Shown: positions 1 to 64,000 of the stretch, piece by piece
Numbering within the stretch: position 1 is the first letter of the stretch
Layout of the letters: each line of letters begins with the position of its first letter
NCBI GenBank assembly: GCA_007751255.1
Contig: CP036296.1
Span: forward strand, 744,001-808,000
Origin: Engelhardtia mirabilis
GTDB taxonomy: Bacteria; Planctomycetota; UBA1135; GCA-002686595
DNA: 64,000 nt
Direction of reading: 5' to 3'
Program-made: the position numbers and the translations under genes
Notes under the pieces: model-generated
Seen by the model: only the letters and a program-made list of their open reading frames with translations
Databases searched by the model: none
What the model was told of the DNA's origin: nothing

Positions 1-2244
1 CGCGCCCAGGTCGGTGGTCGCGAGGGTGCGAGCCGCGGCCTCCGCCGCAGCGAGCCTCGCCGCGTCCCACTGCTCGTGGGCCACCATCGCCAGGGACTCC
101 GGCTCTCCCTCCCAACGCGCGCGCACCGCTGGGTGGCGCAGGAACAGGCGCACGAACGCCCGCGCGACCATGGCTTGGCGCCGCTTCAGGTAGTCGAAGC
201 CGAAGCGGTCGTCGTGCCAGGCCCGCGCGCGGTCGTCGTAGAACACGCGGTAGCCCAGCTGCTCGAGGCGCACGCCCACGTCGGTGTCCTCGCAGCCGTA
301 GTGCTGGAAGGTGCGGTCGTAGCCGCCGCATTCGCGCAGGGCCGCCAGGGGCACGCTGACGTTGCAGGTGTAGAAGTGCAGCGCGTCGGTGAACGACTGG
401 GGCTCGAGCTGCGAGTAGCCGAAGACCTCCCAGGAGCCCTCCAGGTGGCGCAGCAGGGCGTTGTCGAGGGCGGCGGGACGCTGTTCGAATGTGCCCAGCA
501 CGCAGACGCGTTGCTCGCCCAGCCGCGCGTGGGTCCGCAGGTGCCGCTCGACCAGGTCCGGGTGGGCGATGGTGTCGTCGTTGACCAGCAGCACCAGCTC
601 GCCCCGCGCCACGGCCAGGCCACTGTTGCGCGCCGCCGCCAGCTTGCCGTTCTCGCGGTGGACGACTCGCGCGGGGATCGGCAGCTCTAGTCCGTCGAGC
701 AGCTCCGCCGTGCCGTCCGTCGAGCCGTCGTTGACGAGCACCAGCTCGAACGTGCCCGGCGCCAACTCCTGGCGGGCGAAGGACTCCATGCCGCGCACCA
801 GGGTCTCGCGGCGTTGGTAGCTGCAGCACAGCACCGACAGGGCCGGAGCCGTGTCCGCGGGCAGGGCCCGCGCGTCGAGGGCCAGCAGGGCGCCGTCGGC
901 GGCTGCCTCGGAGGCGGCGGCGCGGAAGTCACGGAGCTCGACCAGGGTCGTCGGCAGCTCCAGGTGCCCCGCCTTCGAGGTCGCGCGCGCCTGGGCCAAG
1001 AGGGCCAGCTCGGCGCGCCGGAAGGCAGCGCGCGGCGCCTGCAGGAGCAGCTCGCGGCGCAGGGTCAGGGTCGCCCACCAGAAGGCAGCGGGCACGTCAC
1101 CCATCTCGCCCGGGTGCACGCGGTCGGCCAGGCGAGGGCCATCGACCAGGTAGAGGTCGGTGGTGACCAGGTCCAGCTCCGGATGGTCGCCCAGGGCCCG
1201 CGCGGCGCGGATCAGGCGGGTGGGCAGGTCGGTGCAACGCGGGTCGACCAGGGCCAACAGCTCCGCATCGGTGGCGGCGGCCGCCCGGGCCAGGGCCGCG
1301 CCGCGGCTGGGGCAGGGCTCGTGGACGACGGTCGCGCCCTCGAGTTGCAGTCCGCCCTCGAACGAGGTGTCGACGACGATCAACTCGGCCGCGACGCCGC
1401 GTTGGGCCGCGACCCGCGCGCGCAGGGCGGCCAGTCCGGCCAGGTCCGCGCCGTCGGAGAGGGCCACCGCGGCGATGTGCGGCGCCGGCGCGACAGGCGG
1501 CGTCGCCCTGGGCGTCGCGGTCGCCCGGGCTCGCAGCTCGGCCAAGAGGGCGCGGGCTTCGTCGGCCGCGGCGCCGCTCGAGTGGTCCTCCACGGCCGGC
1601 CGCGGAGCGAGGGGGTCGAGGACGTGGGTGGCCACGGCACCCGCGTGGTCCGCGAGCTGCTGGGCGCCAGCGCCGTGGATCAGCTCGTCGAGCTCCACGA
1701 AGTGCCATTCGGCCCCATCGTGCTCGGCGGCGGCGAGCAGGCCGCGGTAGGTGCGCAGCCAGTGGCCCAGGTGGTCGGCCTCGGCGTGCATCCGCTCCTG
1801 CGGATCGAAGGCGCTGGAGTCGACCAAGGCCGCGACGGTCGTCGCCGGATCGCGGAAGACCACGACCCGCAGGGCCGCCGACGGCAGCTCGCCATGCAGC
1901 GCGGGCCAGGCCGCCGCGAGGCCCGGATGGGCCAGGCAGAAGGGCTCGGCGGCGACGATCCGCGCCAGGTCGTCCCGCGCGGCTTCGTCGACGACGATCG
2001 GCCGCTCGGGCCGGCGAGGCGCGAGCCAGGCGCGACCCGCGGCGGTGCGCGGGCGAGGGGCCGCTCCGGGTCGCAGCAAGCGCTCGAGCAGTGCGTCGAG
2101 CGCCGACGAGTGGTGCACGCCCAAGGGCTGGCGCAGGCTCGGCGGCACAGGGTCCGGACCGACCGAGCGCCCCGCGCCCACCAGGGCCGCGGCGCAGGCC
2201 GCGATGCCGCTGCCGCCGCAGCCGAGCACGATCACACTACGCAT
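1..2244 (-). CDS. Sulfotransferase-like / family 2 glycosyltransferase fusion, C-terminus beyond window
   Basis: The frame is open from ATG at 2244 to base 1 (748 codons, no stop), so the 3' end lies outside the window. Residues 1-20 carry a nucleotide-binding-like loop (LGCGGSGIAA) similar to, but weaker than, the PAPS loop of the upstream paralogue. A second degenerate GT-like stretch follows at about 260-470, then a clear GT2 domain from about 490: LSVLCCSYQRRETL, LVNDGSTDGT, LVNDDTIAHPD and YGCEDTDVGVRLEQLG. These are the nucleotide-sugar and acceptor-side motifs of GT-A enzymes. The start overlaps the previous gene's stop by 8 bp and has GGAGG about 10 nt upstream, so the two genes are probably co-transcribed. 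Probable role: glycosylation of a surface or extracellular glycan. The sulfotransferase part looks degenerate (no GxGRSGT), so that activity is doubtful. Confidence 0.8.
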   Translation of the reverse strand, partial: MRSVIVLGCGGSGIAACAAALVGAGRSVGPDPVPPSLRQPLGVHHSSALDALLERLLRPGAAPRPRTAAGRAWLAPRRPERPIVVDEAARDDLARIVAAEPFCLAHPGLAAAWPALHGELPSAALRVVVFRDPATTVAALVDSSAFDPQERMHAEADHLGHWLRTYRGLLAAAEHDGAEWHFVELDELIHGAGAQQLADHAGAVATHVLDPLAPRPAVEDHSSGAAADEARALLAELRARATATPRATPPVAPAPHIAAVALSDGADLAGLAALRARVAAQRGVAAELIVVDTSFEGGLQLEGATVVHEPCPSRGAALARAAAATDAELLALVDPRCTDLPTRLIRAARALGDHPELDLVTTDLYLVDGPRLADRVHPGEMGDVPAAFWWATLTLRRELLLQAPRAAFRRAELALLAQARATSKAGHLELPTTLVELRDFRAAASEAAADGALLALDARALPADTAPALSVLCCSYQRRETLVRGMESFARQELAPGTFELVLVNDGSTDGTAELLDGLELPIPARVVHRENGKLAAARNSGLAVARGELVLLVNDDTIAHPDLVERHLRTHARLGEQRVCVLGTFEQRPAALDNALLRHLEGSWEVFGYSQLEPQSFTDALHFYTCNVSVPLAALRECGGYDRTFQHYGCEDTDVGVRLEQLGYRVFYDDRARAWHDDRFGFDYLKRRQAMVARAFVRLFLRHPAVRARWEGEPESLAMVAHEQWDAARLAAAEAAARTLATTDLGA

Positions 2245-5200
2245 GGGCCGGGACCCTCCAGTCGCGCGCGGGCTCGCGCAGTTGCGCGGTGGCGAGCGCG
2301 GGGAGCGCCAGCGACCGCAGTCGTCGTAAGCCGGTCGCGAGTTCGTCGGCGCGGGCGCAGCGCTCCAAGCCCTCCGCCCCCGCGACGGTCCGCCCGGAGG
2401 GCAGATCGAGCCACAGGGAGCAGGCGGCGGCGAGCTCGCCGACTTCGTTCGCGGCGCACTCGTGCAGGACCACGTCGAGCGCGCGGTGCGCGCCGTGCAG
2501 GGCGTCCAACATCGGCCCCAGCTCGGCCAACAGGGCGTCGGTGGGGGCCTCGTCCGGTCCGTGGGCGAAGACCAGGCAGGCGTCGCCCGAGTCCATCAGC
2601 GGCTCCGCCAGGGCAGCCAGGGTCGCGGCGTCGGTCACGGTCGACCAGTCCGGGCGACACAGCACGCGCCAGGTGAACTCCGTCAGGGGAGCCACGGGCG
2701 CGGCGCCACGCCACGCACTCACGTCGACCTCGGCGCAGCCGGCACCAGCGGCGATGTCGGCATCATCCGGGTCCGAGTCGCCCGCGGCACCGATCCAGCC
2801 GTCGCAGGCGGCGAAGACCCGGCCGACCTCGGCCCAGGGCAGCGCGGCGTCGAGCAGGGCCAGGCGCGGCGCGCGGCCGTGCTGCGCCGCGCGCGCCAGG
2901 GCCGGCGCGACGGCCTGGCGGATCGCGTCCGCGCCCGGTCCGAGGTCGCCTTGGTTCCACAGCAACAGCGTCTGGTCGTGCTCGTCCTGGCGGGCGACGA
3001 AGCGCTCGACCAGGGCCAGCCAAGCGGTCTCCCCGCGGCGCACGCGCAGAAGCACCGACGGGCCCTCGACGCCGGTCAACTCCAGGGGCACCCGCGCCAA
3101 CAGATCCTCGAAGCGGTGCGCGCCCTGCTCTTCGAAGCCTTGGATGAAGCCCTTCCACCACAGGGGTCCGTTGTGGAGCTCGAAGGCGCCCTCCAGGCGA
3201 TGTTCGATCTCGACCCCGAGTTGCCCCAGCTCGGGGCTCGACCGGCGCAGGGCGCCGGTGTCCAGGGCGCCGAGGCTGCGCACCACTCGACGCAGGGGAT
3301 CCAAGGCGGCGACGCCTCGCTGCAGGCGGTCGCGCACGACCTTCTCGTCCGACCAGTCCATGGGCAGCCAGGGTCGGAAGGCGCGCGGATGCTTGGCGAA
3401 CAGGCGCGCGTGGGCGCGGGCCACCAGCGGATTGCGCCGCGTGATCGTCGCCTCGTCGACGCGGTGGCGGTGCAGCGCGCGGCACTCGGCGCGGTAGACC
3501 AGCGGGACGCCCATGTCCTCGAGGCGCAGGCCGAGGTCGGTGTCCTCGCAGCCGTAGTGGCTGAATTCGGGGTCAAACCCGCCGATCGCGCGCACGGCGT
3601 CGAGCGGAACGCTGACGTTGCAGGTGTACAGGTTGCCGCCGCCGATCTCGGCGCCATCCTCGAAGCCCACGTAGCCGAACAGGTGCGTGGTGCGCTCGAA
3701 CAGGTCGAGCAGGGCGTTGTCGAGGGCTTCGGTCGGCTGGCGGAAGTGCCCCATGATCGCCACCGGTCGGGCCAGCTCCGCGTGGGCCGCGAGGTGGCGT
3801 TCGACCAGGTCCGGGTCGGCGATGGTGTCGTCGTTGACGAACAGCACGAACCTGCCGCGGGCCAGGGGCAGGCCGAGGTTGCGCGCGTTGCCCGCGCCGC
3901 CGCCGCCCTGACGCAGCACGGTCAACTGCACCGGCAGCTCCAGCGCGCGCAGCTCGTCCACCAGCGCCAGCTCCGAGTTGTCGTCGATCACGATCAACTC
4001 GAGCGCCGAGGGCGGCAGGGTCTGGTTGCAGAAGGACTCGAGCGTCTCGAAGATCGCGTCGGGACGTCGATGGTGGGCCATCATCACCGAGACCAGGGGC
4101 GCCTCGTCGGTGTCGCGGCCCTCGAGCGACAGCCGGTGCTCCTGCGCGGCCGTCTCGGCGCGGGCGTGGGCCAGTTCCTCGCGGTCGGCGAGGGCCAGGC
4201 CTTCACCGACCAGCCCCAACTGGCCGTCGCGCGCCCAAGCACCGACCAGCTCCCGCAGGGCCGGCCGGAAGGCGCGGCGATCGATCGCCGCCAGGGCCTC
4301 CCGTCGACAGGCGAGGGTCGCGATCCACAGGGGCCAGGCGTGGTCGAGATTGGCCAGGGGATCGACGCAGGCTTGGAATTGGCCGCCGCGCCCGGTCTGT
4401 TGCAGCAGGCAACGCACCGCGCGCTTGGTCGGATCGCGCTCCAGCTCCGTCGCGCTACGCAGCAGCCGGTGGGGCAGGGCGCTGGCGCGCGGATCGACGA
4501 AGGCGATGGTGGGGGCGTCGGAGGTCTCGGCGATGTGGGCCAGGCTGGCGCCGATCGAGCGCCGCACCAGCCGCGTCACGCGCGCGCCATCGAGCTCGAG
4601 GTCCTGCAACCGCGTGGCGTCGACGACCCAGGTCTCGACCCGCACCCCGCGCTGACCGCTGAGCTGCTCGAGGGCCTGGGGCCACTGCTCGCGGTTGTCG
4701 TCGGTGGCGATGCCGACCACGGCGACGAGCGGCGCGTGCTCCGGCGCGCCCACGCGGATCGACAGGGACTGTGACTCAGGGCGGTGCCCGGCCAGGTCGC
4801 AGAGCTGCGCGTAGAGCTCGCGCAGTTCGGGACCGAGCTGCGCCGTGTCCGGCGAACGCCGCAGGCCGCGTTCGGGGAAGTCGAGGTCGACCGGCGCGTC
4901 GAGGAACTGGCCCAGGCGCTCGAGGCCGGCGCCCGACAGGGCCTGGTCGTAGTGCAGGAAGAGCAGCGTCTCGCCCGCGGCGTGCTCTTCGACCAGCCGC
5001 TGGTAGAGGTCGTGCCACAGGGCCAGGGCATCCGCCCCGTCGAAGCGCACGTCGGCCAGGTACTCGGCGCTGGCGCACTCCTCCACGATGCTGCGCGCGG
5101 TCAGCTCCGGATGGCGGAAGACGCACACCAGGCCGGCGTCGCCCAGGTGCGGCTTCCAGGCCGGCAGGGTCCAGGAGAAACGCGGGTCCTTGTAGGCGAA

Positions 5201-5503
5201 GGGGCGATGCGCGCAGGCGGCGGCCAGGCGCGCGTCGAGGTCGGGGCCCGAGGCCAGGCGCGCGCCCGCGGGCAGGCGCGCCAACCAGCGTTGACCGGCG
5301 CCCAGCCGCGGCGAGGCGGGCACCGCCGGAGCCATCAGCTCCTCGTTGAGCCCGTTGATCTCGGGCGCCTCGAAGAAGCCCTTGGGGTTGCAGGCGCGGG
5401 GGGCGTAGAGGTCCTGACCCAGGAAGTACCCCGACCGCGCCAGGCTCCCGGCGACCATGCTGGTGCCGCTGCGGCCCGAGCCGAGGATCAGGCAATCGCG
5501 CAC
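2237..5503 (-). CDS. Sulfotransferase - family 2 glycosyltransferase multidomain protein
   Basis: A 1088-aa protein. Residues 1-245 are a sulfotransferase: the 5'-PAPS loop ILGSGRSGTSMVAG at the N-terminus, then YKDPRFSWTLPAW and a VFRHPELTARSI stretch like the 3'-phosphate-binding motif. Residues about 265-490 resemble a worn GT-A domain. About 505-765 is a GT2 domain (VSVMMAHHRRPD, VIDDNSE, FVNDDTIADPD, YGCEDTDLGLRLEDMG). The last 320 residues match nothing I recognise. The GTG start at 5503 is chosen because it places the P-loop at the N-terminus and has AAGGAG 7 nt upstream; a longer reading to 5701 adds only Arg/Pro-rich filler. It shares its layout with the downstream overlapping gene, so the pair looks like a duplication. 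Likely makes a sulfated, glycosylated surface product; substrates unknown. Confidence 0.85.
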   Translation of the reverse strand: MRDCLILGSGRSGTSMVAGSLARSGYFLGQDLYAPRACNPKGFFEAPEINGLNEELMAPAVPASPRLGAGQRWLARLPAGARLASGPDLDARLAAACAHRPFAYKDPRFSWTLPAWKPHLGDAGLVCVFRHPELTARSIVEECASAEYLADVRFDGADALALWHDLYQRLVEEHAAGETLLFLHYDQALSGAGLERLGQFLDAPVDLDFPERGLRRSPDTAQLGPELRELYAQLCDLAGHRPESQSLSIRVGAPEHAPLVAVVGIATDDNREQWPQALEQLSGQRGVRVETWVVDATRLQDLELDGARVTRLVRRSIGASLAHIAETSDAPTIAFVDPRASALPHRLLRSATELERDPTKRAVRCLLQQTGRGGQFQACVDPLANLDHAWPLWIATLACRREALAAIDRRAFRPALRELVGAWARDGQLGLVGEGLALADREELAHARAETAAQEHRLSLEGRDTDEAPLVSVMMAHHRRPDAIFETLESFCNQTLPPSALELIVIDDNSELALVDELRALELPVQLTVLRQGGGGAGNARNLGLPLARGRFVLFVNDDTIADPDLVERHLAAHAELARPVAIMGHFRQPTEALDNALLDLFERTTHLFGYVGFEDGAEIGGGNLYTCNVSVPLDAVRAIGGFDPEFSHYGCEDTDLGLRLEDMGVPLVYRAECRALHRHRVDEATITRRNPLVARAHARLFAKHPRAFRPWLPMDWSDEKVVRDRLQRGVAALDPLRRVVRSLGALDTGALRRSSPELGQLGVEIEHRLEGAFELHNGPLWWKGFIQGFEEQGAHRFEDLLARVPLELTGVEGPSVLLRVRRGETAWLALVERFVARQDEHDQTLLLWNQGDLGPGADAIRQAVAPALARAAQHGRAPRLALLDAALPWAEVGRVFAACDGWIGAAGDSDPDDADIAAGAGCAEVDVSAWRGAAPVAPLTEFTWRVLCRPDWSTVTDAATLAALAEPLMDSGDACLVFAHGPDEAPTDALLAELGPMLDALHGAHRALDVVLHECAANEVGELAAACSLWLDLPSGRTVAGAEGLERCARADELATGLRRLRSLALPALATAQLREPARDWRVPAHA

Positions 5504-5510
5504 GGGTCGG

Positions 5511-5516
5511 CTCCTT
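5511..5516 (-). promoter_or_regulatory. Ribosome binding site AAGGAG fixing the GTG start at 5503
   Basis: Minus-strand AAGGAG lies 7 nt before GTG at 5503. It decides between this start and the upstream in-frame ATG at 5701. Confidence 0.7.
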
Positions 5517-5611
5517 GGTCGGGTCGGTTTGCGCCCGCAGGGGTCGGACCGGCGACCCGGACCCGGCGGCGGACGGGGACCAGGGCGATCTGGGCCAGCT
5601 CTCGCTCGGCT

Positions 5612-5651
5612 CGCGGGGCATCGTCCATGGGCGGACGATCGACTCCCCGCG
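5612..5651. repeat. Two-tier hairpin in leader region
   Basis: Outer stem CGCGGGG (5612-5618) pairs with CCCCGCG (5645-5651). Inner stem ATCGTCC (5620-5626) pairs with GGACGAT (5633-5639). It sits 110-150 bp upstream of the sulfotransferase-GT start, so it could be a leader-RNA structure or a protein-binding palindrome. Confidence 0.5.
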
Positions 5652-5839
5652 GGCTGCGCCTGAGGGGAGCGGGGGCGGGGCTCCCGCCCTTGGGTCGTCA
5701 TGGCCGGGTCCCTTGCGGCGCGCCGGTGGCGCGCCCCACTCCGGGGGAGCTCGATCCCCGTGGATCCGCCTCAGGGCTGATCCCGAGGGCTCTCGGCGGG
5801 GGACGCCGCGCCGGCCCTGCCCGCTATCGCTCCACCCCG

Positions 5840-5869
5840 CCTTCCCAGAATTCGCCTTCCCAGAATTCG
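5840..5869. repeat. Tandem 15-bp direct repeat (CCTTCCCAGAATTCG x2)
   Basis: Two perfect head-to-tail copies at 5840-5854 and 5855-5869, followed by two diverged copies beginning CCGTCCCAC (5870 and 5886). Possible operator array or replication slippage product upstream of the sulfotransferase-GT genes. Confidence 0.6.
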
Positions 5870-6136
5870 CCGTCCCACAACCCCGCCGTCCCACCGGGGA
5901 CTCCCCAGGGGACCGCAGCCGACCGGCTTCCCTCGAGCCGCGCGCGACCACGCGCTCGAAGCGCCGTCGCGTGACCCTCCATCCTTCTTCCGGGGCCCGG
6001 TGCCGAATCGCGGGTTCACACGATCGGCTGCGACCACCCAGAACGCGGAAGTGGCGCGAACGAAACACGCCCCTGCCAGGTTTTGGGACCTGGATTCATA
6101 AGAGCCTCCAGCGCAGTTGGTTGCAGCGGCGGGCGA

Positions 6137-9100
6137 TCAGCGCCGCCGGCGCAGGGTCAACACCGTTCGGCCGATCTCGGGGGCCGCGTCCGTGTCCAAG
6201 CGCGGGGAACGCAGGTCCACGCGCTCCTCCAGGGACCCGTCGAGGACCAGCAGGTGCTCGAGGACCGTGGTCTGGCGCAGGTCGGCCAGCTCCAGGGCCC
6301 CGGCGCGAACCCGTCGGGGCCGGCGGCGCTCGTCGCCGGGTCGCAGTCGCCCGTAGAGGTCGTCGAGGGCGCGTTCGGCCCGACCGATGCGGGTCTCCAC
6401 CAGGCGCAGGGCGGCGGCGGCCTCGACCGCGGCGTTGCCCGAGTCGATCAACAGCCTCACCCGGGCCTCGGCCGCGAGCACGGCGCGGTCCGCCTCGAGC
6501 AACTCCAGCCGTCGCGACACTCGGTCGGCCAGCTCCAGGCAGGTGGCCGGATCGGGGTTGACCAGGGCGTCGGTGCGCGCGATGTCGTGCTGGCCGAGGA
6601 AATGCTCGACGGTCAGCTCGAGCTTGTCGTCGTCGCGCATCAGCTTGGCGACCTCATCGAGGGTCGCCTGGGCCTCTGCGCCCAGAATGGTCAGGCCGGC
6701 GGGGAAGGTCACCTCGCGCACCACCGGCTCGCGGTCGGGCTCGCTCCCGCCCAGGCCCAACATCCCGGTCAGGGTGCCGGTGACCCGCAGCGGCGCGCTG
6801 GCCACGGCGTCGGCGATGACCCGCGCCAGGGTCGCGGTGGCCTTGGCGGCGAGGACGCTCGTGCTGATGCCGTCGTCCTCGACGGTGAAGTTGAGCGGCA
6901 GGCTGATCTCACCGCTGTCATCGCGCAGGAGGAAGATCACCGAGTCGAGCGGCGCCGGGAGCTTGAGCCACTTGGAGATCGGTCCACCGGCGGGCTCGGA
7001 GAGGGAGAGGTCGTCGAAGACCACCTTCGAGTCCGTGCGCACGCGCCCGTCGTCGGTGAAGCGCAGGCGCGTGCGGAAGTCGAGCACACCGGCGCCGATC
7101 TCGATGCCCGAGCGGCGCGCCCAACCGCGCAGGCCCAGGAGCTCGAAGCCGACGATGTTCATCCGCGCCCAACCGGTGGGGACCGGCGCGAGGGTGATTT
7201 GCCCGCTGGCGCCGACTTCTTGGAACAGGGGGCGCATCTCGGTGCGCCGCTCCTCCTTGTTGCCGGTGACCACCGAGGCCAGACCGCTGGCGAGCCCACC
7301 CAGCACGCCACCGCGACTGCGGACCGGCGCCGGCAGCTCGACCTCACCGCAACCCAGGTACGCACTGAAGCGGATCGGACGCGGCTCGGTCAGGGCCAGG
7401 GTCGTGAACTGATCGACCTCCACGTCGAGCGAGCGCAGCGGGATCACCGCAGGCGGATCGACGGTGCTGTCGAGTAGCTCGGCGTCGAGTCCCGTCAGCA
7501 GCAACTGGTCGATGCGAAGCTCGAACGGCGGCTTGACCGCTGCCGGTTTCGCCTCGGCCTCGGAGTTCTGTGCCCCGGAGTCTCGCGTCGCCGAGTCCTG
7601 GGCCGCGTCGGCTGCGGCAACGGTCTCGTCGCTCGGCGCGCGCACGGTCTCCTGCGCGTCGACTTCCGCGACGGCCCCTTGTTCGGCTGCGGACCGGTCG
7701 TCGCCGGTCTGCGCGCCCGCGACCTGCTCGCCTGCCTGTCGCTCTGGAGCCGTCTGCTCGGTCGAGTCCTGCTGGGCCGTGCTCTGCCCGTCGGCTACGC
7801 GTCGATCCGCGCCCTGGTCTGCCACGCCCTGATCGGATGCGACTGCGGCCTCGGCGTTGTCGGTCTCGCTCGCCTCGGACTCGGCGGCTTCGGCGGCCTG
7901 CTCGAGCTCCGCCAGGTCGGGCGCCTCGGGAGTCTTGAAGCGCAGGCCCAGCAGCTCGAGGTACTCCGGGGCCAGCTCCGCTCGCACGAACGGCTTGACC
8001 ACTTCGATCAGACCCACGTGCACGAGCCCGGCCGAAGGCTGCACGCGCTTGAGCTCGACTCGAAGTGCGTCGAGACCCAGGAAACGCTGGTCCGCAACCG
8101 TGTCCCGCCAATCGAGGTCGTCCAGGGTCAGCTCGCCGGCGAAGCCGTCGCTCAAGTCGAAGGACAGCACGCTCGCGCGGCGCAGGTCGAGCTCGCCGGA
8201 GAGCTGCGCGGTCAGACGACCCTCGCCCAACAGCTCGGTGTCGATGCGCTCGGCGAGGGCCGGGGCGAGGGCGCGCAGGCGCTCGCCTCGGATACCCGTG
8301 ACCCGCAGCTGCGCTTCGACGCCCGGGCTGACGTTGAAGGGCTCGAGCGAGGTGTCGATCGCGACCTCGGCCTGGTCGACCTGCAAGCGGGCCTCGAGCT
8401 GGATCGGCGGCAGGTCCTCGGGAATCGGGCCACACAGTTCGAGCGCACCGGGGCTGCGGACGCTGCCGGTGACCACCAGCGGCTCGGCCCCCTCGCCCAG
8501 GGCGGCGCCGCGGTAGGTGACTTGCCCGAGGTTCAGATCGAGGCGCTCCAGTCGAACCGTCGGGAAGACCGTGCCGATCTCGCGCGCGACCGCATCGGCG
8601 GCGGGCGGCGACGCTGGCTGCGCGGCGACCTCGACCCCGCCGCCGGTCGCGGCGACTTCGGTGGGCGCGGTCGCGAGCCGGATCCCCGCGACCTCGGTGG
8701 CGCCGTCGAGGTCGGTCGCGATGTCGATGTCCACGCCGCCGACGACCAGCTCGTCGAACAGGTAGACCCCGGCCGCGGGATCCACGCGCGAGGCCACGAG
8801 GGAGGCCGAACGACTGCCCGCCAGCGGAGCGTCGTCGTCACCGCGTAGCTCGAAGAGGATCAGTTCGGCGCGCAGGGCGAGGCCGCCGTCGTCGGCGCTG
8901 GTGATGCCCGCCTGGGCTTGCAGGTCGAGGTCGTAGTGGCTCTGGAGCGTCTCGACGCCAGGCGGGAGGTAGAGGCCGATGCCCGTCGAGTCCAGGCCTC
9001 GGCCCTGCAGGTCGAGCTGGACCCTGGTGTCGGTCGGGTCGAGCTCGGCGTCGAGGGCGAGCTCGATACCGGTCAACAGTCCCGGGGCCGCGGCACTCAA

Positions 9101-11926
9101 CCGCGCCTCGAGTGCCGATCCGCCGGGACCGGAGGTGAAGGGCGCGACGGTGGCCTCGAAGCTGAGTTCACCCGGCGCGCCGCCCACGAACTCGTCGACC
9201 CAGGTCAAGGCGCCGCCCTCGACCTTCAACCCGTCGAACTTCAGAGTCGGAATCGGCACGGAGTCGAAGGCCCCACCCGGTGTCGCCGTGGCTCGGGTTG
9301 CAGCCTCAGTCGTCGTCGCTGAAGCCTCGCCCGCAGGCGAAGCCTGGGCCGCAGCCGCGGGGGAGGTCGCAGTCGAGCTCGAACTGGAGGGCGTTGACGA
9401 CGGCGATGAGGCCAGCGACGACGACGGTGCCGACTTGGGCGCTGACGACGGAGCGGACGACTGCGACGACTGTGACTGCGACGACGCCGCCACCACGGAT
9501 GTCGGCAGCGCGGTCGATGGCGCAGACGTCGAGCCCGGCGCAGGCGACGCGACTCCAGCCGGAACTGTGGCGACGGCCGGAGTCTGCTCGATCGCGACCG
9601 CGCTGTCCGAGTCCGCGCTGCTCGCGCTGGCCGTTCCATCGCCGCCCGTCGCGGTCGCCGCGGCGCTGCCGACCGCTGCCGGCGGGGCGAAGCGCAGGCC
9701 CAGAGCGTGGACGGCGCCCGCTGCGTCTCGACGCACGGTGAGGCGCGGGCCCTGCAGGGCGATCGCGCCGATGTGCGGCACGTCGCCGGTGAAGTCGAGT
9801 TGGCCGAACTCGAGGCGGTCGAGGCCCAGGTAGGTCTGCTCGTCGCGTCCGAAGCGCAGGCCGGTGACAGACCCCTGGGCGCGGCCCTGGGCGTCGAGAT
9901 CCAACTCCACGTGGGCCACGGCGCCGGCGCCGTCGAGTTCGCAGGTGAGGCCCGATTCGGCCAGCAGCGGACCGAGGATGCGCGAATCGACCCCCGCTGC
10001 TTCGAGGTCGAAGGAGAGGCCCGTCGCGCCGCCTTCGAGGCGCGCCTGGCCCTTGGCGCCGAGCTGGCTGACCACGCCGTCGACGCCGCCGCTGACGTCG
10101 ATGACCAGGGTGCGCCGCGGGCCGTCGATGCGGTCGCCGACGGTCAATCGGTCGAGGCGCAGGGACGATCGCAGGACCTGGGTCTCCATCGCGCCCGGAG
10201 CGACGATGCCGGCCACGGTCCAGCCGCCGTCGGGGCGCCGCTCGAAGGGCAGGCTGAGATCGGAGACGGAGAGCTGCCCCAGGTGGGCGGGGCCGTCCGC
10301 GGGCAGGGTCAGCTCCTCCAGGGTCGCGCTGCGCCATTGGAACAGCGGGCGCTCGCCATCGGCGAAGCGGGCGCCCTCCATCTGCGCGGCGACGATCGTG
10401 TCGTCGCCCTGCCAATCGACCGCGGCGGTCAGCGTCAGGGCGCCGTAGCCCGACTCGAGGGTCGAGGACAGCCCGGCGGCGGTCAGGTAGGGCTCCACGG
10501 CGACCAGGTCGAGGCCCTCGCCGCCCAGCTCCAGTCGCAGGTCGAAGCCGTCGGGGCGGGGCACCAGGTCACCGGTGGCCGTCGCCTGACCCTGGCCTTC
10601 GCGGGCCTCGACCAGGAGTTCCAGCTCGAGCGCCTCGGCCTCGGGGCCGAGGGGCAGGTGCAGTCCACGCAGGCCGAAGCGACGCAGGACGATGCCGAGG
10701 TCCACCGGCCTGTCACCGCCGGCGGCTTCGTCGCGCCAGGCGAGGGTCACGTCCTCGATCGCGACGGCCGCATCGACCAGGGCGGGCGGGGGAGCGGAGC
10801 CGCCCTCGGTCGAGGGCTCGGGTGTGGTCGGCGCCGCTTCGGTCGCGCCGGCTCCGAGGGCCAGACCGCACACAACCATGCGACCTCGCGCGTCGCGGGC
10901 GGCGCGCGCGCTCGCGCCGCGCAGGGTCAGGGTCGGTTGTTCGAGGGCGGCCTGGGACCAGCTCGGGCAGACGAACGAGAGGAGCTCGACCTCGACCTCG
11001 GGCTCGAGGTCGGCGCGCACGCGCAGTCCCTCGAGTGCGGCCGAGAGGGCGAGGGGCCCGTCGGGGCCGTCGCCCAGGGGTTCGAGCGACAGGGACAGGT
11101 GCGCCTCGGCGTCGATCTGCTCGACCAGGGGCTCGATGCCGGCCAGGGCCATCAGGCGCGCGAGCTGCGCGGGGTGCAGACCCGCGAGGGCCAGGGTCCC
11201 GTCGGCGACGGTGTCGCCGGACGCGCCGCGCTCGGCCTTGGCGTCCAGGCGCAAGAGGTCGAGCCAGCCGGGACCGTGGCCGTGCAACGCGATGCTCGTG
11301 GGCTGTTCGGGGTCGCCGACGGCAGTGGCGCGCAGGTTCAGGCGCAGCTCGCGATCGATGGTCTCGCCCTCGAACTCGTCGTGCACGCGCAGCACGACGC
11401 CCTGGGCCATGAGGGCATCGACGACGACCGGGAGCCGCAGAGGGAAGGGCGCCTTGTTCGGGTCCAGGACGTCCTCGGAGCCGGCGTCGGCGGGCTCGGC
11501 AGCCTGCGGATCGGTTTCGGATCTGGTCGCGGCCGGCTCGGGCAGGTTCCAGCGGCCCTCGGCGTCGCGGCGCAGCTCGACGACCAGGCCGTCGACCTCG
11601 AGGCGGTGCACGTGCAGGTCGCCTCCGAAGAGCGCCGAGAGGTCGGCGTCGAAGCGCAGTTGGTCCAGTCGCAAGAGCGGCGGCTCGTCGGCGGAGCCGG
11701 TCACCCGCAGCTCGAGGCCGCGCAGCTCGAGGGCGCCGTCCGTCAGATCCAGGTCGAGGTCCGCGAGGGCCAGGTCGAAGCCGGCGGTGCGGGCTCCCGC
11801 GCGCAGAGCCGGCGACAGGCCCACGGCCAGGACCAGGCGCAGGGCCACGAGAATCAGCGCGAAGATGACCGCGCGGCGCAACCAACGCCTGGGCGCGGGC
11901 GGCTTGTCGACGATCTTGGCGCTCAC
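6137..11926 (-). CDS. AsmA/DUF748-like giant inner-membrane-anchored protein
   Basis: A 1929-aa protein with one N-terminal membrane helix (about residues 12-35, WLRRAVIFALILVALRLVLA) and then a long run of beta-rich AsmA-like segments (repeated D-L-DLTDGALELRGLELRV type strands). This is the layout of AsmA/TamB/DUF748 proteins, which span the periplasm and take part in outer-membrane lipid or protein homeostasis. The C-terminus has the DUF748-like ending around FPAGLTILGAEAQATLDEVAKLM. Two low-complexity inserts interrupt it: a Ser/Ala/Thr/Pro stretch encoded around 9265-9690 and a Glu/Ala/Asp/Gln stretch around 7540-7900. The start is GTG at 11926, which overlaps the stop of the upstream lipoprotein gene by 4 bp (GTGA); a longer reading to 12040 would place Arg-rich filler before the membrane helix. 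Family call is solid; cargo unknown. Confidence 0.8.
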   Translation of the reverse strand: MSAKIVDKPPAPRRWLRRAVIFALILVALRLVLAVGLSPALRAGARTAGFDLALADLDLDLTDGALELRGLELRVTGSADEPPLLRLDQLRFDADLSALFGGDLHVHRLEVDGLVVELRRDAEGRWNLPEPAATRSETDPQAAEPADAGSEDVLDPNKAPFPLRLPVVVDALMAQGVVLRVHDEFEGETIDRELRLNLRATAVGDPEQPTSIALHGHGPGWLDLLRLDAKAERGASGDTVADGTLALAGLHPAQLARLMALAGIEPLVEQIDAEAHLSLSLEPLGDGPDGPLALSAALEGLRVRADLEPEVEVELLSFVCPSWSQAALEQPTLTLRGASARAARDARGRMVVCGLALGAGATEAAPTTPEPSTEGGSAPPPALVDAAVAIEDVTLAWRDEAAGGDRPVDLGIVLRRFGLRGLHLPLGPEAEALELELLVEAREGQGQATATGDLVPRPDGFDLRLELGGEGLDLVAVEPYLTAAGLSSTLESGYGALTLTAAVDWQGDDTIVAAQMEGARFADGERPLFQWRSATLEELTLPADGPAHLGQLSVSDLSLPFERRPDGGWTVAGIVAPGAMETQVLRSSLRLDRLTVGDRIDGPRRTLVIDVSGGVDGVVSQLGAKGQARLEGGATGLSFDLEAAGVDSRILGPLLAESGLTCELDGAGAVAHVELDLDAQGRAQGSVTGLRFGRDEQTYLGLDRLEFGQLDFTGDVPHIGAIALQGPRLTVRRDAAGAVHALGLRFAPPAAVGSAAATATGGDGTASASSADSDSAVAIEQTPAVATVPAGVASPAPGSTSAPSTALPTSVVAASSQSQSSQSSAPSSAPKSAPSSSLASSPSSTPSSSSSTATSPAAAAQASPAGEASATTTEAATRATATPGGAFDSVPIPTLKFDGLKVEGGALTWVDEFVGGAPGELSFEATVAPFTSGPGGSALEARLSAAAPGLLTGIELALDAELDPTDTRVQLDLQGRGLDSTGIGLYLPPGVETLQSHYDLDLQAQAGITSADDGGLALRAELILFELRGDDDAPLAGSRSASLVASRVDPAAGVYLFDELVVGGVDIDIATDLDGATEVAGIRLATAPTEVAATGGGVEVAAQPASPPAADAVAREIGTVFPTVRLERLDLNLGQVTYRGAALGEGAEPLVVTGSVRSPGALELCGPIPEDLPPIQLEARLQVDQAEVAIDTSLEPFNVSPGVEAQLRVTGIRGERLRALAPALAERIDTELLGEGRLTAQLSGELDLRRASVLSFDLSDGFAGELTLDDLDWRDTVADQRFLGLDALRVELKRVQPSAGLVHVGLIEVVKPFVRAELAPEYLELLGLRFKTPEAPDLAELEQAAEAAESEASETDNAEAAVASDQGVADQGADRRVADGQSTAQQDSTEQTAPERQAGEQVAGAQTGDDRSAAEQGAVAEVDAQETVRAPSDETVAAADAAQDSATRDSGAQNSEAEAKPAAVKPPFELRIDQLLLTGLDAELLDSTVDPPAVIPLRSLDVEVDQFTTLALTEPRPIRFSAYLGCGEVELPAPVRSRGGVLGGLASGLASVVTGNKEERRTEMRPLFQEVGASGQITLAPVPTGWARMNIVGFELLGLRGWARRSGIEIGAGVLDFRTRLRFTDDGRVRTDSKVVFDDLSLSEPAGGPISKWLKLPAPLDSVIFLLRDDSGEISLPLNFTVEDDGISTSVLAAKATATLARVIADAVASAPLRVTGTLTGMLGLGGSEPDREPVVREVTFPAGLTILGAEAQATLDEVAKLMRDDDKLELTVEHFLGQHDIARTDALVNPDPATCLELADRVSRRLELLEADRAVLAAEARVRLLIDSGNAAVEAAAALRLVETRIGRAERALDDLYGRLRPGDERRRPRRVRAGALELADLRQTTVLEHLLVLDGSLEERVDLRSPRLDTDAAPEIGRTVLTLRRRR

Positions 11927-13308
11927 GGCTGTTCCCCCGCCGTCCGGCGCTCGAGGTCCTGCGCCAGGGCCGCGCGCCGCGCATCGCGGTCGGCCAGGGG
12001 CTCGAAGCCCTCGGGCGCGCGACCGCGCAGCGACAGCCAACGCATGGCGCGCATGCGGGCGGCGGGATCGGGATCCTCGAGCAGCAGTCGGTTCTCCGAC
12101 ACGAGGCGCTCCCGCAGCCCCGCGATCGTCGTGCTGGCGCGCAGGACTTCAGTCAGCGCGGAGGGCAGGTGTCCCATCTCGCCGGCGTGGCGCAGGAGCA
12201 GTGCCTCGAGGGAATCGTCGAGCCCCTCGGCCGACTGGGCGCTGGCCAAGGCCGAGAGCGTGGCGCGCTCGAGCGCCAGCGCCAAGCGCTCACCATCCAA
12301 CGGCCCGGATCCGACCGTGCCGGCCTCGATCGCGCCGCCGTTCATCGGGCCGGTGGCCTCTTCCCTGGCCGCTGTGCCAATGGCACCGAGCAGCTCGTCG
12401 TCGCCGATCAACGCGAGATCGGCCGTCGCGGGCGCGTCGACGGTCTCGGTCAACAGTGCCAGGGCCGAGCGGGTGCTCTCACCGCCGAGCAACCCGACCA
12501 GGCTGCCCAGTTCGAGCTCGCTGCGTTGCCGCACGGAGACCTGCGTCGTTCCCAGGGCGCCGTGATCGACGGTCACGGATCCGGACTGCGGCGTGTGGAG
12601 CAGCGTCTCGATCACGACCGTGCCGAAGGTCGAACCCTGCGGCATGGGGGCGAAGATCAGCGCGGGGTGGTCCTCGTCGGTGGGTGCGTCGGCGAAGTGC
12701 AGGCGATCCTCGGCCGCGCTGGCGTTGGGCGCGAAGAGGGCCCAGGTGGGGGGCTGGCCCTCGGCCACCGAGTACTCGATGCCGGCGAGCACCAGCCCCG
12801 ATTCCGCGCAGGAGAGCGTCAGGGTCGAGGTGGTGGAGGGCAGCAGCGCGCCCTCGAGCGATCCCAACCAGACGACGTCGGCCAGGATTCCGTCGGTCGC
12901 CGCCGGATCGACCTCGGTGTCGCCCATGGTGCTGCCGAGCCGCGCGGCCGCGAGGCCCTGGGGCACGCCGCGGATCGGCTGGGCCAGGCCCGAATCGGTG
13001 ACCAGGTTGGCCTCGGAAGCCAGGGGCGGGAGCTGGGCCGGCGGCGAACCGGCCAGGAGACCGAAGCGCACGCTCGCGATCCAACTCGCCTGGTCCTGCT
13101 CCGGATCCGCGTTCGCGCGCTCCGCTTCGGCCGCGCGCGGTCCGCTGATCGGGGTCCCCAGGTGGCGGTCCAGCGTGATCCGCATCGGTCCGGGCGTCGC
13201 CGGACGCGCGAAGGGCGAGGCGCAGCCCACGAGTGCGAGACCCAGCGCCAAGCAAGCGGGGTTCGCGCGCACCCGGGTCGGGGCGCCAGGTTGGGGCTGC
13301 ATCGTCAT
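11923..13308 (-). CDS. Hypothetical lipoprotein coupled to the AsmA-like gene
   Basis: A 461-aa protein. The N-terminus has a basic region, a hydrophobic stretch and a lipobox (LALGLALVGC, Cys near residue 29), so it is probably lipidated and held in a membrane facing the periplasm. The middle is beta-rich with no recognised motif. The last 130 residues are helical and hold a HEAT-like piece (DPDPAARMRAMRWLSLRG). Its stop overlaps the AsmA-like start by 4 bp, so the two are almost certainly translated together and may act together at the envelope. I do not recognise the family. The start ATG at 13308 is followed by a second ATG two codons later. Confidence 0.7.
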   Translation of the reverse strand: MTMQPQPGAPTRVRANPACLALGLALVGCASPFARPATPGPMRITLDRHLGTPISGPRAAEAERANADPEQDQASWIASVRFGLLAGSPPAQLPPLASEANLVTDSGLAQPIRGVPQGLAAARLGSTMGDTEVDPAATDGILADVVWLGSLEGALLPSTTSTLTLSCAESGLVLAGIEYSVAEGQPPTWALFAPNASAAEDRLHFADAPTDEDHPALIFAPMPQGSTFGTVVIETLLHTPQSGSVTVDHGALGTTQVSVRQRSELELGSLVGLLGGESTRSALALLTETVDAPATADLALIGDDELLGAIGTAAREEATGPMNGGAIEAGTVGSGPLDGERLALALERATLSALASAQSAEGLDDSLEALLLRHAGEMGHLPSALTEVLRASTTIAGLRERLVSENRLLLEDPDPAARMRAMRWLSLRGRAPEGFEPLADRDARRAALAQDLERRTAGEQP

Positions 13309-13498
13309 GGGGGGGCGGTTGATCGGGCCAGGCTACGGCGCGGACCCTCGAACATGGCGCGGGCGAGGATCGGCTGCGAGATGTGGCGGGGCACGGCGCC
13401 GCGCGGCGGGCCACGCTCGGCCGGTCAGCGGCAGCTCAACCTGGGAGGGGTTCCGAGCGCGGCCGATTGCTGCCGTGCAGCATCGCCACTCGGCCTGG

Positions 13499-15520
<2,022 letters not shown>

Positions 15521-15591
15521 GGCGGTCGGTGGGGCGGTCGCGGGCGGGAGTCGAGGTCGGTGCGGGGCCGTCTCGGCGCGGGGCGCCGATG

Positions 15592-16863
15592 TTAGCGGGG
15601 CGCAACGTCGCGGTGGGCCCGAGCGGACCCCGCCGCGAGGCGCGCGAGGTCCCGGACCTCGGATCGCAGGGCGTCGCGCTCGATCTGGAGCGCGCGGGCG
15701 CCGGCGGGGTCGACGGCCGCGCGCCAATGGGCGGCCCAGCGGGCGCGCCAGGACCACAGTCGAGCCGCGATCGGGGCGCTGGCGAGCAGCCAGAGCCCGG
15801 CACAGGCCGCGGCCAGCGGGCCGGCGACGAACCAGGTCGTGGCGGTGACCGCTGCCAACCAGGCCGGGAAGGAGAAGGAAGAGATCAGCAGCAGGGCAGT
15901 GACGAACTTGTCGACAGTCGGGCGCTTGGCGTGGGCCAGGACGCGGCTGATGGCCGCCGGCGGGAGCCAGGGCGTGAGGGTCAGCGCGGCCAGCAGGCCG
16001 GCGGCGAGGGCGATCGAAGCGCTGACGGGGCGGCTGGTCCGGGGTTGCCAATCCGGCGCTGGGCCGAGGGCGCCCAGGCGAGCGGTGAGCCGCGCGGCGT
16101 CGTCCGGCCGGTCGCGGCGCAGGCGGGCCAGGCCCGCGGCCAGCACCTGCAGGCGCTCGGGGAGGCTGCGGTCCTCGGCCGGCAGCAGTTCCTCGGCGAT
16201 GCCGAGCACCACACGGTCTTCCAGGTCGGCGAGCCCGAGGGTCACGTCGCGCAGGGCACGGTCGATCTGCGCGGTGAGCTCGAGCACGGCTCGTCGCTCG
16301 TCGTGGGCGTAGGTCTCGAGGTGCTGCTCGACGCCGAAGGGCTCTCCGACCCACAGGTCCACGCGGCTGCGCCAGTGGTCGCGGCGCTGGTAGACCAGCC
16401 CGACCGGCAGGATTCGCACGCCGATCGGTCCGTCTCCGTCGCGCTCCGCACCCAGGGCCATGCGGGCGGCCCCCGTCTTGAGCGGGCGGAGGCTGCCGAC
16501 CGTCTCGCTCGATCCCTCGGGGAAGATGGAGATCACCTCACCCCGGCGCAGGGTGGCGTGGATCGCCCGGAAGGCGTCCACGTTGCGGGTCATGTCCACC
16601 TGGTCCTTCTGGCGATAGACCGGCACGGCGCCGACCCAGCGGGCCAGGCTGCCCACGAAGGGCATCTCGAAGATCGAGTACTTGGCGAGCAGCCGCAGGG
16701 GCCGGTCGGTGAGCAGCAGCAACAGGGCCGCGTCCGCCAGGCCGTTGGTGTGGTTCGTCACCAGGATCAGAGGCCCCCGGTCGGGGATCTGACCACCGGC
16801 GATCGAAGGACGGTAGAAGCCCCGTGCCAGGGCGCGGGCGTAGGTGGCGGCGAGGCGATACAA
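15592..16863 (-). CDS. PlsC-type 1-acyl-glycerol-3-phosphate acyltransferase family protein
   Basis: A protein of about 423 aa. The acyltransferase block has NHTNGLADA (an NHxxxxD catalytic motif), then FPEGSSETVGSLRPLKTG, the FPEG motif that binds the phosphate. Near the C-terminus are two or three hydrophobic segments (LAAGLLAALTLTPWLPPAA and further), so it is likely membrane-bound and acylates lysophosphatidic acid or a related lipid. The start is uncertain: TTG at 16863 yields the usual PlsC N-terminus (YRLAATYARALARGFYR), while an in-frame GTG at 17043 or ATG at 17022 would add about 55-60 non-conserved residues and leave almost no room for the promoter of the divergent EAL gene. A TACCCT hexamer lies upstream at about 16905. 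Confidence 0.8.
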   Translation of the reverse strand: MYRLAATYARALARGFYRPSIAGGQIPDRGPLILVTNHTNGLADAALLLLLTDRPLRLLAKYSIFEMPFVGSLARWVGAVPVYRQKDQVDMTRNVDAFRAIHATLRRGEVISIFPEGSSETVGSLRPLKTGAARMALGAERDGDGPIGVRILPVGLVYQRRDHWRSRVDLWVGEPFGVEQHLETYAHDERRAVLELTAQIDRALRDVTLGLADLEDRVVLGIAEELLPAEDRSLPERLQVLAAGLARLRRDRPDDAARLTARLGALGPAPDWQPRTSRPVSASIALAAGLLAALTLTPWLPPAAISRVLAHAKRPTVDKFVTALLLISSFSFPAWLAAVTATTWFVAGPLAAACAGLWLLASAPIAARLWSWRARWAAHWRAAVDPAGARALQIERDALRSEVRDLARLAAGSARAHRDVAPR

Positions 16864-17054
16864 GCGAAGGCAGCTGGAGGTGGGCGGCGGCTCGGCGCGG
16901 GAGGGTAGCCGGGGTGCCGGGGCGGGGATTATGCGCGCCGGCGGTGTCCCGTGCCGGGGCCCGATCGACGACAGAGCCGGGGGGAGGTCCTCAAGTCGAC
17001 CCCCGCTCCTCCCGATCCTCATGGGGCGGCCGCACGCCGTCACCCCTCAATCCC

Positions 17055-17058
17055 GGAG
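17055..17058 (+). promoter_or_regulatory. Ribosome binding site GGAG for the EAL protein
   Basis: GGAG 8 nt before GTG 17067. It supports this start over the upstream ATG and GTG codons in the same frame. Confidence 0.55.
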
Positions 17059-17066
17059 CTCCCCCC

Positions 17067-18983
17067 GTGTCAAACCCCGAACGATCGCCCAGCAACGGGG
17101 CCTCACCTCCGCTCGCCCTGGCGCTCGGCGTCGCCGACGACGATCAGACGGACCTCCGCCGCACCCTCGAGCAGGCCGGCTTCCGGTGGCAGACAACCCC
17201 GGAGACGGCTCTGAACCTGGAGCTGGTGCGCGACTGCAGTCCCAAGGTGCTGGTGCTCGGGGACCAGGTCGACGGGGCTAGCTCGCTCCAAGCTCTCCTG
17301 CAGGCTGCCGGTGGCTTGGCCGACGAGGTGCGCGACCTGGCGGAGATCGAGCAGCTGGAGCGCCTGGCCCAGGTCGGCCGCTGGCGCTTCGACGCGAACA
17401 CGGGGCGCCTGGACTGCACGTCCGAGGGTGCGCGACTGCTGGACGGGGCCGAGGACCTGGCCAGCCTGCTCGAGTGCGTGGAGCCCGCCCAGCAGGGGGC
17501 GCTCCAGGACTGGTTCTCGCCCGGGCTCGAGTCGGGTGACGTGGTCGAGTTCGCCCTGCACGCCCACAACGGGGCGGTGCGACGGCTGAGACTGGTGCAC
17601 TACGGAACCTGCCGCATGCACCAAGCGAGCGGCTTCGTCCAAGCCCTCGCGAACCAGCCCACCGGGCCGGACATCGGCGCCGAGTTCCACGATTCGAGGG
17701 GCCTGCAGGTCCAGTCCGACTTCGTCGATCAGGTCCATCGCGGGATCGCGCGAGCGAACCGCGGCAAGCGCTCGCTGGCGGTGCTCTTCCTGCACGTGGA
17801 GCAGTTGGCGCGCGCGACCCAGACTTGGCTGCCCGCGGATGTACGCGCCCTGCGATCGATCCTGGCCGAGCGACTGCGCAACGCCCTGCGCTCGTCGGAC
17901 CTGTTCGCCCGGCCCGAGGACGCCGGCGACCTGGCCTCTGCCGGCGACGACGCATTTCTGCTCGCGATCGAAGTCGACCGTGACCAGGACGCAGCGAACG
18001 TCGCGCGCCGCCTGTTGGAGGTGACCGAGGGGCGCTTCAGCGTCGGCGAGCACCATGCCCAGCTCCAGTTGGGGATCGGTGTCGCCTTGCACCCCAGCGA
18101 CTCGTCCTCGCCTCCCCGACTGATCGAGCTCGCCTGCGGCGCCGCCCTCGAGGCCCGCGAGAAGGGCCAGAGCGGCCTCAGCTTCCACGACGCCGCGAAG
18201 AACGCCGAAGTCTTTCAGAAGCTCAGCCTCGAGGCCCACCTGCGCCGCGCCGTCGAGCTCGAGCAGTTCGAGGTCTTCTACCAGCCCAAGGTCAACGTCG
18301 CCACGGACACGATCGTCGGCATGGAGGCGCTCGTGCGCTGGCGCCACCCCGAGATGGGGCTGGTCTCGCCGCTCGAGTTCATCCCCCTGGCCGAGGAGAC
18401 GGGCCTGATCCTGCCGATCGGCGAGACCGTCCTGCGACAGGCCTGCATGGTCGCCAAGCGCTGGCAGGACGAGGGCCTCCCGCCGATCCGCATGGCGGTC
18501 AACCTGTCGTCGGCTCAGTTCGAACAGCCCGACTTGTACGAAATGGTGCTGCAGGTTCTGGACGAGACAGGCCTCGCGCCCGAGTGGCTCGAGCTGGAGT
18601 TGACGGAGTCGATGCTGATGGGCGACGCCGAGGCGGCGGTCGTGATCCTGCGCCGCTTCAAGCGCGCCGGCATCCACATCTCGATCGACGACTTCGGAAC
18701 GGGCTACTCGTCGTTGAGCTACCTGCGCCGCTTCCCGATCGACTCGCTCAAGATCGACCGCTCGTTCATCCGCGACGTCAACGTCAACGCCGACGACGCC
18801 GCCATCGCCACCTCGATCATCCTGATGGGCCGCAGCCTCAAGCTCCGCGTCGTCGCCGAGGGCGTCGAGACGAAGAACCAACTCGCCTTCCTGAAGGTCA
18901 TGCAGTGCGACGAGGCACAGGGCTACCTCTACAGCCGCCCAGTCCCCGCCGACGAGGCCCGCAAGCTGCTGGACAGAAACTGA
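17067..18983 (+). CDS. EAL-domain c-di-GMP phosphodiesterase with degenerate GGDEF domain
   Basis: A 638-aa cytoplasmic protein. Residues about 20-90 look like a worn receiver-type domain (LVLGDQVDG), then a PAS-like piece and a GGDEF-fold region at about 225-375. There the signature is AGDDAF instead of GGDEF, so diguanylate cyclase activity is not expected. The EAL domain (about 390-635) keeps every catalytic signature: EALVRW, NLSSAQF, ELTES, DDFGTGYSS, KIDRSF, AEGVET and EAQGYL. It should therefore hydrolyse c-di-GMP. No membrane helix is seen. The start is GTG at 17067 with GGAG 8 nt upstream (17055-17058). It is divergent from the acyltransferase gene. Confidence 0.9.
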   Translation: MSNPERSPSNGASPPLALALGVADDDQTDLRRTLEQAGFRWQTTPETALNLELVRDCSPKVLVLGDQVDGASSLQALLQAAGGLADEVRDLAEIEQLERLAQVGRWRFDANTGRLDCTSEGARLLDGAEDLASLLECVEPAQQGALQDWFSPGLESGDVVEFALHAHNGAVRRLRLVHYGTCRMHQASGFVQALANQPTGPDIGAEFHDSRGLQVQSDFVDQVHRGIARANRGKRSLAVLFLHVEQLARATQTWLPADVRALRSILAERLRNALRSSDLFARPEDAGDLASAGDDAFLLAIEVDRDQDAANVARRLLEVTEGRFSVGEHHAQLQLGIGVALHPSDSSSPPRLIELACGAALEAREKGQSGLSFHDAAKNAEVFQKLSLEAHLRRAVELEQFEVFYQPKVNVATDTIVGMEALVRWRHPEMGLVSPLEFIPLAEETGLILPIGETVLRQACMVAKRWQDEGLPPIRMAVNLSSAQFEQPDLYEMVLQVLDETGLAPEWLELELTESMLMGDAEAAVVILRRFKRAGIHISIDDFGTGYSSLSYLRRFPIDSLKIDRSFIRDVNVNADDAAIATSIILMGRSLKLRVVAEGVETKNQLAFLKVMQCDEAQGYLYSRPVPADEARKLLDRN

Positions 18984-19654
18984 GGATCGACGGCTGGGCG
19001 CTGGCGGGCCAGAGCTCGTGTGTCGAAGGCCAACGGCGGACAGCCCGCGGCCGAAAACCGAAAGCCGGCGATCGACGGCTGTCGGATGGCGGTGAACGGC
19101 TGACCACCGCGAGTTGCAACGCGACTGTTGCCGGGAGACGGGCGGCGGTCCCTTCGGTCGGCGCACGCGCCGCCGTCCAGGCGTCTCGATTGCTTGAAGA
19201 ACGCCGCAGTGCGGTTCGCAGTCGGGGCTCGAGCTGCCGCTCCGATACGAGCCGTCGATCCTTCCGACGCCCCCGGTCCGTGGGCCGTGCAAGGTGAGCG
19301 TTGCTCGATACACCGCTGACCCCGCCCGTGCAGCCCCGCGACCCCCGAGCGAAGACCACCAGCACGCCTCCATGCCAGCGCGACTGCCTGGCGCTCGCGT
19401 CCGCATCCGCCCACGAACGAGCCCGCCTGGCGCCGAGTGCACCGACAATCGCACCTCTGCGGCGCCCGCACTTCCTCGCCTCGAGCACAGCCCGAATCGC
19501 CGTGGAGGGGTCGTTCGTTCGTAGCGAATAGCCCTGAACGTCGACAGCGCCGATTCTGTTGCGCTAAATCCGCACCTGCGCTGTGCCCCTTGCGCTATGG
19601 CGCGCACGGCATCAAGCTCTCGACGAGTTCGCGCTCTTCCCTGCTAGCTCGTCC
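18984..19654. other. Gene-free stretch of 670 bp
   Basis: No frame here shows conserved motifs or codon use like the neighbouring genes. It contains scattered inverted repeats (for example GGCGGCG near 19140 with CGCCGCC near 19170) but no clear terminator. By eye it is less GC-rich than the flanking genes. It ends in the presumed promoter region of the small sigma factor (TAGCTC at 19644). Confidence 0.4.
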
Positions 19655-20233
19655 ATGCCGCTCGCCAACGACCTAAACGACCCCCTGGCCCTCGCGCCAC
19701 TACTCGCTTCCTGGACGACTGGCGACGTGGCCGCTGGGACGGCCGCGATCGACGCCGCTCGCCCTTGGCTCCATCGGCGCCTCGAACGGCTCGGTGCTCG
19801 AGCCGGATCACGAACGATCGACGTCGACGATCTCCTACAGGAAAGCTGCGTCGCTGCCCACCGCGGCCTTTCCGGAGCGACCTTCCGAGGGCCCGCCGAG
19901 TTCCTGGCCTGGCTCTCGACGATCGCGGTCAACAAGTACCGCGACCGCATGCGTGCGCGCTCCCGCGAACCCATTGACGAGGTTTCTGCCGAGGACGTTC
20001 TCGCGATAGGCCCGGAGGGCGAGCGCGTGGCGACGCACGCTGTCGAGTCGCATCTCGAGGCCTGGCGTCGACTTTGTCAGCGGACCGAGGACGTTCCGGA
20101 TGGGCCCCGGCGTGTGTTGGTGATGCGACGGGGCTTGGGGGTGGAGTGGGATGTGACATCGTTCGTGTCGGGGAGGATGGTGGCGGCGACTCGATCGCTC
20201 TACTACCGCAGCAGGTCCACCCTCGGATACTGA
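19655..20233 (+). CDS. ECF-like RNA polymerase sigma factor, C-terminus possibly altered by the adjacent element
   Basis: A 192-aa protein. Residues about 45-110 form sigma region 2: DVDDLLQESCVAAHRGL (the -10-binding helix) followed by FLAWLSTIAVNKYRDRMRAR. A region-4-like helix-turn-helix end is visible (RVLVMRRGLGVEWDVTSF through ATRSLYYRSRSTL). It would direct core polymerase to a specific promoter set. The stop codon TGA is also the first three bases of the left terminal repeat of the neighbouring insertion element (20231), so the last residues may have been replaced when the element arrived. ATG 19655 is preferred over an in-frame start at 19583, which adds residues unlike sigma factors. 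Confidence 0.75.
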   Translation: MPLANDLNDPLALAPLLASWTTGDVAAGTAAIDAARPWLHRRLERLGARAGSRTIDVDDLLQESCVAAHRGLSGATFRGPAEFLAWLSTIAVNKYRDRMRARSREPIDEVSAEDVLAIGPEGERVATHAVESHLEAWRRLCQRTEDVPDGPRRVLVMRRGLGVEWDVTSFVSGRMVAATRSLYYRSRSTLGY

Positions 20234-20251
20234 CCCCCTTCGCTGTGCCAA
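20231..20251 (+). repeat. Left terminal inverted repeat
   Basis: Begins TGACCCCCTTCGCTGTGCCA. Matches 21458-21438 in reverse complement with one mismatch, and 42030-42051 in direct orientation with one mismatch. Confidence 0.85.
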
Positions 20252-20291
20252 ACTCGTCGGCGCATCTTTGGCACGCCGGCTGCCAGCCCCA

Positions 20292-21389
20292 CTAGGCAAG
20301 GCCCGCCAACTCTTCGAAGCGACCGTGAAAGCCGAGTAGCTGATCGATCGAGAGGGGCGCATCGGCGAAGGTGGACGCCATCGCTGCAGTCGTCCTTCGC
20401 GAGCCGACGACACGTTCGCGGCACCAGTTGCGCCAGGCGATCCAGATCCAGAGATGGAGCCGCAACCGCCCTCGTCGCTTCGAGTGCGCCCAAGACCGAC
20501 GGACGAGCCTCGAGACGCCGTCGCGAAGCATGGCCAGGGTCAGATTCGCCGGGAAGAGCGGGTTGCGATTGGTCCGAGGGGATGTCGAGCGTACCCGGAC
20601 GTGTTTCACCAGGTGATCCCCGAATGCACTTCGCAAGGCACAGGGGTACGTCGCCTTCATGTCAGATACAGCGGTTACCGAAGTCGCCGTACTGAGCCAG
20701 TCGGCGGTACGACGCAACGCAGCGCGCACGGTTCGCCGCGATCCGCAACGGCGCGGTTGGCCCTCGGCTGCGCCGTCGCCAGGAACTTGGCTATCGGACG
20801 GCAGCTTGCGGCGAGAGCGAGCGCTGGGCCGGCTTGCGAGCGGTCCCACCTCGGTCTCGTGGATGAAGAGGGTCTTCGCGTCGACGACCACGGCTACGGT
20901 CACCGGCTGCTCCAGCCGGTCCACCTCGAACGTCTCCAGCTCGTCGAATGCGATCCGGACGGTCTTGGGCCCTCGACCCAGGTCCCGGGCCCTTCGCAGC
21001 AGTGCTTGCTGCAGCGCGCGGCAGTGCTCGCCGAGGAGACGCTGATGGCGGGCAACCGTGTCGAGCTTCGACCCAGTCAGTCGAGTCGACTGGCGCATCG
21101 TCACCTTGGAGATGAAGTGCTCGAAGTGACGCCACAAGCGATCTGGCCGCTTCAATCGATAGTCGACCCTGAACGTCTGCGCCGAGAATCCGTGGTTGCA
21201 GATGGAGCAGTGGAAGCGCGGGACTCGGCGCCCGTCGCAGGCTCGGTCGAAGTAGCCCTTGGAGCGAAACCGGAAGTCGATTGCGCCGGTTTGGCTGGGA
21301 CAATCCGACCAGGGGCATTGCTGGGGGACGAAGTTCTCGAGAGTCCGGGCGGATTGGTGCGGCTGGGGGTCGAGGCTCAGGGGTTCCAT
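20292..21389 (-). CDS. Transposase-like protein with N-terminal zinc ribbon
   Basis: A 365-aa protein that fills the element. The N-terminus has paired cysteines of a zinc ribbon (CPWSDCP, later FHCSICNHGF). Next comes a block like the DDE region of IS1-related and planctomycete transposases: IAFDELETFEVDRL with candidate acidic residues, then PVTVAVVVDAKTLFIHETEV. The C-terminal block (NPLFPANLTLAMLRDGVSRL, RSWAHSKRRG, LWIWIAWRNW) is the conserved end of the same family as I know it. The section between (about 205-240) is Arg/Ser-rich and looks less constrained. The reading frame is intact. It would cut and join the terminal repeats. Exact IS family not assigned. Confidence 0.7.
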   Translation of the reverse strand: MEPLSLDPQPHQSARTLENFVPQQCPWSDCPSQTGAIDFRFRSKGYFDRACDGRRVPRFHCSICNHGFSAQTFRVDYRLKRPDRLWRHFEHFISKVTMRQSTRLTGSKLDTVARHQRLLGEHCRALQQALLRRARDLGRGPKTVRIAFDELETFEVDRLEQPVTVAVVVDAKTLFIHETEVGPLASRPSARSRRKLPSDSQVPGDGAAEGQPRRCGSRRTVRAALRRTADWLSTATSVTAVSDMKATYPCALRSAFGDHLVKHVRVRSTSPRTNRNPLFPANLTLAMLRDGVSRLVRRSWAHSKRRGRLRLHLWIWIAWRNWCRERVVGSRRTTAAMASTFADAPLSIDQLLGFHGRFEELAGLA

Positions 21390-21437
21390 ACCCCCAGGAC
21401 GATCGAGCCCCCTACCGGTTACCTGTCTGCCCGAAAC

Positions 21438-21458
21438 TTGGCACAGCGAACGGGGTCA
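21438..21458 (-). repeat. Right terminal inverted repeat
   Basis: On the minus strand reads TGACCCCGTTCGCTGTGCCA. A further TGACCCCG copy sits 12 bp outward at 21463-21470 and supplies the stop of the response regulator gene. Confidence 0.85.
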
Positions 21459-21467
21459 GAAGCGGGG

Positions 21468-22790
21468 TCAGGCGGCGGCCTTGGAGGGCCACAGGTCCCC
21501 CCGCAACTCACCACTCCCCGGCCCCGGATCCACCCGCAGCACGACCCGCGTCGTCCCATCGAGCCGTCCATCCAGCTCCAACGAAGCACTCAACTCCTTC
21601 GCTGCCAACTGTGCCAAGGGCAGGGCGAGCACACGATCGGGGTGCACTTCGTCGTTGCGGAAGGGCATGAATAGCAGCTCACGCTGCTCCTCGTTCAGGG
21701 GTGAGCCGTGCAGCTCCACCTCGATGCACAGTTCCGGCGCACCGAAGCTCGGGCTGGTCATCGAGAGGGTCGCGGCGACGCCCCGAGCGTCGGCGCGCTC
21801 GATGGACCAAGACAGGATGCACTGCAGGGCGCGCGTGAGCAGGTCGCCGTCCAGCTTGGCGTGGATCGGGATCGGGGAGGCCTGCGTCAGCCGGAGGGGG
21901 ATCTGGCGCTCCAGGCAATGTGCCCTTGCGCCCTCGGCGATGCCGAGGAGCAGACCCGAGAGGTCGCAGTCCTCGAGGCGAGCACGGCGGTGTCCGGTCT
22001 CCAGGGCGGCGAGGTCGGCCAGGTGGTGGAGGCCCTGGGAGATGTTCCGCGCCAGGATGAAGGCCTCGTCGAAGCCGCCGCCGTCCTTCGTCAGGCTCTC
22101 GAGGGTTCGCATCAGGGCGTCGGCGGGCACGCCGAAGGCGCGGCCCGCGCCGAGTACGAACTCGGACTGGGATTGGGCGAAGGACTCGGCCACCCGCTTG
22201 TCGGCGTCGAGGGCGAGGTTGACCGTTTCGAGCGACTTGGCGTAGGCCTCGATCTGGTCGAGGTGGTCGCGGATGTCGCGCCGCAACTGCCACTTGTTGG
22301 TCAGGGTGCTGGCGAGCTGTTGGACCTCGATCGAGTCGAAGGGCTTCTTGAGGATCAGGAAGCGGTCGCTACTGCCCAGTCGATCGACGATCTCGTCGTA
22401 GCTGTAGTCGGCGTAGGCCGTGCAGACCACGCCCTGCAGCTCGGGGTCGACCTCCCAGAGCCGCTTGAGTGTATCCACGCCGTCCCAGCCGGGGGGCATG
22501 CGGACATCCATGAAGACCATCGCGAAGGGCTTGCCCTCGTCGCCCGCGGCCTGCACCTGGGCCAGGGCGTCTTTGCCCTGCAGCGCGTGGGACAGCTCGT
22601 AGGTCGGCTGCAGTCGAGGCGCGATCGAGGCGCTCTCTTGGTCACCCAGGATGCTGGCAGCCAGATCGTCCAACTCGGCCGATGCAGCGGCTGCCTCCCG
22701 GCACGGCATCAGGATCTTGGTGAAGTCGTCGTGGATCGCCTGGTTGTCGTCGACGACCAGGATGCGACGGTTTTCGTTGGAGTTGCTCAT
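21468..22790 (-). CDS. Response regulator with C-terminal histidine-kinase-like ATPase region
   Basis: A 440-aa cytoplasmic protein. Residues 8-160 are a receiver domain: ILVVDDNQAIHDDF (acidic pocket), VFMDVRMPPGWDG with the phospho-accepting Asp near 95, CTAYADYS, and LKKPF with the conserved Lys. A linker with coiled-coil potential (about 165-215) follows, then a region with the spacing of HisKA plus ATPase domains, but I see no phospho-accepting His and no N/G1/G2 boxes as clear as in the neighbouring kinase. It may be a receiver tied to a pseudokinase. ATG 22790 puts the receiver at the N-terminus. The gene begins 13 bp after the kinase gene and is surely co-transcribed with it, so it is probably the kinase's partner. 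Confidence 0.8.
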   Translation of the reverse strand: MSNSNENRRILVVDDNQAIHDDFTKILMPCREAAAASAELDDLAASILGDQESASIAPRLQPTYELSHALQGKDALAQVQAAGDEGKPFAMVFMDVRMPPGWDGVDTLKRLWEVDPELQGVVCTAYADYSYDEIVDRLGSSDRFLILKKPFDSIEVQQLASTLTNKWQLRRDIRDHLDQIEAYAKSLETVNLALDADKRVAESFAQSQSEFVLGAGRAFGVPADALMRTLESLTKDGGGFDEAFILARNISQGLHHLADLAALETGHRRARLEDCDLSGLLLGIAEGARAHCLERQIPLRLTQASPIPIHAKLDGDLLTRALQCILSWSIERADARGVAATLSMTSPSFGAPELCIEVELHGSPLNEEQRELLFMPFRNDEVHPDRVLALPLAQLAAKELSASLELDGRLDGTTRVVLRVDPGPGSGELRGDLWPSKAAA

Positions 22791-22803
22791 GATCCCGGGC
22801 GCC

Positions 22804-24702
22804 TCAGGCGGCCTTGGCCCTCTGCAGGGGGAACTCGAGGACGAACTCGGCACCGCAGCCGAGCCCATCGCTGGTCACGGAGAGGTGTCCACCGAGCTCC
22901 GTGGCGCTGTTGGCAGCGGAGTGCAGTCCGAACCCGTGCCCATTCTTCTTGGTCGTGAATCCGTGACTGAAGATGCGCTCGACGTGATCCGGCGCGATAC
23001 CGAGTCCGTTGTCACGCACGGCGAGGCGCAAGGTGCCGGAATCCGTGGTCTTGACCGAGACGGTCAGGCGCGGCGCGTCGACCCCCGCCTCGGCCACGGA
23101 CTGGCGGGCGTTCTGGATCAGGTTGACGAGGATCTCGAGCAGCTTGTGCCGGTCGACCGAGACGATGGGCAGGTCGTCGTAGTCACGGACGATCTCGAGG
23201 TCCCGGGCCACCGCTCCGGACGCCTGGGCCGTGAGCTCGACGGCCTTGTCGATCTGCTGGCCCAAGTCCAAGGACTCGTCCAGGCGGGACTGTCCGGCGT
23301 AGGCCTGCTGAGACGCGACCAACTCGCGGATGTGGTCGACCCCCTCGCGGACGTTGACGAGCTCGCCGGCCACGTTCGAGCGCTCGCTCTCCAGCTCCCG
23401 CACCAGGGCCTGAAGGAATGGCAGCAGCTTCTGGCCGCGTGGATCGTCGGCGATGAACGTCGCCAGCTGATCGCCCTGACTCTCGAGCAGCACGACGAGC
23501 TTGCTGAGCTGGGGCAGCTTGGATCGCCGCAGGCGGTCGTCCGCCAGCTCCACCCCGAGCACCACGGAATTCAACACGTTGCCGACGTTGTGGAGGATGC
23601 CCGTCGCGATCTCGGACATGCCCGCCGACCGCGCGGCGGTCACCACTGCCTCGCGCGAAGCCGCCAACTTCTCGAGCATCGAATCGAACTCGCGGGCCAG
23701 GGTGCCGATCTCGTCGTCCCGCTCCATGCCGACGCGGGCATGGGCGTCGTCGGACTTGCCGATCGCGACCGCGTGCTGGGTCAGCGTCGCCAGGGGCTCC
23801 AGGACCATCCGACCCAGCAAGCGCTGCAGGACCAGCAGCGTGCCCAGGCCGATCGCCACCGCCGAGAGCAGGGCGTACTGGATGGCGTTGCGGCCCCGAG
23901 CCGAGATGGTGCGCGGGAGCTTGGCGCGCAGCAGCATCGCGGGGCGATGCTGGATGTCGTCGAGGGTAGCGAAGGCCTCGAGGTGGTCGTTGTCGATGGC
24001 GCGCAGGACCGTGCCGGCGGCCGCGGTGACGTCGTCGCGGATTGCCAGCATCTCCGGGGGAAGCTCGGGCGAATCGAGAGCCCAGACGTCGAGTTGGAGT
24101 CCGGTGGAGGTGCCGATCGCCTCCATCCGGGCGCCTGGCAGCAGGCTACCCATCAACAATCGACCCAGCAGCTTGGAGTGGCCAGGCTCGAGGACCGGTC
24201 GGGAGCTGACTACCATCGGACCGCGCTCCGTCGACATCAGCCCACTGATCGGCTCGAGGTCGCCGCGCGCCGAGGCCAGCAACGGGTGACTTGCGGCGAG
24301 ACGTCCCCGGGGGAAGCCCCGCAGGCGGCCCTCCATGCCGGGCGCTTCCGGTCGAATGTCGCTCCACAGCACGCCACCCTCACTGTCGATCACGAAGAGC
24401 AGGTCGACCCGCTGCGCGTCGAGAGTGCCCTCGTGCAGCAGGACCCGCTCGTAGGTGTCGTCACTGCGGGCGATGTAGTCGTCCAGGGCGGGGTTGCTGG
24501 CCAGACCCGCCGCGAGGCGGTTCAGGTTCTGGACCTCGTTCTCGATCGCGACGACCGTGCGCTTCAAGTCGCGCTCGGCGTGCTCGTGCTCGAGGTCCTC
24601 GAAGCTGGGGGTGAGGATCATCCTCTGCACGCCGTGGTCGGCCGCCGCATAGAGGGCGACGAGCACGAGCAAGGTGCGGATGATCTTGAGGCGCAGGGAC
24701 AT
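22804..24702 (-). CDS. Membrane sensor histidine kinase (CHASE4-like, HAMP)
   Basis: A 632-aa protein. There is an N-terminal helix (about 7-22), then a periplasmic CHASE4-like sensor domain (residues about 30-260, FEDLEHEHAERDLKRTV at its start), a second helix (about 275-297, YALLSAVAIGLGTLLVLQ) and a HAMP linker (about 300-350, MVLEPLATLTQHAVAI). The phosphoacceptor box is the unusual GILHNVGNVLNSV (about 365-380). The ATPase domain is complete: NLIQNARQSV (N box), DNGLGI (G1), GHGFGLH (G2). It probably senses an envelope or external signal and phosphorylates the receiver protein encoded 13 bp downstream. Confidence 0.88.
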   Translation of the reverse strand: MSLRLKIIRTLLVLVALYAAADHGVQRMILTPSFEDLEHEHAERDLKRTVVAIENEVQNLNRLAAGLASNPALDDYIARSDDTYERVLLHEGTLDAQRVDLLFVIDSEGGVLWSDIRPEAPGMEGRLRGFPRGRLAASHPLLASARGDLEPISGLMSTERGPMVVSSRPVLEPGHSKLLGRLLMGSLLPGARMEAIGTSTGLQLDVWALDSPELPPEMLAIRDDVTAAAGTVLRAIDNDHLEAFATLDDIQHRPAMLLRAKLPRTISARGRNAIQYALLSAVAIGLGTLLVLQRLLGRMVLEPLATLTQHAVAIGKSDDAHARVGMERDDEIGTLAREFDSMLEKLAASREAVVTAARSAGMSEIATGILHNVGNVLNSVVLGVELADDRLRRSKLPQLSKLVVLLESQGDQLATFIADDPRGQKLLPFLQALVRELESERSNVAGELVNVREGVDHIRELVASQQAYAGQSRLDESLDLGQQIDKAVELTAQASGAVARDLEIVRDYDDLPIVSVDRHKLLEILVNLIQNARQSVAEAGVDAPRLTVSVKTTDSGTLRLAVRDNGLGIAPDHVERIFSHGFTTKKNGHGFGLHSAANSATELGGHLSVTSDGLGCGAEFVLEFPLQRAKAA

Positions 24703-24941
24703 CGGGCGGCGTGGGGGGGAGAGCGCGATCCGCGCCCCGCGCCTCGCCGGGTGGCTCGCCGCTGGGGTCGCATCGCGTCAGTTGCCGGAGCCCGCGTCGG
24801 GGGCTCGATGGGAAGATCGATTGGAGAGGTGGTTCGCCTTGAGCGAAAGGGGCCGGATGGAGAGCGGGCTCGATGCGGTAGGCGCAGGAGGTGTGGGCAG
24901 ATAGGCGCCGCCGTGGGAGCGCCTGGGGCTGCGCGGACGGA

Positions 24942-25418
24942 TCAGGCCGCTACGCTTTCCTCGGTGACCGACGATTCGGTCGCGAGAGGCTCCGCCTCGC
25001 CCTCACGCAGGGGGCGTGTGGCCTCGTTGACCAGCTTGCAGAGCGTCTGCAGCTCGTCGCCCTGGCGCAGAGCGCAGTCGGCGGGTTTCTCGCCGCGGGC
25101 GACCTGCTCCAGGTAACGCTCCAAGCGGTAGACGGGGCCGGCGATGCGGAAGGTGACGAGCACGCCGACCGAGAATGTCAGTGGCAGCAGCACCAGTACC
25201 GAGAAGGCCAGCACGCCCATCAGCTCACCCCGCATCTCGCTCAGGACCAGCAAGGCGTCGTTGGGCAGGCGCATGGCGAGGTCGCTGTACATCTGCATGA
25301 AGAGCAGGAACTGCAGCAGCAAGCTGGTGAGAGCGACGCCGCCGAAGATGGCGGTCAGCCGGAGCTGGAGTTTGGGCTGGATCAGCTTGATCCGGCGCTT
25401 GTGTCGGGTTGTCGACAT
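24942..25418 (-). CDS. Small two-helix membrane protein with HAMP-like segment
   Basis: A 158-aa protein. Helix 1 is about residues 20-45 (LRLTAIFGGVALTSLLLQFL) and helix 2 about 65-92 (MGVLAFSVLVLLPLTFSVGV). A HAMP-like cytoplasmic segment follows directly (TFRIAGPVYRLERYLEQVAR, then RQGDELQTLCKLVNEAT). It has no output domain. It lies between the HEAT-protein gene (stop at 25432, 13 bp upstream of this start) and the kinase gene, all on one strand, so it may be an accessory signal transmitter of either. Function not recognised beyond this. Confidence 0.75.
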   Translation of the reverse strand: MSTTRHKRRIKLIQPKLQLRLTAIFGGVALTSLLLQFLLFMQMYSDLAMRLPNDALLVLSEMRGELMGVLAFSVLVLLPLTFSVGVLVTFRIAGPVYRLERYLEQVARGEKPADCALRQGDELQTLCKLVNEATRPLREGEAEPLATESSVTEESVAA

Positions 25419-25431
25419 GGGTGGGTGCGGG

Positions 25432-26712
25432 TCAGGGCTCGAGGGCGGTCATTGACAGTGCGGTGCGCCAGGCCTCGATGTCCGCAGGCAAGTCGAGGCT
25501 CGTGATGTGGCGCAGTGCCTCGAGGGCGCGGGTGCGGACGAGTTCGCGATCGTCGAGCAGCAGCTCGATCAAGCTCTCGCGGGCAATGGGTGAATCCAGA
25601 GCCGTCAAGGCCAGGCAGGAGTAGCCCAGCAAGACGTCGTCGTCGCTGCGCCGCAGGACGTGGAGCACCTCCTGCGCCAAGTCGTGACGGCGGTAGCGAC
25701 GGCCCGCGATCTCGCGCAGGGCTTCGCAGGTCTCGCTGCGACCTCCACCGCGCAGGGCAGCGCGGATCGCAGGCCACTCTTCGGCCCACCAACGCTCGTT
25801 GGCGCGCAGCCAGGTGAGCCAACGGAAGTAGTCGTCCTCGAGGGGCAGGCCGCTGACGTGCTGGAGGCTCCAGTGCACGTTGCCACGAACGGCCGCGGAC
25901 GGCGACTCGAGCAGGTGTACCAGGGTGTCGAGGGCCAGCGGATCCTCGAGGCGACCCGCTGTCAGGGCCGCTTCGCCGAGGCGCCTGTCGTCGTGCTCCA
26001 GGTCGAGGAGACGGCGAACCTGACTGCGTACGCGCTCGGAGATCTCGAGCGGATCGAGCGAGCCGATGCGGCCGATGGACGAGAGGATCAGCGGGTCGAG
26101 CTCGGGCGCCAGATCCAGGAGGTCCGCCAGGACCTCGACCGAATCGAGCCGGGCCACCGCCGAGATGCCACGCACCAGCGCCTCCCGCAGGGGCATCGAG
26201 GCCCGCAGGTAGGTCGAGGCGATGCCCCGCAGGGACGAGGCGCTGCGACGGTGCATGCGCTCCGCGCAGGCCTGGACCGCGCGCGTGACCGGACCGGCGC
26301 GTTCGCAGGGCCCCGCCAGCGCGATCAGCAGGTTGACCTCCGCCGACAGCCCGAAGCGCGAGAGGGCGCCGATGCGCGCGCATCGCGCGGTGCCGGTGAT
26401 CTCGGGCTCGGGCTCGAGCGCCCGGTGGACGTCGGGTCGCGGGAGTTCGGCCAGGACCTCGCTCAAGAGCTCGAACTCGGCGCCTTCGGGCTGCCCCGAG
26501 ACAGGGTTCGAGGCCAGCCTGTCCAGTCGCGCCAGCACCGTGGGCAGGATCGACTTGCCGAGGGCCACCAGCTCCCGGTGGGCGTCGTCGGTGGCCGAGG
26601 CCGTGGTTTGCAGGGCTCGGTCGATGAGCTCGTCGGCCGACTTGGATTGAGCTGCACTGGGCAGGGCAAGGGCGATGAGGGCCAAGAGCGTGCCGGCTGC
26701 GGCGCGAGCCAT
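25432..26712 (-). CDS. Exported HEAT-repeat protein
   Basis: A 426-aa protein. ATG 26712 gives a clean Sec signal peptide (MARAAAGTLLALIALALPSAAQ, cleavage after about residue 22); an in-frame TTG at 26847, right at the pilX-like stop, would add 45 non-conserved residues. The rest is helical repeats of about 30-40 residues of the HEAT / PBS-lyase type (for example SAAVRGNVHWSLQHVSGLPL, RSDDDVLLGYSCLALTALD and RTRALEALRHITSLDLP). Such proteins act as scaffolds. It follows the pseudopilin genes on the same strand, so it may be part of the same transcription unit. Confidence 0.75.
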   Translation of the reverse strand: MARAAAGTLLALIALALPSAAQSKSADELIDRALQTTASATDDAHRELVALGKSILPTVLARLDRLASNPVSGQPEGAEFELLSEVLAELPRPDVHRALEPEPEITGTARCARIGALSRFGLSAEVNLLIALAGPCERAGPVTRAVQACAERMHRRSASSLRGIASTYLRASMPLREALVRGISAVARLDSVEVLADLLDLAPELDPLILSSIGRIGSLDPLEISERVRSQVRRLLDLEHDDRRLGEAALTAGRLEDPLALDTLVHLLESPSAAVRGNVHWSLQHVSGLPLEDDYFRWLTWLRANERWWAEEWPAIRAALRGGGRSETCEALREIAGRRYRRHDLAQEVLHVLRRSDDDVLLGYSCLALTALDSPIARESLIELLLDDRELVRTRALEALRHITSLDLPADIEAWRTALSMTALEP

Positions 26713-26843
26713 GGCCCTGCCGGTCCGATCCACGGTCGGTCCGCGGAGCGCATCCAAACCGAAGCTCGATGCGAGTGCGAGCAACCTGGAGTGCCCCGAG
26801 TCGTGCCTGGCGACTCGCCTTGATCTGGACTGCCGCATCAGTC

Positions 26844-28523
<1,680 letters not shown>

Positions 28524-28526
28524 GGC

Positions 28527-29132
28527 TCAGTTCCTGAATGCGACGCGGGTCTCGTTGTAGACCTCGAAGCGCTTCCCGACACTGTTGACCCGCGCCAGGC
28601 TGAGCTGGATCAGGACGCTGCGATTGTCGTCGGCGAGGTGAAAGGCCAGTCCGTACTCGTCGATCAGGCCGTTGTCGTTGTCATCCTCGACGTTCTCGAG
28701 GGTCTCGCCGATGGCGGCCTCGGCGACGTACTTGCCCCACACCACCCGTGTCTCGCCCTCCTCCTCCGGGTTGCGGTACCAGAGCACCTGGAAGCCCTCG
28801 GCGTCCAGGGCGATGCGCTCGGGGTCGCCCCAAACGGGCTCGCCGTCCTCGACCCCGGTTGCGACCACGAAGTTGATCGTGGGGCTGTGCATCGGCGCCG
28901 GGTTCATGGGGTTCATGAGCGCCTGGTCGGCGCCCATCAGCGCCAGGGAGATGCGTTCCAGGGTCTGGTTCGCGATCAGCGCGAGTTGGGCCCGGTCGTC
29001 GCTCCGCTGCCGACCGTTCTGGCTGGTGCGCACGAGCATCGATGCATTGACGGCCACGATGGCGAACAGGCTCAACGCCAACATCAGCTCGAGCAGACTG
29101 AAGCCGCCCCGGGATCGGCTGTGGTGCCTCAC
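28527..29132 (-). CDS. Type IV pseudopilin (PilW-like)
   Basis: A 201-aa protein. The prepilin peptidase motif RGGFSLLELMLALSLFAI is near residues 8-25: cleavage after Gly, +1 Phe, Glu at +5, then a hydrophobic helix. The remainder is a globular domain with acidic loops (DDNDNGLIDEYG, which looks like a Ca-binding loop). The GTG start at 29132 overlaps the upstream pseudopilin's stop by 4 bp (GTGA), so it is translationally coupled. It probably builds a minor pilin or secretion pseudopilus with its neighbours. Confidence 0.82.
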   Translation of the reverse strand: MRHHSRSRGGFSLLELMLALSLFAIVAVNASMLVRTSQNGRQRSDDRAQLALIANQTLERISLALMGADQALMNPMNPAPMHSPTINFVVATGVEDGEPVWGDPERIALDAEGFQVLWYRNPEEEGETRVVWGKYVAEAAIGETLENVEDDNDNGLIDEYGLAFHLADDNRSVLIQLSLARVNSVGKRFEVYNETRVAFRN

Positions 29133-29683
29133 TGCGACACCATCGCGGTCTGGAACCGCAGCTGCCGATTGCCGACGCTGCCGTTCCACTGGATCACGAG
29201 CTCGATCGGCAGGATGGTGTAGTTGTCGGAGTGGTCGGCGCTGTCGACGACTCCGTCGCCGTCGAGGTCGCGGGGCAGTCCCAGGCGGGTGTATTGGCAG
29301 TCTTCGGCGAGGCGGCCGTCCTGCTCCGGGAAGTGGATCCGACCGACGAAGCCGTCGGCGTCGCCCTCTTGGGGATCGAGCCCGGCCACGGCGAAGCTCG
29401 CACCCGGCGCCGTACCGTTCCCACCCGGGTCGTCGGTCGGGTCGCTGTTGTAGGTGGCGAAGATCGCCTCGAAGTCGACTGTCCGAATGGTCTCGAACTG
29501 AAAGCGCGCCGCCTCGGCGGCCAGGGCCTCTTCGCTGAGCATCGGGCCCACGCGCGAGGTCGAGCTCATCGTGCTGGACAGGAGGCCCACGGCGACGGTC
29601 AGGATGACCATGACGACGGTGACCTCGAGCAGGCTGAAGCCTGATCGACGATGGGGGCCGGGATCTGGGTGCGAGCGGAGCAT
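29129..29683 (-). CDS. Type IV pseudopilin (PilV-like)
   Basis: A 184-aa protein. The prepilin motif RRSGFSLLEVTVVMVILTVA (about 12-31) has Gly before the cleavage site, Phe+1 and Glu+5. It carries a DLDGDGVVDSADHSD stretch, similar to dockerin or EF-type Ca-binding loops. It is the first gene of the minus-strand pilin operon (this gene, PilW-like, PilX-like, then the HEAT protein). ATG 29683 has no obvious Shine-Dalgarno sequence. Confidence 0.8.
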   Translation of the reverse strand: MLRSHPDPGPHRRSGFSLLEVTVVMVILTVAVGLLSSTMSSTSRVGPMLSEEALAAEAARFQFETIRTVDFEAIFATYNSDPTDDPGGNGTAPGASFAVAGLDPQEGDADGFVGRIHFPEQDGRLAEDCQYTRLGLPRDLDGDGVVDSADHSDNYTILPIELVIQWNGSVGNRQLRFQTAMVSQ

Positions 29684-29889
29684 GGGGGGGCGCTCGAGGC
29701 GTGATGGCAATGGTCTGAGGCGCGACGTTCCAGCGGCTTCGACAGCAACGTCCCCGGGCCTTGAGGCCAATGGCTCGAAGGGTTGCTTCGCGCATTGGCT
29801 GGAACTTCTTTCCTGGTTTGCAGCCGCTACATTGGGCCGCGACGCGCGTGACGCCTGTGCGACCTCGGCCACAACCGGACCCAACTTCG

Positions 29890-31059
29890 ATGAGCGACAG
29901 GATCGACGACTCCCAATCCCCCGGCCGCGGCGCTGGAGACTCCACTGGCACGGGGGGAGCAGGCCGGCGACGGCTGCTCCAACTCGGCCTGGCCGGCGGC
30001 GCGGCGGCACTGTCGGGCTGCGGTGGCGGCGGGGGCACGGGACCGGCGGTCCACACGTCCCAGCGCGTGCGCTGGCGCCTGGCCTCGAGCTTTCCCAGCT
30101 CCCTGGACGCCATGTTCGGCTCGGCCGAGCTGCTCGCGCGGCGTGTGGCGGCCATGTCGGGCGGCAACTTCGAGCTGCGCTGCTACGAGGCCGGCGAGAT
30201 CGTCCCGGCGCTCAACGTGCTCGACGCGGTGCAGTCCGGCTCGGTGCAGGTAGGCCAGACCGCGAGCTACTACTACATCGGCAAGAACCCGGCCCTGGCC
30301 TTCGACACCTGCGTGCCCTTCGGGCTCACGCCCCGCCAGCAGCAGGCTTGGCTGCGCCAGGCCGGCGGGCTCGAGCTGACGCGAGAGCTCTACGCCGACT
30401 TCGGCGCGGTCAACTTCCCGGCCGGCAGCACCGGCGTGCAGATGGGGGGCTGGTTCCGCGAGCCCGTGGGCGGCCCGGAGGACCTGCGCGGCCTGAAGAT
30501 GCGGATCCCCGGCCTGGGGGGTGAGGTGATGAACGCCCTCGGCGTGCTGGTCCAGAACATCGGCGGCGCCGAGATCTACTCCGCCCTCGAGAACAAGACC
30601 ATCGACGCCACCGAGTGGGTCGGCCCCTACGACGACGAGAAGTTGGGCTTCTATCAGGTGGCCAAGAACTACCTCTACCCGGGTTGGTGGGAGCCGGGCC
30701 CGGAGTTGTCCTTCGTCGTCAATGCCAAGGCCTGGGCGGCCCTGCCGGCGGAGTACCGCGAGATGTTCGAAGTCGCGACGAACGAGGCCGCGATCGCGAT
30801 GACGGTCAAGTACGACGCCGAGAACCCCGCGGCGCTCGAGCGGCTGATCGGCCATGGCGTCCAGGTCGAGCCCTTCGAGGATTCGCTGATGCAGGCGGCG
30901 CGCGCGGCCTCGGAGGACCTCTTGTCGAGCGCCGCGGCGTCGGATGCGGGCTACGCGCGGATCCTCGAGCACTGGCGCGCCTTCCGCACCTCGGCCTTCC
31001 GTTGGTTCGGCACCGCCGAGTTCGCCTACGCGCGGACCGCCTTCGGCGGCGGCCGTTGA
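29890..31059 (+). CDS. TRAP transporter substrate-binding lipoprotein (DctP family)
   Basis: A 389-aa protein. The N-terminus has twin arginines and a lipobox (GRRRLLQLGLAGGAAALSGC), so it is exported, perhaps by Tat, and lipidated. The DctP fold features are WRLASSFPSSLDAMFGSAEL, ALNVLDAVQSGSVQVGQTA, GLKMRIPGLGGEVMNALG (the Arg that usually binds a carboxylate) and TIDATEWVGPYDDEKLGFYQ. The last is typical of binders of 2-oxo acids and related compounds. It delivers ligand to the DctQM permease encoded on the opposite strand 3 kb away. ATG 29890 is preceded by a TACATT hexamer about 57 nt upstream (29828). Confidence 0.9.
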   Translation: MSDRIDDSQSPGRGAGDSTGTGGAGRRRLLQLGLAGGAAALSGCGGGGGTGPAVHTSQRVRWRLASSFPSSLDAMFGSAELLARRVAAMSGGNFELRCYEAGEIVPALNVLDAVQSGSVQVGQTASYYYIGKNPALAFDTCVPFGLTPRQQQAWLRQAGGLELTRELYADFGAVNFPAGSTGVQMGGWFREPVGGPEDLRGLKMRIPGLGGEVMNALGVLVQNIGGAEIYSALENKTIDATEWVGPYDDEKLGFYQVAKNYLYPGWWEPGPELSFVVNAKAWAALPAEYREMFEVATNEAAIAMTVKYDAENPAALERLIGHGVQVEPFEDSLMQAARAASEDLLSSAAASDAGYARILEHWRAFRTSAFRWFGTAEFAYARTAFGGGR

Positions 31060-31061
31060 GC

Positions 31062-32291
31062 ATGGCCAGCTACGCGACCTGGCTCGAGTCCTCGATCGAC
31101 GGCACGCGCCTGGAACTCGATCGTCTGCAGTCCATGCACGCGGGGCGGCCGCTGCTCGTGCGCTACGACCTCGAGCGCGCGCGGCGCGAGGTCCGGCGTG
31201 AGGTCCTGGCGGGGCGCGAACGCGACCTGTGGCGTTACGGGGAGCTGCTGCCCGTGCAGCGGCGGGAGAACATCGTCTCCCTCGGCGAGCAGGCCACGCC
31301 GCTCTTGGCCTGTCCGCGCCTGGGGGCGCAGCTCGGCCTCGAGCACCTGACGATCAAGGACGAGTCGCACCTGCCCACGGGCTCCTTCAAGAGCCGCGGC
31401 ATGGCCCTGGCGGTCAGTCGCGCGAAGGAACTCGGGGTCACCCGTCTGGCCCTGCCCACCGCGGGCAACGCCGGTGGTGCGGCCGCGGCCTACGCGGCGC
31501 GCGCCGGGCTCGAGTGCTACGTGTTCATGCCGAAGGACACGCCCCTGGTGAACCGCCTCGAGGCCGGGCTGCATGGCGCCAAGGCCTTCCTGGTGGACGG
31601 CTTGATCGACGACTGCGGCAAGGTCGTGCGCGAGGGCGCCGAAGCCATGGGTTGGTTCGACCTGTCGACCCTCAAGGAGCCCTACCGCCTCGAGGGCAAG
31701 AAGACCATGGGGCTGGAGCTGTGCGAACAGCTCGACTGGACCCTGCCCGACGTGATCCTTTACCCGACCGGCGGCGGCACCGGCCTGGTCGGCATGTGGA
31801 AGGCCTTCGACGAGCTGGCCCGGCTCGGCTGGCTCGAGGGCGAGTGGGCCGACGGCCGCCGCCCGCGCCTGTTCGCCTGCCAGTCCGCCGGCTGCGCGCC
31901 TATCGTGCGCGCCTTCGACGCCGGCGAGCGCCACGCGCTGCGCTTCGAGAACGCCGCCACGGTCGCCAGTGGCCTGCGCGTCCCCGCTGCCGTGGGGGAC
32001 TTCCTGATCCTCGACGCCGTGCGCGCGAGTGGCGGGCAGGCCCGCGCCGTGGCCGAGGAGCGCCTGTTGCCCTGGATGTTCCGCGCCAGCTCCGCCGAGG
32101 GCCTGGGCATCTGCCCCGAGACCGCCGCGTGCTTCGCGGTGCTCGAGGACCTCGTGAACGAGGGAGTCGTCAGCCCCGAATCGCGGGTCGTCGTGTGGAA
32201 TACCGGGGCCGCCCAGAAATACGTCGAAGCCCTCGAGGCGCCCCTGCCCGAGCTGCCGGCGCTGGGCGACATCGATTGGGCTGCCCTCTGA
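31062..32291 (+). CDS. Threonine-synthase-like PLP-dependent enzyme
   Basis: A 409-aa cytoplasmic fold-type II PLP enzyme. LPTGSFKSRGMALAVSRAKE holds the PLP Lys; a TAGNAGGAAAAYAA block contacts the cofactor phosphate region; LYPTGGGTGLVGMWKAF is the glycine-rich phosphate loop. The length and order match threonine synthases (O-phosphohomoserine to threonine), but SFKSRG differs from the usual SFKDRG, so a relative such as a cysteate- or diaminopropionate-type enzyme is possible. It starts 2 bp after the dctP-like stop and is therefore in the same operon, which suggests a substrate link with the imported acid. Confidence 0.8.
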   Translation: MASYATWLESSIDGTRLELDRLQSMHAGRPLLVRYDLERARREVRREVLAGRERDLWRYGELLPVQRRENIVSLGEQATPLLACPRLGAQLGLEHLTIKDESHLPTGSFKSRGMALAVSRAKELGVTRLALPTAGNAGGAAAAYAARAGLECYVFMPKDTPLVNRLEAGLHGAKAFLVDGLIDDCGKVVREGAEAMGWFDLSTLKEPYRLEGKKTMGLELCEQLDWTLPDVILYPTGGGTGLVGMWKAFDELARLGWLEGEWADGRRPRLFACQSAGCAPIVRAFDAGERHALRFENAATVASGLRVPAAVGDFLILDAVRASGGQARAVAEERLLPWMFRASSAEGLGICPETAACFAVLEDLVNEGVVSPESRVVVWNTGAAQKYVEALEAPLPELPALGDIDWAAL

Positions 32292-32329
32292 CAGTCGGGC
32301 CCTCGGCGCCCTTCTGCACCTGCCGACCC

Positions 32330-33475
32330 ATGCTCGCCCTCACCCTGTTGACCGCCCTGGTCCCCCTCGCCCAAGCAACTCCCGCCGCCCGCGAGCTGCC
32401 GGAAATTCGGGGCCTGACGACCGTGCGCGGCGGCGTCGCGTTCCACCGCCCTCCCGCCGCACGACTTCCCGAGGGCTCCATCGGCGGTCGACCCCAGGAA
32501 GAGCTGGTCCTTTACTGGCCCTGCCACCAGCTCCTGGTCGAGGCCGACTTGGGCGTCCCCGAGCAGGCCCGCGCCGTCGATCGCTTGGTGGGCAAGGTGG
32601 CGCGCCTCGACCTGCGCGTGAGGGTGTTGGTGGTGGACCTGGGCGAGCGCTCCCTGGACGAGCTGGACTGGCTCGTCTGGCGCGAGGGCTGGTTGACCGA
32701 GCCCCTGGCCTTCACCACCGGTCTGGAGCCCGGCTTCGTGGCCGGCACCCCGGGCTGGCGGCTGTTCTCGGGGATCGAACCGGACTTGGGCAACGCGTTC
32801 GCGACGACCGTCGCGCCCGGCTGGGAGGAGCCCGCGCCCGCCCTGGAGGGCTTCTCCCTGGAGGATGCCGCGGCGATCCCGCGATTGGTGGAGGACCACC
32901 TCGAGGTGCTCGACGACGGCTACGAGGGGCGCCTGGGACGCAAGCTGGCCCGGGCCCTGGCGAAATTGGAGGTCGCCGACTTCATGGACGAGGTGAAGGC
33001 GGAGACCGATCGACTCCAGCGGGATGTCGACGGGGGAGACCTCGGCGCCGCGCTCCACGGTGCCGCGCGATCGCTGGCCACGACGGCCCTCAGGACCGGA
33101 CTGGTCACGGTCCTCACGGAGAAGCTGCTCGAGATCGAGCTGCTGCTCCGCATGGGTCAGCCGGAGGATGGCTTCGAGGTGCTGGAGTGGACCAAGCGCT
33201 CCTTCGGCGATTTGGCCGAGGGCCTCGAGCCCTCGAAGGACATGGCCGAGGCCTACTCCGGCGCAGGCCGCAAGCACGGCAAGACCCTCGAACGCGTCCT
33301 GCGTCTCGGCGCCAGGACCGACCCGGCCGAGGTGCGCCAGGAGCTGGTCGAGCTCCTGTCCCAGGCGGACCTACCCCCGCCCGTCGCCGCCCGCGCGCAG
33401 CACTACGTGGACCTGATCGACCGCTTTGCAGCGTCCCCCGGGCCGGCGACCGGTGGGGGCGAGGGAAGCGACTGA
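32330..33475 (+). CDS. Hypothetical secreted protein
   Basis: A 381-aa protein with a short Sec signal peptide (MLALTLLTALVPLAQA). No recognised domain. The central part is Leu/Glu-rich and helical (residues about 190-330), with acidic and basic faces. It begins 38 bp after the threonine-synthase-like gene on the same strand, so it is probably the last gene of that operon. Confidence 0.65.
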   Translation: MLALTLLTALVPLAQATPAARELPEIRGLTTVRGGVAFHRPPAARLPEGSIGGRPQEELVLYWPCHQLLVEADLGVPEQARAVDRLVGKVARLDLRVRVLVVDLGERSLDELDWLVWREGWLTEPLAFTTGLEPGFVAGTPGWRLFSGIEPDLGNAFATTVAPGWEEPAPALEGFSLEDAAAIPRLVEDHLEVLDDGYEGRLGRKLARALAKLEVADFMDEVKAETDRLQRDVDGGDLGAALHGAARSLATTALRTGLVTVLTEKLLEIELLLRMGQPEDGFEVLEWTKRSFGDLAEGLEPSKDMAEAYSGAGRKHGKTLERVLRLGARTDPAEVRQELVELLSQADLPPPVAARAQHYVDLIDRFAASPGPATGGGEGSD

Positions 33476-33515
33476 CGGCGGCGGATCCTCGCAGCTCGCA
33501 TTGCGGCGCAGCCGA

Positions 33516-34016
33516 CTACGGCAACACCGCCGGCGCCCGCTCGATGCGGATCGCCGCGCCGTCGCGCAGCTCGCCGCCCTCGAGGATCGCGGCGCGCACG
33601 CCGCCGCGGCGACGCAGGAGGGTCAGGCTGTCCAGCTCCAGGAGGCGGTCGAGATGGGCGCAGGGCGGGCAGGTGCCCGTGACGCGCACGAGCACCGTGC
33701 CGATGCGCAGGTGGGCGCCGACCAGGGCGCGCAGGTAGAGGCCGCTGACCACCAGGTTGCGCCGCAGGTCGCCGGGCGCGAGGTCGCGACCGCTCGCCGC
33801 GCGTAGGTGCTCGACGGCCTCGGCCGTGACGAGGGTCAAGTCGCGTCCGTTCGGGTTCGGCACCGGGGTGAAGGTGCCGGCCCCGTTCGCATAGCGATCG
33901 CCCTCGAGTCCGCGGCCGGGGATGGCTCGCGCGATCTCGACTTGCCGAGGCTGTGCGGTCGCGCGGGCCGCGATCCAGATCGACTCGAGGCGCGCGCCCA
34001 TGGCCTTCTCACTCAC
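33516..34016 (-). CDS. MOSC-domain protein
   Basis: A 166-aa protein consisting of one MOSC domain. These domains, related to molybdenum cofactor sulfurases, handle sulfur or metal-sulfur clusters. The family signature is present: GRGLEGDRYANG, LRRNLVVSGLYL, then TGTCPPCAHLD with the cysteine(s) expected to carry sulfur, and RGGVRAAILEGG. The start GTG 34016 overlaps the DctM stop by 8 bp; an internal ATG at 34001 is the alternative. Its coupling to a TRAP permease is not functionally obvious. Confidence 0.85.
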   Translation of the reverse strand: MSEKAMGARLESIWIAARATAQPRQVEIARAIPGRGLEGDRYANGAGTFTPVPNPNGRDLTLVTAEAVEHLRAASGRDLAPGDLRRNLVVSGLYLRALVGAHLRIGTVLVRVTGTCPPCAHLDRLLELDSLTLLRRRGGVRAAILEGGELRDGAAIRIERAPAVLP

Positions 34017-35349
34017 CCCCCGAGATCAGCGCGGTGACCAGCTCGGGGAAGGCGATCACCAGACCCAAGGCCACCAACTGGATGGCGATGAACGGCACCG
34101 CACCGCGGTAGATGGCCGAGGTGGGGATCTCCTTGGGCGCCACGCCACGCAGGTAGAACAGGGAGAAGCCGAAGGGCGGGGTCAGGAACGAGGTCTGCAG
34201 GTTCATGGCGATCATCACGCCGAACCACACCATCTGATCGTCCTCGATCCCCAGGGCCCGCGCGGCGGGCGCGATCAGGGGCAGGATGATGAAGGCGATC
34301 TCGAAGAAGTCGATGAAGAAGCCGAGTAGGAAGATCGCCACGTTGGCGACGATCAACAGTCCCACCACGCCACCCGGCAGGCCGGTCAACAGGTCCTCGA
34401 TCCACACGTCGCCGTAGACGCCGCGGAAGACCAGCGAGAAGGCCGTCGAGCCGATCAACAGGAACACGACCATGGTCGTGAGCCGCATGGTCTCGCGCGC
34501 CGTTCCGCGCAGGGCGGCGAGGGTGAAGCGGCCGCTGACCGCCGCCAGGAGGCACGCGCCGAGGGCGCCGAGGGCCCCGGCCTCGGTGGGGGTGGCGATG
34601 CCTGCGAAGATGCTGCCGAGCACCACCAGAATCAGGGTCAAAGGCGGCAACAGCACGCGGACCACGTCCAGGCCCAGGGAGCCGGCGGCCTCGGCGCGCT
34701 CGGCGGCGGGGATCGCGGGGGCCAGCTCCGGCCTAAGGAAGGCCACCGCGACCACGTACAGGGCGAAGAAGCCCGCCAGCATCAGCCCCGGCACCAGGGC
34801 CCCGACGAACAGGTCTCCGACCGACAGGCCGAGCTGGTCGCCGAGCACCACCAGCACCACGCTCGGCGGCACGATCTGACCCAGGGTGCCGGAAGCGCAG
34901 ATCACGCCGGTGGAGAAGCTCGGCGCGTAGCCGTAGCGGGTCATGATCGGCAGGGAGATCATGCCCATGGCGACCACCGATGCGCCCACCACGCCGGTCG
35001 CCGCCGCCAGCAGCACGCCGACGAAGACCACCGCCAGGGCCAGGCCTCCACGCATGGGGCCGAACAGGAGGCCGACGGTGCGTAGCAGGTCCTCCGCCAG
35101 CTTGGACCGCTCCAACATCGTCCCCATCAAGATGAAGAAGGGCACGGCCAGCAGCACCTGGTTGCCCATCACCCCGAACACCCGTTCGGGGAAGGCGAGC
35201 ATGAAGGTCCACTCGAAGTAGCCGGTGGCGACGCCGATGGCGGCGAACAGGAGCGACGTGCCGCCCAGGGAGAAGGCCACCGGGTAGCCGCTGAAGATCA
35301 GCAGGAACACGACCCCGAACATCAGCGGGCCCAGCCAGTCACCGCCCAT
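34009..35349 (-). CDS. TRAP transporter large permease (DctM family)
   Basis: A 446-aa integral membrane protein with about 12 hydrophobic segments. Family motifs are clear: LAVPFFILMGTMLERSKLAE, ATGVVGASVVAMGMISLPIM, GQIVPPSVVLVVLGDQ, GIATPTEAGALGALGA and a C-terminal FLTPPFGFSLFYLRGVAPKE. It carries substrate with Na+ and works with DctQ and the DctP-like protein. ATG 35349 shares one base with the DctQ stop (TGATG), so it is translationally coupled. Confidence 0.95.
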   Translation of the reverse strand: MGGDWLGPLMFGVVFLLIFSGYPVAFSLGGTSLLFAAIGVATGYFEWTFMLAFPERVFGVMGNQVLLAVPFFILMGTMLERSKLAEDLLRTVGLLFGPMRGGLALAVVFVGVLLAAATGVVGASVVAMGMISLPIMTRYGYAPSFSTGVICASGTLGQIVPPSVVLVVLGDQLGLSVGDLFVGALVPGLMLAGFFALYVVAVAFLRPELAPAIPAAERAEAAGSLGLDVVRVLLPPLTLILVVLGSIFAGIATPTEAGALGALGACLLAAVSGRFTLAALRGTARETMRLTTMVVFLLIGSTAFSLVFRGVYGDVWIEDLLTGLPGGVVGLLIVANVAIFLLGFFIDFFEIAFIILPLIAPAARALGIEDDQMVWFGVMIAMNLQTSFLTPPFGFSLFYLRGVAPKEIPTSAIYRGAVPFIAIQLVALGLVIAFPELVTALISGGE

Positions 35350-35939
35350 CAGCGTCCGCCCTCCACGCCGCCCGGTTCGGTGGCCGTGGGGTCGAGCTCT
35401 TCGAGGCCGACCTCCTGCGGGCTGCGGCCGGCCAGGACCGCGACGCGCTTGACCGCCTCCGAGAGGCCCTGCAGCAGCAGCAGGGCGAAGGCCAACAGCA
35501 CCACGGCCTTGATCGGCCAACGCGGCAGCCCGCCCGGGTCGGGGGAGACCTCGCCCACGGCGATCGACTCGCGCACCGCCGGCCACGAGGCCCACAGGGC
35601 GAAGACGCAGAAGGGCACCAGGAACAGCAGCGTGCCGACCAGGTCGATCCAGGCCTTGCCGCGGACTCCCAAGCGGCCGTAGAGCACGTCGACCCGCACG
35701 TGGGCACCCGAGCGCAGGGCCCAGGGGGCGCCGAGCAGGAAGACCAGGCTGAACAGGTACCACTGCAGCTCGATCCAGGCGTTGGAGCTGAGCTGCAGGT
35801 CGACGAAGCGTCCGGTGTAGCGGGCCAGGGCGTTGAAGGCGCCGACGGCCACCATCAGGGCGGTCAGCCAGGCCACGAAGCCGCCGACACGCCGATTGAG
35901 GGCGTCGACGAGGCCGGCGGCTGAGAGGAGTCCGTCCAT
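35349..35939 (-). CDS. TRAP transporter small permease (DctQ family)
   Basis: A 196-aa membrane protein with four hydrophobic segments. It has the DctQ signature SNAWIELQWYLFSLVFLLGA and GAHVRVDVLYGRLGVRGKAW. It forms the permease with the downstream DctM. There is no Shine-Dalgarno sequence; TAGTCT lies 10 nt before the ATG. Confidence 0.93.
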   Translation of the reverse strand: MDGLLSAAGLVDALNRRVGGFVAWLTALMVAVGAFNALARYTGRFVDLQLSSNAWIELQWYLFSLVFLLGAPWALRSGAHVRVDVLYGRLGVRGKAWIDLVGTLLFLVPFCVFALWASWPAVRESIAVGEVSPDPGGLPRWPIKAVVLLAFALLLLQGLSEAVKRVAVLAGRSPQEVGLEELDPTATEPGGVEGGR

Positions 35940-35949
35940 CGGGGCGCGG

Positions 35950-35955
35950 AGACTA
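35950..35955 (-). promoter_or_regulatory. Candidate -10 hexamer TAGTCT close to the dctQ start
   Basis: Minus-strand TAGTCT with only 10 nt to ATG 35939; transcription would begin at or very near the start codon. Confidence 0.4.
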
Positions 35956-35984
35956 ACGCAGGCCCGCCGCCAGGCGGGACCGGC

Positions 35985-35990
35985 TATCTT
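35985..35990 (+). promoter_or_regulatory. Candidate -10 hexamer TATCTT for the selenoprotein gene
   Basis: TATCTT 52 nt before ATG 36043, in the same GGCTANNNT setting seen before other genes here. No -35 box recognised. Confidence 0.3.
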
Positions 35991-36042
35991 TGGAGGCCGT
36001 CACCGCCCACTCCAACCCGCGCGCCAGGGGGCGCACGCAGAC

Positions 36043-37155
36043 ATGATCAAACTCGCCGTTTCCGGCCTCGGACTGGCCTCGCTGCTCGGCATCGCCATGC
36101 CCGCGGCGCCGGCTGTCGTCCTCGCGCCGGCCACCGTCTTCATGGATTCGACGCTCCAGGAGGCCGGGGCCTGGCAAACCCTCGTACAGGCCTACGACGC
36201 GGCCGTCGAGCAGTGGCAGGCCAAGTACGACGAGGCCGGGGACCTGAAGGTCCGGCGGGCCCTGCGCCAAGAGCACCCGGCCATTGCCTATTGGGGGCGG
36301 GTCGGTGCCCTGGCCGACGCGGGCGAAGGGCGAGCCCTGGTCTGGCAGCTCGAGAACGCCGGACTTGCCGGACACACCGGCGCCGAGGGCCGCCGCGTGA
36401 AGGCCGAGGTCTACGGGCGCCTGTTCCCCGAGCACGTGGCCGCCGAGTGGTTCGAAGCTGTGGTCGCGCACTTGGCCAGCGACCGCCGCGCGGTCGGCGA
36501 CGAGCTGTTCGAGCGGTACCTGCGCTCGACCATCGACTCCGACGCACTGCCCGAGGCGAAGGCGCGCGCGCTCGTCACGCTCGGCTCCTGGTTGCTCGAG
36601 TCGGACGACGCGGCAACGGCCGAGGGCGGCTGGCCGCTGCTGGAGCGCGCCGCGAGCGAGTTCGGCGCGACCGAGGCCGGCGCCGAGGCCGGCGACCTGA
36701 TCTACGTCCGGCGCAACCTGATCGTCGGCGCGATCGCGCCCGACTTCGAAGGCACGACGATCGACGGCACGACCTTCCACCTCGCCGACCATCGCGGCAA
36801 GGTCGTCGTGCTCGATTTCTTCGGCTTCTGGTGAGGCCCTTGCCGCGGTGAGATGCCTCACCTGGCGGAGCTCGTGCAGCTCCACAAGGACCGTGACTTC
36901 GCGCTGATCGGGATCAATGCCTTCGACGACGAGGAGGCTTTCCACAAGGGCGTCGAGGAGTTCGGCGTGAACTGGACCGTGGCCTACCAGGCTGACTCCA
37001 AGGCGCCGATCTGCGACCTGTTCCGGGTCCAGGCCTACCCGACGATCTTCGTGCTCGACCCGGAGGGCCGCATTGCCGCCACGGGCCTGCGCGGGGAGTC
37101 CCTGGCAGCGAAGGTCGCGGAGATGCTCGACGCCCACGAGCAGCCGGCCGACTGA
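36043..37155 (+). CDS. TlpA/ResA-like thioredoxin selenoprotein (Sec-Gly-Pro-Cys active site, UGA at 36832-36834)
   Basis: Reading through TGA at 36832 as selenocysteine gives 370 aa. Residues 1-25 are a signal peptide (MIKLAVSGLGLASLLGIAMP). 30-230 is a helical region of unknown role. About 230-370 is a TlpA/AhpC-like redoxin: GAIAPDFEGTTIDGTTFHLA, then GKVVVLDFFGFW-U-GPCRGEMPHLAEL with Sec at residue 264 in place of the first CxxC cysteine, then FALIGINAFDDEEAFHKG, and VQAYPTIFVLDPEGRIAATG with the cis-Pro before TIF. The frame after UGA runs 107 codons to TGA and holds every expected thioredoxin element, so UGA is not a true stop. A hairpin lies 8-34 nt after the UGA (36843-36868). It is probably a periplasmic thiol-disulfide oxidoreductase. 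Automatic gene calling will split or truncate it. Sec machinery is not in the window, so its presence elsewhere in the genome is assumed. Confidence 0.85.
36843..36868 (+). promoter_or_regulatory. Candidate bacterial SECIS hairpin downstream of the UGA
   Basis: Stem CCGC + GGTGAG (36843-36852), loop ATGC, then CTCACC (36857-36862), a 2-nt TG bulge and GCGG (36865-36868): ten base pairs in all. The loop begins 18 nt after the UGA, inside the 16-37 nt window described for bacterial SECIS elements, and contains a G. GC-rich coding sequence forms hairpins easily, so this is supportive rather than proof. Confidence 0.6.
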
Positions 37156-37192
37156 GCGCGACCCGTCACGGATTGCCGCCGACCCGACGCGA

Positions 37193-37226
37193 ACGAGTCT
37201 TCCCTCGGATGGGGGAGGGCTCGTTT
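37193..37226 (+). terminator. Rho-independent-type terminator after the selenoprotein gene
   Basis: ACGAG (37193-37197) pairs with CTCGT (37220-37224) and CCCTC (37202-37206) with GAGGG (37215-37219), followed by TTT. It sits 38 bp after the stop at 37155. Confidence 0.6.
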
Positions 37227-37306
37227 TCGCATTTGCGAAGCGCTAGCTTGCTCGGCCCCCCCCAACGGCGGCCACGAGCGGTGGCCGAGGAGCCATCACC
37301 GAAACC

Positions 37307-37669
37307 ATGACCCTGCCCACCGACGACGGTCTGCTGTTGCTCCACAACCCCGCCTGTTCCAAGAGCCGCGCACTCGAGCAGGCGTTGCGAGAGCGTGGTG
37401 TCGCGTTCACGACTCGGCTCTACCTGGACCAGCCGCTGGATGAGGTCGAGTTGGCCGATCTGATCCGTCGGCTCGGCGTGCAGGCGCGCGACATCGTGCG
37501 ATCGGGCGAGCCGCAGTACGCGGATGCCGGCCTGCACCCACGTTCCGAGACCGCGGCGATCCTCGACGCGGTGGCCTGCTATCCGCAGTTGCTCCAGCGG
37601 CCCGTGCTGCTGCGGGGCGAGCGGGCGGCGATCGGACGTCCCCTCGAAGCGGCCCTCGAGCTGCTCTGA
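37307..37669 (+). CDS. arsC: ArsC-family arsenate reductase (glutaredoxin type)
   Basis: A 120-aa protein, the usual ArsC length. LLHNPACSKSRALEQAL contains the catalytic Cys. The oxyanion-binding Arg positions are at DIVRSGEPQYADAGL, QRPVLLRGERAAIGRPLE. It reduces arsenate to arsenite with glutathione/glutaredoxin, or belongs to the closely related YffB/Spx-like group. No ars operon partner (ArsB, ArsR) is next to it. A TAGCTT hexamer about 60 nt upstream (37244) is a possible -10. A weak hairpin follows the stop (GGTCGC 37670 / GCGACC 37692). Confidence 0.85.
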   Translation: MTLPTDDGLLLLHNPACSKSRALEQALRERGVAFTTRLYLDQPLDEVELADLIRRLGVQARDIVRSGEPQYADAGLHPRSETAAILDAVACYPQLLQRPVLLRGERAAIGRPLEAALELL

Positions 37670-38011
37670 GGTCGCCCCGCGCCCGCGCGACCGCCCGGGC
37701 CGCAGTTGACTGGATATTCACGCCGCACCTCCACGGCGCCGGCGGCCCCCTCCGGGATCCCCGCCTGCCCGTCCAGGTCGCTGCCAGCCTTGGACTTAGG
37801 CGCGAGCGAGCGACGGGCGGTCGAAGCGCTCCGGCGATCCGCCTCGGCCGAGCCTGGCGGGGCGCCGATCGGGCTCGCCGTGGCCGTGCTCTAATGCCGC
37901 GTCCGCGAAGGCCAGGACGAACTCGCATTCGAGCGTCCGGCCCCTCGATCGAGCCCTCCGCGCCACGGCCGGCGCGGAGAGTCGATCCGCTACCCAACCC
38001 CCTCAGAAGCC
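37670..38011. other. Gene-free stretch upstream of the LTD gene pair
   Basis: 342 bp. It starts with a GGTCGC/GCGACC hairpin after arsC. TTGACTGGATATTCAC at about 37706 resembles promoter boxes, and TCTAAT at 37889-37894 is a possible -10 about 120 nt before the LTD start. No coding potential seen. Confidence 0.35.
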
Positions 38012-39556
38012 ATGAACACCAAGACCCTGCCCGTCCTCTGCGGCGTGGCCGCCGCGCTCGCGCTCGCCGGGACGGCGAACGCGCAGTCCTTCGGCAACGC
38101 CTGCGCCGGCAACACCGGTAACACCCCGACCGTCGGCATCACCGGCCTCGTCGTCCAAGGCAACAACTTCACCGTCGACCTGACCGGCGCCCCGAGCACC
38201 ACGGGTCTGATGTACGTCGGCGGCTCGAACGTCCTCGGCCTCGGCCTGCCCCTGCCCCTCGACCTGGGCCTGTTCTCGCCCGGGCTCACCGGCTGCGAGC
38301 TGAACGTCAGCACCGACATCTCGATCGGCTACGCCCTCGACGTCACCGGCGCCGCGAGCTTCACCTTCGACGCCACCGGCATCCCGGCCGGGATCCCGCT
38401 CTACCTTCAGAACTGGAACTGGGACTTCGACCTGGTGACCTTTGCCAACCTCGGCGGTTGGTCGGCCGGCTTCGAGTTCGAGGTCGTGCCCCCCAGCGGC
38501 GTCGCTGCCGGCGACCTGGTCATCAGCGAGTACATCAAGGACCCCTCCTTCTCGGCCGACGCCGGGGGTGAGTGGATCGAGCTGTACAACACGACCGCCA
38601 GCGACATCGACATCCGCAACTTCGTCCTGTCGGACAACGACTTCGACAGCACCGTGCTGATCAGCGCCACGCCGATCATCGTGCCCGCCGGCGGTTACGC
38701 CGTGCTCGGTAACGACGCCGATCCGGCCAACAACGGCGGCATCACCCTCGACTTCCAGTACGCCAGTGACAACGGCCAGTACTTCCTGGCCAACGGCGCC
38801 GACGAGATCGTCCTGACCACCTACGACGGCATCGAGGTCGACCGCATCGAGTACGACTCGGGCGCCCTGTGGTCCGACGCCGCGGGTCTCTCCTTCGCCC
38901 TCAACGACGGCGCGCTCGACGCGACCCTCAACGACGACCCGGCTAACTGGGCCGAGTCGGCCTGCTACATCGGCGGCGCCCCGTTCAACACGGACCTCGC
39001 CACCCCCGGCACGAACAACGCCTCCTGCGCCATTCCCACCCTGCCCGCGGGCACCGGTGAACTCGTCATCTCCGAGTTCTCCCAGAACCCGGCCGCCGTC
39101 GCCGACAGCGCCGGCGAGTACTTCGAGGTCCACAACCCCGGTGGCGTGGACGTGGACATGAACGGCTGGACCATCTGCACCGTGGACGTCTGCGAGACCC
39201 TGGCGGTCTCGACGGTCGTCCCCGCGGGCGGCTACCTGGTCTTCGCGGTCAACGGCGACCCGCTGCTGAACGGCGGCCTGCCGAGCAGCACCGTGGCCAT
39301 GACCGCCGGTCAGTTCCTGACCAACTCCACCGGCAGCATCCAAGTGGTGGACGCGGCCAACCAAGTGGTCGGGATCATCGTCTACGACGACGGCGCGACC
39401 TACCCGGACGGCAACGGCGCCTCGGCGTCGCTGGACCCGACCAAGCTGACCGCCGCGGACTCGCAGGTCGGCGCCAACTGGTGCCTGTCGACCAGCCCCT
39501 ACGGCGACGGCGACCTGGGTACCCCGGCGGCCGCCAACGATAGCTGCGGCCTCTAG
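38012..39556 (+). CDS. Secreted lamin-tail-domain (LTD) protein, first paralogue
   Basis: A 514-aa protein with a Sec signal peptide (MNTKTLPVLCGVAAALALAG then TANAQ). Residues about 25-160 match a beta-rich domain common in planctomycete exoproteins (FGNACAGNTG, LPLPLDLGLFSPGLTGCELN). Two LTD immunoglobulin-like domains follow, at about 167-335 and 346-505, each with the signature of a start such as GDLVISEYIKDPSF, EWIELYNTT, IIVPAGGYAVLGND and a closing GTPAAANDSCGL type end. LTD proteins are cell-surface or extracellular, often attached to nucleases or adhesins; no catalytic domain is present here, so a structural or adhesive role is likely. It is the paralogue of the next gene, with the same length and domain order. 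Confidence 0.85.
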   Translation: MNTKTLPVLCGVAAALALAGTANAQSFGNACAGNTGNTPTVGITGLVVQGNNFTVDLTGAPSTTGLMYVGGSNVLGLGLPLPLDLGLFSPGLTGCELNVSTDISIGYALDVTGAASFTFDATGIPAGIPLYLQNWNWDFDLVTFANLGGWSAGFEFEVVPPSGVAAGDLVISEYIKDPSFSADAGGEWIELYNTTASDIDIRNFVLSDNDFDSTVLISATPIIVPAGGYAVLGNDADPANNGGITLDFQYASDNGQYFLANGADEIVLTTYDGIEVDRIEYDSGALWSDAAGLSFALNDGALDATLNDDPANWAESACYIGGAPFNTDLATPGTNNASCAIPTLPAGTGELVISEFSQNPAAVADSAGEYFEVHNPGGVDVDMNGWTICTVDVCETLAVSTVVPAGGYLVFAVNGDPLLNGGLPSSTVAMTAGQFLTNSTGSIQVVDAANQVVGIIVYDDGATYPDGNGASASLDPTKLTAADSQVGANWCLSTSPYGDGDLGTPAAANDSCGL

Positions 39557-39644
39557 TCGCCGCTGACTCGAGTCGCACGGTGGGGTCACCGCGGGAGTGA
39601 GGCCACAGGGCCAAGCACTCGCTGGGCCCACCACCACGACTGAC

Positions 39645-39679
39645 GGGGGGCGCCGCTCGATCATCGAGCGGTGCCCCCC
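39645..39679 (+). terminator. Strong 17-bp hairpin after the first LTD gene
   Basis: Left arm 39645-39661 pairs with 39663-39679 with a single G-T wobble and an almost absent loop. It lies 88 bp after the stop, with no U-tract. Likely a terminator or mRNA-end stabiliser. Confidence 0.6.
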
Positions 39680-39807
39680 GGTGCGTTCGGGGGCCGTTCC
39701 CGACCCTGGCTCTGGGGCGCGATCGGGGGCAGCAGGTCGCGCGGCACTCAGGCCGATCCAGATGGGCCGAGCGTCTCGCCCGCAGCCCCTTCTGAAGCCC
39801 AGTGACC

Positions 39808-41352
39808 ATGCGCCCCGCCAATACCCTGCGACCCTCGACCCAAGCCCTGATCGCCGCCCTCGCCGCCTGTGGAGTCTCCGCTCCTGCCGCCGCCCAGACC
39901 TTCGGCACCGGCTGCGCCGGAGCCAGCGGCAAGACGCCCACGATCGAGGCCGACGAGCTGATCGTCGACGGGAGCGACTTCGGCGTCGAGATCACCGGCG
40001 GGCCGAACCTGTTCGGCTACCTGCTGGTGGGCGCGAACAACACCACCTGGAACGGCTTGGACTTGCCCCTCGACCTGGGGGCCTTCGCCTTTGGTGACTG
40101 TGACTTGCTCGTGTCAGTGAACATCGTCGTGCCCATCACCACCGATGGTCTCGGCCAGTCGAGCCTGACCCTGCCCGGCTTCGGTGGGTTCATCGACGTC
40201 TACCTGCAGGTCGTCCTGGCCGACGTCGACCTGGTCGACTTCGATCCGCCTGCGGCCTTCAGCGCCGGTTTGACCATCACCGGCGTCCCGGCCAGCCTGC
40301 TCCAGCCCGGCGACCTGGTGATCACCGAAGTGATGAAGGACCCGTCCTTCGTCACCGATGGCTTCGGTGAGTGGTTCGAGGTCTTCAACACCACCGACGC
40401 CGACATCGACGTCAACCACTGGACGATCACGGACGGAGGGACGGACTCGATCCTGCTGGACGCCGGCGCGCCGCTGATCGTCCCCGCGCACTCCTTCGCG
40501 GTCCTCGGCAACAACGCCGACCCGGCCGTCAACGGCGGGATCGACATGCTGGTGGACTACTCGCTCTACGGGACGCTCAATTTCTCCAACGCGGCCGACT
40601 CGCTGGTCCTGACCACGCCCGACCAGATCGTCGTCGACGCGATTGTCTGGGACGATGGCGTGGAATGGCCCGATGAGCCCGGACAGTCCATGCAGCTCGT
40701 CGAGGGGGTCTTCGAGTTCGACCTCAACGACGACGGCGGCAATTGGGAGGTCACCGAGTGCTTCATCGGGGGCACGCCCTTCAATACCGACCGCGGCACC
40801 CCCGGAACGCCAGCGGGCGACTGCGCGAACCCGACCCTGCCCTTCGGGACGGGTGAGATCATCTTCTCGGAGATCATGCAGAACCCCTCGAGCGTTGCGG
40901 ACACGGTGGGGGAGTGGTTCGAGGTCTACAACACCACCGGCGCCGCGATCGACCTGGACGGTTGGACCTTCGCCCAGGGCGGTGGGAGCTTCGTCGTTGC
41001 CGGTAGCTTCAGCGTGCCCGCCGGGGGCTATCGCGTGCTCGCGCGCATCGGCGACTCGCTGGTGAACGGCGGCCTACCCCTCGACGTCTACGACTACGAC
41101 GACACCTTGTTCCTGCCCAACGGCAGCCAGACCCTGACGATCCTCGACGCGTCCGGCGCCACGTCCTGCCTGCTGCAGTACGACAACGGGCTGACCTACC
41201 CCGACCCCTCGGGGGCGTCGATGTCCCTGGACCCCACGCACCTGGACGTGGCCAGCGCCGTGGACGGATCGTTCTGGTGCGAGGCGATCAGCCTCTACGG
41301 CGACGGGGACCTCGGGACCCCGGGCGTTGCGAACGACTCCTGCGGTCCCTGA
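39808..41352 (+). CDS. Secreted lamin-tail-domain (LTD) protein, second paralogue
   Basis: Also 514 aa from ATG 39808 (a GTG two codons earlier is the alternative). A signal peptide ends near AAAQ (residue 30), followed by the same TFGTGCAGASG N-terminal domain and two LTD domains beginning near GDLVITEVMKDPSF (about 168) and GTGEIIFSEIMQNPSSV (about 346), with motifs EWFEVFNTT/EWFEVYNTT and the same GTPGVANDSCGP ending. The conserved order and equal length show a tandem duplication. Its own hairpin-separated position suggests independent transcription from the first copy. Confidence 0.85.
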   Translation: MRPANTLRPSTQALIAALAACGVSAPAAAQTFGTGCAGASGKTPTIEADELIVDGSDFGVEITGGPNLFGYLLVGANNTTWNGLDLPLDLGAFAFGDCDLLVSVNIVVPITTDGLGQSSLTLPGFGGFIDVYLQVVLADVDLVDFDPPAAFSAGLTITGVPASLLQPGDLVITEVMKDPSFVTDGFGEWFEVFNTTDADIDVNHWTITDGGTDSILLDAGAPLIVPAHSFAVLGNNADPAVNGGIDMLVDYSLYGTLNFSNAADSLVLTTPDQIVVDAIVWDDGVEWPDEPGQSMQLVEGVFEFDLNDDGGNWEVTECFIGGTPFNTDRGTPGTPAGDCANPTLPFGTGEIIFSEIMQNPSSVADTVGEWFEVYNTTGAAIDLDGWTFAQGGGSFVVAGSFSVPAGGYRVLARIGDSLVNGGLPLDVYDYDDTLFLPNGSQTLTILDASGATSCLLQYDNGLTYPDPSGASMSLDPTHLDVASAVDGSFWCEAISLYGDGDLGTPGVANDSCGP

Positions 41353-41410
41353 GGCTCGCGGGTCACAGGGCCGATCCACGCCGAGTGGGTCCTCCGCGCC
41401 TCTTCCTGGC

Positions 41411-41416
41411 TAGACT
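41411..41416 (+). promoter_or_regulatory. Candidate -10 hexamer TAGACT for the MarR gene
   Basis: TAGACT ends 8 nt before ATG 41425; no Shine-Dalgarno sequence fits between them, so a leaderless transcript is likely. Confidence 0.45.
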
Positions 41417-41424
41417 GAGAAACG

Positions 41425-41907
41425 ATGACCGACGCCGACGTCCGACCCAGCACGGAGCTCGCCGCTCAGGCTTCAGAAGCCGCCCACGCCATGGCGCGTG
41501 AGTGCCTGGGGACGCGGGTCCGCGTCCTGTCGCGGACGATCACGCGCATCTTCGACGAGCACTTCCGGCCCTTCGACGCGACCGGGGCCCAGCTCTGGCT
41601 CCTGGGAGCGATGGGCTTCTTCGGTGCCAAGTCACCGTCGGAGCTGGCCCGCGCCCTGTCGATGGACAAGTCGACCCTCTCCCGCAACATCCAGCGCCTG
41701 GCGGAGCGGGGCTGGGTCGTGATCGACGACCAGGACTCCGGCCGTGGCCAGTTGGTGAGCCTGAGCGTGACCGGGGCCGAGCTGCTGGTGAAGATCCAGC
41801 CCGCCTGGGCGGCCGCCCAGGCCGAGGTGCGGACCATCCTCGGGGGCGACGAAGCCGACGTGCTGCGGCAGCTCGGCAACCGCCTCTGGCGCGATCAAGA
41901 GGGCTAG
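41425..41907 (+). CDS. MarR-family transcriptional regulator
   Basis: A 160-aa cytoplasmic winged helix-turn-helix repressor. The recognition region is SPSELARALSMDKSTLSRNIQRLAERGWV (starting near residue 73), followed by the wing VIDDQDSGRGQLVSLSVTG. The N- and C-terminal helices (about 20-50, 125-155) form the dimer interface. The target is unknown; the alpha/beta hydrolase and cupin genes downstream on the same strand are candidates. Confidence 0.9.
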   Translation: MTDADVRPSTELAAQASEAAHAMARECLGTRVRVLSRTITRIFDEHFRPFDATGAQLWLLGAMGFFGAKSPSELARALSMDKSTLSRNIQRLAERGWVVIDDQDSGRGQLVSLSVTGAELLVKIQPAWAAAQAEVRTILGGDEADVLRQLGNRLWRDQEG

Positions 41908-42007
41908 GGCCTCGGTCGGGGCTTGGGGCCGAGGCGCCGGGCTAGCGCCCTTGGCCGCGGACCGCTCGTCTCGGGCCGGGCCAGGGACGGAGCCCGAGCG
42001 ATCGGTA

Positions 42008-42024
42008 CCCGCAGCCCCTGCGGG
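42008..42024 (+). terminator. Short hairpin after the MarR gene
   Basis: CCCGCAG / CTGCGGG with a 3-nt loop, 100 bp after the stop and immediately before the orphan TGACCCC repeat. No U-tract. Confidence 0.4.
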
Positions 42025-42029
42025 CCCGC

Positions 42030-42051
42030 TGACCCCCTTCCCTGTGCCAAA
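42030..42051 (+). repeat. Orphan copy of the IS-like element's terminal repeat
   Basis: Begins TGACCCCCTTCCCTGTGCCA. Differs by one base from the left terminal repeat at 20231, including the following A. No transposase gene or second repeat nearby. Confidence 0.75.
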
Positions 42052-42065
42052 TCGCCGCGGTGGGG

Positions 42066-42093
42066 TTGCTTCTGCAATGGGGCGATCTATCCT
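42066..42093 (+). promoter_or_regulatory. Promoter for the alpha/beta hydrolase gene
   Basis: TTGCTT (42066-42071) and TATCCT (42088-42093) with a 16-bp spacer. Transcription would begin about 50 nt before ATG 42153. Confidence 0.5.
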
Positions 42094-42152
42094 CCCGTCG
42101 CCATCGAGGTGTATCTGCAACCTCGCGGCGACCCGAGACCGATCGACCCACC

Positions 42153-43043
42153 ATGTCCACCCCACCCCTCCTGCGCGCCATCCAGCTCGGCCTGGGCGCC
42201 CTGGGTCGCATCAGCCCCTCCGGCGCGGCCCACCTGGGCGCGGCCCTGGCCTTCCGGCCCCTGCGTCTGCCGCCCAGGCCGTGGGAGCAGGCGGCCCTCG
42301 AGGGCGCGAGCGAGGTACGGCTCCCCGGGCCCCGCGGGGTCACCACGGGGCTGCGCTGGGATCCCGCCGGGGCCAGCCGCGGAACGGTGCTGATGCTGCA
42401 CGGCTGGCAGGGTCGCGCCTCCCAGTTCGCCCGCCTCGGCCCGCTCCTGGCCAACCAGGGCCTGAGCGCCGTGGCAGTGGAAGCGCCGGGGCACGGCGGC
42501 AGCCCCCGCGGCGACGGAGGCCCCGCCGAGTGGGTCGCCACGCTGCGACTGGCCGCCGCCGCCCTGGGTCCGCTCCACGCCCTGGTGGGCCATTCCCTGG
42601 GCAGCGTCGCGGCGCTGATCGCCATCGACGGCGGCCTCGAGGTGCCGCGACTGGCGCTCTTCGCGCCGCCCGCCGAGGTCAGGCCGCGGATGGAGTCGGC
42701 TGCCGATCGACTGGGTTTCACGGGCGCTCTGCGCGCGCGGTTCGTGGACCTGACGGTGGGCCGCATCGTGAGCGGCGGTGGCCACGCCGACCTCGCCGAA
42801 AGCGTGGCGCGCACAGTCCCGCCTTCGATCGTGGTCCACGCCCCCGACGACGAGGACGTGCCCTTCGAGGAGGGCCGCCGCCTCGCGGCCGCCATGCCGG
42901 AGTCACGGTTCGTGACCACCGACGCCGTGGGTCACTTTCGCATCCTGCGCGATCCTGCCACCCTCGAGCGGGTGGTGCGTTTCCTGGCGTCGACCTCCGT
43001 CGAGCAACCCGAGCCCACCGCCGAACTGGAGCACCACAGATGA
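42153..43043 (+). CDS. Alpha/beta hydrolase
   Basis: A 296-aa protein. Oxyanion-hole region VLMLHGWQGRASQFARLG (about 85-105), nucleophile elbow VGHSLGSVAAL with Ser near 152, acidic residue likely in VVHAPDDEDVPFEEG, and His in DAVGHFRILRD. The catalytic triad is therefore complete. The substrate is unknown; it may be an esterase or lipase. It overlaps the cupin gene by 4 bp (ATGA), so the two are translated together. Confidence 0.87.
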   Translation: MSTPPLLRAIQLGLGALGRISPSGAAHLGAALAFRPLRLPPRPWEQAALEGASEVRLPGPRGVTTGLRWDPAGASRGTVLMLHGWQGRASQFARLGPLLANQGLSAVAVEAPGHGGSPRGDGGPAEWVATLRLAAAALGPLHALVGHSLGSVAALIAIDGGLEVPRLALFAPPAEVRPRMESAADRLGFTGALRARFVDLTVGRIVSGGGHADLAESVARTVPPSIVVHAPDDEDVPFEEGRRLAAAMPESRFVTTDAVGHFRILRDPATLERVVRFLASTSVEQPEPTAELEHHR

Positions 43044-43522
43044 CCGAACGACCTGCCGCGATCGCGCGACCGGAGCCCTCCGCCTCGGGCCCGCACTTCA
43101 CCGCCGTCGACTTGGGCGCCCTTGACGACCTGTCGGGCTTCGAGACGCCGCACCCCCTCTTGGGGCGTGCGACCCGCGGGCGCGTGTTCCTACAGCAGGC
43201 CCTGGGCGCCACCGGGATCGAGCTGTCCTTCAACGCCATGCCGCCCCGAGCCGCCGTGCCCTTCACCCACGCGCACCGCGAGAACGAGGAGCTGTACCTA
43301 TTCCTGGGCGGCGAGGGCGAGATGCTCGTGGACGGTCAGGTCCTGCCCGTACGCGAGGGCAGCTGCGTGCGCTGCGCGCCCCAGGCGCTGCGGGCCTGGC
43401 GCAACGTGGGCGCGGGTGTGTTGTCCTTCGCCGTGCTCCAGGTGCGCGCCGACGCAGGCGTTGCCAGCGAGATCGAGGACGGCGTGGCGGGCGAGAGCCC
43501 CGCGCCCTGGCCCGCCGACTGA
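43040..43522 (+). CDS. Cupin-domain protein
   Basis: A 160-aa cytoplasmic protein with a single cupin barrel. Motif 1 is visible as PFTHAHRENEELYLFLGGEG (His, His and Glu metal ligands) and motif 2 as CVRCAPQALRAWRNVG, where the usual His ligand is not evident. It may bind a metal and modify or sense a small molecule. It is coupled to the hydrolase upstream and followed by a strong terminator. Confidence 0.85.
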   Translation: MTERPAAIARPEPSASGPHFTAVDLGALDDLSGFETPHPLLGRATRGRVFLQQALGATGIELSFNAMPPRAAVPFTHAHRENEELYLFLGGEGEMLVDGQVLPVREGSCVRCAPQALRAWRNVGAGVLSFAVLQVRADAGVASEIEDGVAGESPAPWPAD

Positions 43523-43528
43523 ATGGCG

Positions 43529-43568
43529 GCGCGGATCGCGTGCCCCGTCCGGGCGACGCGATCCGCGC
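43529..43568 (+). terminator. 13-bp perfect-stem hairpin after the cupin gene
   Basis: GCGCGGATCGCGT (43529-43541) pairs perfectly with ACGCGATCCGCGC (43556-43568), 7 bp after the stop. No U-tract, but position and strength fit a terminator. Confidence 0.6.
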
Positions 43569-43623
43569 AGTCGAGTTCGCTGGTCGCGACCCGCGACCGA
43601 TCCGGACCGACCGATCCGGACTA

Positions 43624-43784
43624 CTGTCCTGGATCAGAAATTCGGCGTCACTTCCCGGGCTCCGATCGCCGCTGGCGTCGCCAGCGCCTCCTCCGAGTAT
43701 CGCAGCGGATACGCGTCGTCGGCGCGCCTAGCCAGCATCGATCGGACCTCCGGGAAGTGACGCCGAATTTCTGATCCAGGACAC
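43624..43784 (-). mobile_element. 161-bp MITE, copy A
   Basis: Ends are about 35-bp inverted repeats reading GTGTCCTGGATCAGAAATTC inward, flanked by TA on both sides (43622-43623 and 43785-43786). TA flanks and GTGTCCTGG ends are typical of IS630/Tc1-type miniature elements. It is about 97% identical to copy B at 44594 in the opposite orientation (5 differences). It encodes no transposase. Its right end meets the pirin stop codon. Confidence 0.8.
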
Positions 43785-44515
43785 TACGGCAGCTCGAACA
43801 AGAGCAGCTCCGCTTCCCCGTCCGCGTGGGCCTCGATCCGATCGAGGCCTTCGCCGAAGAGCGCGTCGCCGGCGCGCACCGCGTGGCCGTTGACCGTCGC
43901 CGCGCCCTTGGCCACCTGCACCCAGGTGCGCGCTCCGCCCAGCTCGCGGCTCGCCTCGCCGCCGGCCGCCAGCCGCGTTACGAAGACCCGCGCCTGCTGG
44001 AGGATCGTCAGCGAGCCGTCGCTGCCGTCCGGGGAAGCGACCAGGCGCCAGCCCGAGTCGAGCTCGCCCGAGAAGTCGCGCTCCTGGTAGCTCGGCGCTC
44101 CGCCGAACTGGTCCGGCTCGAGCCAGATCTGCAAGAGGTGCAGCTCGCTGTCCTGGTTGTGGTTGAACTCGCTGTGGAGCACGCCCTTGCCGGCGCTCAT
44201 GGCCTGCATCATCCCCGGCCGCAGCACGCTGCCGGAACCCATCGAGTCCTTGTGCTCGATCGCTCCGTCCAGGGGCCACGTCAGGATCTCCATCTCCCGA
44301 TGGCCGTGGGTCGGGAAGCCCGCCGAGGCCCGCACGCGATCCTCGTTGATCACGCGCAGGGGACCGAAGCCCATCCAATCGGGGTCGTGGTACTCGGCGA
44401 AGGAGAACGAGTGCCGCGCGTCGAGCCAGCTCGCGCCGCCCCTCCCGCGCTCGTCGGCGCGGCGCACCTGCAGTCGAGTATCCGGAGTCGTGAAGCCAGT
44501 CGTTTGGGGGGTCAT
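43784..44515 (-). CDS. Pirin-family protein
   Basis: A 243-aa bicupin. The N-terminal cupin has the pirin metal-binding motif FPTHGHREMEILTWPLDG and, after the variable loop, GKGVLHSEFNH. A LLQIWLEPD stretch and a C-terminal cupin-like half follow. Pirins bind iron; some have quercetinase activity or act as redox sensors. The last codons are a Pro followed by TAG, where TAG is formed by the flanking TA and the end of MITE copy A (43784-43786). The original C-terminus may have been different. ATG 44515. Confidence 0.9.
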   Translation of the reverse strand: MTPQTTGFTTPDTRLQVRRADERGRGGASWLDARHSFSFAEYHDPDWMGFGPLRVINEDRVRASAGFPTHGHREMEILTWPLDGAIEHKDSMGSGSVLRPGMMQAMSAGKGVLHSEFNHNQDSELHLLQIWLEPDQFGGAPSYQERDFSGELDSGWRLVASPDGSDGSLTILQQARVFVTRLAAGGEASRELGGARTWVQVAKGAATVNGHAVRAGDALFGEGLDRIEAHADGEAELLLFELP

Positions 44516-44593
44516 GGGTGTTTCTCCGTGGGGCGGTAGTCCCCGGTCAGAACGGTTCCGCAGGACGCTCGATAGGCCGCACCCGCGACCCTA

Positions 44594-44754
44594 GTGTCCT
44601 GGATCGGAAATTCGGCGTCACTGCCCGGAGGTCCGATCGATGCTGGCTAGGCGCGCCGACGACGCGTATCCGCTGCGATATTCGGAGGAGGCGCTGGTGA
44701 CGCCAGCGGCGATCGGAGCCCGGGAAGTGACGCCGAATTTCTGATCCAGGACAC
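44594..44754 (+). mobile_element. 161-bp MITE, copy B
   Basis: Same length and ends as copy A, flanked by TA (44592-44593, 44755-44756). It lies 78 bp before the pirin start. The pair is inverted around the pirin gene, forming a composite-like structure of about 1.13 kb. Confidence 0.8.
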
Positions 44755-44887
44755 TAGCCAGACCTGCGCCGTCGTCGGTGAGTACGAATCCGGGGCCGCC
44801 CGTGACCGCCCCGCGGCGCCCGCAGAGGCAAACCGCCCCCCGAGTGCGACTTGCGGACGCGCCGCGCGGGAGCGTTGACGTCGTCAG

Positions 44888-47107
44888 TTAGCGGGGCTCC
44901 CCGGGGCTTCGCGCTCGGAGCCGATCGATAAGGGCCGCGAGTGCGGAGCGCTCCTCGCGCTCCAGCGCCAGGGCGGCGAAGCGCTCCCGATAGAGCAGGT
45001 CGACCGAGTGGTCCACGGCCTCCGCCTCATCGAAGCCGTTGGCGGTGAGCCGACGTGCGTGCTCCCGTGGCGTCGAGCCGGCGGATCGCGGGTGTCCGAG
45101 CCGGCTGAGGTGGGCGAGGAGGATTCGGTACCAGTCCTCGGGCGTGGTGACCTCCGCTTCGCCCTCCTCGGCTCTACGAGCGCCCCGTGCTGTCGACCGT
45201 GCCCGCCACAGGAGTCGAGCCACCAGGATCAGCAACGCGACCAGCGCCACGGCCGCTGCCAGGCCCGCCGCTCCGATCGACGCCAGCACCGCGCCCGGCA
45301 GGGCGCCCAGCCGCTCGATCACGTCACCGAAGTTGCCCCCCTCGCGCCAGGCGGCGAAGTCGTCGCCGATGGCGGCGAGCCAATCGCCGACCCCCGGCTC
45401 GCGCTGCTCCCCCGCGCGTGCGGCGTCGACCTCGGCCGGGGGCGTCGGGTCGAAGCTGACCCAACCGAGCCCTTCGAACTGCACCTCGAACCAAGCGTGG
45501 GCGTCGTTGTCGCGGCCGATGTAGCTGCCCCGATCGGGGTCGAACTCGTCCAGGTGGTAGCCGGTGACCAACCGCGCGGGCACGTCGACCAGCCGCAGGA
45601 AGAGCGTCGCGGTGGTGGCGAAGGCCGTGCAGAAGCCCTCGCGTCGCCGCACGAAATCGACCAGGCCGTCGAGACCCTCCAGCTCGGAGCCGATGAACGA
45701 ATAGCGGTAGCCGCGCCGGAAGTGGGCCAGGACCCGCCGCACCTTCTCACCGTCGGTGCGGGCATCGCCGACCACGCCCAGGGCACGGGCGCGCAGGTAC
45801 TCGAGGGCCGCGGACTCGGCCGGCAGTTGTCGCGCGTGGCGGTCGCTGCCAGCGGCGGGGCCGCCGGGCTGCAGAGCCTGGAGCGGGTCCGCCGGACGGG
45901 CCGAGCGCATCAGGTAGGTCAGGACTTCCTCCGCCGCACCCGCCGTCGTCAACAGACCGCGCGGGTGGTAGCGCACCTGCGGCAGCTTGACCGCGACCAG
46001 GGGATCCACGTGCATCAAGGGCGCGCGAGCGCCGGAACCCACGGCGATCGGCACGGCCCGCACCAGGATCTCGCGGTCGAACGCCCGCTCTGGCCGCAGC
46101 TCGACCCAATCGTCCTCACGGCCGTCGTCGTCGTCACGCACCAGTTCGGCGCCCACGGTGGAACGGATCCCCTCGTCGGTGAAGGTGTCCAGGTGCAGCG
46201 CGGCGAGGTGCAGGGACGGCGCGACCTGCGACGGCGGCTGGCCCTCCTTCGACACCCAGACCTCCACCACGACGTCCTCGCCGAGGTCGCCCAGTGACCC
46301 GCCGTAGCCGACGCGCTCGCTCAGCCGGCGCGCTGCGCGCGTGCGTGTCTCGACGCCGCCGGTCGACGCGCTCGCCCCCGCAGCAAGTCGGCTCCGCGCG
46401 GAGTCCACGGGGTCGCCGACGACCCAATCGGCGACCTGGCCGCCGAGCCCACGCAGCAGCAGCGTCGCGAACAAGACGATCGAGCCGAGGGCCGCGGCCG
46501 AGGCGACGTGCCGCCAAACCTGTGTCCGCGACTCGGTCCCGGATGAGCGGGCCCCGCGCGGGAGCCGGCGCGGCAGCCGCCGCGTGGCGCGGGAGTCCAC
46601 CAGGGCCAAGCCGATCAGGGCCGCGAGTCCGGTGAACAGCAACAACAGCCCGGTCGCGGGCCCTGGCGCGATCTGCACGGCGAACCAAGCCTGGGTGGCG
46701 GCCACGGCCATGGCGAAGGCGGCCAGGGCGTCGCGGTCGGCGATTCGCAGCAGGGTCACCTGCAACCAGATCAGGATCGCGGGGAGGAACGCCAGGGGCG
46801 TGCCGACGGCTCCGACCAGCGCCGACAGGACGAGGACCTGGACCACGGTCCAGCCGACCTGTCGCCAGGGTCCAGGGGCTCTGCTCGCGCCTCCCGGGCG
46901 CCCATCCAGCTCGGTGGGCAGGTGCGCGCGCCAGGCCAGGACCACGTGCAGGCCCAACCACAGGGCCGCCGCTCCGGCGTCGCGCGCCGAATCGCACTGG
47001 GCCAGCAGGCCCAGCGTTCCGGCCATGCAGCTCCCGATGCTGGCCGCGGCCACCATGCCTGCGGCGACCCGCTCGAGACCCTCGTTGCGTTGGACGGACG
47101 GGGTCAT
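44888..47107 (-). CDS. Transglutaminase-like membrane protein (TgpA/DUF3488 type)
   Basis: A 739-aa protein. An N-terminal block of five or more hydrophobic segments (residues about 10-230) is followed by a large periplasmic region with the transglutaminase core: RREGFCTAFATTATLFLRLV with the catalytic Cys near 490, then VPARLVTGYHLDEFD, NDAHAWFEVQFEGLGW (His) and SFDPTPP (Asp). A further helix (about 625-650) precedes a cytoplasmic tail. It is the last gene of the MoxR-DUF58-TgpA operon, whose members are thought to act together at the envelope. The ATG at 47107 is 3 bp after the DUF58 stop. Confidence 0.9.
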   Translation of the reverse strand: MTPSVQRNEGLERVAAGMVAAASIGSCMAGTLGLLAQCDSARDAGAAALWLGLHVVLAWRAHLPTELDGRPGGASRAPGPWRQVGWTVVQVLVLSALVGAVGTPLAFLPAILIWLQVTLLRIADRDALAAFAMAVAATQAWFAVQIAPGPATGLLLLFTGLAALIGLALVDSRATRRLPRRLPRGARSSGTESRTQVWRHVASAAALGSIVLFATLLLRGLGGQVADWVVGDPVDSARSRLAAGASASTGGVETRTRAARRLSERVGYGGSLGDLGEDVVVEVWVSKEGQPPSQVAPSLHLAALHLDTFTDEGIRSTVGAELVRDDDDGREDDWVELRPERAFDREILVRAVPIAVGSGARAPLMHVDPLVAVKLPQVRYHPRGLLTTAGAAEEVLTYLMRSARPADPLQALQPGGPAAGSDRHARQLPAESAALEYLRARALGVVGDARTDGEKVRRVLAHFRRGYRYSFIGSELEGLDGLVDFVRRREGFCTAFATTATLFLRLVDVPARLVTGYHLDEFDPDRGSYIGRDNDAHAWFEVQFEGLGWVSFDPTPPAEVDAARAGEQREPGVGDWLAAIGDDFAAWREGGNFGDVIERLGALPGAVLASIGAAGLAAAVALVALLILVARLLWRARSTARGARRAEEGEAEVTTPEDWYRILLAHLSRLGHPRSAGSTPREHARRLTANGFDEAEAVDHSVDLLYRERFAALALEREERSALAALIDRLRARSPGEPR

Positions 47108-47110
47108 GGA

Positions 47111-48277
47111 TCAGGTGCGCGCGGCCGCCGCGATGGTGTCGTGGGGACTCTCGAACCAAAGGTCCACGTCGCGGGCCTCGGCATCCAGCACCGCGTCGAA
47201 CTCGCCGTCGGGCCGATCGCCTGAACAGATCAGCACCCGCCGCTCCCGTCGGCGCGGATCGCTCGCCAGGTGCCGGACCTGACCCAGCTCTCGTTCCTGT
47301 CGCGGTTGCACCCGTGCCAGGGCGTCGAGCATGCTTTCGAATGCCATGGGGCCGCGCCGGCCGTCGATCGACAGGTCCCCGTCGACGTCGACGTCGAGCA
47401 CCGTCAAGCGCACGCGCAGGCCCCCGCGCAGGAGGGAACGGGCGAGGGTCGCAGTCAGCGACACGGCCTCTTCGAAGGTGCGATGCAAGCGCACCGTGCG
47501 CCGACTGCGCACGCCGGGCCAAAGGTAGAGGTGTACGGGTGGGAGCGCGTCGCCCACCAACTCGCGCACCACCCGCCGCCCGGTGCGCGCCGACAGGCGC
47601 CAGTGCACCAGTCGCGTGCCCTCGCCCTCGCGCCAGGGTCGTAGACCGTGGAACTCGTCCCAACCGCGCCGGGCGCCGCCGGCTTCCGCCCCCGGTGCCA
47701 GGGCGGCGAGCAACTGGGCGGCGCCGGGCCCGAGCCGCCCCAGCCGCGGTCGGCTGAGGTGATCCACGACTTGGCGATAGTGTTGGCGTCGCTCGATCAA
47801 CCCGAAGGGATAGGTCGAGCGCAGCGTCGCGCGATGGACCCGAATGTGCCCACGCGGTTGCATGCGGTGGGGGCAGGCCAGCACGCAGATCCCGCCCGCC
47901 GGGAGCTGGGCGACGAGGCCGCGGGGCGAGGCGTGGTCGATGCGTTCGTGCAGCACGATCACGTCGCGCAGGGTCGCGCCCCCGGCGCAAACAGCCGTCT
48001 CGAGCACCACGCGCGCCGTGGCCGTCTCGCGCAGGAAGCCGCGCACCGCGACGCTGGCGCCGCGCAGGTTGCGCCAACTCGCGGCGGCCGCCACGAGCAG
48101 GAGCGCCCCTGCGGCGGCGGGCACCGTGGCCACGGCTCCGCCGATGACGAGGCTCGGCAGGAACCCCGCGATCGCCACGATTGCGAGGGCGCGACCGGCC
48201 GTGGTCAAGCGCGCTTGGGTCGATTCGAGCTCGACGTTCGCGAGGGCGTCGACGGCCTGGGTTGCGAGCGTGCCCAT
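47111..48277 (-). CDS. DUF58-domain membrane protein
   Basis: A 388-aa protein. Two N-terminal hydrophobic segments (about 28-70) precede the DUF58 hallmark FHGLRPWREGEGTRLVHWRLSARTGRRVVRE (starting near residue 210), then a von Willebrand A-like region with an ADAS-poor, acidic LTVLDVDVDGD. Proteins of this family are found with MoxR ATPases and transglutaminases and are thought to be their partners. Starts 17 bp after the MoxR stop. Confidence 0.88.
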   Translation of the reverse strand: MGTLATQAVDALANVELESTQARLTTAGRALAIVAIAGFLPSLVIGGAVATVPAAAGALLLVAAAASWRNLRGASVAVRGFLRETATARVVLETAVCAGGATLRDVIVLHERIDHASPRGLVAQLPAGGICVLACPHRMQPRGHIRVHRATLRSTYPFGLIERRQHYRQVVDHLSRPRLGRLGPGAAQLLAALAPGAEAGGARRGWDEFHGLRPWREGEGTRLVHWRLSARTGRRVVRELVGDALPPVHLYLWPGVRSRRTVRLHRTFEEAVSLTATLARSLLRGGLRVRLTVLDVDVDGDLSIDGRRGPMAFESMLDALARVQPRQERELGQVRHLASDPRRRERRVLICSGDRPDGEFDAVLDAEARDVDLWFESPHDTIAAAART

Positions 48278-48294
48278 GGTCTCGGCGGGGCGGA

Positions 48295-49284
48295 TCAGCG
48301 CGGCGGCGCCGGGATCTCTTCCAGGAGTTCCGCGACCAAGCGCGCCCCGTCGGCGTGGTCCCCGGCGATCGGAGAGGGCACCACGCGGTGACCCAGCACC
48401 GCCGGTGCGAGGCGCTTGATGTCGTCGGGCACGACGAAGTCACGCCCCGCCACCAGGGCCGCGGCGCGGCTGGCGCGGGCCAGGCCGATCGACGAGCGCG
48501 GGCTGGCACCCAAGAGGAAGCGCGAGTCCTCGCGCGAGCGCGTGACCAGGTCGAGCACGTAGTCGATCAGAGCGTCGTCGAGCCGCACGCGGTCGACCGA
48601 CGCGCGCAGGGCGTTCAGTGCGTCCAGATCGAGCACGGCGCCCAGGTCCTCGACGGCGTCGCAGGCGCGAGGGTCGGAGAGCAGGATGCGCTCCGCCTCG
48701 CGGCCCGGATAGCCCAGGCGCAAGCGGATCAGGAAGCGATCGAGTTGCGATTCGGGCAGGGGGTACGTGCCCTCGAACTCGAGCGGGTTCTGGGTCGCGA
48801 CCACGAAGAAGGGCGAGGGCAGCGGGCGCGTTTCGCCGTCGATCGAGACGGCGCCCGTGTTCATGCACTCGAGCAGGCCCGACTGGGTTCGCGGTGTCGC
48901 GCGGTTGAGCTCGTCGGCCAGCACCACGTGGGCGAAGATCGGCCCTCGCTGGAACTGGAAGGCGCCGGCGCGCTCGGACCAGACCGAGCAGCCGAGCACG
49001 TCCGCCGGCAGGAGGTCGGCGGTGAACTGCACGCGCCGGAAGCTGGCGTCGACGGACTTGGCCAGGGCCCGGGCGAGGGTGCTCTTGGCGGTGCCGGGCA
49101 CGTCCTCGATCAAGAGGTGCCCGCCGGCGACCAGGGCGGTGACGGCCAGCTCCACGGCCTCGCGCTTGCCGCGCACCGCACGCTCGACGTTGGCCACGAC
49201 GCGCGCGATCGAATCGCGGTCGGCCGTCGAACTCGTCCCCGACGCGGCGCGCGCCGTCCCCCGCTCGTCCGCCTCTTGGACCAT
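48295..49284 (-). CDS. MoxR-family AAA ATPase
   Basis: A 329-aa cytoplasmic ATPase. Walker A is EDVPGTAKSTLARALAKS (near residue 60); Walker B is VVLADELNRATPRTQSGLLE; sensor and arginine-finger regions are ATQNPLEFEGTYPLPESQLD and RFLIRLRLGYPG. It probably works as a chaperone for maturation of envelope or metalloproteins with the DUF58 and TgpA proteins. The ATG has no Shine-Dalgarno sequence; TACCCT stands 6 nt upstream. Confidence 0.93.
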   Translation of the reverse strand: MVQEADERGTARAASGTSSTADRDSIARVVANVERAVRGKREAVELAVTALVAGGHLLIEDVPGTAKSTLARALAKSVDASFRRVQFTADLLPADVLGCSVWSERAGAFQFQRGPIFAHVVLADELNRATPRTQSGLLECMNTGAVSIDGETRPLPSPFFVVATQNPLEFEGTYPLPESQLDRFLIRLRLGYPGREAERILLSDPRACDAVEDLGAVLDLDALNALRASVDRVRLDDALIDYVLDLVTRSREDSRFLLGASPRSSIGLARASRAAALVAGRDFVVPDDIKRLAPAVLGHRVVPSPIAGDHADGARLVAELLEEIPAPPR

Positions 49285-49290
49285 CGGCCG

Positions 49291-49296
49291 AGGGTA
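49291..49296 (-). promoter_or_regulatory. Candidate -10 hexamer TACCCT of the MoxR operon
   Basis: TACCCT ends 6 nt before ATG 49284, suggesting a leaderless operon mRNA. Confidence 0.45.
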
Positions 49297-49337
49297 ACCC
49301 GGATCGGCGGTGCGGTAACGCCCCCGCCCGAACGAGA

Positions 49338-49371
49338 GCGCGCCGCCCGAGGTCTGTCTCGGACGGCGCGC
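49338..49371 (-). terminator. Terminator hairpin of the GT41-like gene
   Basis: 14-bp stem with one mismatch (49338-49351 with 49358-49371) and a 6-nt loop, 27 nt beyond the stop at 49398 on the minus strand, just before the MoxR promoter. Confidence 0.6.
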
Positions 49372-49397
49372 ATCAGCTTCTCAGGGGGAATGTTCGG

Positions 49398-51347
49398 TCA
49401 GCTCGCGAGGCGTGGGGCCTGCGCCGCGGCGGCCGCGTCGGCGCAGCGCAGCGGAGCACCGGGGGCGGACTGGCGCGGGCCGAGCTGGCGCGCGAGGGCG
49501 ATGGCGTCGCCCACGTTTCGGGGCAGCTCGGGATCGATCAGGGCCGCGAGCACCCGCTCGCGCGTCAGGTTCGCCCGCAGTTGGATCCGCAGGGACGCGT
49601 CGGCGACGAGCGCGCTGGCCACCTCGACGTACTCGGCCAGGCTCTTCGCGATCAGGCCCTCGGGCAGGCCCAGGCGACGCAGGATCGCCGCGCCGACTCG
49701 GTTGCGAGCGCAGTCGCCCTCGATCGTGACCACCGGCATGCCGGCGCAGAGGGCTTCAACCAGCGCGCCCAACCCGCCGTAGGGGTAGGTGTCGAGGTAG
49801 AGGTCGCCTTCGACCAACAGGTCGGTGAGCTCCTGGCGATCGATGAACGGCACCAGCAGCGCGTCGCTGCCCTCCTCGAAGTGCGCGGCCAGGTGCGGCT
49901 CGATGCGGTGGGCACTGGAGTCGTCCACGCTGGGGAAGAAGTGCAGGATGGCGCGGCCGCCGGAGCGCTTCAGGATCTCGTTCCAGGCGTCGAGCACCGG
50001 ACCGCAGAGCTTGTCGTGGGTCGCGGTCGACATGAGCAGCACCTGCTCGGCGTCGAGCGCCCTCTCGCGCGGCTCGCGCGGGGTGGGCGGGGCGGTGATG
50101 TCGAGCCCGAGGCCGGGCACCGTGATCACCTGCTCGCTGAATTCCGAGCCGTCACCGACGAGGTCCTCGCCGACGACGATGTAGTCCATCTGACTCGAGC
50201 CGCTGGTCATGCCGTCGGCGCCGAGGCTGATCTGCACCCGCGCCAGGCGTTGGCCGGCGAGCCAGCGGTTGGCGATGCCGAGGGAGACGTGGGGGTAGAC
50301 CAGGGCGTCGAGGTTCTCGGCGCGGATCGCGGCGGCGCTGGCCGCCAGCCCCTGGAAGCTGCTCGCAGCGGGCAGCCCGAGCACGTCGGTCGACTCCGAG
50401 CGCCAACCGTCGGGGAGGTTCTTGTACGAGCGCTCCACGTCCTCCGAGGCGATCACGCCGCGCGCGCCGGCGCCACGCAGGCTCTCGGTGACGCGGCCGG
50501 TGCGGCGATCGATCTTGCCACCGGCACCGGCGGCTTCGAGCATCACGGCGACGTCCGCGCCGTGGCTCGACGATCCATTCGGCGCGAAGCCGGCGGCGGC
50601 GAGGGCCGGACCGATCACGCTGCGATCGAGCGCCTCTACGAAGGCCCGCGGCGAGGACTCGTCGAGGGCCGCGCGGTAGGCCAGGGAGGTGAAGCCGATC
50701 TGGGCGCCGATCGGGGGCGCGTCGCAGCCGTGGACGCGAGCGAAGGCGTCGCGGGCGATGCGTTGGTTCTCGAGCGCGGACGCGTCGAGTTGGTGTTCGG
50801 GGCTCGCGAGGTACGAGGCCAAGAGCCAACTGGCCAGGAAGCCGCGCAGCTCCGGCGCGCAGGCCTGGTGCAGCCCCGCGTAGTCGATGGGGGAGTTGGC
50901 GTCGGTCAACAGGCACACGTGCGCCAAGCTGCGGGCCTGGCGATCGAGGGGTGCCTGGGCGAACAGGGCCGGATCGAGGGCGCTGCCCGGGGTGTCGACC
51001 ACGGCCGAGCCCGCCAGTCGCAAGAGCGCGGCGTTGCCGGCCAGGCCGGGGACGGCCAGGCCATTCGGGCCCTCGAGCAGCAGCTCGCGCCAGGCGCCCG
51101 CGGCACTCTCGCCGAACCAGAACTGGAGCACCGCGCTGGTGGCGACCTCGAGGGTCGTGCGCAGCGCGCGCCGTGCCGACTCGTCGCCGAGGTTCAGCAC
51201 TGCCCGCAGTCCGGGTGCATAGAGTTCGCGCAGGGCATCGAGCCCGCTGGCGCGGTCACCGGCGATCCAAGCCTTCTGAAGTCGGCTGGCCGCCAGGGCC
51301 CGGTCCATCGCGTCGCGCTTGGGGTCCATCGTCATCGAAGAGTCCAT
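49398..51347 (-). CDS. GT41-like glycosyltransferase (OGT/HMW1C-type C-terminal domain)
   Basis: A 649-aa cytoplasmic protein. The N-terminal half is helical and unassigned. The C-terminal half has the GT-B fold features of GT41: LHFFPSVDDSSAHRIEPHLA, then FIDRQELTDLLVEGDLYLDT, YPYGGLGALVEALCAGMPVV (donor-binding glycine-rich stretch) and RLGLPEGLIAKSLAEYVEVA, which mirrors HMW1C and O-GlcNAc transferases. It may glycosylate proteins in the cytoplasm. No TPR array is present, unlike OGT. The start at 51347 is the first of three closely spaced Met codons; a longer reading to 51470 enters an intergenic palindrome. Confidence 0.8.
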   Translation of the reverse strand: MDSSMTMDPKRDAMDRALAASRLQKAWIAGDRASGLDALRELYAPGLRAVLNLGDESARRALRTTLEVATSAVLQFWFGESAAGAWRELLLEGPNGLAVPGLAGNAALLRLAGSAVVDTPGSALDPALFAQAPLDRQARSLAHVCLLTDANSPIDYAGLHQACAPELRGFLASWLLASYLASPEHQLDASALENQRIARDAFARVHGCDAPPIGAQIGFTSLAYRAALDESSPRAFVEALDRSVIGPALAAAGFAPNGSSSHGADVAVMLEAAGAGGKIDRRTGRVTESLRGAGARGVIASEDVERSYKNLPDGWRSESTDVLGLPAASSFQGLAASAAAIRAENLDALVYPHVSLGIANRWLAGQRLARVQISLGADGMTSGSSQMDYIVVGEDLVGDGSEFSEQVITVPGLGLDITAPPTPREPRERALDAEQVLLMSTATHDKLCGPVLDAWNEILKRSGGRAILHFFPSVDDSSAHRIEPHLAAHFEEGSDALLVPFIDRQELTDLLVEGDLYLDTYPYGGLGALVEALCAGMPVVTIEGDCARNRVGAAILRRLGLPEGLIAKSLAEYVEVASALVADASLRIQLRANLTRERVLAALIDPELPRNVGDAIALARQLGPRQSAPGAPLRCADAAAAAQAPRLAS

Positions 51348-51437
51348 CGGGGGGTGTTGCTCCGGTTTGGAGCGCTCCGACGGTCCCTTCGACGAGCACC
51401 CGGGGATCCTTGAGGGGGCGGGAAACGCTTTCCCGCG

Positions 51438-51499
51438 CCTGGGTAGACGTGCGTCAGGTGCCGGGCACAAAACCGCCGCCTGACGAACGCCTACCCAGG
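51438..51499. repeat. REP-like palindrome, copy 1
   Basis: A stem of 21 base positions with two mismatches: CCTGGGTAG (51438) pairs with CTACCCAGG (to 51499), and CGTCAGG with CCTGACG, closing a 20-nt loop that contains GTGCCGGGCAC. It shares the GGGTAG ends and the TTTGTGCC-GGCACC core with copy 2 at 54829. Confidence 0.75.
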
Positions 51500-51514
51500 C
51501 AAGAGCCCGTTCCC

Positions 51515-52759
51515 TCAGGAGAACTGGGTCAGCCCGGGCATCGGCACCGGAGCCACCGCCAGGTCGCCGAACTCGTAGGCCGGCGGCGAGAGGTCCTCGG
51601 TCGAGTTCAGGGCCTGCTCGAAGGTGATCTTCTTGCCGGTGTAGGTCGACATGCGGCCCATGATCGCGGACAGGGTCGACTCGGCCACGCGCTTGGCCTC
51701 GTTCAGCGGCTCGCCCGCGCGGATGCTCGCGATCAGGTCGGCGTGCTCCTGCTGGTAGGGGCTGATGCCGTCGCCGTCATAGCGCCAGTTGGTCGCGCCG
51801 CGGATCGTCCCACCCGGATCGGCGACGCCCTTGGTGCCCACGACGCGCTCGCCGACGCGACTGGCCGTGTTGTCGATCTGCCGGCAGGAGCTCTGGATCA
51901 GCACGCCGCCGGGGTACTCGAACTCGATGCTGAAGTGATCGAAGATCTGGCCGTAGGCCGGGTCGGTGCGCACCTGACGACCGCCCAAGCCGACGCAACT
52001 CACCGGCGTCGAGCCCAGGGCCCAGTTCATCACGTCGATGTTGTGGATGTGCTGCTCGCAGATGTGGTCGCCCGAGAGCCAGGTGAAGTACAGCCAGTTG
52101 CGCAGCTGCCACTCCATGTCGCTCCACTCCGCCTGGCGCGGGTGCATCCACAGGGAGCCCTGGTTCCACCAGCACTGGCCGCCGACGATGTCGCCGATCT
52201 CGCCGTCGTGGATGCGCTGCATCGTCGCCAGGTAGCTGGCCTGGTGGCGGCGTTGTGTGCCGGAGACGATCGCCAGGCCCTTGAGCTTGGCCATCTCGCC
52301 CGACTCGATCACCGAGCGCACGCCGGGACCGTCCACGGCCACGGGCTTCTCCATGAAGACGTGCAGCCCGCGCTCGACCGCTGCGCGCAGCATCCGTGGG
52401 CGGAAGTGGGGCGGCGTGGCCAGGATGACCACGTCCACGCCGGCGTCCATGACCCGCTCGAAGGCGTCCCAACCCGTGAAGCAGCGCTCGTCCGCGATCG
52501 CGTTGCCGTGCTCGGCCAGACGAGCCTTGGCGTCGTTCACGCGCTGCTCGAACAGGTCACCGAGGGCGTAGACCTCGACGCCCTCGGACGAGTTGATGCA
52601 GTCGAAGGCGGCGCCCGTGCCGCGCCCGCCGCAGCCGACCACGCCCACCCGCAGGGTCTCGCGCGGCGCGGCAAAGGCGAAGTGCGACAGGGGCAGGGTC
52701 GCCGCGCCTGCGGCGGTGGACTTGAGGAGCGTGCGACGGTGGATCGGGGAGCGCGTCAT
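51515..52759 (-). CDS. Gfo/Idh/MocA-family oxidoreductase, Tat-exported
   Basis: A 414-aa protein. A Tat signal at the N-terminus (HRRTLLKSTAAGAATLPLSH) precedes a Rossmann fold: RVGVVGCGGRGTGAAFDCIN (NAD-binding GxGGRG), ILATPPHFRPRMLRAAVERG, FMEKPVAVDG with the catalytic-type EKP Lys, and a C-terminal domain with GDHICEQHIHNIDVMNW, where the conserved His is seen. These planctomycete enzymes act on sugars or cyclitols in the periplasm. The start overlaps the FGE-domain gene's stop by 4 bp. Confidence 0.93.
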   Translation of the reverse strand: MTRSPIHRRTLLKSTAAGAATLPLSHFAFAAPRETLRVGVVGCGGRGTGAAFDCINSSEGVEVYALGDLFEQRVNDAKARLAEHGNAIADERCFTGWDAFERVMDAGVDVVILATPPHFRPRMLRAAVERGLHVFMEKPVAVDGPGVRSVIESGEMAKLKGLAIVSGTQRRHQASYLATMQRIHDGEIGDIVGGQCWWNQGSLWMHPRQAEWSDMEWQLRNWLYFTWLSGDHICEQHIHNIDVMNWALGSTPVSCVGLGGRQVRTDPAYGQIFDHFSIEFEYPGGVLIQSSCRQIDNTASRVGERVVGTKGVADPGGTIRGATNWRYDGDGISPYQQEHADLIASIRAGEPLNEAKRVAESTLSAIMGRMSTYTGKKITFEQALNSTEDLSPPAYEFGDLAVAPVPMPGLTQFS

Positions 52760-53652
52760 GGGGTCTGCTCGTCGGTTCGGGGGGAAGGTGCGGTGTCGTC
52801 GGCCGGGGCCGGCGGCGGGGGCTTCACGCACACCAGGCGCATGCCGACGAACGGTCCGTCGGACAGCCACCAGGTGCTCTTGGGCTGTTGAGGGTCGGTG
52901 CGGTTCCAGGCCGGGGTCTGGAACTGGCGCAGACCGGGCGCGACCTCGCTGGCGAAGTCGTTGAACGAGCCGCCGCGCAGGACGAAGCCACCCTCGGCGG
53001 TCGTGCACCACTCCCCGACGTTGCCGAGCATGTCGTAGAAGCCCCAGGCGTTGGGCGCCTTGGAGGCCACCGGGTGGGTGCGATCGAGGGCGTCGTCGAA
53101 GGTCCAGGCCACCGACTGCAAGCCCGCGGCCAGGGGGTCGCCGCCGGCCAGGCAGGCGCGCTCCCACTCGGCCTCGGTCGGCAGCCGGTACTCGCCCCCG
53201 GCGACCTCGGCCAGCCAGACGGGGTACTTGGTCGCCGCCGGCGCGGTCATGCCGATCACCGGATGCCCCTCGTAGCCGAAGCCACGGTCGACGGCGCCGT
53301 AGGGCTTGGTCGGGCGCGAGGCCACGTCGACCTGGGGGCGGCGCTCCTCGGGCACGTCGAAGCGGAACAGCCACGGCCCGTAGCAGTCCCAGGTGAGCTC
53401 GGTGCGAGCGAGCCAGACCGTGGCGTCACCCGGCTTGGCCGGCGGCAGGGGCAGGAACTCGATGCTGGCGCCGTTGCTGCCGGGAACGACCACCGTGAAG
53501 GGTTCCGGCTCCTCGTCGAGGGCCACGGGGACGGGCCGGGCGGTGGTCGCCTGGGGACCGGCACTGGCGTCGATGGTCGGACTCGCGCAGCCGGCGACGG
53601 ACATCAGGCCGGCGACGAACAGGGCGGGGAGCGAGGGGCGGTTGCGGATCAC
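52756..53652 (-). CDS. FGE/SUMF1-domain lipoprotein
   Basis: A 298-aa protein. GTG at 53652 yields a lipoprotein signal with lipobox LMSVAGC (Cys near 22). The formylglycine-generating-enzyme-type fold follows: EYRLPTEAEWERACLAGG, WGFYDMLGNVGEWCTTAEGG, VLRGGSFNDF and DGPFVGMRLVCV at the end. FGE-fold proteins either activate sulfatases or bind ligands; the catalytic Cys pair of true FGE is not obvious, so a sulfatase-activating role is uncertain. A TAGATT hexamer is 44 nt upstream (53696-53701). It is coupled to the downstream oxidoreductase. Confidence 0.8.
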   Translation of the reverse strand: MIRNRPSLPALFVAGLMSVAGCASPTIDASAGPQATTARPVPVALDEEPEPFTVVVPGSNGASIEFLPLPPAKPGDATVWLARTELTWDCYGPWLFRFDVPEERRPQVDVASRPTKPYGAVDRGFGYEGHPVIGMTAPAATKYPVWLAEVAGGEYRLPTEAEWERACLAGGDPLAAGLQSVAWTFDDALDRTHPVASKAPNAWGFYDMLGNVGEWCTTAEGGFVLRGGSFNDFASEVAPGLRQFQTPAWNRTDPQQPKSTWWLSDGPFVGMRLVCVKPPPPAPADDTAPSPRTDEQTP

Positions 53653-53770
53653 GTGCGGCGATGGGATGACGGCGTTGGGGCGCGTGGGGGGGCCGAATCT
53701 AACGACCCTGGGGCCGGCGTGGGTCCGCAAGCTCGGCCCGACAGCAGTGTTGTTCGGGCCGGGCCCCCGT

Positions 53771-53776
53771 GGGAGG
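53771..53776 (+). promoter_or_regulatory. Ribosome binding site GGGAGG for L-asparaginase
   Basis: GGGAGG 11 nt before ATG 53788. Confidence 0.5.
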
Positions 53777-53787
53777 CTCTTCGGTCC

Positions 53788-54807
53788 ATGTCCGGGAAGC
53801 GGATCTACATCGCCTACACCGGCGGCACCATCGGAATGCGCGAGGGCCCCCAGGGCTTCGCGCCCGCCGCGGGTTTCTTCGAGGCGCAGATGCGGCAGAT
53901 GCCCGAGCTGCTCGCGCCGCAGATGCCAGCCTTCGACGTGGTCGAGTACTCGCCGCTGCTCGATTCGGCGGACATGTCGCCGGACGACTGGCTGCGGATC
54001 GCGCGGGACGTCCAGGCTCACTACGACGACTACGACGGCTTCGTGGTGGTGCACGGCACGGACACGATGGCGTACACCGCCTCGGCCCTGTCTTTCATGC
54101 TCGAGGGCCTGGCCAAACCGGTGGTGTTGACCGGCTCGCAGATCCCCCTGTGCGAGACCCGCAACGACGCGCGCAACAACCTGATCACGGCGCTCGAGGT
54201 CGCGGCCAACCACGCGGTGCCGGAGGTGACCCTGTGCTTCGGCGATGCGTTGATGCGCGGCTGCCGCGCGCGCAAGGTCGACGCCAGCGGCCTGGCGGCG
54301 TTCGCCTCGCCCAACTTCCCGCCCCTCGGGCACATCGGCAGCCGAATCGAGATCGATCAGTCGCGCGTGCGGCGGCCGGAGTCAGGGGCGACGTTGCGGG
54401 TGCAGGCCATCGGCGGCCCTCACGTGGGCGCCCTGCGCTTGTTCCCGGGCCTGCGGGCCAGCGTGCTGGAGAACATGCTCTCGGCGCCGCTCGAGGGACT
54501 GGTGCTCGAGGCGTTCGGCGTCGGCAACGGACCCAAGCACGACCAGCAGTTCCTCGACGTGCTGCGGGCCGGTTGCGAGCGCGGGATCGTGGTCGTCGTC
54601 GTGACCCAATGCCTGCGCGGGAGGGTCGACCTATCGGGTTACGCGACCGGGGAGGCCCTGGCCTCGGCGGGCGTCGTCAGCGGCGTGGACATGACGCCCG
54701 AAGCCGCCCTCGCGAAGCTGCACTACCTGCTCAACCGCGGCCTGGAGCTGGACGAGGTGCGCCGGCTGATCGGCGTCGACCTGCGCGGTGAGTTGAGCGC
54801 AGGCTGA
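53788..54807 (+). CDS. ansA: Type I L-asparaginase (cytoplasmic)
   Basis: A 339-aa protein without signal peptide. It hydrolyses asparagine to aspartate and ammonia. Both catalytic threonine motifs are intact: YTGGTIGM near the N-terminus and HGTDTM around residue 92. The following VVLTGSQIPLCETRNDARNN is the conserved type I stretch and EVTLCFGDALMRGCRARKVD the dimer/allosteric region. It is transcribed away from the FGE-domain gene and ends at the REP-like palindrome. Confidence 0.95.
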   Translation: MSGKRIYIAYTGGTIGMREGPQGFAPAAGFFEAQMRQMPELLAPQMPAFDVVEYSPLLDSADMSPDDWLRIARDVQAHYDDYDGFVVVHGTDTMAYTASALSFMLEGLAKPVVLTGSQIPLCETRNDARNNLITALEVAANHAVPEVTLCFGDALMRGCRARKVDASGLAAFASPNFPPLGHIGSRIEIDQSRVRRPESGATLRVQAIGGPHVGALRLFPGLRASVLENMLSAPLEGLVLEAFGVGNGPKHDQQFLDVLRAGCERGIVVVVVTQCLRGRVDLSGYATGEALASAGVVSGVDMTPEAALAKLHYLLNRGLELDEVRRLIGVDLRGELSAG

Positions 54808-54828
54808 GCGCGGGCTCGCGAGGGTAGC

Positions 54829-54895
54829 GTTGGGTAGGCGGCGGTCTTGTGCCTGGCACCGTACGAACGTGGCACCGTACGAACGCCTACCCAAC
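54829..54895. repeat. REP-like palindrome, copy 2
   Basis: A perfect 12-bp stem GTTGGGTAGGCG (54829-54840) / CGCCTACCCAAC (54884-54895). Inside lie TTGTGCCTGGCACC and a 15-bp direct repeat GGCACCGTACGAACG (54855-54869 and 54871-54885). It lies between two convergent genes, so it may also terminate both. Confidence 0.8.
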
Positions 54896-54906
54896 CGCAC
54901 CGCGAA

Positions 54907-55839
54907 TCAGAAGTCGTCCGCGTGCCGGTAGGCCTGGATCAAGGCCTGCTCACCCTCCGCGCCGCCGCGGCTGATGCCGTGCTCCATTCCCAACACGCCC
55001 GTGTACCCGCGCGCGTGGATCTCCTTGAAGACGATGCGGTAGTTGATCTCGCCCGTGCCCGGCTCGTTGCGGCCGGGGTTGTCGCCGATCTGGAAGTAGG
55101 CGATCTCGTCCCAGGCCTTCCTGATGTTCGGGATCAGGTTCCCCTCGGTGATCTGCTGGTGGTAGATGTCGAACAGCGTCTTCACCGCCGGCGAGCCCAC
55201 TGCCTTGCAGAGCATGTAGGCCTGGGAGATCTTCGAGAGCAGCATCCCCGGGTGGTCGGACCAGGGGTTGAGGGGCTCCATCACCATTACCAGACCGTGG
55301 GGCTCGAAGATCTCGGCGCCGCGCTTGAGCATCTCGATCGCGTTGGCGTGCTGGAAGTCGCGCTCGAGCCGCGGCTCCAGGTCGCCGAGCACGATCGTCA
55401 TCCACGTGGCGTTGACCCTGGCTGCGCACTCCACGGACACCTGCAGGTCGGCCAGGAAGCTCTCCACGTGTTCCGGCGAGGCGGTCGAGAAGCTGCGCTT
55501 GCCGAAGGCGGTGCCGAAGTTGGCGACGAACACGCCCATCTGCATGCCGCGGTCGGCCAGGGCGCGGGCGATGCGCTCCTGCTCGGCCACGTCGCGACCG
55601 GCCATGCCGTTGTCCTCCCAGGCGCGGAAGCCCTGGTCGTGGGCGAAGGCGATCTGATCGACCACGTCGCCGCCGGCGAGGTTCTGGAACATCCCCCCGT
55701 GGGGGGCATAGGCCAGCTTGAAGGGCGCGTCGGCCGAGGTCAGGCGCGGGCCCGCGTGGATCGCGGGCGCGGCAGCGAGGGAGGCACCGGCGAGGGGCGC
55801 TGCGGCGGCGGCGGCGGCGAGGAAGTCGCGACGCTTCAT
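54907..55839 (-). CDS. Hydroxypyruvate isomerase-like TIM-barrel protein, Tat-exported
   Basis: A 310-aa protein. MKRRDFLAAAAAAAPLAGAS is a Tat signal, followed by AAPAIHAG. The barrel is of the xylose-isomerase-like / hydroxypyruvate isomerase type: LKLAYAP-like strand 1, GFRAWEDNGMAG, metal-binding acidic and His residues at VMVMEPLNPWSDHPGM, LFDIYHQQITEG and YFQIGDNPGRNEPGTGEINY. It probably isomerises a sugar derivative with a divalent metal. ATG 55839 is preferred because the twin-arginine motif follows at once; a start 5 codons upstream exists. TAGATT lies 54 nt upstream (55894-55899). Confidence 0.88.
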   Translation of the reverse strand: MKRRDFLAAAAAAAPLAGASLAAAPAIHAGPRLTSADAPFKLAYAPHGGMFQNLAGGDVVDQIAFAHDQGFRAWEDNGMAGRDVAEQERIARALADRGMQMGVFVANFGTAFGKRSFSTASPEHVESFLADLQVSVECAARVNATWMTIVLGDLEPRLERDFQHANAIEMLKRGAEIFEPHGLVMVMEPLNPWSDHPGMLLSKISQAYMLCKAVGSPAVKTLFDIYHQQITEGNLIPNIRKAWDEIAYFQIGDNPGRNEPGTGEINYRIVFKEIHARGYTGVLGMEHGISRGGAEGEQALIQAYRHADDF

Positions 55840-55891
55840 GGGGAGTGGGGTCAAGGCGTGGCGGCGAGTGCGCGGGGACGCGCGGGGTGGG

Positions 55892-57175
55892 TCAATCTAA
55901 CGGCGCGCGGCGCAGCTCGCGCGGCCGGGTCAGAAGCATCAGCGCCAGGGTGGCCACCGCGGTACCAGCGAAGCCGCGCAAGAGGCCGGTGAGGCTAGCT
56001 GCGCCCAAGTGGGCCAGGCCACCGGTCGAGCCAGCGGCCAGGGCCAGGGCGCCGGAGTAGACCAGGCGACCCACGAGGCTCTGGAACGAGAGCCAAGTCG
56101 CCCGCACCGACCCGTCCACGCGCGGATGGACGATCGCGCGCACGACCGGTTGGGAGAGGGCCTGGGGCACGCTGCGCAGGACGAGCACGAACGCGAGCAC
56201 CGGGTGCACGGCCACGGCCAGGGTCGAGATGACCAGGCACTGGAGGGCCTCGGCCGCGAGCAGGGTGCCCGCATCGCCGAGCCTGGCGCGCAACCGAAGC
56301 ACGAAGCGGCTGGCGAGGGCGGCCACCAGCATCGTCGTACCCAGCGCCAGGCCCGCGAGCAGCGGCGCGCTCATGGAGACGTCCGCTCCCTCGCGCGCGG
56401 CCACTGCCGCCAGGTAGGGCTGCAGGAACTCGAAGGGCACGTGGTTGAAGACCATCGACGCGACCGCGAAGGCCAGGATCCAACGCAGGGCCGGTTGGCG
56501 CAGGTGCCCGAGCATCAGGCCCCAGGTGGAGAGGTGCAGCTCGCGCTCCGCGGCACGGCGCACGAGGCGCGGCGGCTCGCGCAAGCCCAGCGCCAGGACC
56601 AGCGCGACCACCGACGCCACGCCGGTCATGGCGTGGGGCAGACGCAGGTCGATGCTGGCCAGAACCCCGCCGGACAGGGCGGCCAGCCCCAGGGCCACGA
56701 GGCCGATGCGCTGGATACGTGCCTCCTGAGCCGCCAACTCGTGCTCGCGCCGCGCAGCTCGCAGGCTCTCGAACAGCAGTGACGTGTCGGTCCCCGAAAC
56801 GAAGGCGTTGGCCCCGGCCAGGCAGGCCTGCCCCACGGCGAAGACCGCGAAGGAGTCCGCGCCGGCTACGGCGAAGCAGCCAACGGCCTGCATCGCCGCC
56901 CCCACCACGAGGGTGATCCGTCGTCCGACCCGGTCGGAGAGGTAGCCCGAAGGCACCTCCAGGGCGACGCTGGCCGCGTAGTAGATCGAGGCCAGGACCA
57001 GCACCCGGTCCACCGGCAGTCGACTCTCGAACAACAGGAAGAAGCTCGGCAGCCAGAACAGCGCGTTGCGCGAGCCCTCGAACCAGGCGAGCCGCGCGAG
57101 GTTGCCCTCGAAGCCGCCCGAGGAGTCTCGACGGCCCATGGTTTCCCTCGCCTCGGTTCCGTCGTACTGGGCCAT
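55892..57175 (-). CDS. Major facilitator superfamily transporter
   Basis: A 427-aa membrane protein with about 12 hydrophobic segments. The MFS motif between helices 2 and 3 is recognisable: LEVPSGYLSDRVGRRITLVV (GxxxDRxGRR). It also has AFVSGTDTSLLFESLRAARR in the first half. No substrate can be assigned; drug or metabolite efflux is possible. ATG 57175. A 42-bp repeat shared with the region before the PPK2-type gene lies 46 bp upstream. Confidence 0.85.
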   Translation of the reverse strand: MAQYDGTEARETMGRRDSSGGFEGNLARLAWFEGSRNALFWLPSFFLLFESRLPVDRVLVLASIYYAASVALEVPSGYLSDRVGRRITLVVGAAMQAVGCFAVAGADSFAVFAVGQACLAGANAFVSGTDTSLLFESLRAARREHELAAQEARIQRIGLVALGLAALSGGVLASIDLRLPHAMTGVASVVALVLALGLREPPRLVRRAAERELHLSTWGLMLGHLRQPALRWILAFAVASMVFNHVPFEFLQPYLAAVAAREGADVSMSAPLLAGLALGTTMLVAALASRFVLRLRARLGDAGTLLAAEALQCLVISTLAVAVHPVLAFVLVLRSVPQALSQPVVRAIVHPRVDGSVRATWLSFQSLVGRLVYSGALALAAGSTGGLAHLGAASLTGLLRGFAGTAVATLALMLLTRPRELRRAPLD

Positions 57176-57220
57176 CGGGGCGCAGATTCTGCCCGATATA
57201 CGTAACCTCGCGAGGCCCCG

Positions 57221-57262
57221 TTCGTCCCCCCTGGTGGGCGGGCGGGGGCCCGCGGTGGTTCT
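57221..57262. repeat. 42-bp GC-rich intergenic repeat, copy 1
   Basis: Identical to 62044-62085 except for one base; both start TTCGTC and contain GCGGGGGCCCGCGG. It lies 46 bp before the minus-strand MFS start. Looser similarity (GCTTT-GAACG) continues about 30 bp farther. Confidence 0.8.
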
Positions 57263-57355
57263 CGAGCGTCCGCGTGCCGCTTTGGAACGCAGCGAAGCAC
57301 CGATCGAAGCGAGTTTTCACCAACGCTCCGCGGCTGGCGGCATGCCCCGGGTGCG

Positions 57356-60300
57356 ATGAGCGACACCCACACGATCCCGATCGAAGCCCTGCTCGAGCAG
57401 GGGGCCTGGCTGCGCCGCGCTGCCCGTGACCTCGTTCGCGATGGCGGCGAAGCCGAGGACCTGGTGCAGGAAACTTGGCTCGCCGCCCTGCGTCGTCCGC
57501 CCGGGGCGGATCGACCGGCGCGGCCGTGGTTGGCGACGGTGCTCCGCAATGCCGGGCGACAGCGTGCCCGCCGAGCCGGACGGCTGCAGGCCCGCGAGAC
57601 CGCGGTTGCGCAGCGGAGCGGCGAAGCCACGGAGTCCACCGATGACCTGGCCGCGCGGGCCGAGCTGTGCGAGCGCATCGCGGCCCTGGTGCGTGCGCTG
57701 CCGGCGCCCGAGCGCGACGTGGTCGTGCTGCACTACGTCGAAGGTCACCGATTGGCCGAGGTGGCGCGGCGACTGGGTCTGCCGCCCGGGACGGTTCGCT
57801 GGCGCCATGGACAGGCCCTCGAGCGGCTGCGTGGGAAGCTCGACGCCGATCATCACGGCGACCGTGGAACCTGGGTCCGGGCGCTCGCTCCCTTGGCGGC
57901 GGGACCGATTCGACTGGCGACCATCGCGGGGTTGCCGCTGTGGTTGGCCGCGGGCCTCATGGCACTGACGGTCGCATCGACGGCGGCGATGCTGGCGACC
58001 GGGACTGTGCAGGGAGACGACCCGGAGCTGCCAATGCCCTCCGCTCACGCCCTGGTCGCCACGGACACGGCCTCGACGTCGACCGCGCTTCTCGCCGCCG
58101 GCGGCGGCGTGGCCGCGCGTCGTCCGATCGGAGACGAGGTTGCAGCCGTATCCGCGACGACGCGGCCGGCGATCGTGGCCGGGGGGCCGTCGTCGTCCAG
58201 CTTGACCGTGGCCCACTTGCGGGTGGTCGATCAGCGCGACCGGCCGATTGCGGGCGCCACGGTCGAGGCGCGGGCGACGCTCCTGTCGATCGATCCGGCC
58301 TCCCTGGAGCCGGCCGCGCGCGCCGAGTTCGAGCGGCTCAACGCCGGTCATCGGGCGACGACGGATGCGGCCGGCGAGGCGACTCTCACCTCGACCTTGA
58401 TCCAGCGACCGACGGAGGTCCGCATCGTCGCGCGCAATGGCGACGCGGCCTTCGGCTCCATCGAGGCGACCCTCGAGCCGGGAGTCGAGGTCGACCTGGG
58501 CTCGATCGTGGTCGAGCCCGGTGTGCCGATCCGCGGGTCTGTCGTCGGCCTGGGTGAGGCGGGGGCCGCGGGGGTGACAGTTGTGTTGACCGCCGTCACG
58601 GCCGACGGCGCTGAGGATCGCGCCGTCGAGCGTCGAGTGGAGCTCGATCGAGCGGACCAGCTCAGCGGCGCGGGCGCGTTCGAGCTCTGGGCGCCGCCCC
58701 TGGCCCTCGTCCAGGTCTGGGCCCGGCGCGGAACGGGCACTTGGGGCTGTTCGCCGACAATCGGCGTCGGCGAGGTGGGCCTCGCCATCGAGCAAGTGGT
58801 CGTTGCCCTCCCCGAGCCCGGCGCCGACCTGGGCTGGCGGTTCCAGGTCGTCGACGGCGCTGGCGAGCCGATCGAAGCTGCCGAGGTTCGCATCGAGATC
58901 GATGGGGTCGCCTGGACGACGTCGGTCGACACCGAGGGTCGGGTGGACTTCGTGCAGGTGCCCCGCGAACGCCCCGCGACGTCGGTGCGTGTGACCGAGG
59001 TCCGCGGCGAGTTCGCTTCGATCGAGTGGACCGGCCTCGCAGCCAGCGCCGACCTGCGGCGGGTCGTGATGGAGCCGCTGGCACGACAGCCGTTGACGAT
59101 TCGGCTCTCGGATCCAGAAGGCGCGCCCGTGTCGGGCGAGGTCTCGGTGGGCCTGCCCGGGGCGATCGGTCTCGCAGGCGTTTCGAAGGTCGAGGGGACC
59201 CAGACGATCGAGATACCGGGCGACGACTGGGGCCCGATGATGCTGCGGATCCGCGCCTTCGGCTACGCCACGCAGAACGTCGGCGAGGTGCTCGCCAGCG
59301 ACATCGCGAATCCGCTGGAGGTCGTGCTCGAGCCGCTCCCGATCGTGCGCGGTCGCGTGCTCGACCAGGGCGAGCCCGTCGAGGGGGTGCGAGTCGATCT
59401 GAGGGCGGCGACGGACCCAGGCTGGCTGACATTGGACGCCGGCTTCCCGCTGCTGTACCCGATCGAAAGCAGCGCGATGACGGACGAGCAGGGCCGCTTC
59501 GTCCTGGTCCCCGAAGCGCCAGGAGACTTCGTGGTCCAGGCGGTCCCTGCTGGCAGGCCGCCGGTGGCGCGCCGTCTCGACGGGCTGGAGGAGCGCTGGA
59601 AGGTCGAGGGCCTCGACCTACATCTCGAGTCGGGCGCAACCCTCGAAGGCCGGGTCGTCGATGAGACCGGACAGGCGCTGCGAGGCGTTGTGGTGGGCGT
59701 CGCCAGAGCGGACTTCGGGGGCTGGACGGGCCGTACCGATCGTGATGGTCGCTACCGGATCGAGGGCTTGCCCGCCGGGGCCTACGCCGTGGTGGTGCTC
59801 GATCGCGAACCCGGTCGTTCCAGCTCGACTTGGCCCACGACGACCGAGTTGGCTACGCCCGAGCTGCAGCTGGAGTCGGGGGAGCGGCGGATCTTGGACC
59901 TGCGAGCCCCGTCGCGCCGCCAGCGCGAAGTTCGCGGCGTGGTGAGCGTCGCAGGATGGCCCAGCTCCGCCCTGTCGGTGTCCATGGCCGCGGATCGCGA
60001 GGCCTACCCCTATGGCGACTACTGGAGCAATCGCGCGCAGGTCGACGTGGATGGGACCTTCGAGCTCGTCGCCCCACGGGCCGGCGTGTTCAAGGTCACC
60101 GTGTCCTCGGCCGACGGGGCCCTGGGACTGACCCGGTCGCTGCGTATCGACACCGAGCCGCGGGGCGATCTCGAGCTCTTCGTCGAGCCAGTTGCCGCGC
60201 GCCTCGACGTCGTCGCTGCCGAGGACGCGAGGGGGCTGCGCCTGTTCGGCGATGCGGGCGGGGGCTGGAGTTGGAGATTGTCGACCACGGCCCAGCAGAT

Positions 60301-60436
60301 CGTCGCCAGCGGCGGGAGCCTGTCCTTCGCCGCTCTGCCGGGATCGGCGCTCCTCGAGAGCTGGGTCGACGGCGAGTCGACCGAGCGGGAAGTCGCCATC
60401 GCGGAAGACGGCTCGACTGTGATCGTCGCGAACTGA
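57356..60436 (+). CDS. Membrane-tethered ECF-like sigma factor fused to carboxypeptidase-regulatory-like domains
   Basis: A 1026-aa protein. Residues 1-165 are an ECF sigma factor: region 2 is GGEAEDLVQETWLAALRRPP with PWLATVLRNAGRQRARR; region 4 is LPAPERDVVVLHYVEGHRLA, then EVARRLGLPPGTVRWRHGQA. A hydrophobic helix follows at about 185-213 (LATIAGLPLWLAAGLMALTV). From about 230 to the end is a chain of beta-sandwich carboxypeptidase-regulatory-like (CarboxypepD_reg) domains, for example VVDQRDRPIAGATVEARATL, then VRGRVLDQGEPVEGVRVDLR and LEGRVVDETGQALRGVVVGV with GRYRIEGLPAGAYAVVVLD. The sigma part would be cytoplasmic and the tail periplasmic. The frame is open and uniform throughout, so it is one protein. 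It may release or control its sigma domain when the tail meets a ligand or when it is cleaved. Confidence 0.88.
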   Translation: MSDTHTIPIEALLEQGAWLRRAARDLVRDGGEAEDLVQETWLAALRRPPGADRPARPWLATVLRNAGRQRARRAGRLQARETAVAQRSGEATESTDDLAARAELCERIAALVRALPAPERDVVVLHYVEGHRLAEVARRLGLPPGTVRWRHGQALERLRGKLDADHHGDRGTWVRALAPLAAGPIRLATIAGLPLWLAAGLMALTVASTAAMLATGTVQGDDPELPMPSAHALVATDTASTSTALLAAGGGVAARRPIGDEVAAVSATTRPAIVAGGPSSSSLTVAHLRVVDQRDRPIAGATVEARATLLSIDPASLEPAARAEFERLNAGHRATTDAAGEATLTSTLIQRPTEVRIVARNGDAAFGSIEATLEPGVEVDLGSIVVEPGVPIRGSVVGLGEAGAAGVTVVLTAVTADGAEDRAVERRVELDRADQLSGAGAFELWAPPLALVQVWARRGTGTWGCSPTIGVGEVGLAIEQVVVALPEPGADLGWRFQVVDGAGEPIEAAEVRIEIDGVAWTTSVDTEGRVDFVQVPRERPATSVRVTEVRGEFASIEWTGLAASADLRRVVMEPLARQPLTIRLSDPEGAPVSGEVSVGLPGAIGLAGVSKVEGTQTIEIPGDDWGPMMLRIRAFGYATQNVGEVLASDIANPLEVVLEPLPIVRGRVLDQGEPVEGVRVDLRAATDPGWLTLDAGFPLLYPIESSAMTDEQGRFVLVPEAPGDFVVQAVPAGRPPVARRLDGLEERWKVEGLDLHLESGATLEGRVVDETGQALRGVVVGVARADFGGWTGRTDRDGRYRIEGLPAGAYAVVVLDREPGRSSSTWPTTTELATPELQLESGERRILDLRAPSRRQREVRGVVSVAGWPSSALSVSMAADREAYPYGDYWSNRAQVDVDGTFELVAPRAGVFKVTVSSADGALGLTRSLRIDTEPRGDLELFVEPVAARLDVVAAEDARGLRLFGDAGGGWSWRLSTTAQQIVASGGSLSFAALPGSALLESWVDGESTEREVAIAEDGSTVIVAN

Positions 60437-60514
60437 CTGACGCAGGTTGATCGCCGAGAGCTCTACGACGACAACTCGCTGTTGGCCCGCTCGGTCGAAT
60501 GCGCGACAGGGACT

Positions 60515-61984
60515 TCAGAGCTTGGCCTCGAGGGCCTTGCACACGGCTCGCAGGACCTCGAGGCGCGCGTGGTGCTTGTCGTTGGCGGCGATCAGGTGCC
60601 AGGGTGCGTGCTTGGCGTCCGTTCGCAGCAGCATCTCGTCGACGGCGGCGACGTACTCGTCCCAACGCCCGCGATTGCGGTAGTCGTCGTCGGTGATCTT
60701 GTACTTCTTGTAGGGCGTGTGCTCCCGTGCCTCGAAGCGGCGCAGTTGCTCGTCGGTGTCGATCTGCAGCCAGAACTTCGCGACGACCGTGCCGTGCTCG
60801 GTCATCTGGGCCTCGAAATCGCGCAGCTCCCCGAAGGCGCGGGTCCATTCTGCCTGCGTGGCGAAGCCCTCCACGCGCTCCACCAGCACCCGGCCGTACC
60901 AGGAGCGATCGAAGATGGCGATCTCGCCCGCTCGCGGCATCTGTCGCCAGAAGCACCAGAGGTAGGGGTGCGCGCGCTCGACCTCGGTCGGCGCGGAGAT
61001 CGGCGTGACCCGATAGAGGGCGGCCGAGACGCCGCGCACCAGCCGGCGGATCGCACCACCCTTGCCGGCGGCGTCCATGCCCTCGAAGACCAGCACCGTC
61101 GAGACGCCCTTGTCGCGGGCCTCACGGGCAAGGTCCGAGAGCCGCCTCTGGAGCCTCGGCAGCTCCTTCTCGTACTCGGCCGGATCGGCGGTGACACCCA
61201 TGTCCAACTGACGCAGGGGCGAGGCGGGCTCCGACGCATGGGCCTCGAGCGGCGGGTCGAAGGGTGCGGGCACGGCGCCGGCCAAGCGACCGGCGAGCCG
61301 GTCGCGCAGGTGTTCGAAGACGACCATGTCGCGGTGGCGCTTGTCGGTGCTCTCGACCACGAGCCAGGGCGCCCAGTCGCTCTCGGTGCCCTCGATCAGA
61401 TGCTCGCCGTACTTCTCGATCTTCCCGTGGTGCTCGAGGATCGTCCGGTCGTACTCCCGGGCGCGCCAGCCGTGGGTGTTCTTGTCGGCACGGTCGAGTT
61501 GCTTCTCCAAGGCCTTGGTCGAGCTGTGCAGCCAGACCTTGACGATCGACATGCCACTGGCCGTCAGCACGCACTCGAAGGCGCGAGCGTGCTCGCAGCG
61601 CCGCGCGAAGCGCCGCTTGCCACCCTTGGTCAAGATCCGCTCGGCCACGGCGTGGTACGCCCATCCGCCCAGGTGGATCCCGATCCGACCCTTGGGCGGC
61701 AACGCGCGCCAGTAGCGCCAGAAGAGCGGTCGACCCAGTTCCTCCTCGCGTTCGTCGAGGAAGGCCTCGGTGTCGAGGCCGCGCGGGTCGAACCACTCGT
61801 GCATGCGATCGGTCAGTTCTTCGCAGGCGCGACGATCGTCGCCCATGATCAGGATCAGCACGGCGAAGTCGGCCGAGCGCAGATCGAACTGCAGGTTGAG
61901 GAGTTCGACGCGCAGGTCCGGCGTGCGCTGGTCGAACTCCTCGCGAGAGAGCTCGGCGCCGGTCTCGAAGTTGTCGAAGTTCAC
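60515..61984 (-). CDS. pap: Polyphosphate:AMP phosphotransferase (two-domain PPK2)
   Basis: A 489-aa cytoplasmic protein with two PPK2 domains. The first (about 1-240) has a broken P-loop (LILIMGDDRRACEEL in place of GxxxxGKG) and is probably structural. The second (about 270-489) is intact: VLVFEGMDAAGKGGAIRRLV (Walker A near 303), FWRQMPRAGEIAIFDRSWYG with the lid arginines, and KKYKITDDDYRNRGRWDEY. This two-domain layout, with an inactive first half, fits class II PPK2 enzymes that make ADP from AMP and polyphosphate. The GTG start at 61984 has no Shine-Dalgarno sequence; TATGCT is 6 nt upstream. Confidence 0.9.
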   Translation of the reverse strand: MNFDNFETGAELSREEFDQRTPDLRVELLNLQFDLRSADFAVLILIMGDDRRACEELTDRMHEWFDPRGLDTEAFLDEREEELGRPLFWRYWRALPPKGRIGIHLGGWAYHAVAERILTKGGKRRFARRCEHARAFECVLTASGMSIVKVWLHSSTKALEKQLDRADKNTHGWRAREYDRTILEHHGKIEKYGEHLIEGTESDWAPWLVVESTDKRHRDMVVFEHLRDRLAGRLAGAVPAPFDPPLEAHASEPASPLRQLDMGVTADPAEYEKELPRLQRRLSDLAREARDKGVSTVLVFEGMDAAGKGGAIRRLVRGVSAALYRVTPISAPTEVERAHPYLWCFWRQMPRAGEIAIFDRSWYGRVLVERVEGFATQAEWTRAFGELRDFEAQMTEHGTVVAKFWLQIDTDEQLRRFEAREHTPYKKYKITDDDYRNRGRWDEYVAAVDEMLLRTDAKHAPWHLIAANDKHHARLEVLRAVCKALEAKL

Positions 61985-61990
61985 GGCGCC

Positions 61991-61996
61991 AGCATA
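61991..61996 (-). promoter_or_regulatory. Candidate -10 hexamer TATGCT of the PPK2-type gene
   Basis: TATGCT 6 nt before GTG 61984; leaderless start likely. The 42-bp repeat begins about 48 bp farther upstream. Confidence 0.45.
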
Positions 61997-62043
61997 CGGG
62001 CTGCGCGGATTCGACGGCTTCGGTGTAACCCGCGCCGTTGCTG

Positions 62044-62085
62044 TTCGTCACCCCTGGTGGGCGGGCGGGGGCCCGCGGTGGTTCT
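62044..62085. repeat. 42-bp GC-rich intergenic repeat, copy 2
   Basis: One base differs from 57221-57262. It lies 60 bp before the PPK2-type gene start, on the same side and in the same orientation relative to the gene as copy 1 before the MFS gene. Confidence 0.8.
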
Positions 62086-62196
62086 TGGGGCGCTCACCCG
62101 AGGCTTTCGAACGTCGCACGGGCAGCGCCGAAGCCCCGCAGGAGCCCCGCAGGAGCCCCCGAATTGGCCCGCGAACGGACCAGGTGCGTCCCCGCC

Positions 62197-62772
62197 TCAG
62201 GGCAGGTCGATCCCGAAATCACCCAGGATTCGAACCGTGGCAATCAAGGGCAGGCCGGTGATCGCGCTGTGGTCGTCGCAGGCGATCTGCTCGAACAGCG
62301 CGATGCCGCGCTGCTCCAGCTTGTAGGCGCCGGCGCAGTCAACAGGGTCGTCGACGGCAACGTAGCGCTCGATCGCCGCGCGGGTGAGGGCACGCATGGT
62401 CAGCGTCGCCACGTCAGTCCAGGCGCGGCGCTCGCCTCCGCGCTGGATCGCGACGGCGGTGACCAACCGGTGGGTGCGGCCCGCCAGGCGTTCGAGTTGG
62501 GCGGCGGCCCGCGCGGGGCTGCCGGGCTTCGAGAGGACCTCGGAGTCCAGGGCGCAGACCTGATCGGAGCCGATCACCACGGCCTCGGGGTACAGCTCGG
62601 CCACCGACGCCGCCTTGGCCCGGGCCAGTGTCTGGGCCAGCTCGCGCGGCTCGAGGCCGCGGGACTTGTAGGCGTCCTCGTCCACGTCGGGCGCGACACA
62701 GTCGAACTCGAGACCCAGGCGCTCGAGCAGGGCGCGGCGGTAGGGCGAGGTGCTGGCGAGGATGATTTGCAC
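62197..62772 (-). CDS. maf: Maf-like nucleoside triphosphate pyrophosphatase
   Basis: A 191-aa protein, normal Maf length. ILASTSPYRRALLERLGLEF is the N-terminal signature, VVIGSDQVCALDSEVLSKPG the substrate-binding acidic/Lys block, and DDPVDCAGAYKLEQRGIALF the conserved late motif, then SAITGLPLIAT. Maf proteins remove pyrophosphate from modified or canonical (d)NTPs. GTG 62772 is preceded by TATCCT at 8 nt and no Shine-Dalgarno sequence. Confidence 0.92.
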   Translation of the reverse strand: MQIILASTSPYRRALLERLGLEFDCVAPDVDEDAYKSRGLEPRELAQTLARAKAASVAELYPEAVVIGSDQVCALDSEVLSKPGSPARAAAQLERLAGRTHRLVTAVAIQRGGERRAWTDVATLTMRALTRAAIERYVAVDDPVDCAGAYKLEQRGIALFEQIACDDHSAITGLPLIATVRILGDFGIDLP

Positions 62773-62780
62773 GGGCGGGC

Positions 62781-62786
62781 AGGATA
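62781..62786 (-). promoter_or_regulatory. Candidate -10 hexamer TATCCT of maf
   Basis: TATCCT ends 8 nt before GTG 62772; leaderless start likely. Confidence 0.45.
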
Positions 62787-62840
62787 GCGGTGCGCAAGGG
62801 GTGGCGTGGCGCGGCGGCTCTGGCGAACATCGCCCGCGCC

Positions 62841-64000
62841 ATGAACCCCGCGCCCCGTCGTCTGACCGTCGCCCTGACCCTCGCCTGCTCCTTACTGAAC
62901 GCGGGGTCGTCCAACGCCCAATCGGAGCCCCCGTCGCAGGGCCTCGCCGAGCTCTATCCCAGCGATCTGGAGCCGACCCAGCCGCCTGTTCCGATGGGCT
63001 GGAGCACCGGTCCGCAGCACGTCCACCGTGTTGCCGGCTTCCGCTTCGAGCGCGGCGAGCGCCTGGTGGTCGAGACCGGCCCGGGCCTGGTCACCGTCGG
63101 CGTCCACCCGGACGGTCCCCTGTGGGCGGTGCTCGAGCCGGACGAGCCCGGCGCGATCGCGGGCGAGCTGCCCGGCGCCGGAGAGCACGTGCGCTCGATC
63201 TTCATGCGCTTCCACCCGGCGGAGCTGGGCGCACTGGTCGCGGGCGAGGCACTCCCCGCCGGCGACGACGACTGGCGCTTTCGCTCCGCCGTACGCCTGG
63301 CGATGGCCAAGCAGGCCAACTCTTGGGCGATGCAGGGCATGCCCGTGGTTCCGGCGCGGGGAACCGTGGTCCTCGACTGCGAGACCCTGGAGGGGCCGCG
63401 ACGCTTCTACATGGTCCAGGGCGGCGGCGACGTCGAGTACCTGCCCGCCTTCGACACCATGGCCCTGCCGGTCGCCGCGCCGGTCGATCCCGCCGATGCG
63501 GCGGCGGCGTTCGACGAGCTGTGGGTGGCCTTCGACCGCGAGTACGCGATGTTCGGGCTGCGCGACGTGGACTGGAGCGCCCAGCGCGAGCGCTTTCGAC
63601 CGATCGCAGCGCAGTGCGAGACCGTCTGGGAGCTGGGCTGTGTGCTGAGCGCCCTCGTCGCGCCCCTCGAGGATCGCCACGCTTGGGTCAAGGTCGGCGG
63701 CGAGCTGGTGCCGCACGAGCTGCCGGCCCTGCGCTACAACGCGAACTTCAAGGCGGTCATGGCGGCGCTCGAGCCGATGACCCAGCCGCGGCGCGGGATC
63801 AACTGGAGCCGGACCGCGGACGACTTCGGCTATGTGAGTGTCTCGGCCCTGGACACGGCCGACCTGGTCGAGCACTTCGACCGCGCACTCGAGGAGTTGG
63901 GCGACACCCACGGCTTGGTACTCGACCTGCGCTTCAACAGCGGCGGCGACGAGACCCTGGCCCAGGCCATGGCCGGCCGCTTCGTCACCGAGCCGACGAC
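62841..64000 (+). CDS. Secreted S41-family peptidase, C-terminus beyond window
   Basis: 386 codons from ATG 62841 with no stop before the window end. Residues 1-27 are a Sec signal peptide (RRLTVALTLACSLLNAGSSN then AQ). The middle is an unassigned beta-rich domain (to about 220). DELWVAFDREYAMFGLRDVD begins the tricorn/S41 core-like helical part, and LVLDLRFNSGGDETLAQAMA (about residues 358-377) holds the S41 serine in the N-S-G-G loop. It is likely a periplasmic or secreted carboxyl-terminal-type protease. Divergent from maf. Confidence 0.85.
   Translation, partial: MNPAPRRLTVALTLACSLLNAGSSNAQSEPPSQGLAELYPSDLEPTQPPVPMGWSTGPQHVHRVAGFRFERGERLVVETGPGLVTVGVHPDGPLWAVLEPDEPGAIAGELPGAGEHVRSIFMRFHPAELGALVAGEALPAGDDDWRFRSAVRLAMAKQANSWAMQGMPVVPARGTVVLDCETLEGPRRFYMVQGGGDVEYLPAFDTMALPVAAPVDPADAAAAFDELWVAFDREYAMFGLRDVDWSAQRERFRPIAAQCETVWELGCVLSALVAPLEDRHAWVKVGGELVPHELPALRYNANFKAVMAALEPMTQPRRGINWSRTADDFGYVSVSALDTADLVEHFDRALEELGDTHGLVLDLRFNSGGDETLAQAMAGRFVTEPT

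Follow-up and report, generated by a model that had tools for sequence, protein, structure and literature searches.

Bacterial selenoproteins with a thioredoxin-like domain and a UxxC motif, in which U stands for selenocysteine (Sec), have been described repeatedly. Prx-like thiol:disulfide oxidoreductases of this type (PF00578, UxxC) are known from the Sargasso Sea, Geobacter and other sources (PMC1088965; PMC1794560; PMC13188914), and both Prx-like and TlpA-like UxxC selenoproteins are in print (PMC1088965; PMC1794560; PMC9312934; PMC13188914). Reviews list the cd02966 and PF08534 UxxC types as separate subfamilies (PMC9312934; PMC13188914). For Planctomycetes, both selenoproteins and the Sec machinery are on record (PMC4807772), and the supplementary selenoprotein list of that paper may include a redoxin similar to the one considered here. 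Among the matches listed in open-licence PMC, no title dealt with the Sec redoxins of the Planctomycetota order to which the present genome belongs. A sequence-only reading of the locus had taken bacterial thioredoxin-like selenoproteins of the UGPC type as already established, which agrees with the literature (PMC1088965; PMC13188914).

The gene lies in the window, the whole stretch of 64,000 nucleotides that was analysed (G000:C1:744001-808000), within a genome of 6.95 Mb in two contigs (G000). On the plus strand, the frame at 36043-37155 is open except for a sole internal stop, the TGA at 36832-36834, and is terminated by a second TGA at 37153-37155. Its features, with the evidence for each, are the following:

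36043..37155, plus strand: read-through open reading frame, predicted to encode a selenoprotein of 370 residues (263 + Sec264 + 106); from the sequence, the domain match and the family comparison
36043..36723, plus strand: N-terminal part, residues 1-227, with a hydrophobic start followed by a stretch that has no Pfam match; from Pfam, the start judged by eye
36724..37080, plus strand: redoxin (TlpA/ResA-like) domain, residues 228-346; from the AhpC-TSA match and a sequence-profile match to ResA structures
36832..36834, plus strand: in-frame UGA, putative Sec264; from codon comparison with the family
36832..36843, plus strand: predicted U-G-P-C active-site motif; from the codons of the family, with C267 invariant in 44 aligned sequences
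37039..37041, plus strand: codon of proline 333 (cis-Pro position), invariant in the same 44 aligned sequences

The frame around the internal TGA reads VVLDFFGFW, the stop codon, then GPCRGEMPHL. The sequence-only reading had placed the UGA where the first cysteine of the CxxC motif of a TlpA/ResA redoxin belongs, which is borne out by the frame, by Pfam and by the codons of homologues, and it had located a cis-Pro loop, QAYPTIF, in the downstream part, where this loop is indeed encoded with its proline as residue 333. Its count of 107 codons past the UGA holds for the continuation in the same frame but includes the stop, so that 106 residues follow. When the gene is read through, residues 228-346 give one Pfam AhpC-TSA match of 77.1 bits (cut-off 26), and the Redoxin match is likewise above its cut-off (59.2 bits; cut-off 26.6). 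Scored apart, the two halves match positions 1-33 and 40-123 of the AhpC-TSA profile; these parts abut, and the UGA therefore interrupts one domain. The GC content of the three codon positions is alike on both sides (0.75/0.49/0.91 before the UGA and 0.73/0.40/0.92 after it). These observations bear on the possibility that the UGA is a true stop, which would separate a 263-residue protein from a separately started one of 100 residues. Either half is an open frame of the sort that gene callers could report, and the ATG at 36853 opens the second; yet each half would be an incomplete redoxin, the Cys homologues, including a syntenic orthologue of a Sec gene, encode one continuous protein, and the hairpin described below is selected in Sec genes but not detectably in seven Cys genes. 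We regard two separate products as very improbable. The second of them had been expected to look unrelated; its length of 100 residues is what this ATG gives, but the 3' half alone still matches AhpC-TSA with 37.5 bits.

The product would have a thioredoxin fold, to judge from these matches. Its nearest solved structure by sequence profile is ResA (4nmu, E 1.6e-31), followed by thiol-disulfide oxidoreductases including ResA and TlpA, and its nearest NCBIfam family is also ResA (NF002854), with 85.1 bits over residues 225-363. Because this score does not reach the cut-off of 170, the protein is described here as a ResA-like oxidoreductase and is not filed as ResA. Among the Cys forms ResA, TlpA and StoA it is thus nearest to ResA 4nmu, from which it differs by Sec in place of Cys and by its extra N-terminal part. 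The family NF041054 (ResA-like WAxxUGC selenoprotein) is likewise ResA-like and, by its name, contains Sec, but its motif differs and the window protein scores 26.1 bits against a cut-off of 300. With the PF00578 UxxC selenoproteins, the window protein shares the Pfam family and the UxxC motif with Sec first, a likeness drawn from their description and not from their sequences, whereas it differs by its N-terminal part of about 227 residues and by its setting in a Planctomycetota order whose genes, as far as read, have Sec more often than Cys. The cd02966 UxxC (thiol-disulfide isomerase-like) and PF08534 UxxC (Redoxin) selenoproteins have a TlpA-like domain and the motif as in the window protein. 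The protein fits the PF00578 or TlpA-like UxxC selenoproteins broadly and may belong to any of these subfamilies. This is a known kind of protein, the Prx-like/TlpA-like UxxC selenoproteins, to which the window gene adds a member.

The proposal that the genome encodes the Sec machinery was confirmed, since SelA (461 bits), SelB (313 bits), SelD (318 bits) and tRNA-Sec (70 bits; anticodon tca by ARAGORN) each exceed their curated cut-offs. SelB has an additional C-terminal match of 33 bits, its open frames being given as 797 aa. All four genes have coordinates outside the window, and the scan of the 64-kb window found no tRNA and no Rfam match at the gathering threshold. The selA gene adjoins selD (C1:2446683-2449100), and the latter (L018:1501-1560; G000:C1:2448168-2449100) is itself a Sec gene, with an internal TGA that reads CAG-U-AAK. 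Across the order, selA was matched at E <= 1e-30 in 143 of 154 genomes (139 over the cut-off), among them 52 of the 53 genomes of best quality. The 11 genomes lacking a match are drafts of 56-90% completeness, and some of them (for example G033, G057 and G059) carry a TGA homologue, which we attribute to missing sequence. A tRNA-Sec was found in 20 of the 21 genomes of the order that were searched, our own included, and none in G093.

Homologues of the window gene at E <= 1e-20 occur in 136 of the 154 genomes of the order, again counting its own. Among the matches listed, 90 family rows were read (30 loci, one of them the window gene, and 60 fetched sequences); these comprise all six listed stop-free rows and the sole TAG-only row, the rest being taken from the top down with some lower rows skipped. 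A scan of the collection with exact peptide patterns of one protein gave two loci, of which L051 (NORP259, a Planctomycetota MAG) was added to reach 91 sequences; it is not independent, because its trimmed protein is identical to L032. Excluded from the 91 were L052, a Luteimicrobium locus with 35% identity over residues 215-363 that had been set aside ahead of any counting, the AhpC-TSA matches of our own genome outside the family (L053-L057, L060, L063-L065) and the paralogue L062, L058 being the window gene again. At the position of the window's TGA, the 91 sequences have TGA 84 times, TGC four times and TGT three times, so that Cys codons do replace the TGA in seven relatives, as had been suggested for checking. 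Without the window gene the counts are 83 TGA and seven Cys codons in 90 sequences, and 82 and seven in 89 rows if L051 is also removed. That relatives might likewise end at this codon had been named as grounds for rejecting the Sec reading; none of the 84 Sec homologues does so, their frames running 85-162 codons further, in three cases up to the end of the available stretch. Extra stops at +102 to +106 in some alignments are the normal gene end; this also holds for the TAG of the TAG-only row, L072, which has Cys. In 44 aligned sequences (37 Sec and 7 Cys, with Sec written as Cys), position 264, C267 and P333 do not vary. The window gene has no close relative, the best identity being 46% over 185 columns. 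Of 392 genomes sampled throughout the phylum, 83 match at E <= 1e-25, and these include members of the order; the matches listed mostly contain one TGA and in some cases none, counted irrespective of position.

In 66 close pairs, which share sequences among them, changes at codon positions 1/2/3 number 654/480/1456 downstream of the UGA and 451/354/1096 upstream of it; the third-position excess on both sides points to coding constraint in the relatives downstream as well. A recent nonsense mutation from TGC or TGT to TGA, which would make the gene a dying pseudogene, takes a single base change, and Cys homologues from which it could have arisen exist. This explanation is nevertheless exceedingly improbable, as the same TGA stands in 83 of 90 other family sequences, those aligned being only 25-40% identical to the window protein, and it is further opposed by the downstream constraint and by the presence of the Sec machinery.

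Codon reassignments of UGA occur in bacteria, and this precedent favours a reassigned or leaky UGA read as Trp, Gly or Cys without selenium. UGA is, however, also a normal stop here: it terminates 42 of the 93 genes read (the 91 sequences and the own-genome paralogues L059 and L061; TAG 41, TAA seven, three unread), and 35 of the 44 long gene-like open reading frames of the window end in UGA, the codon at 36832-36834 probably being among the 35. The code is therefore taken as unchanged. Moreover, only Cys codons replace the UGA among the 91 family sequences, and a dedicated SelA-SelB-SelD-tRNA set is present, which leaves reassignment or leaky reading with a very small probability.

Decoding of a UGA as Sec in bacteria is associated with a hairpin, the bSECIS, and the match between SelB and its SECIS can be specific to a species. 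The published model has the bSECIS start 16-37 nt past the UGA, with a G within the first two nucleotides of the apical loop and an energy of -7.5 kcal/mol or below (PMC13188914). The corresponding feature of the window gene is:

36841..36867, plus strand: bSECIS-like hairpin, stem 36847-36852/36857-36862, loop AUGC at 36853-36856, 18 nt past the UGA; from a single-hairpin fold

With its loop of 4 nt (AUGC, or GAUGCC upon opening of the innermost G-C pair), its position 18 nt past the UGA and its energy of -16.1 kcal/mol, this hairpin lies within the published position, loop size and energy. Across the family, the best single hairpin with a loop of 3-9 nt and a start 14-30 nt past the codon was compared with 40 recodings per gene, in which the protein was kept and the codon usage of the family followed. 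The 84 Sec genes (73 distinct stretches) have a mean z of -2.39 and are negative in 77 cases; averaged within genus groups, z is -2.16 +/- 0.20 and 38 of 39 groups are negative, L051 (identical to L032) being counted as a group of its own. In contrast, the mean z is -0.18 for the seven Cys genes and -0.26 +/- 0.11 for a control stretch that lies 30 codons downstream, measured in 83 Sec genes. A first run of the test had given -2.29 for Sec and -0.08 for Cys genes, and in a cruder test, which took the 45 nt past the codon, the values were -1.92 (86 genes) and -0.63 (seven genes). Hairpins of -7.5 kcal/mol or lower are found in 70 of 84 Sec genes, the remaining 14 being weaker, versus two of seven Cys genes. 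The spacing is at least 16 nt in 63 Sec genes and 14-15 nt in 21, and a G occupies one of the first two loop positions in 22 of the 84 best hairpins.

The window gene itself has a z of -3.1 and -2.43 in two runs of the hairpin test, but its fold is weak in others, with -1.03 in the cruder test and -1.78 against dinucleotide shuffles of the 42 nt past the UGA; for a longer stretch that includes the UGA the value is -1.16, and the alternative fold preferred there pairs the UGA itself. Pairing conserved in one register across the family was not found: RNAalifold on the 84 sequences returned no consensus structure and no pairs, the window's register, when imposed on every sequence, pairs in 48% of cells, a share that some slid registers equal or exceed, and the best hairpins use several registers. 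Such pairing is no part of the published model, although it would have been the strongest evidence at the RNA level. We therefore rely on the synonymous shuffles of each sequence. Compensatory changes within register groups (for example A-U versus C-G, columns 20/27) are not independent evidence, as the groups were chosen by hairpin. By comparison with the recoded genes, selection acts on the hairpin in Sec genes, whereas none is detectable in the seven Cys genes.

A pair of orthologues illustrates this difference. L102 (G041, TGA) and L070 (G040, TGC) come from one genus, are sister rows on the tree (SH-aLRT 100) and are syntenic, the flanking open reading frames matching one after another along about 10 kb; the genes themselves share 74% nucleotide identity. 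L102 has a stem of seven pairs (GUGCGGG-GCCU-CCCGCAC) and a z of -3.67 in the synonymous test, whereas L070 is without this stem and has a z of +1.09. Dinucleotide shuffles give +0.15 and +2.21, respectively, so that the total energy of L102 is accounted for by its composition, and only the synonymous test singles out its hairpin. A quick maximum-likelihood tree of 93 rows requires five changes to explain the Cys forms, and well-supported branches make at least three of these unavoidable. The direction from Sec to Cys is likely but not proved, because the tree was midpoint-rooted for drawing only. Cys forms occur in genomes that retain selA (G013, G014, G040, G051, G054, G056, G079). In G014, a Sec, a Cys and a Sec redoxin gene (L024, L067, L095; C4:168-4842) are consecutive on one contig of 9.4 kb, and elsewhere in this genome (C36:45909-46259) an AhpC-TSA match with two TGA codons is perhaps a UxxU form.

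The same genome as the window has 13 AhpC-TSA matches, four of them with a TGA (the window gene, L059, L061 and L054), and together with SelD this gives five Sec genes found among the AhpC-TSA matches and SelD. L059 (G000:C1:169182-169490) and L061 (2717120-2717470) are W-UGA-GPC redoxins with 285 and 267 residues past Sec, which the tree places apart from the window's family, and L054 (1300-1900) is a peroxiredoxin with DTPG-UGA-T (TxxU type). The paralogue L062 (G000:C1:4453397-4454287; E 8.3e-32), which is not among the listed rows of the survey of the order, has AGC (Ser) at the Sec position and SPVA in place of UGPC; both redox residues are therefore missing. The pattern W-UGA-x-P-C has 17 matches in the genome versus 10 in a reversed control, and a redoxin is recognisable on both sides in three of them, the window gene, L126 (= L059) and L132 (= L061); the other 14 were dismissed, by eye from composition and residues, as chance or other frames. 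In ten genomes, our own included, at least 56 AhpC-TSA rows with a TGA were counted by eye, 1-9 per genome among the matches listed, the position of the TGA being known for our own four and a few shared with the 91.

Downstream of the gene, one further element was recorded:

37198..37218, plus strand: terminator-like hairpin 3' of the gene; two overlapping sites in the 2 kb scanned, 0.7 expected

The transcript may thus end there. An ArsC-like protein follows at 37307-37669 (TIGR00014, 97.8 bits, just under the cut-off of 106), and two tandem proteins of similar build lie at 38012-39556 and 39802-41352, each of which contains two stretches of lamin tail domain (LTD) and, by eye, looks secreted. 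On the minus strand, a pair at 34009-35939, divergent from the selenoprotein gene, consists of a TRAP large permease (dctM, 346.6 bits) next to a probable small subunit that has no NCBIfam match, and a MOSC-domain protein (PF03473, 51.3 bits) lies at 33516-34016. None of the adjoining genes is an operon partner that points to a substrate.

In the explanation that we consider best, the UGA at 36832-36834 would be decoded as Sec by SelB and tRNA-Sec, guided by the hairpin that starts a few nucleotides downstream, and the product would be a redoxin of 370 residues with a hydrophobic N-terminus and an N-terminal part that has no Pfam match. Judged by eye, the N-terminus resembles a signal peptide, and the protein would be exported and act outside the cytoplasm as a ResA/TlpA-like thiol-disulfide reductase, a role that we consider moderately probable. 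In thioredoxins, the attacking residue is the N-terminal one of the CxxC motif; here the selenol would attack the substrate disulfide and C267 would resolve the intermediate. The protein might instead serve mainly in peroxide reduction, as a Prx-like enzyme, or in metal or selenium handling, and its best Pfam name, AhpC-TSA, speaks for this. Disulfide exchange is better suited by the UxPC motif with its invariant second Cys and the cis-Pro position, and also by the nearest curated families and solved structures, which are ResA/TlpA, so that a peroxidase or metal-related function appears rather unlikely. Comparison supports the reading of the UGA as Sec, the presence of coding sequence on either side of it, the Sec machinery and selection on the hairpin. 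That the UGA encodes Sec appears nearly certain, and the full account of a selenoprotein decoded by SelB and tRNA-Sec under guidance of a hairpin, a thioredoxin-fold redoxin with a Sec-Gly-Pro-Cys site, is highly probable.

Standard annotation would split the window protein in two, and its relatives likewise. The reach of the family in the order is wide, with a homologue in 136 of 154 genomes and the UGA in 83 of the 90 rows read, window gene included. The distinctive point is where the gene occurs: selA is present in 143 of 154 genomes of this Planctomycetota order, the genes read have Sec more often than Cys, and exchanges between the two recur. It is an evenly balanced proposition that, in this order, Sec is the ancestral and normal catalytic residue of multi-copy exported ResA-like redoxins, from which Cys is repeatedly derived, and that the SECIS is kept as a shape and not as a sequence, sliding in register, mostly without the loop G, and decaying after the change from UGA to TGC. 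If this were true, the extracytoplasmic disulfide system would be selenium-dependent across the whole order. The L102/L070 pair makes the benefit of selenium in a thiol-disulfide oxidoreductase and the rate of SECIS decay directly testable, and the findings suggest that published counts of bacterial selenoproteins may underestimate the Planctomycetota.
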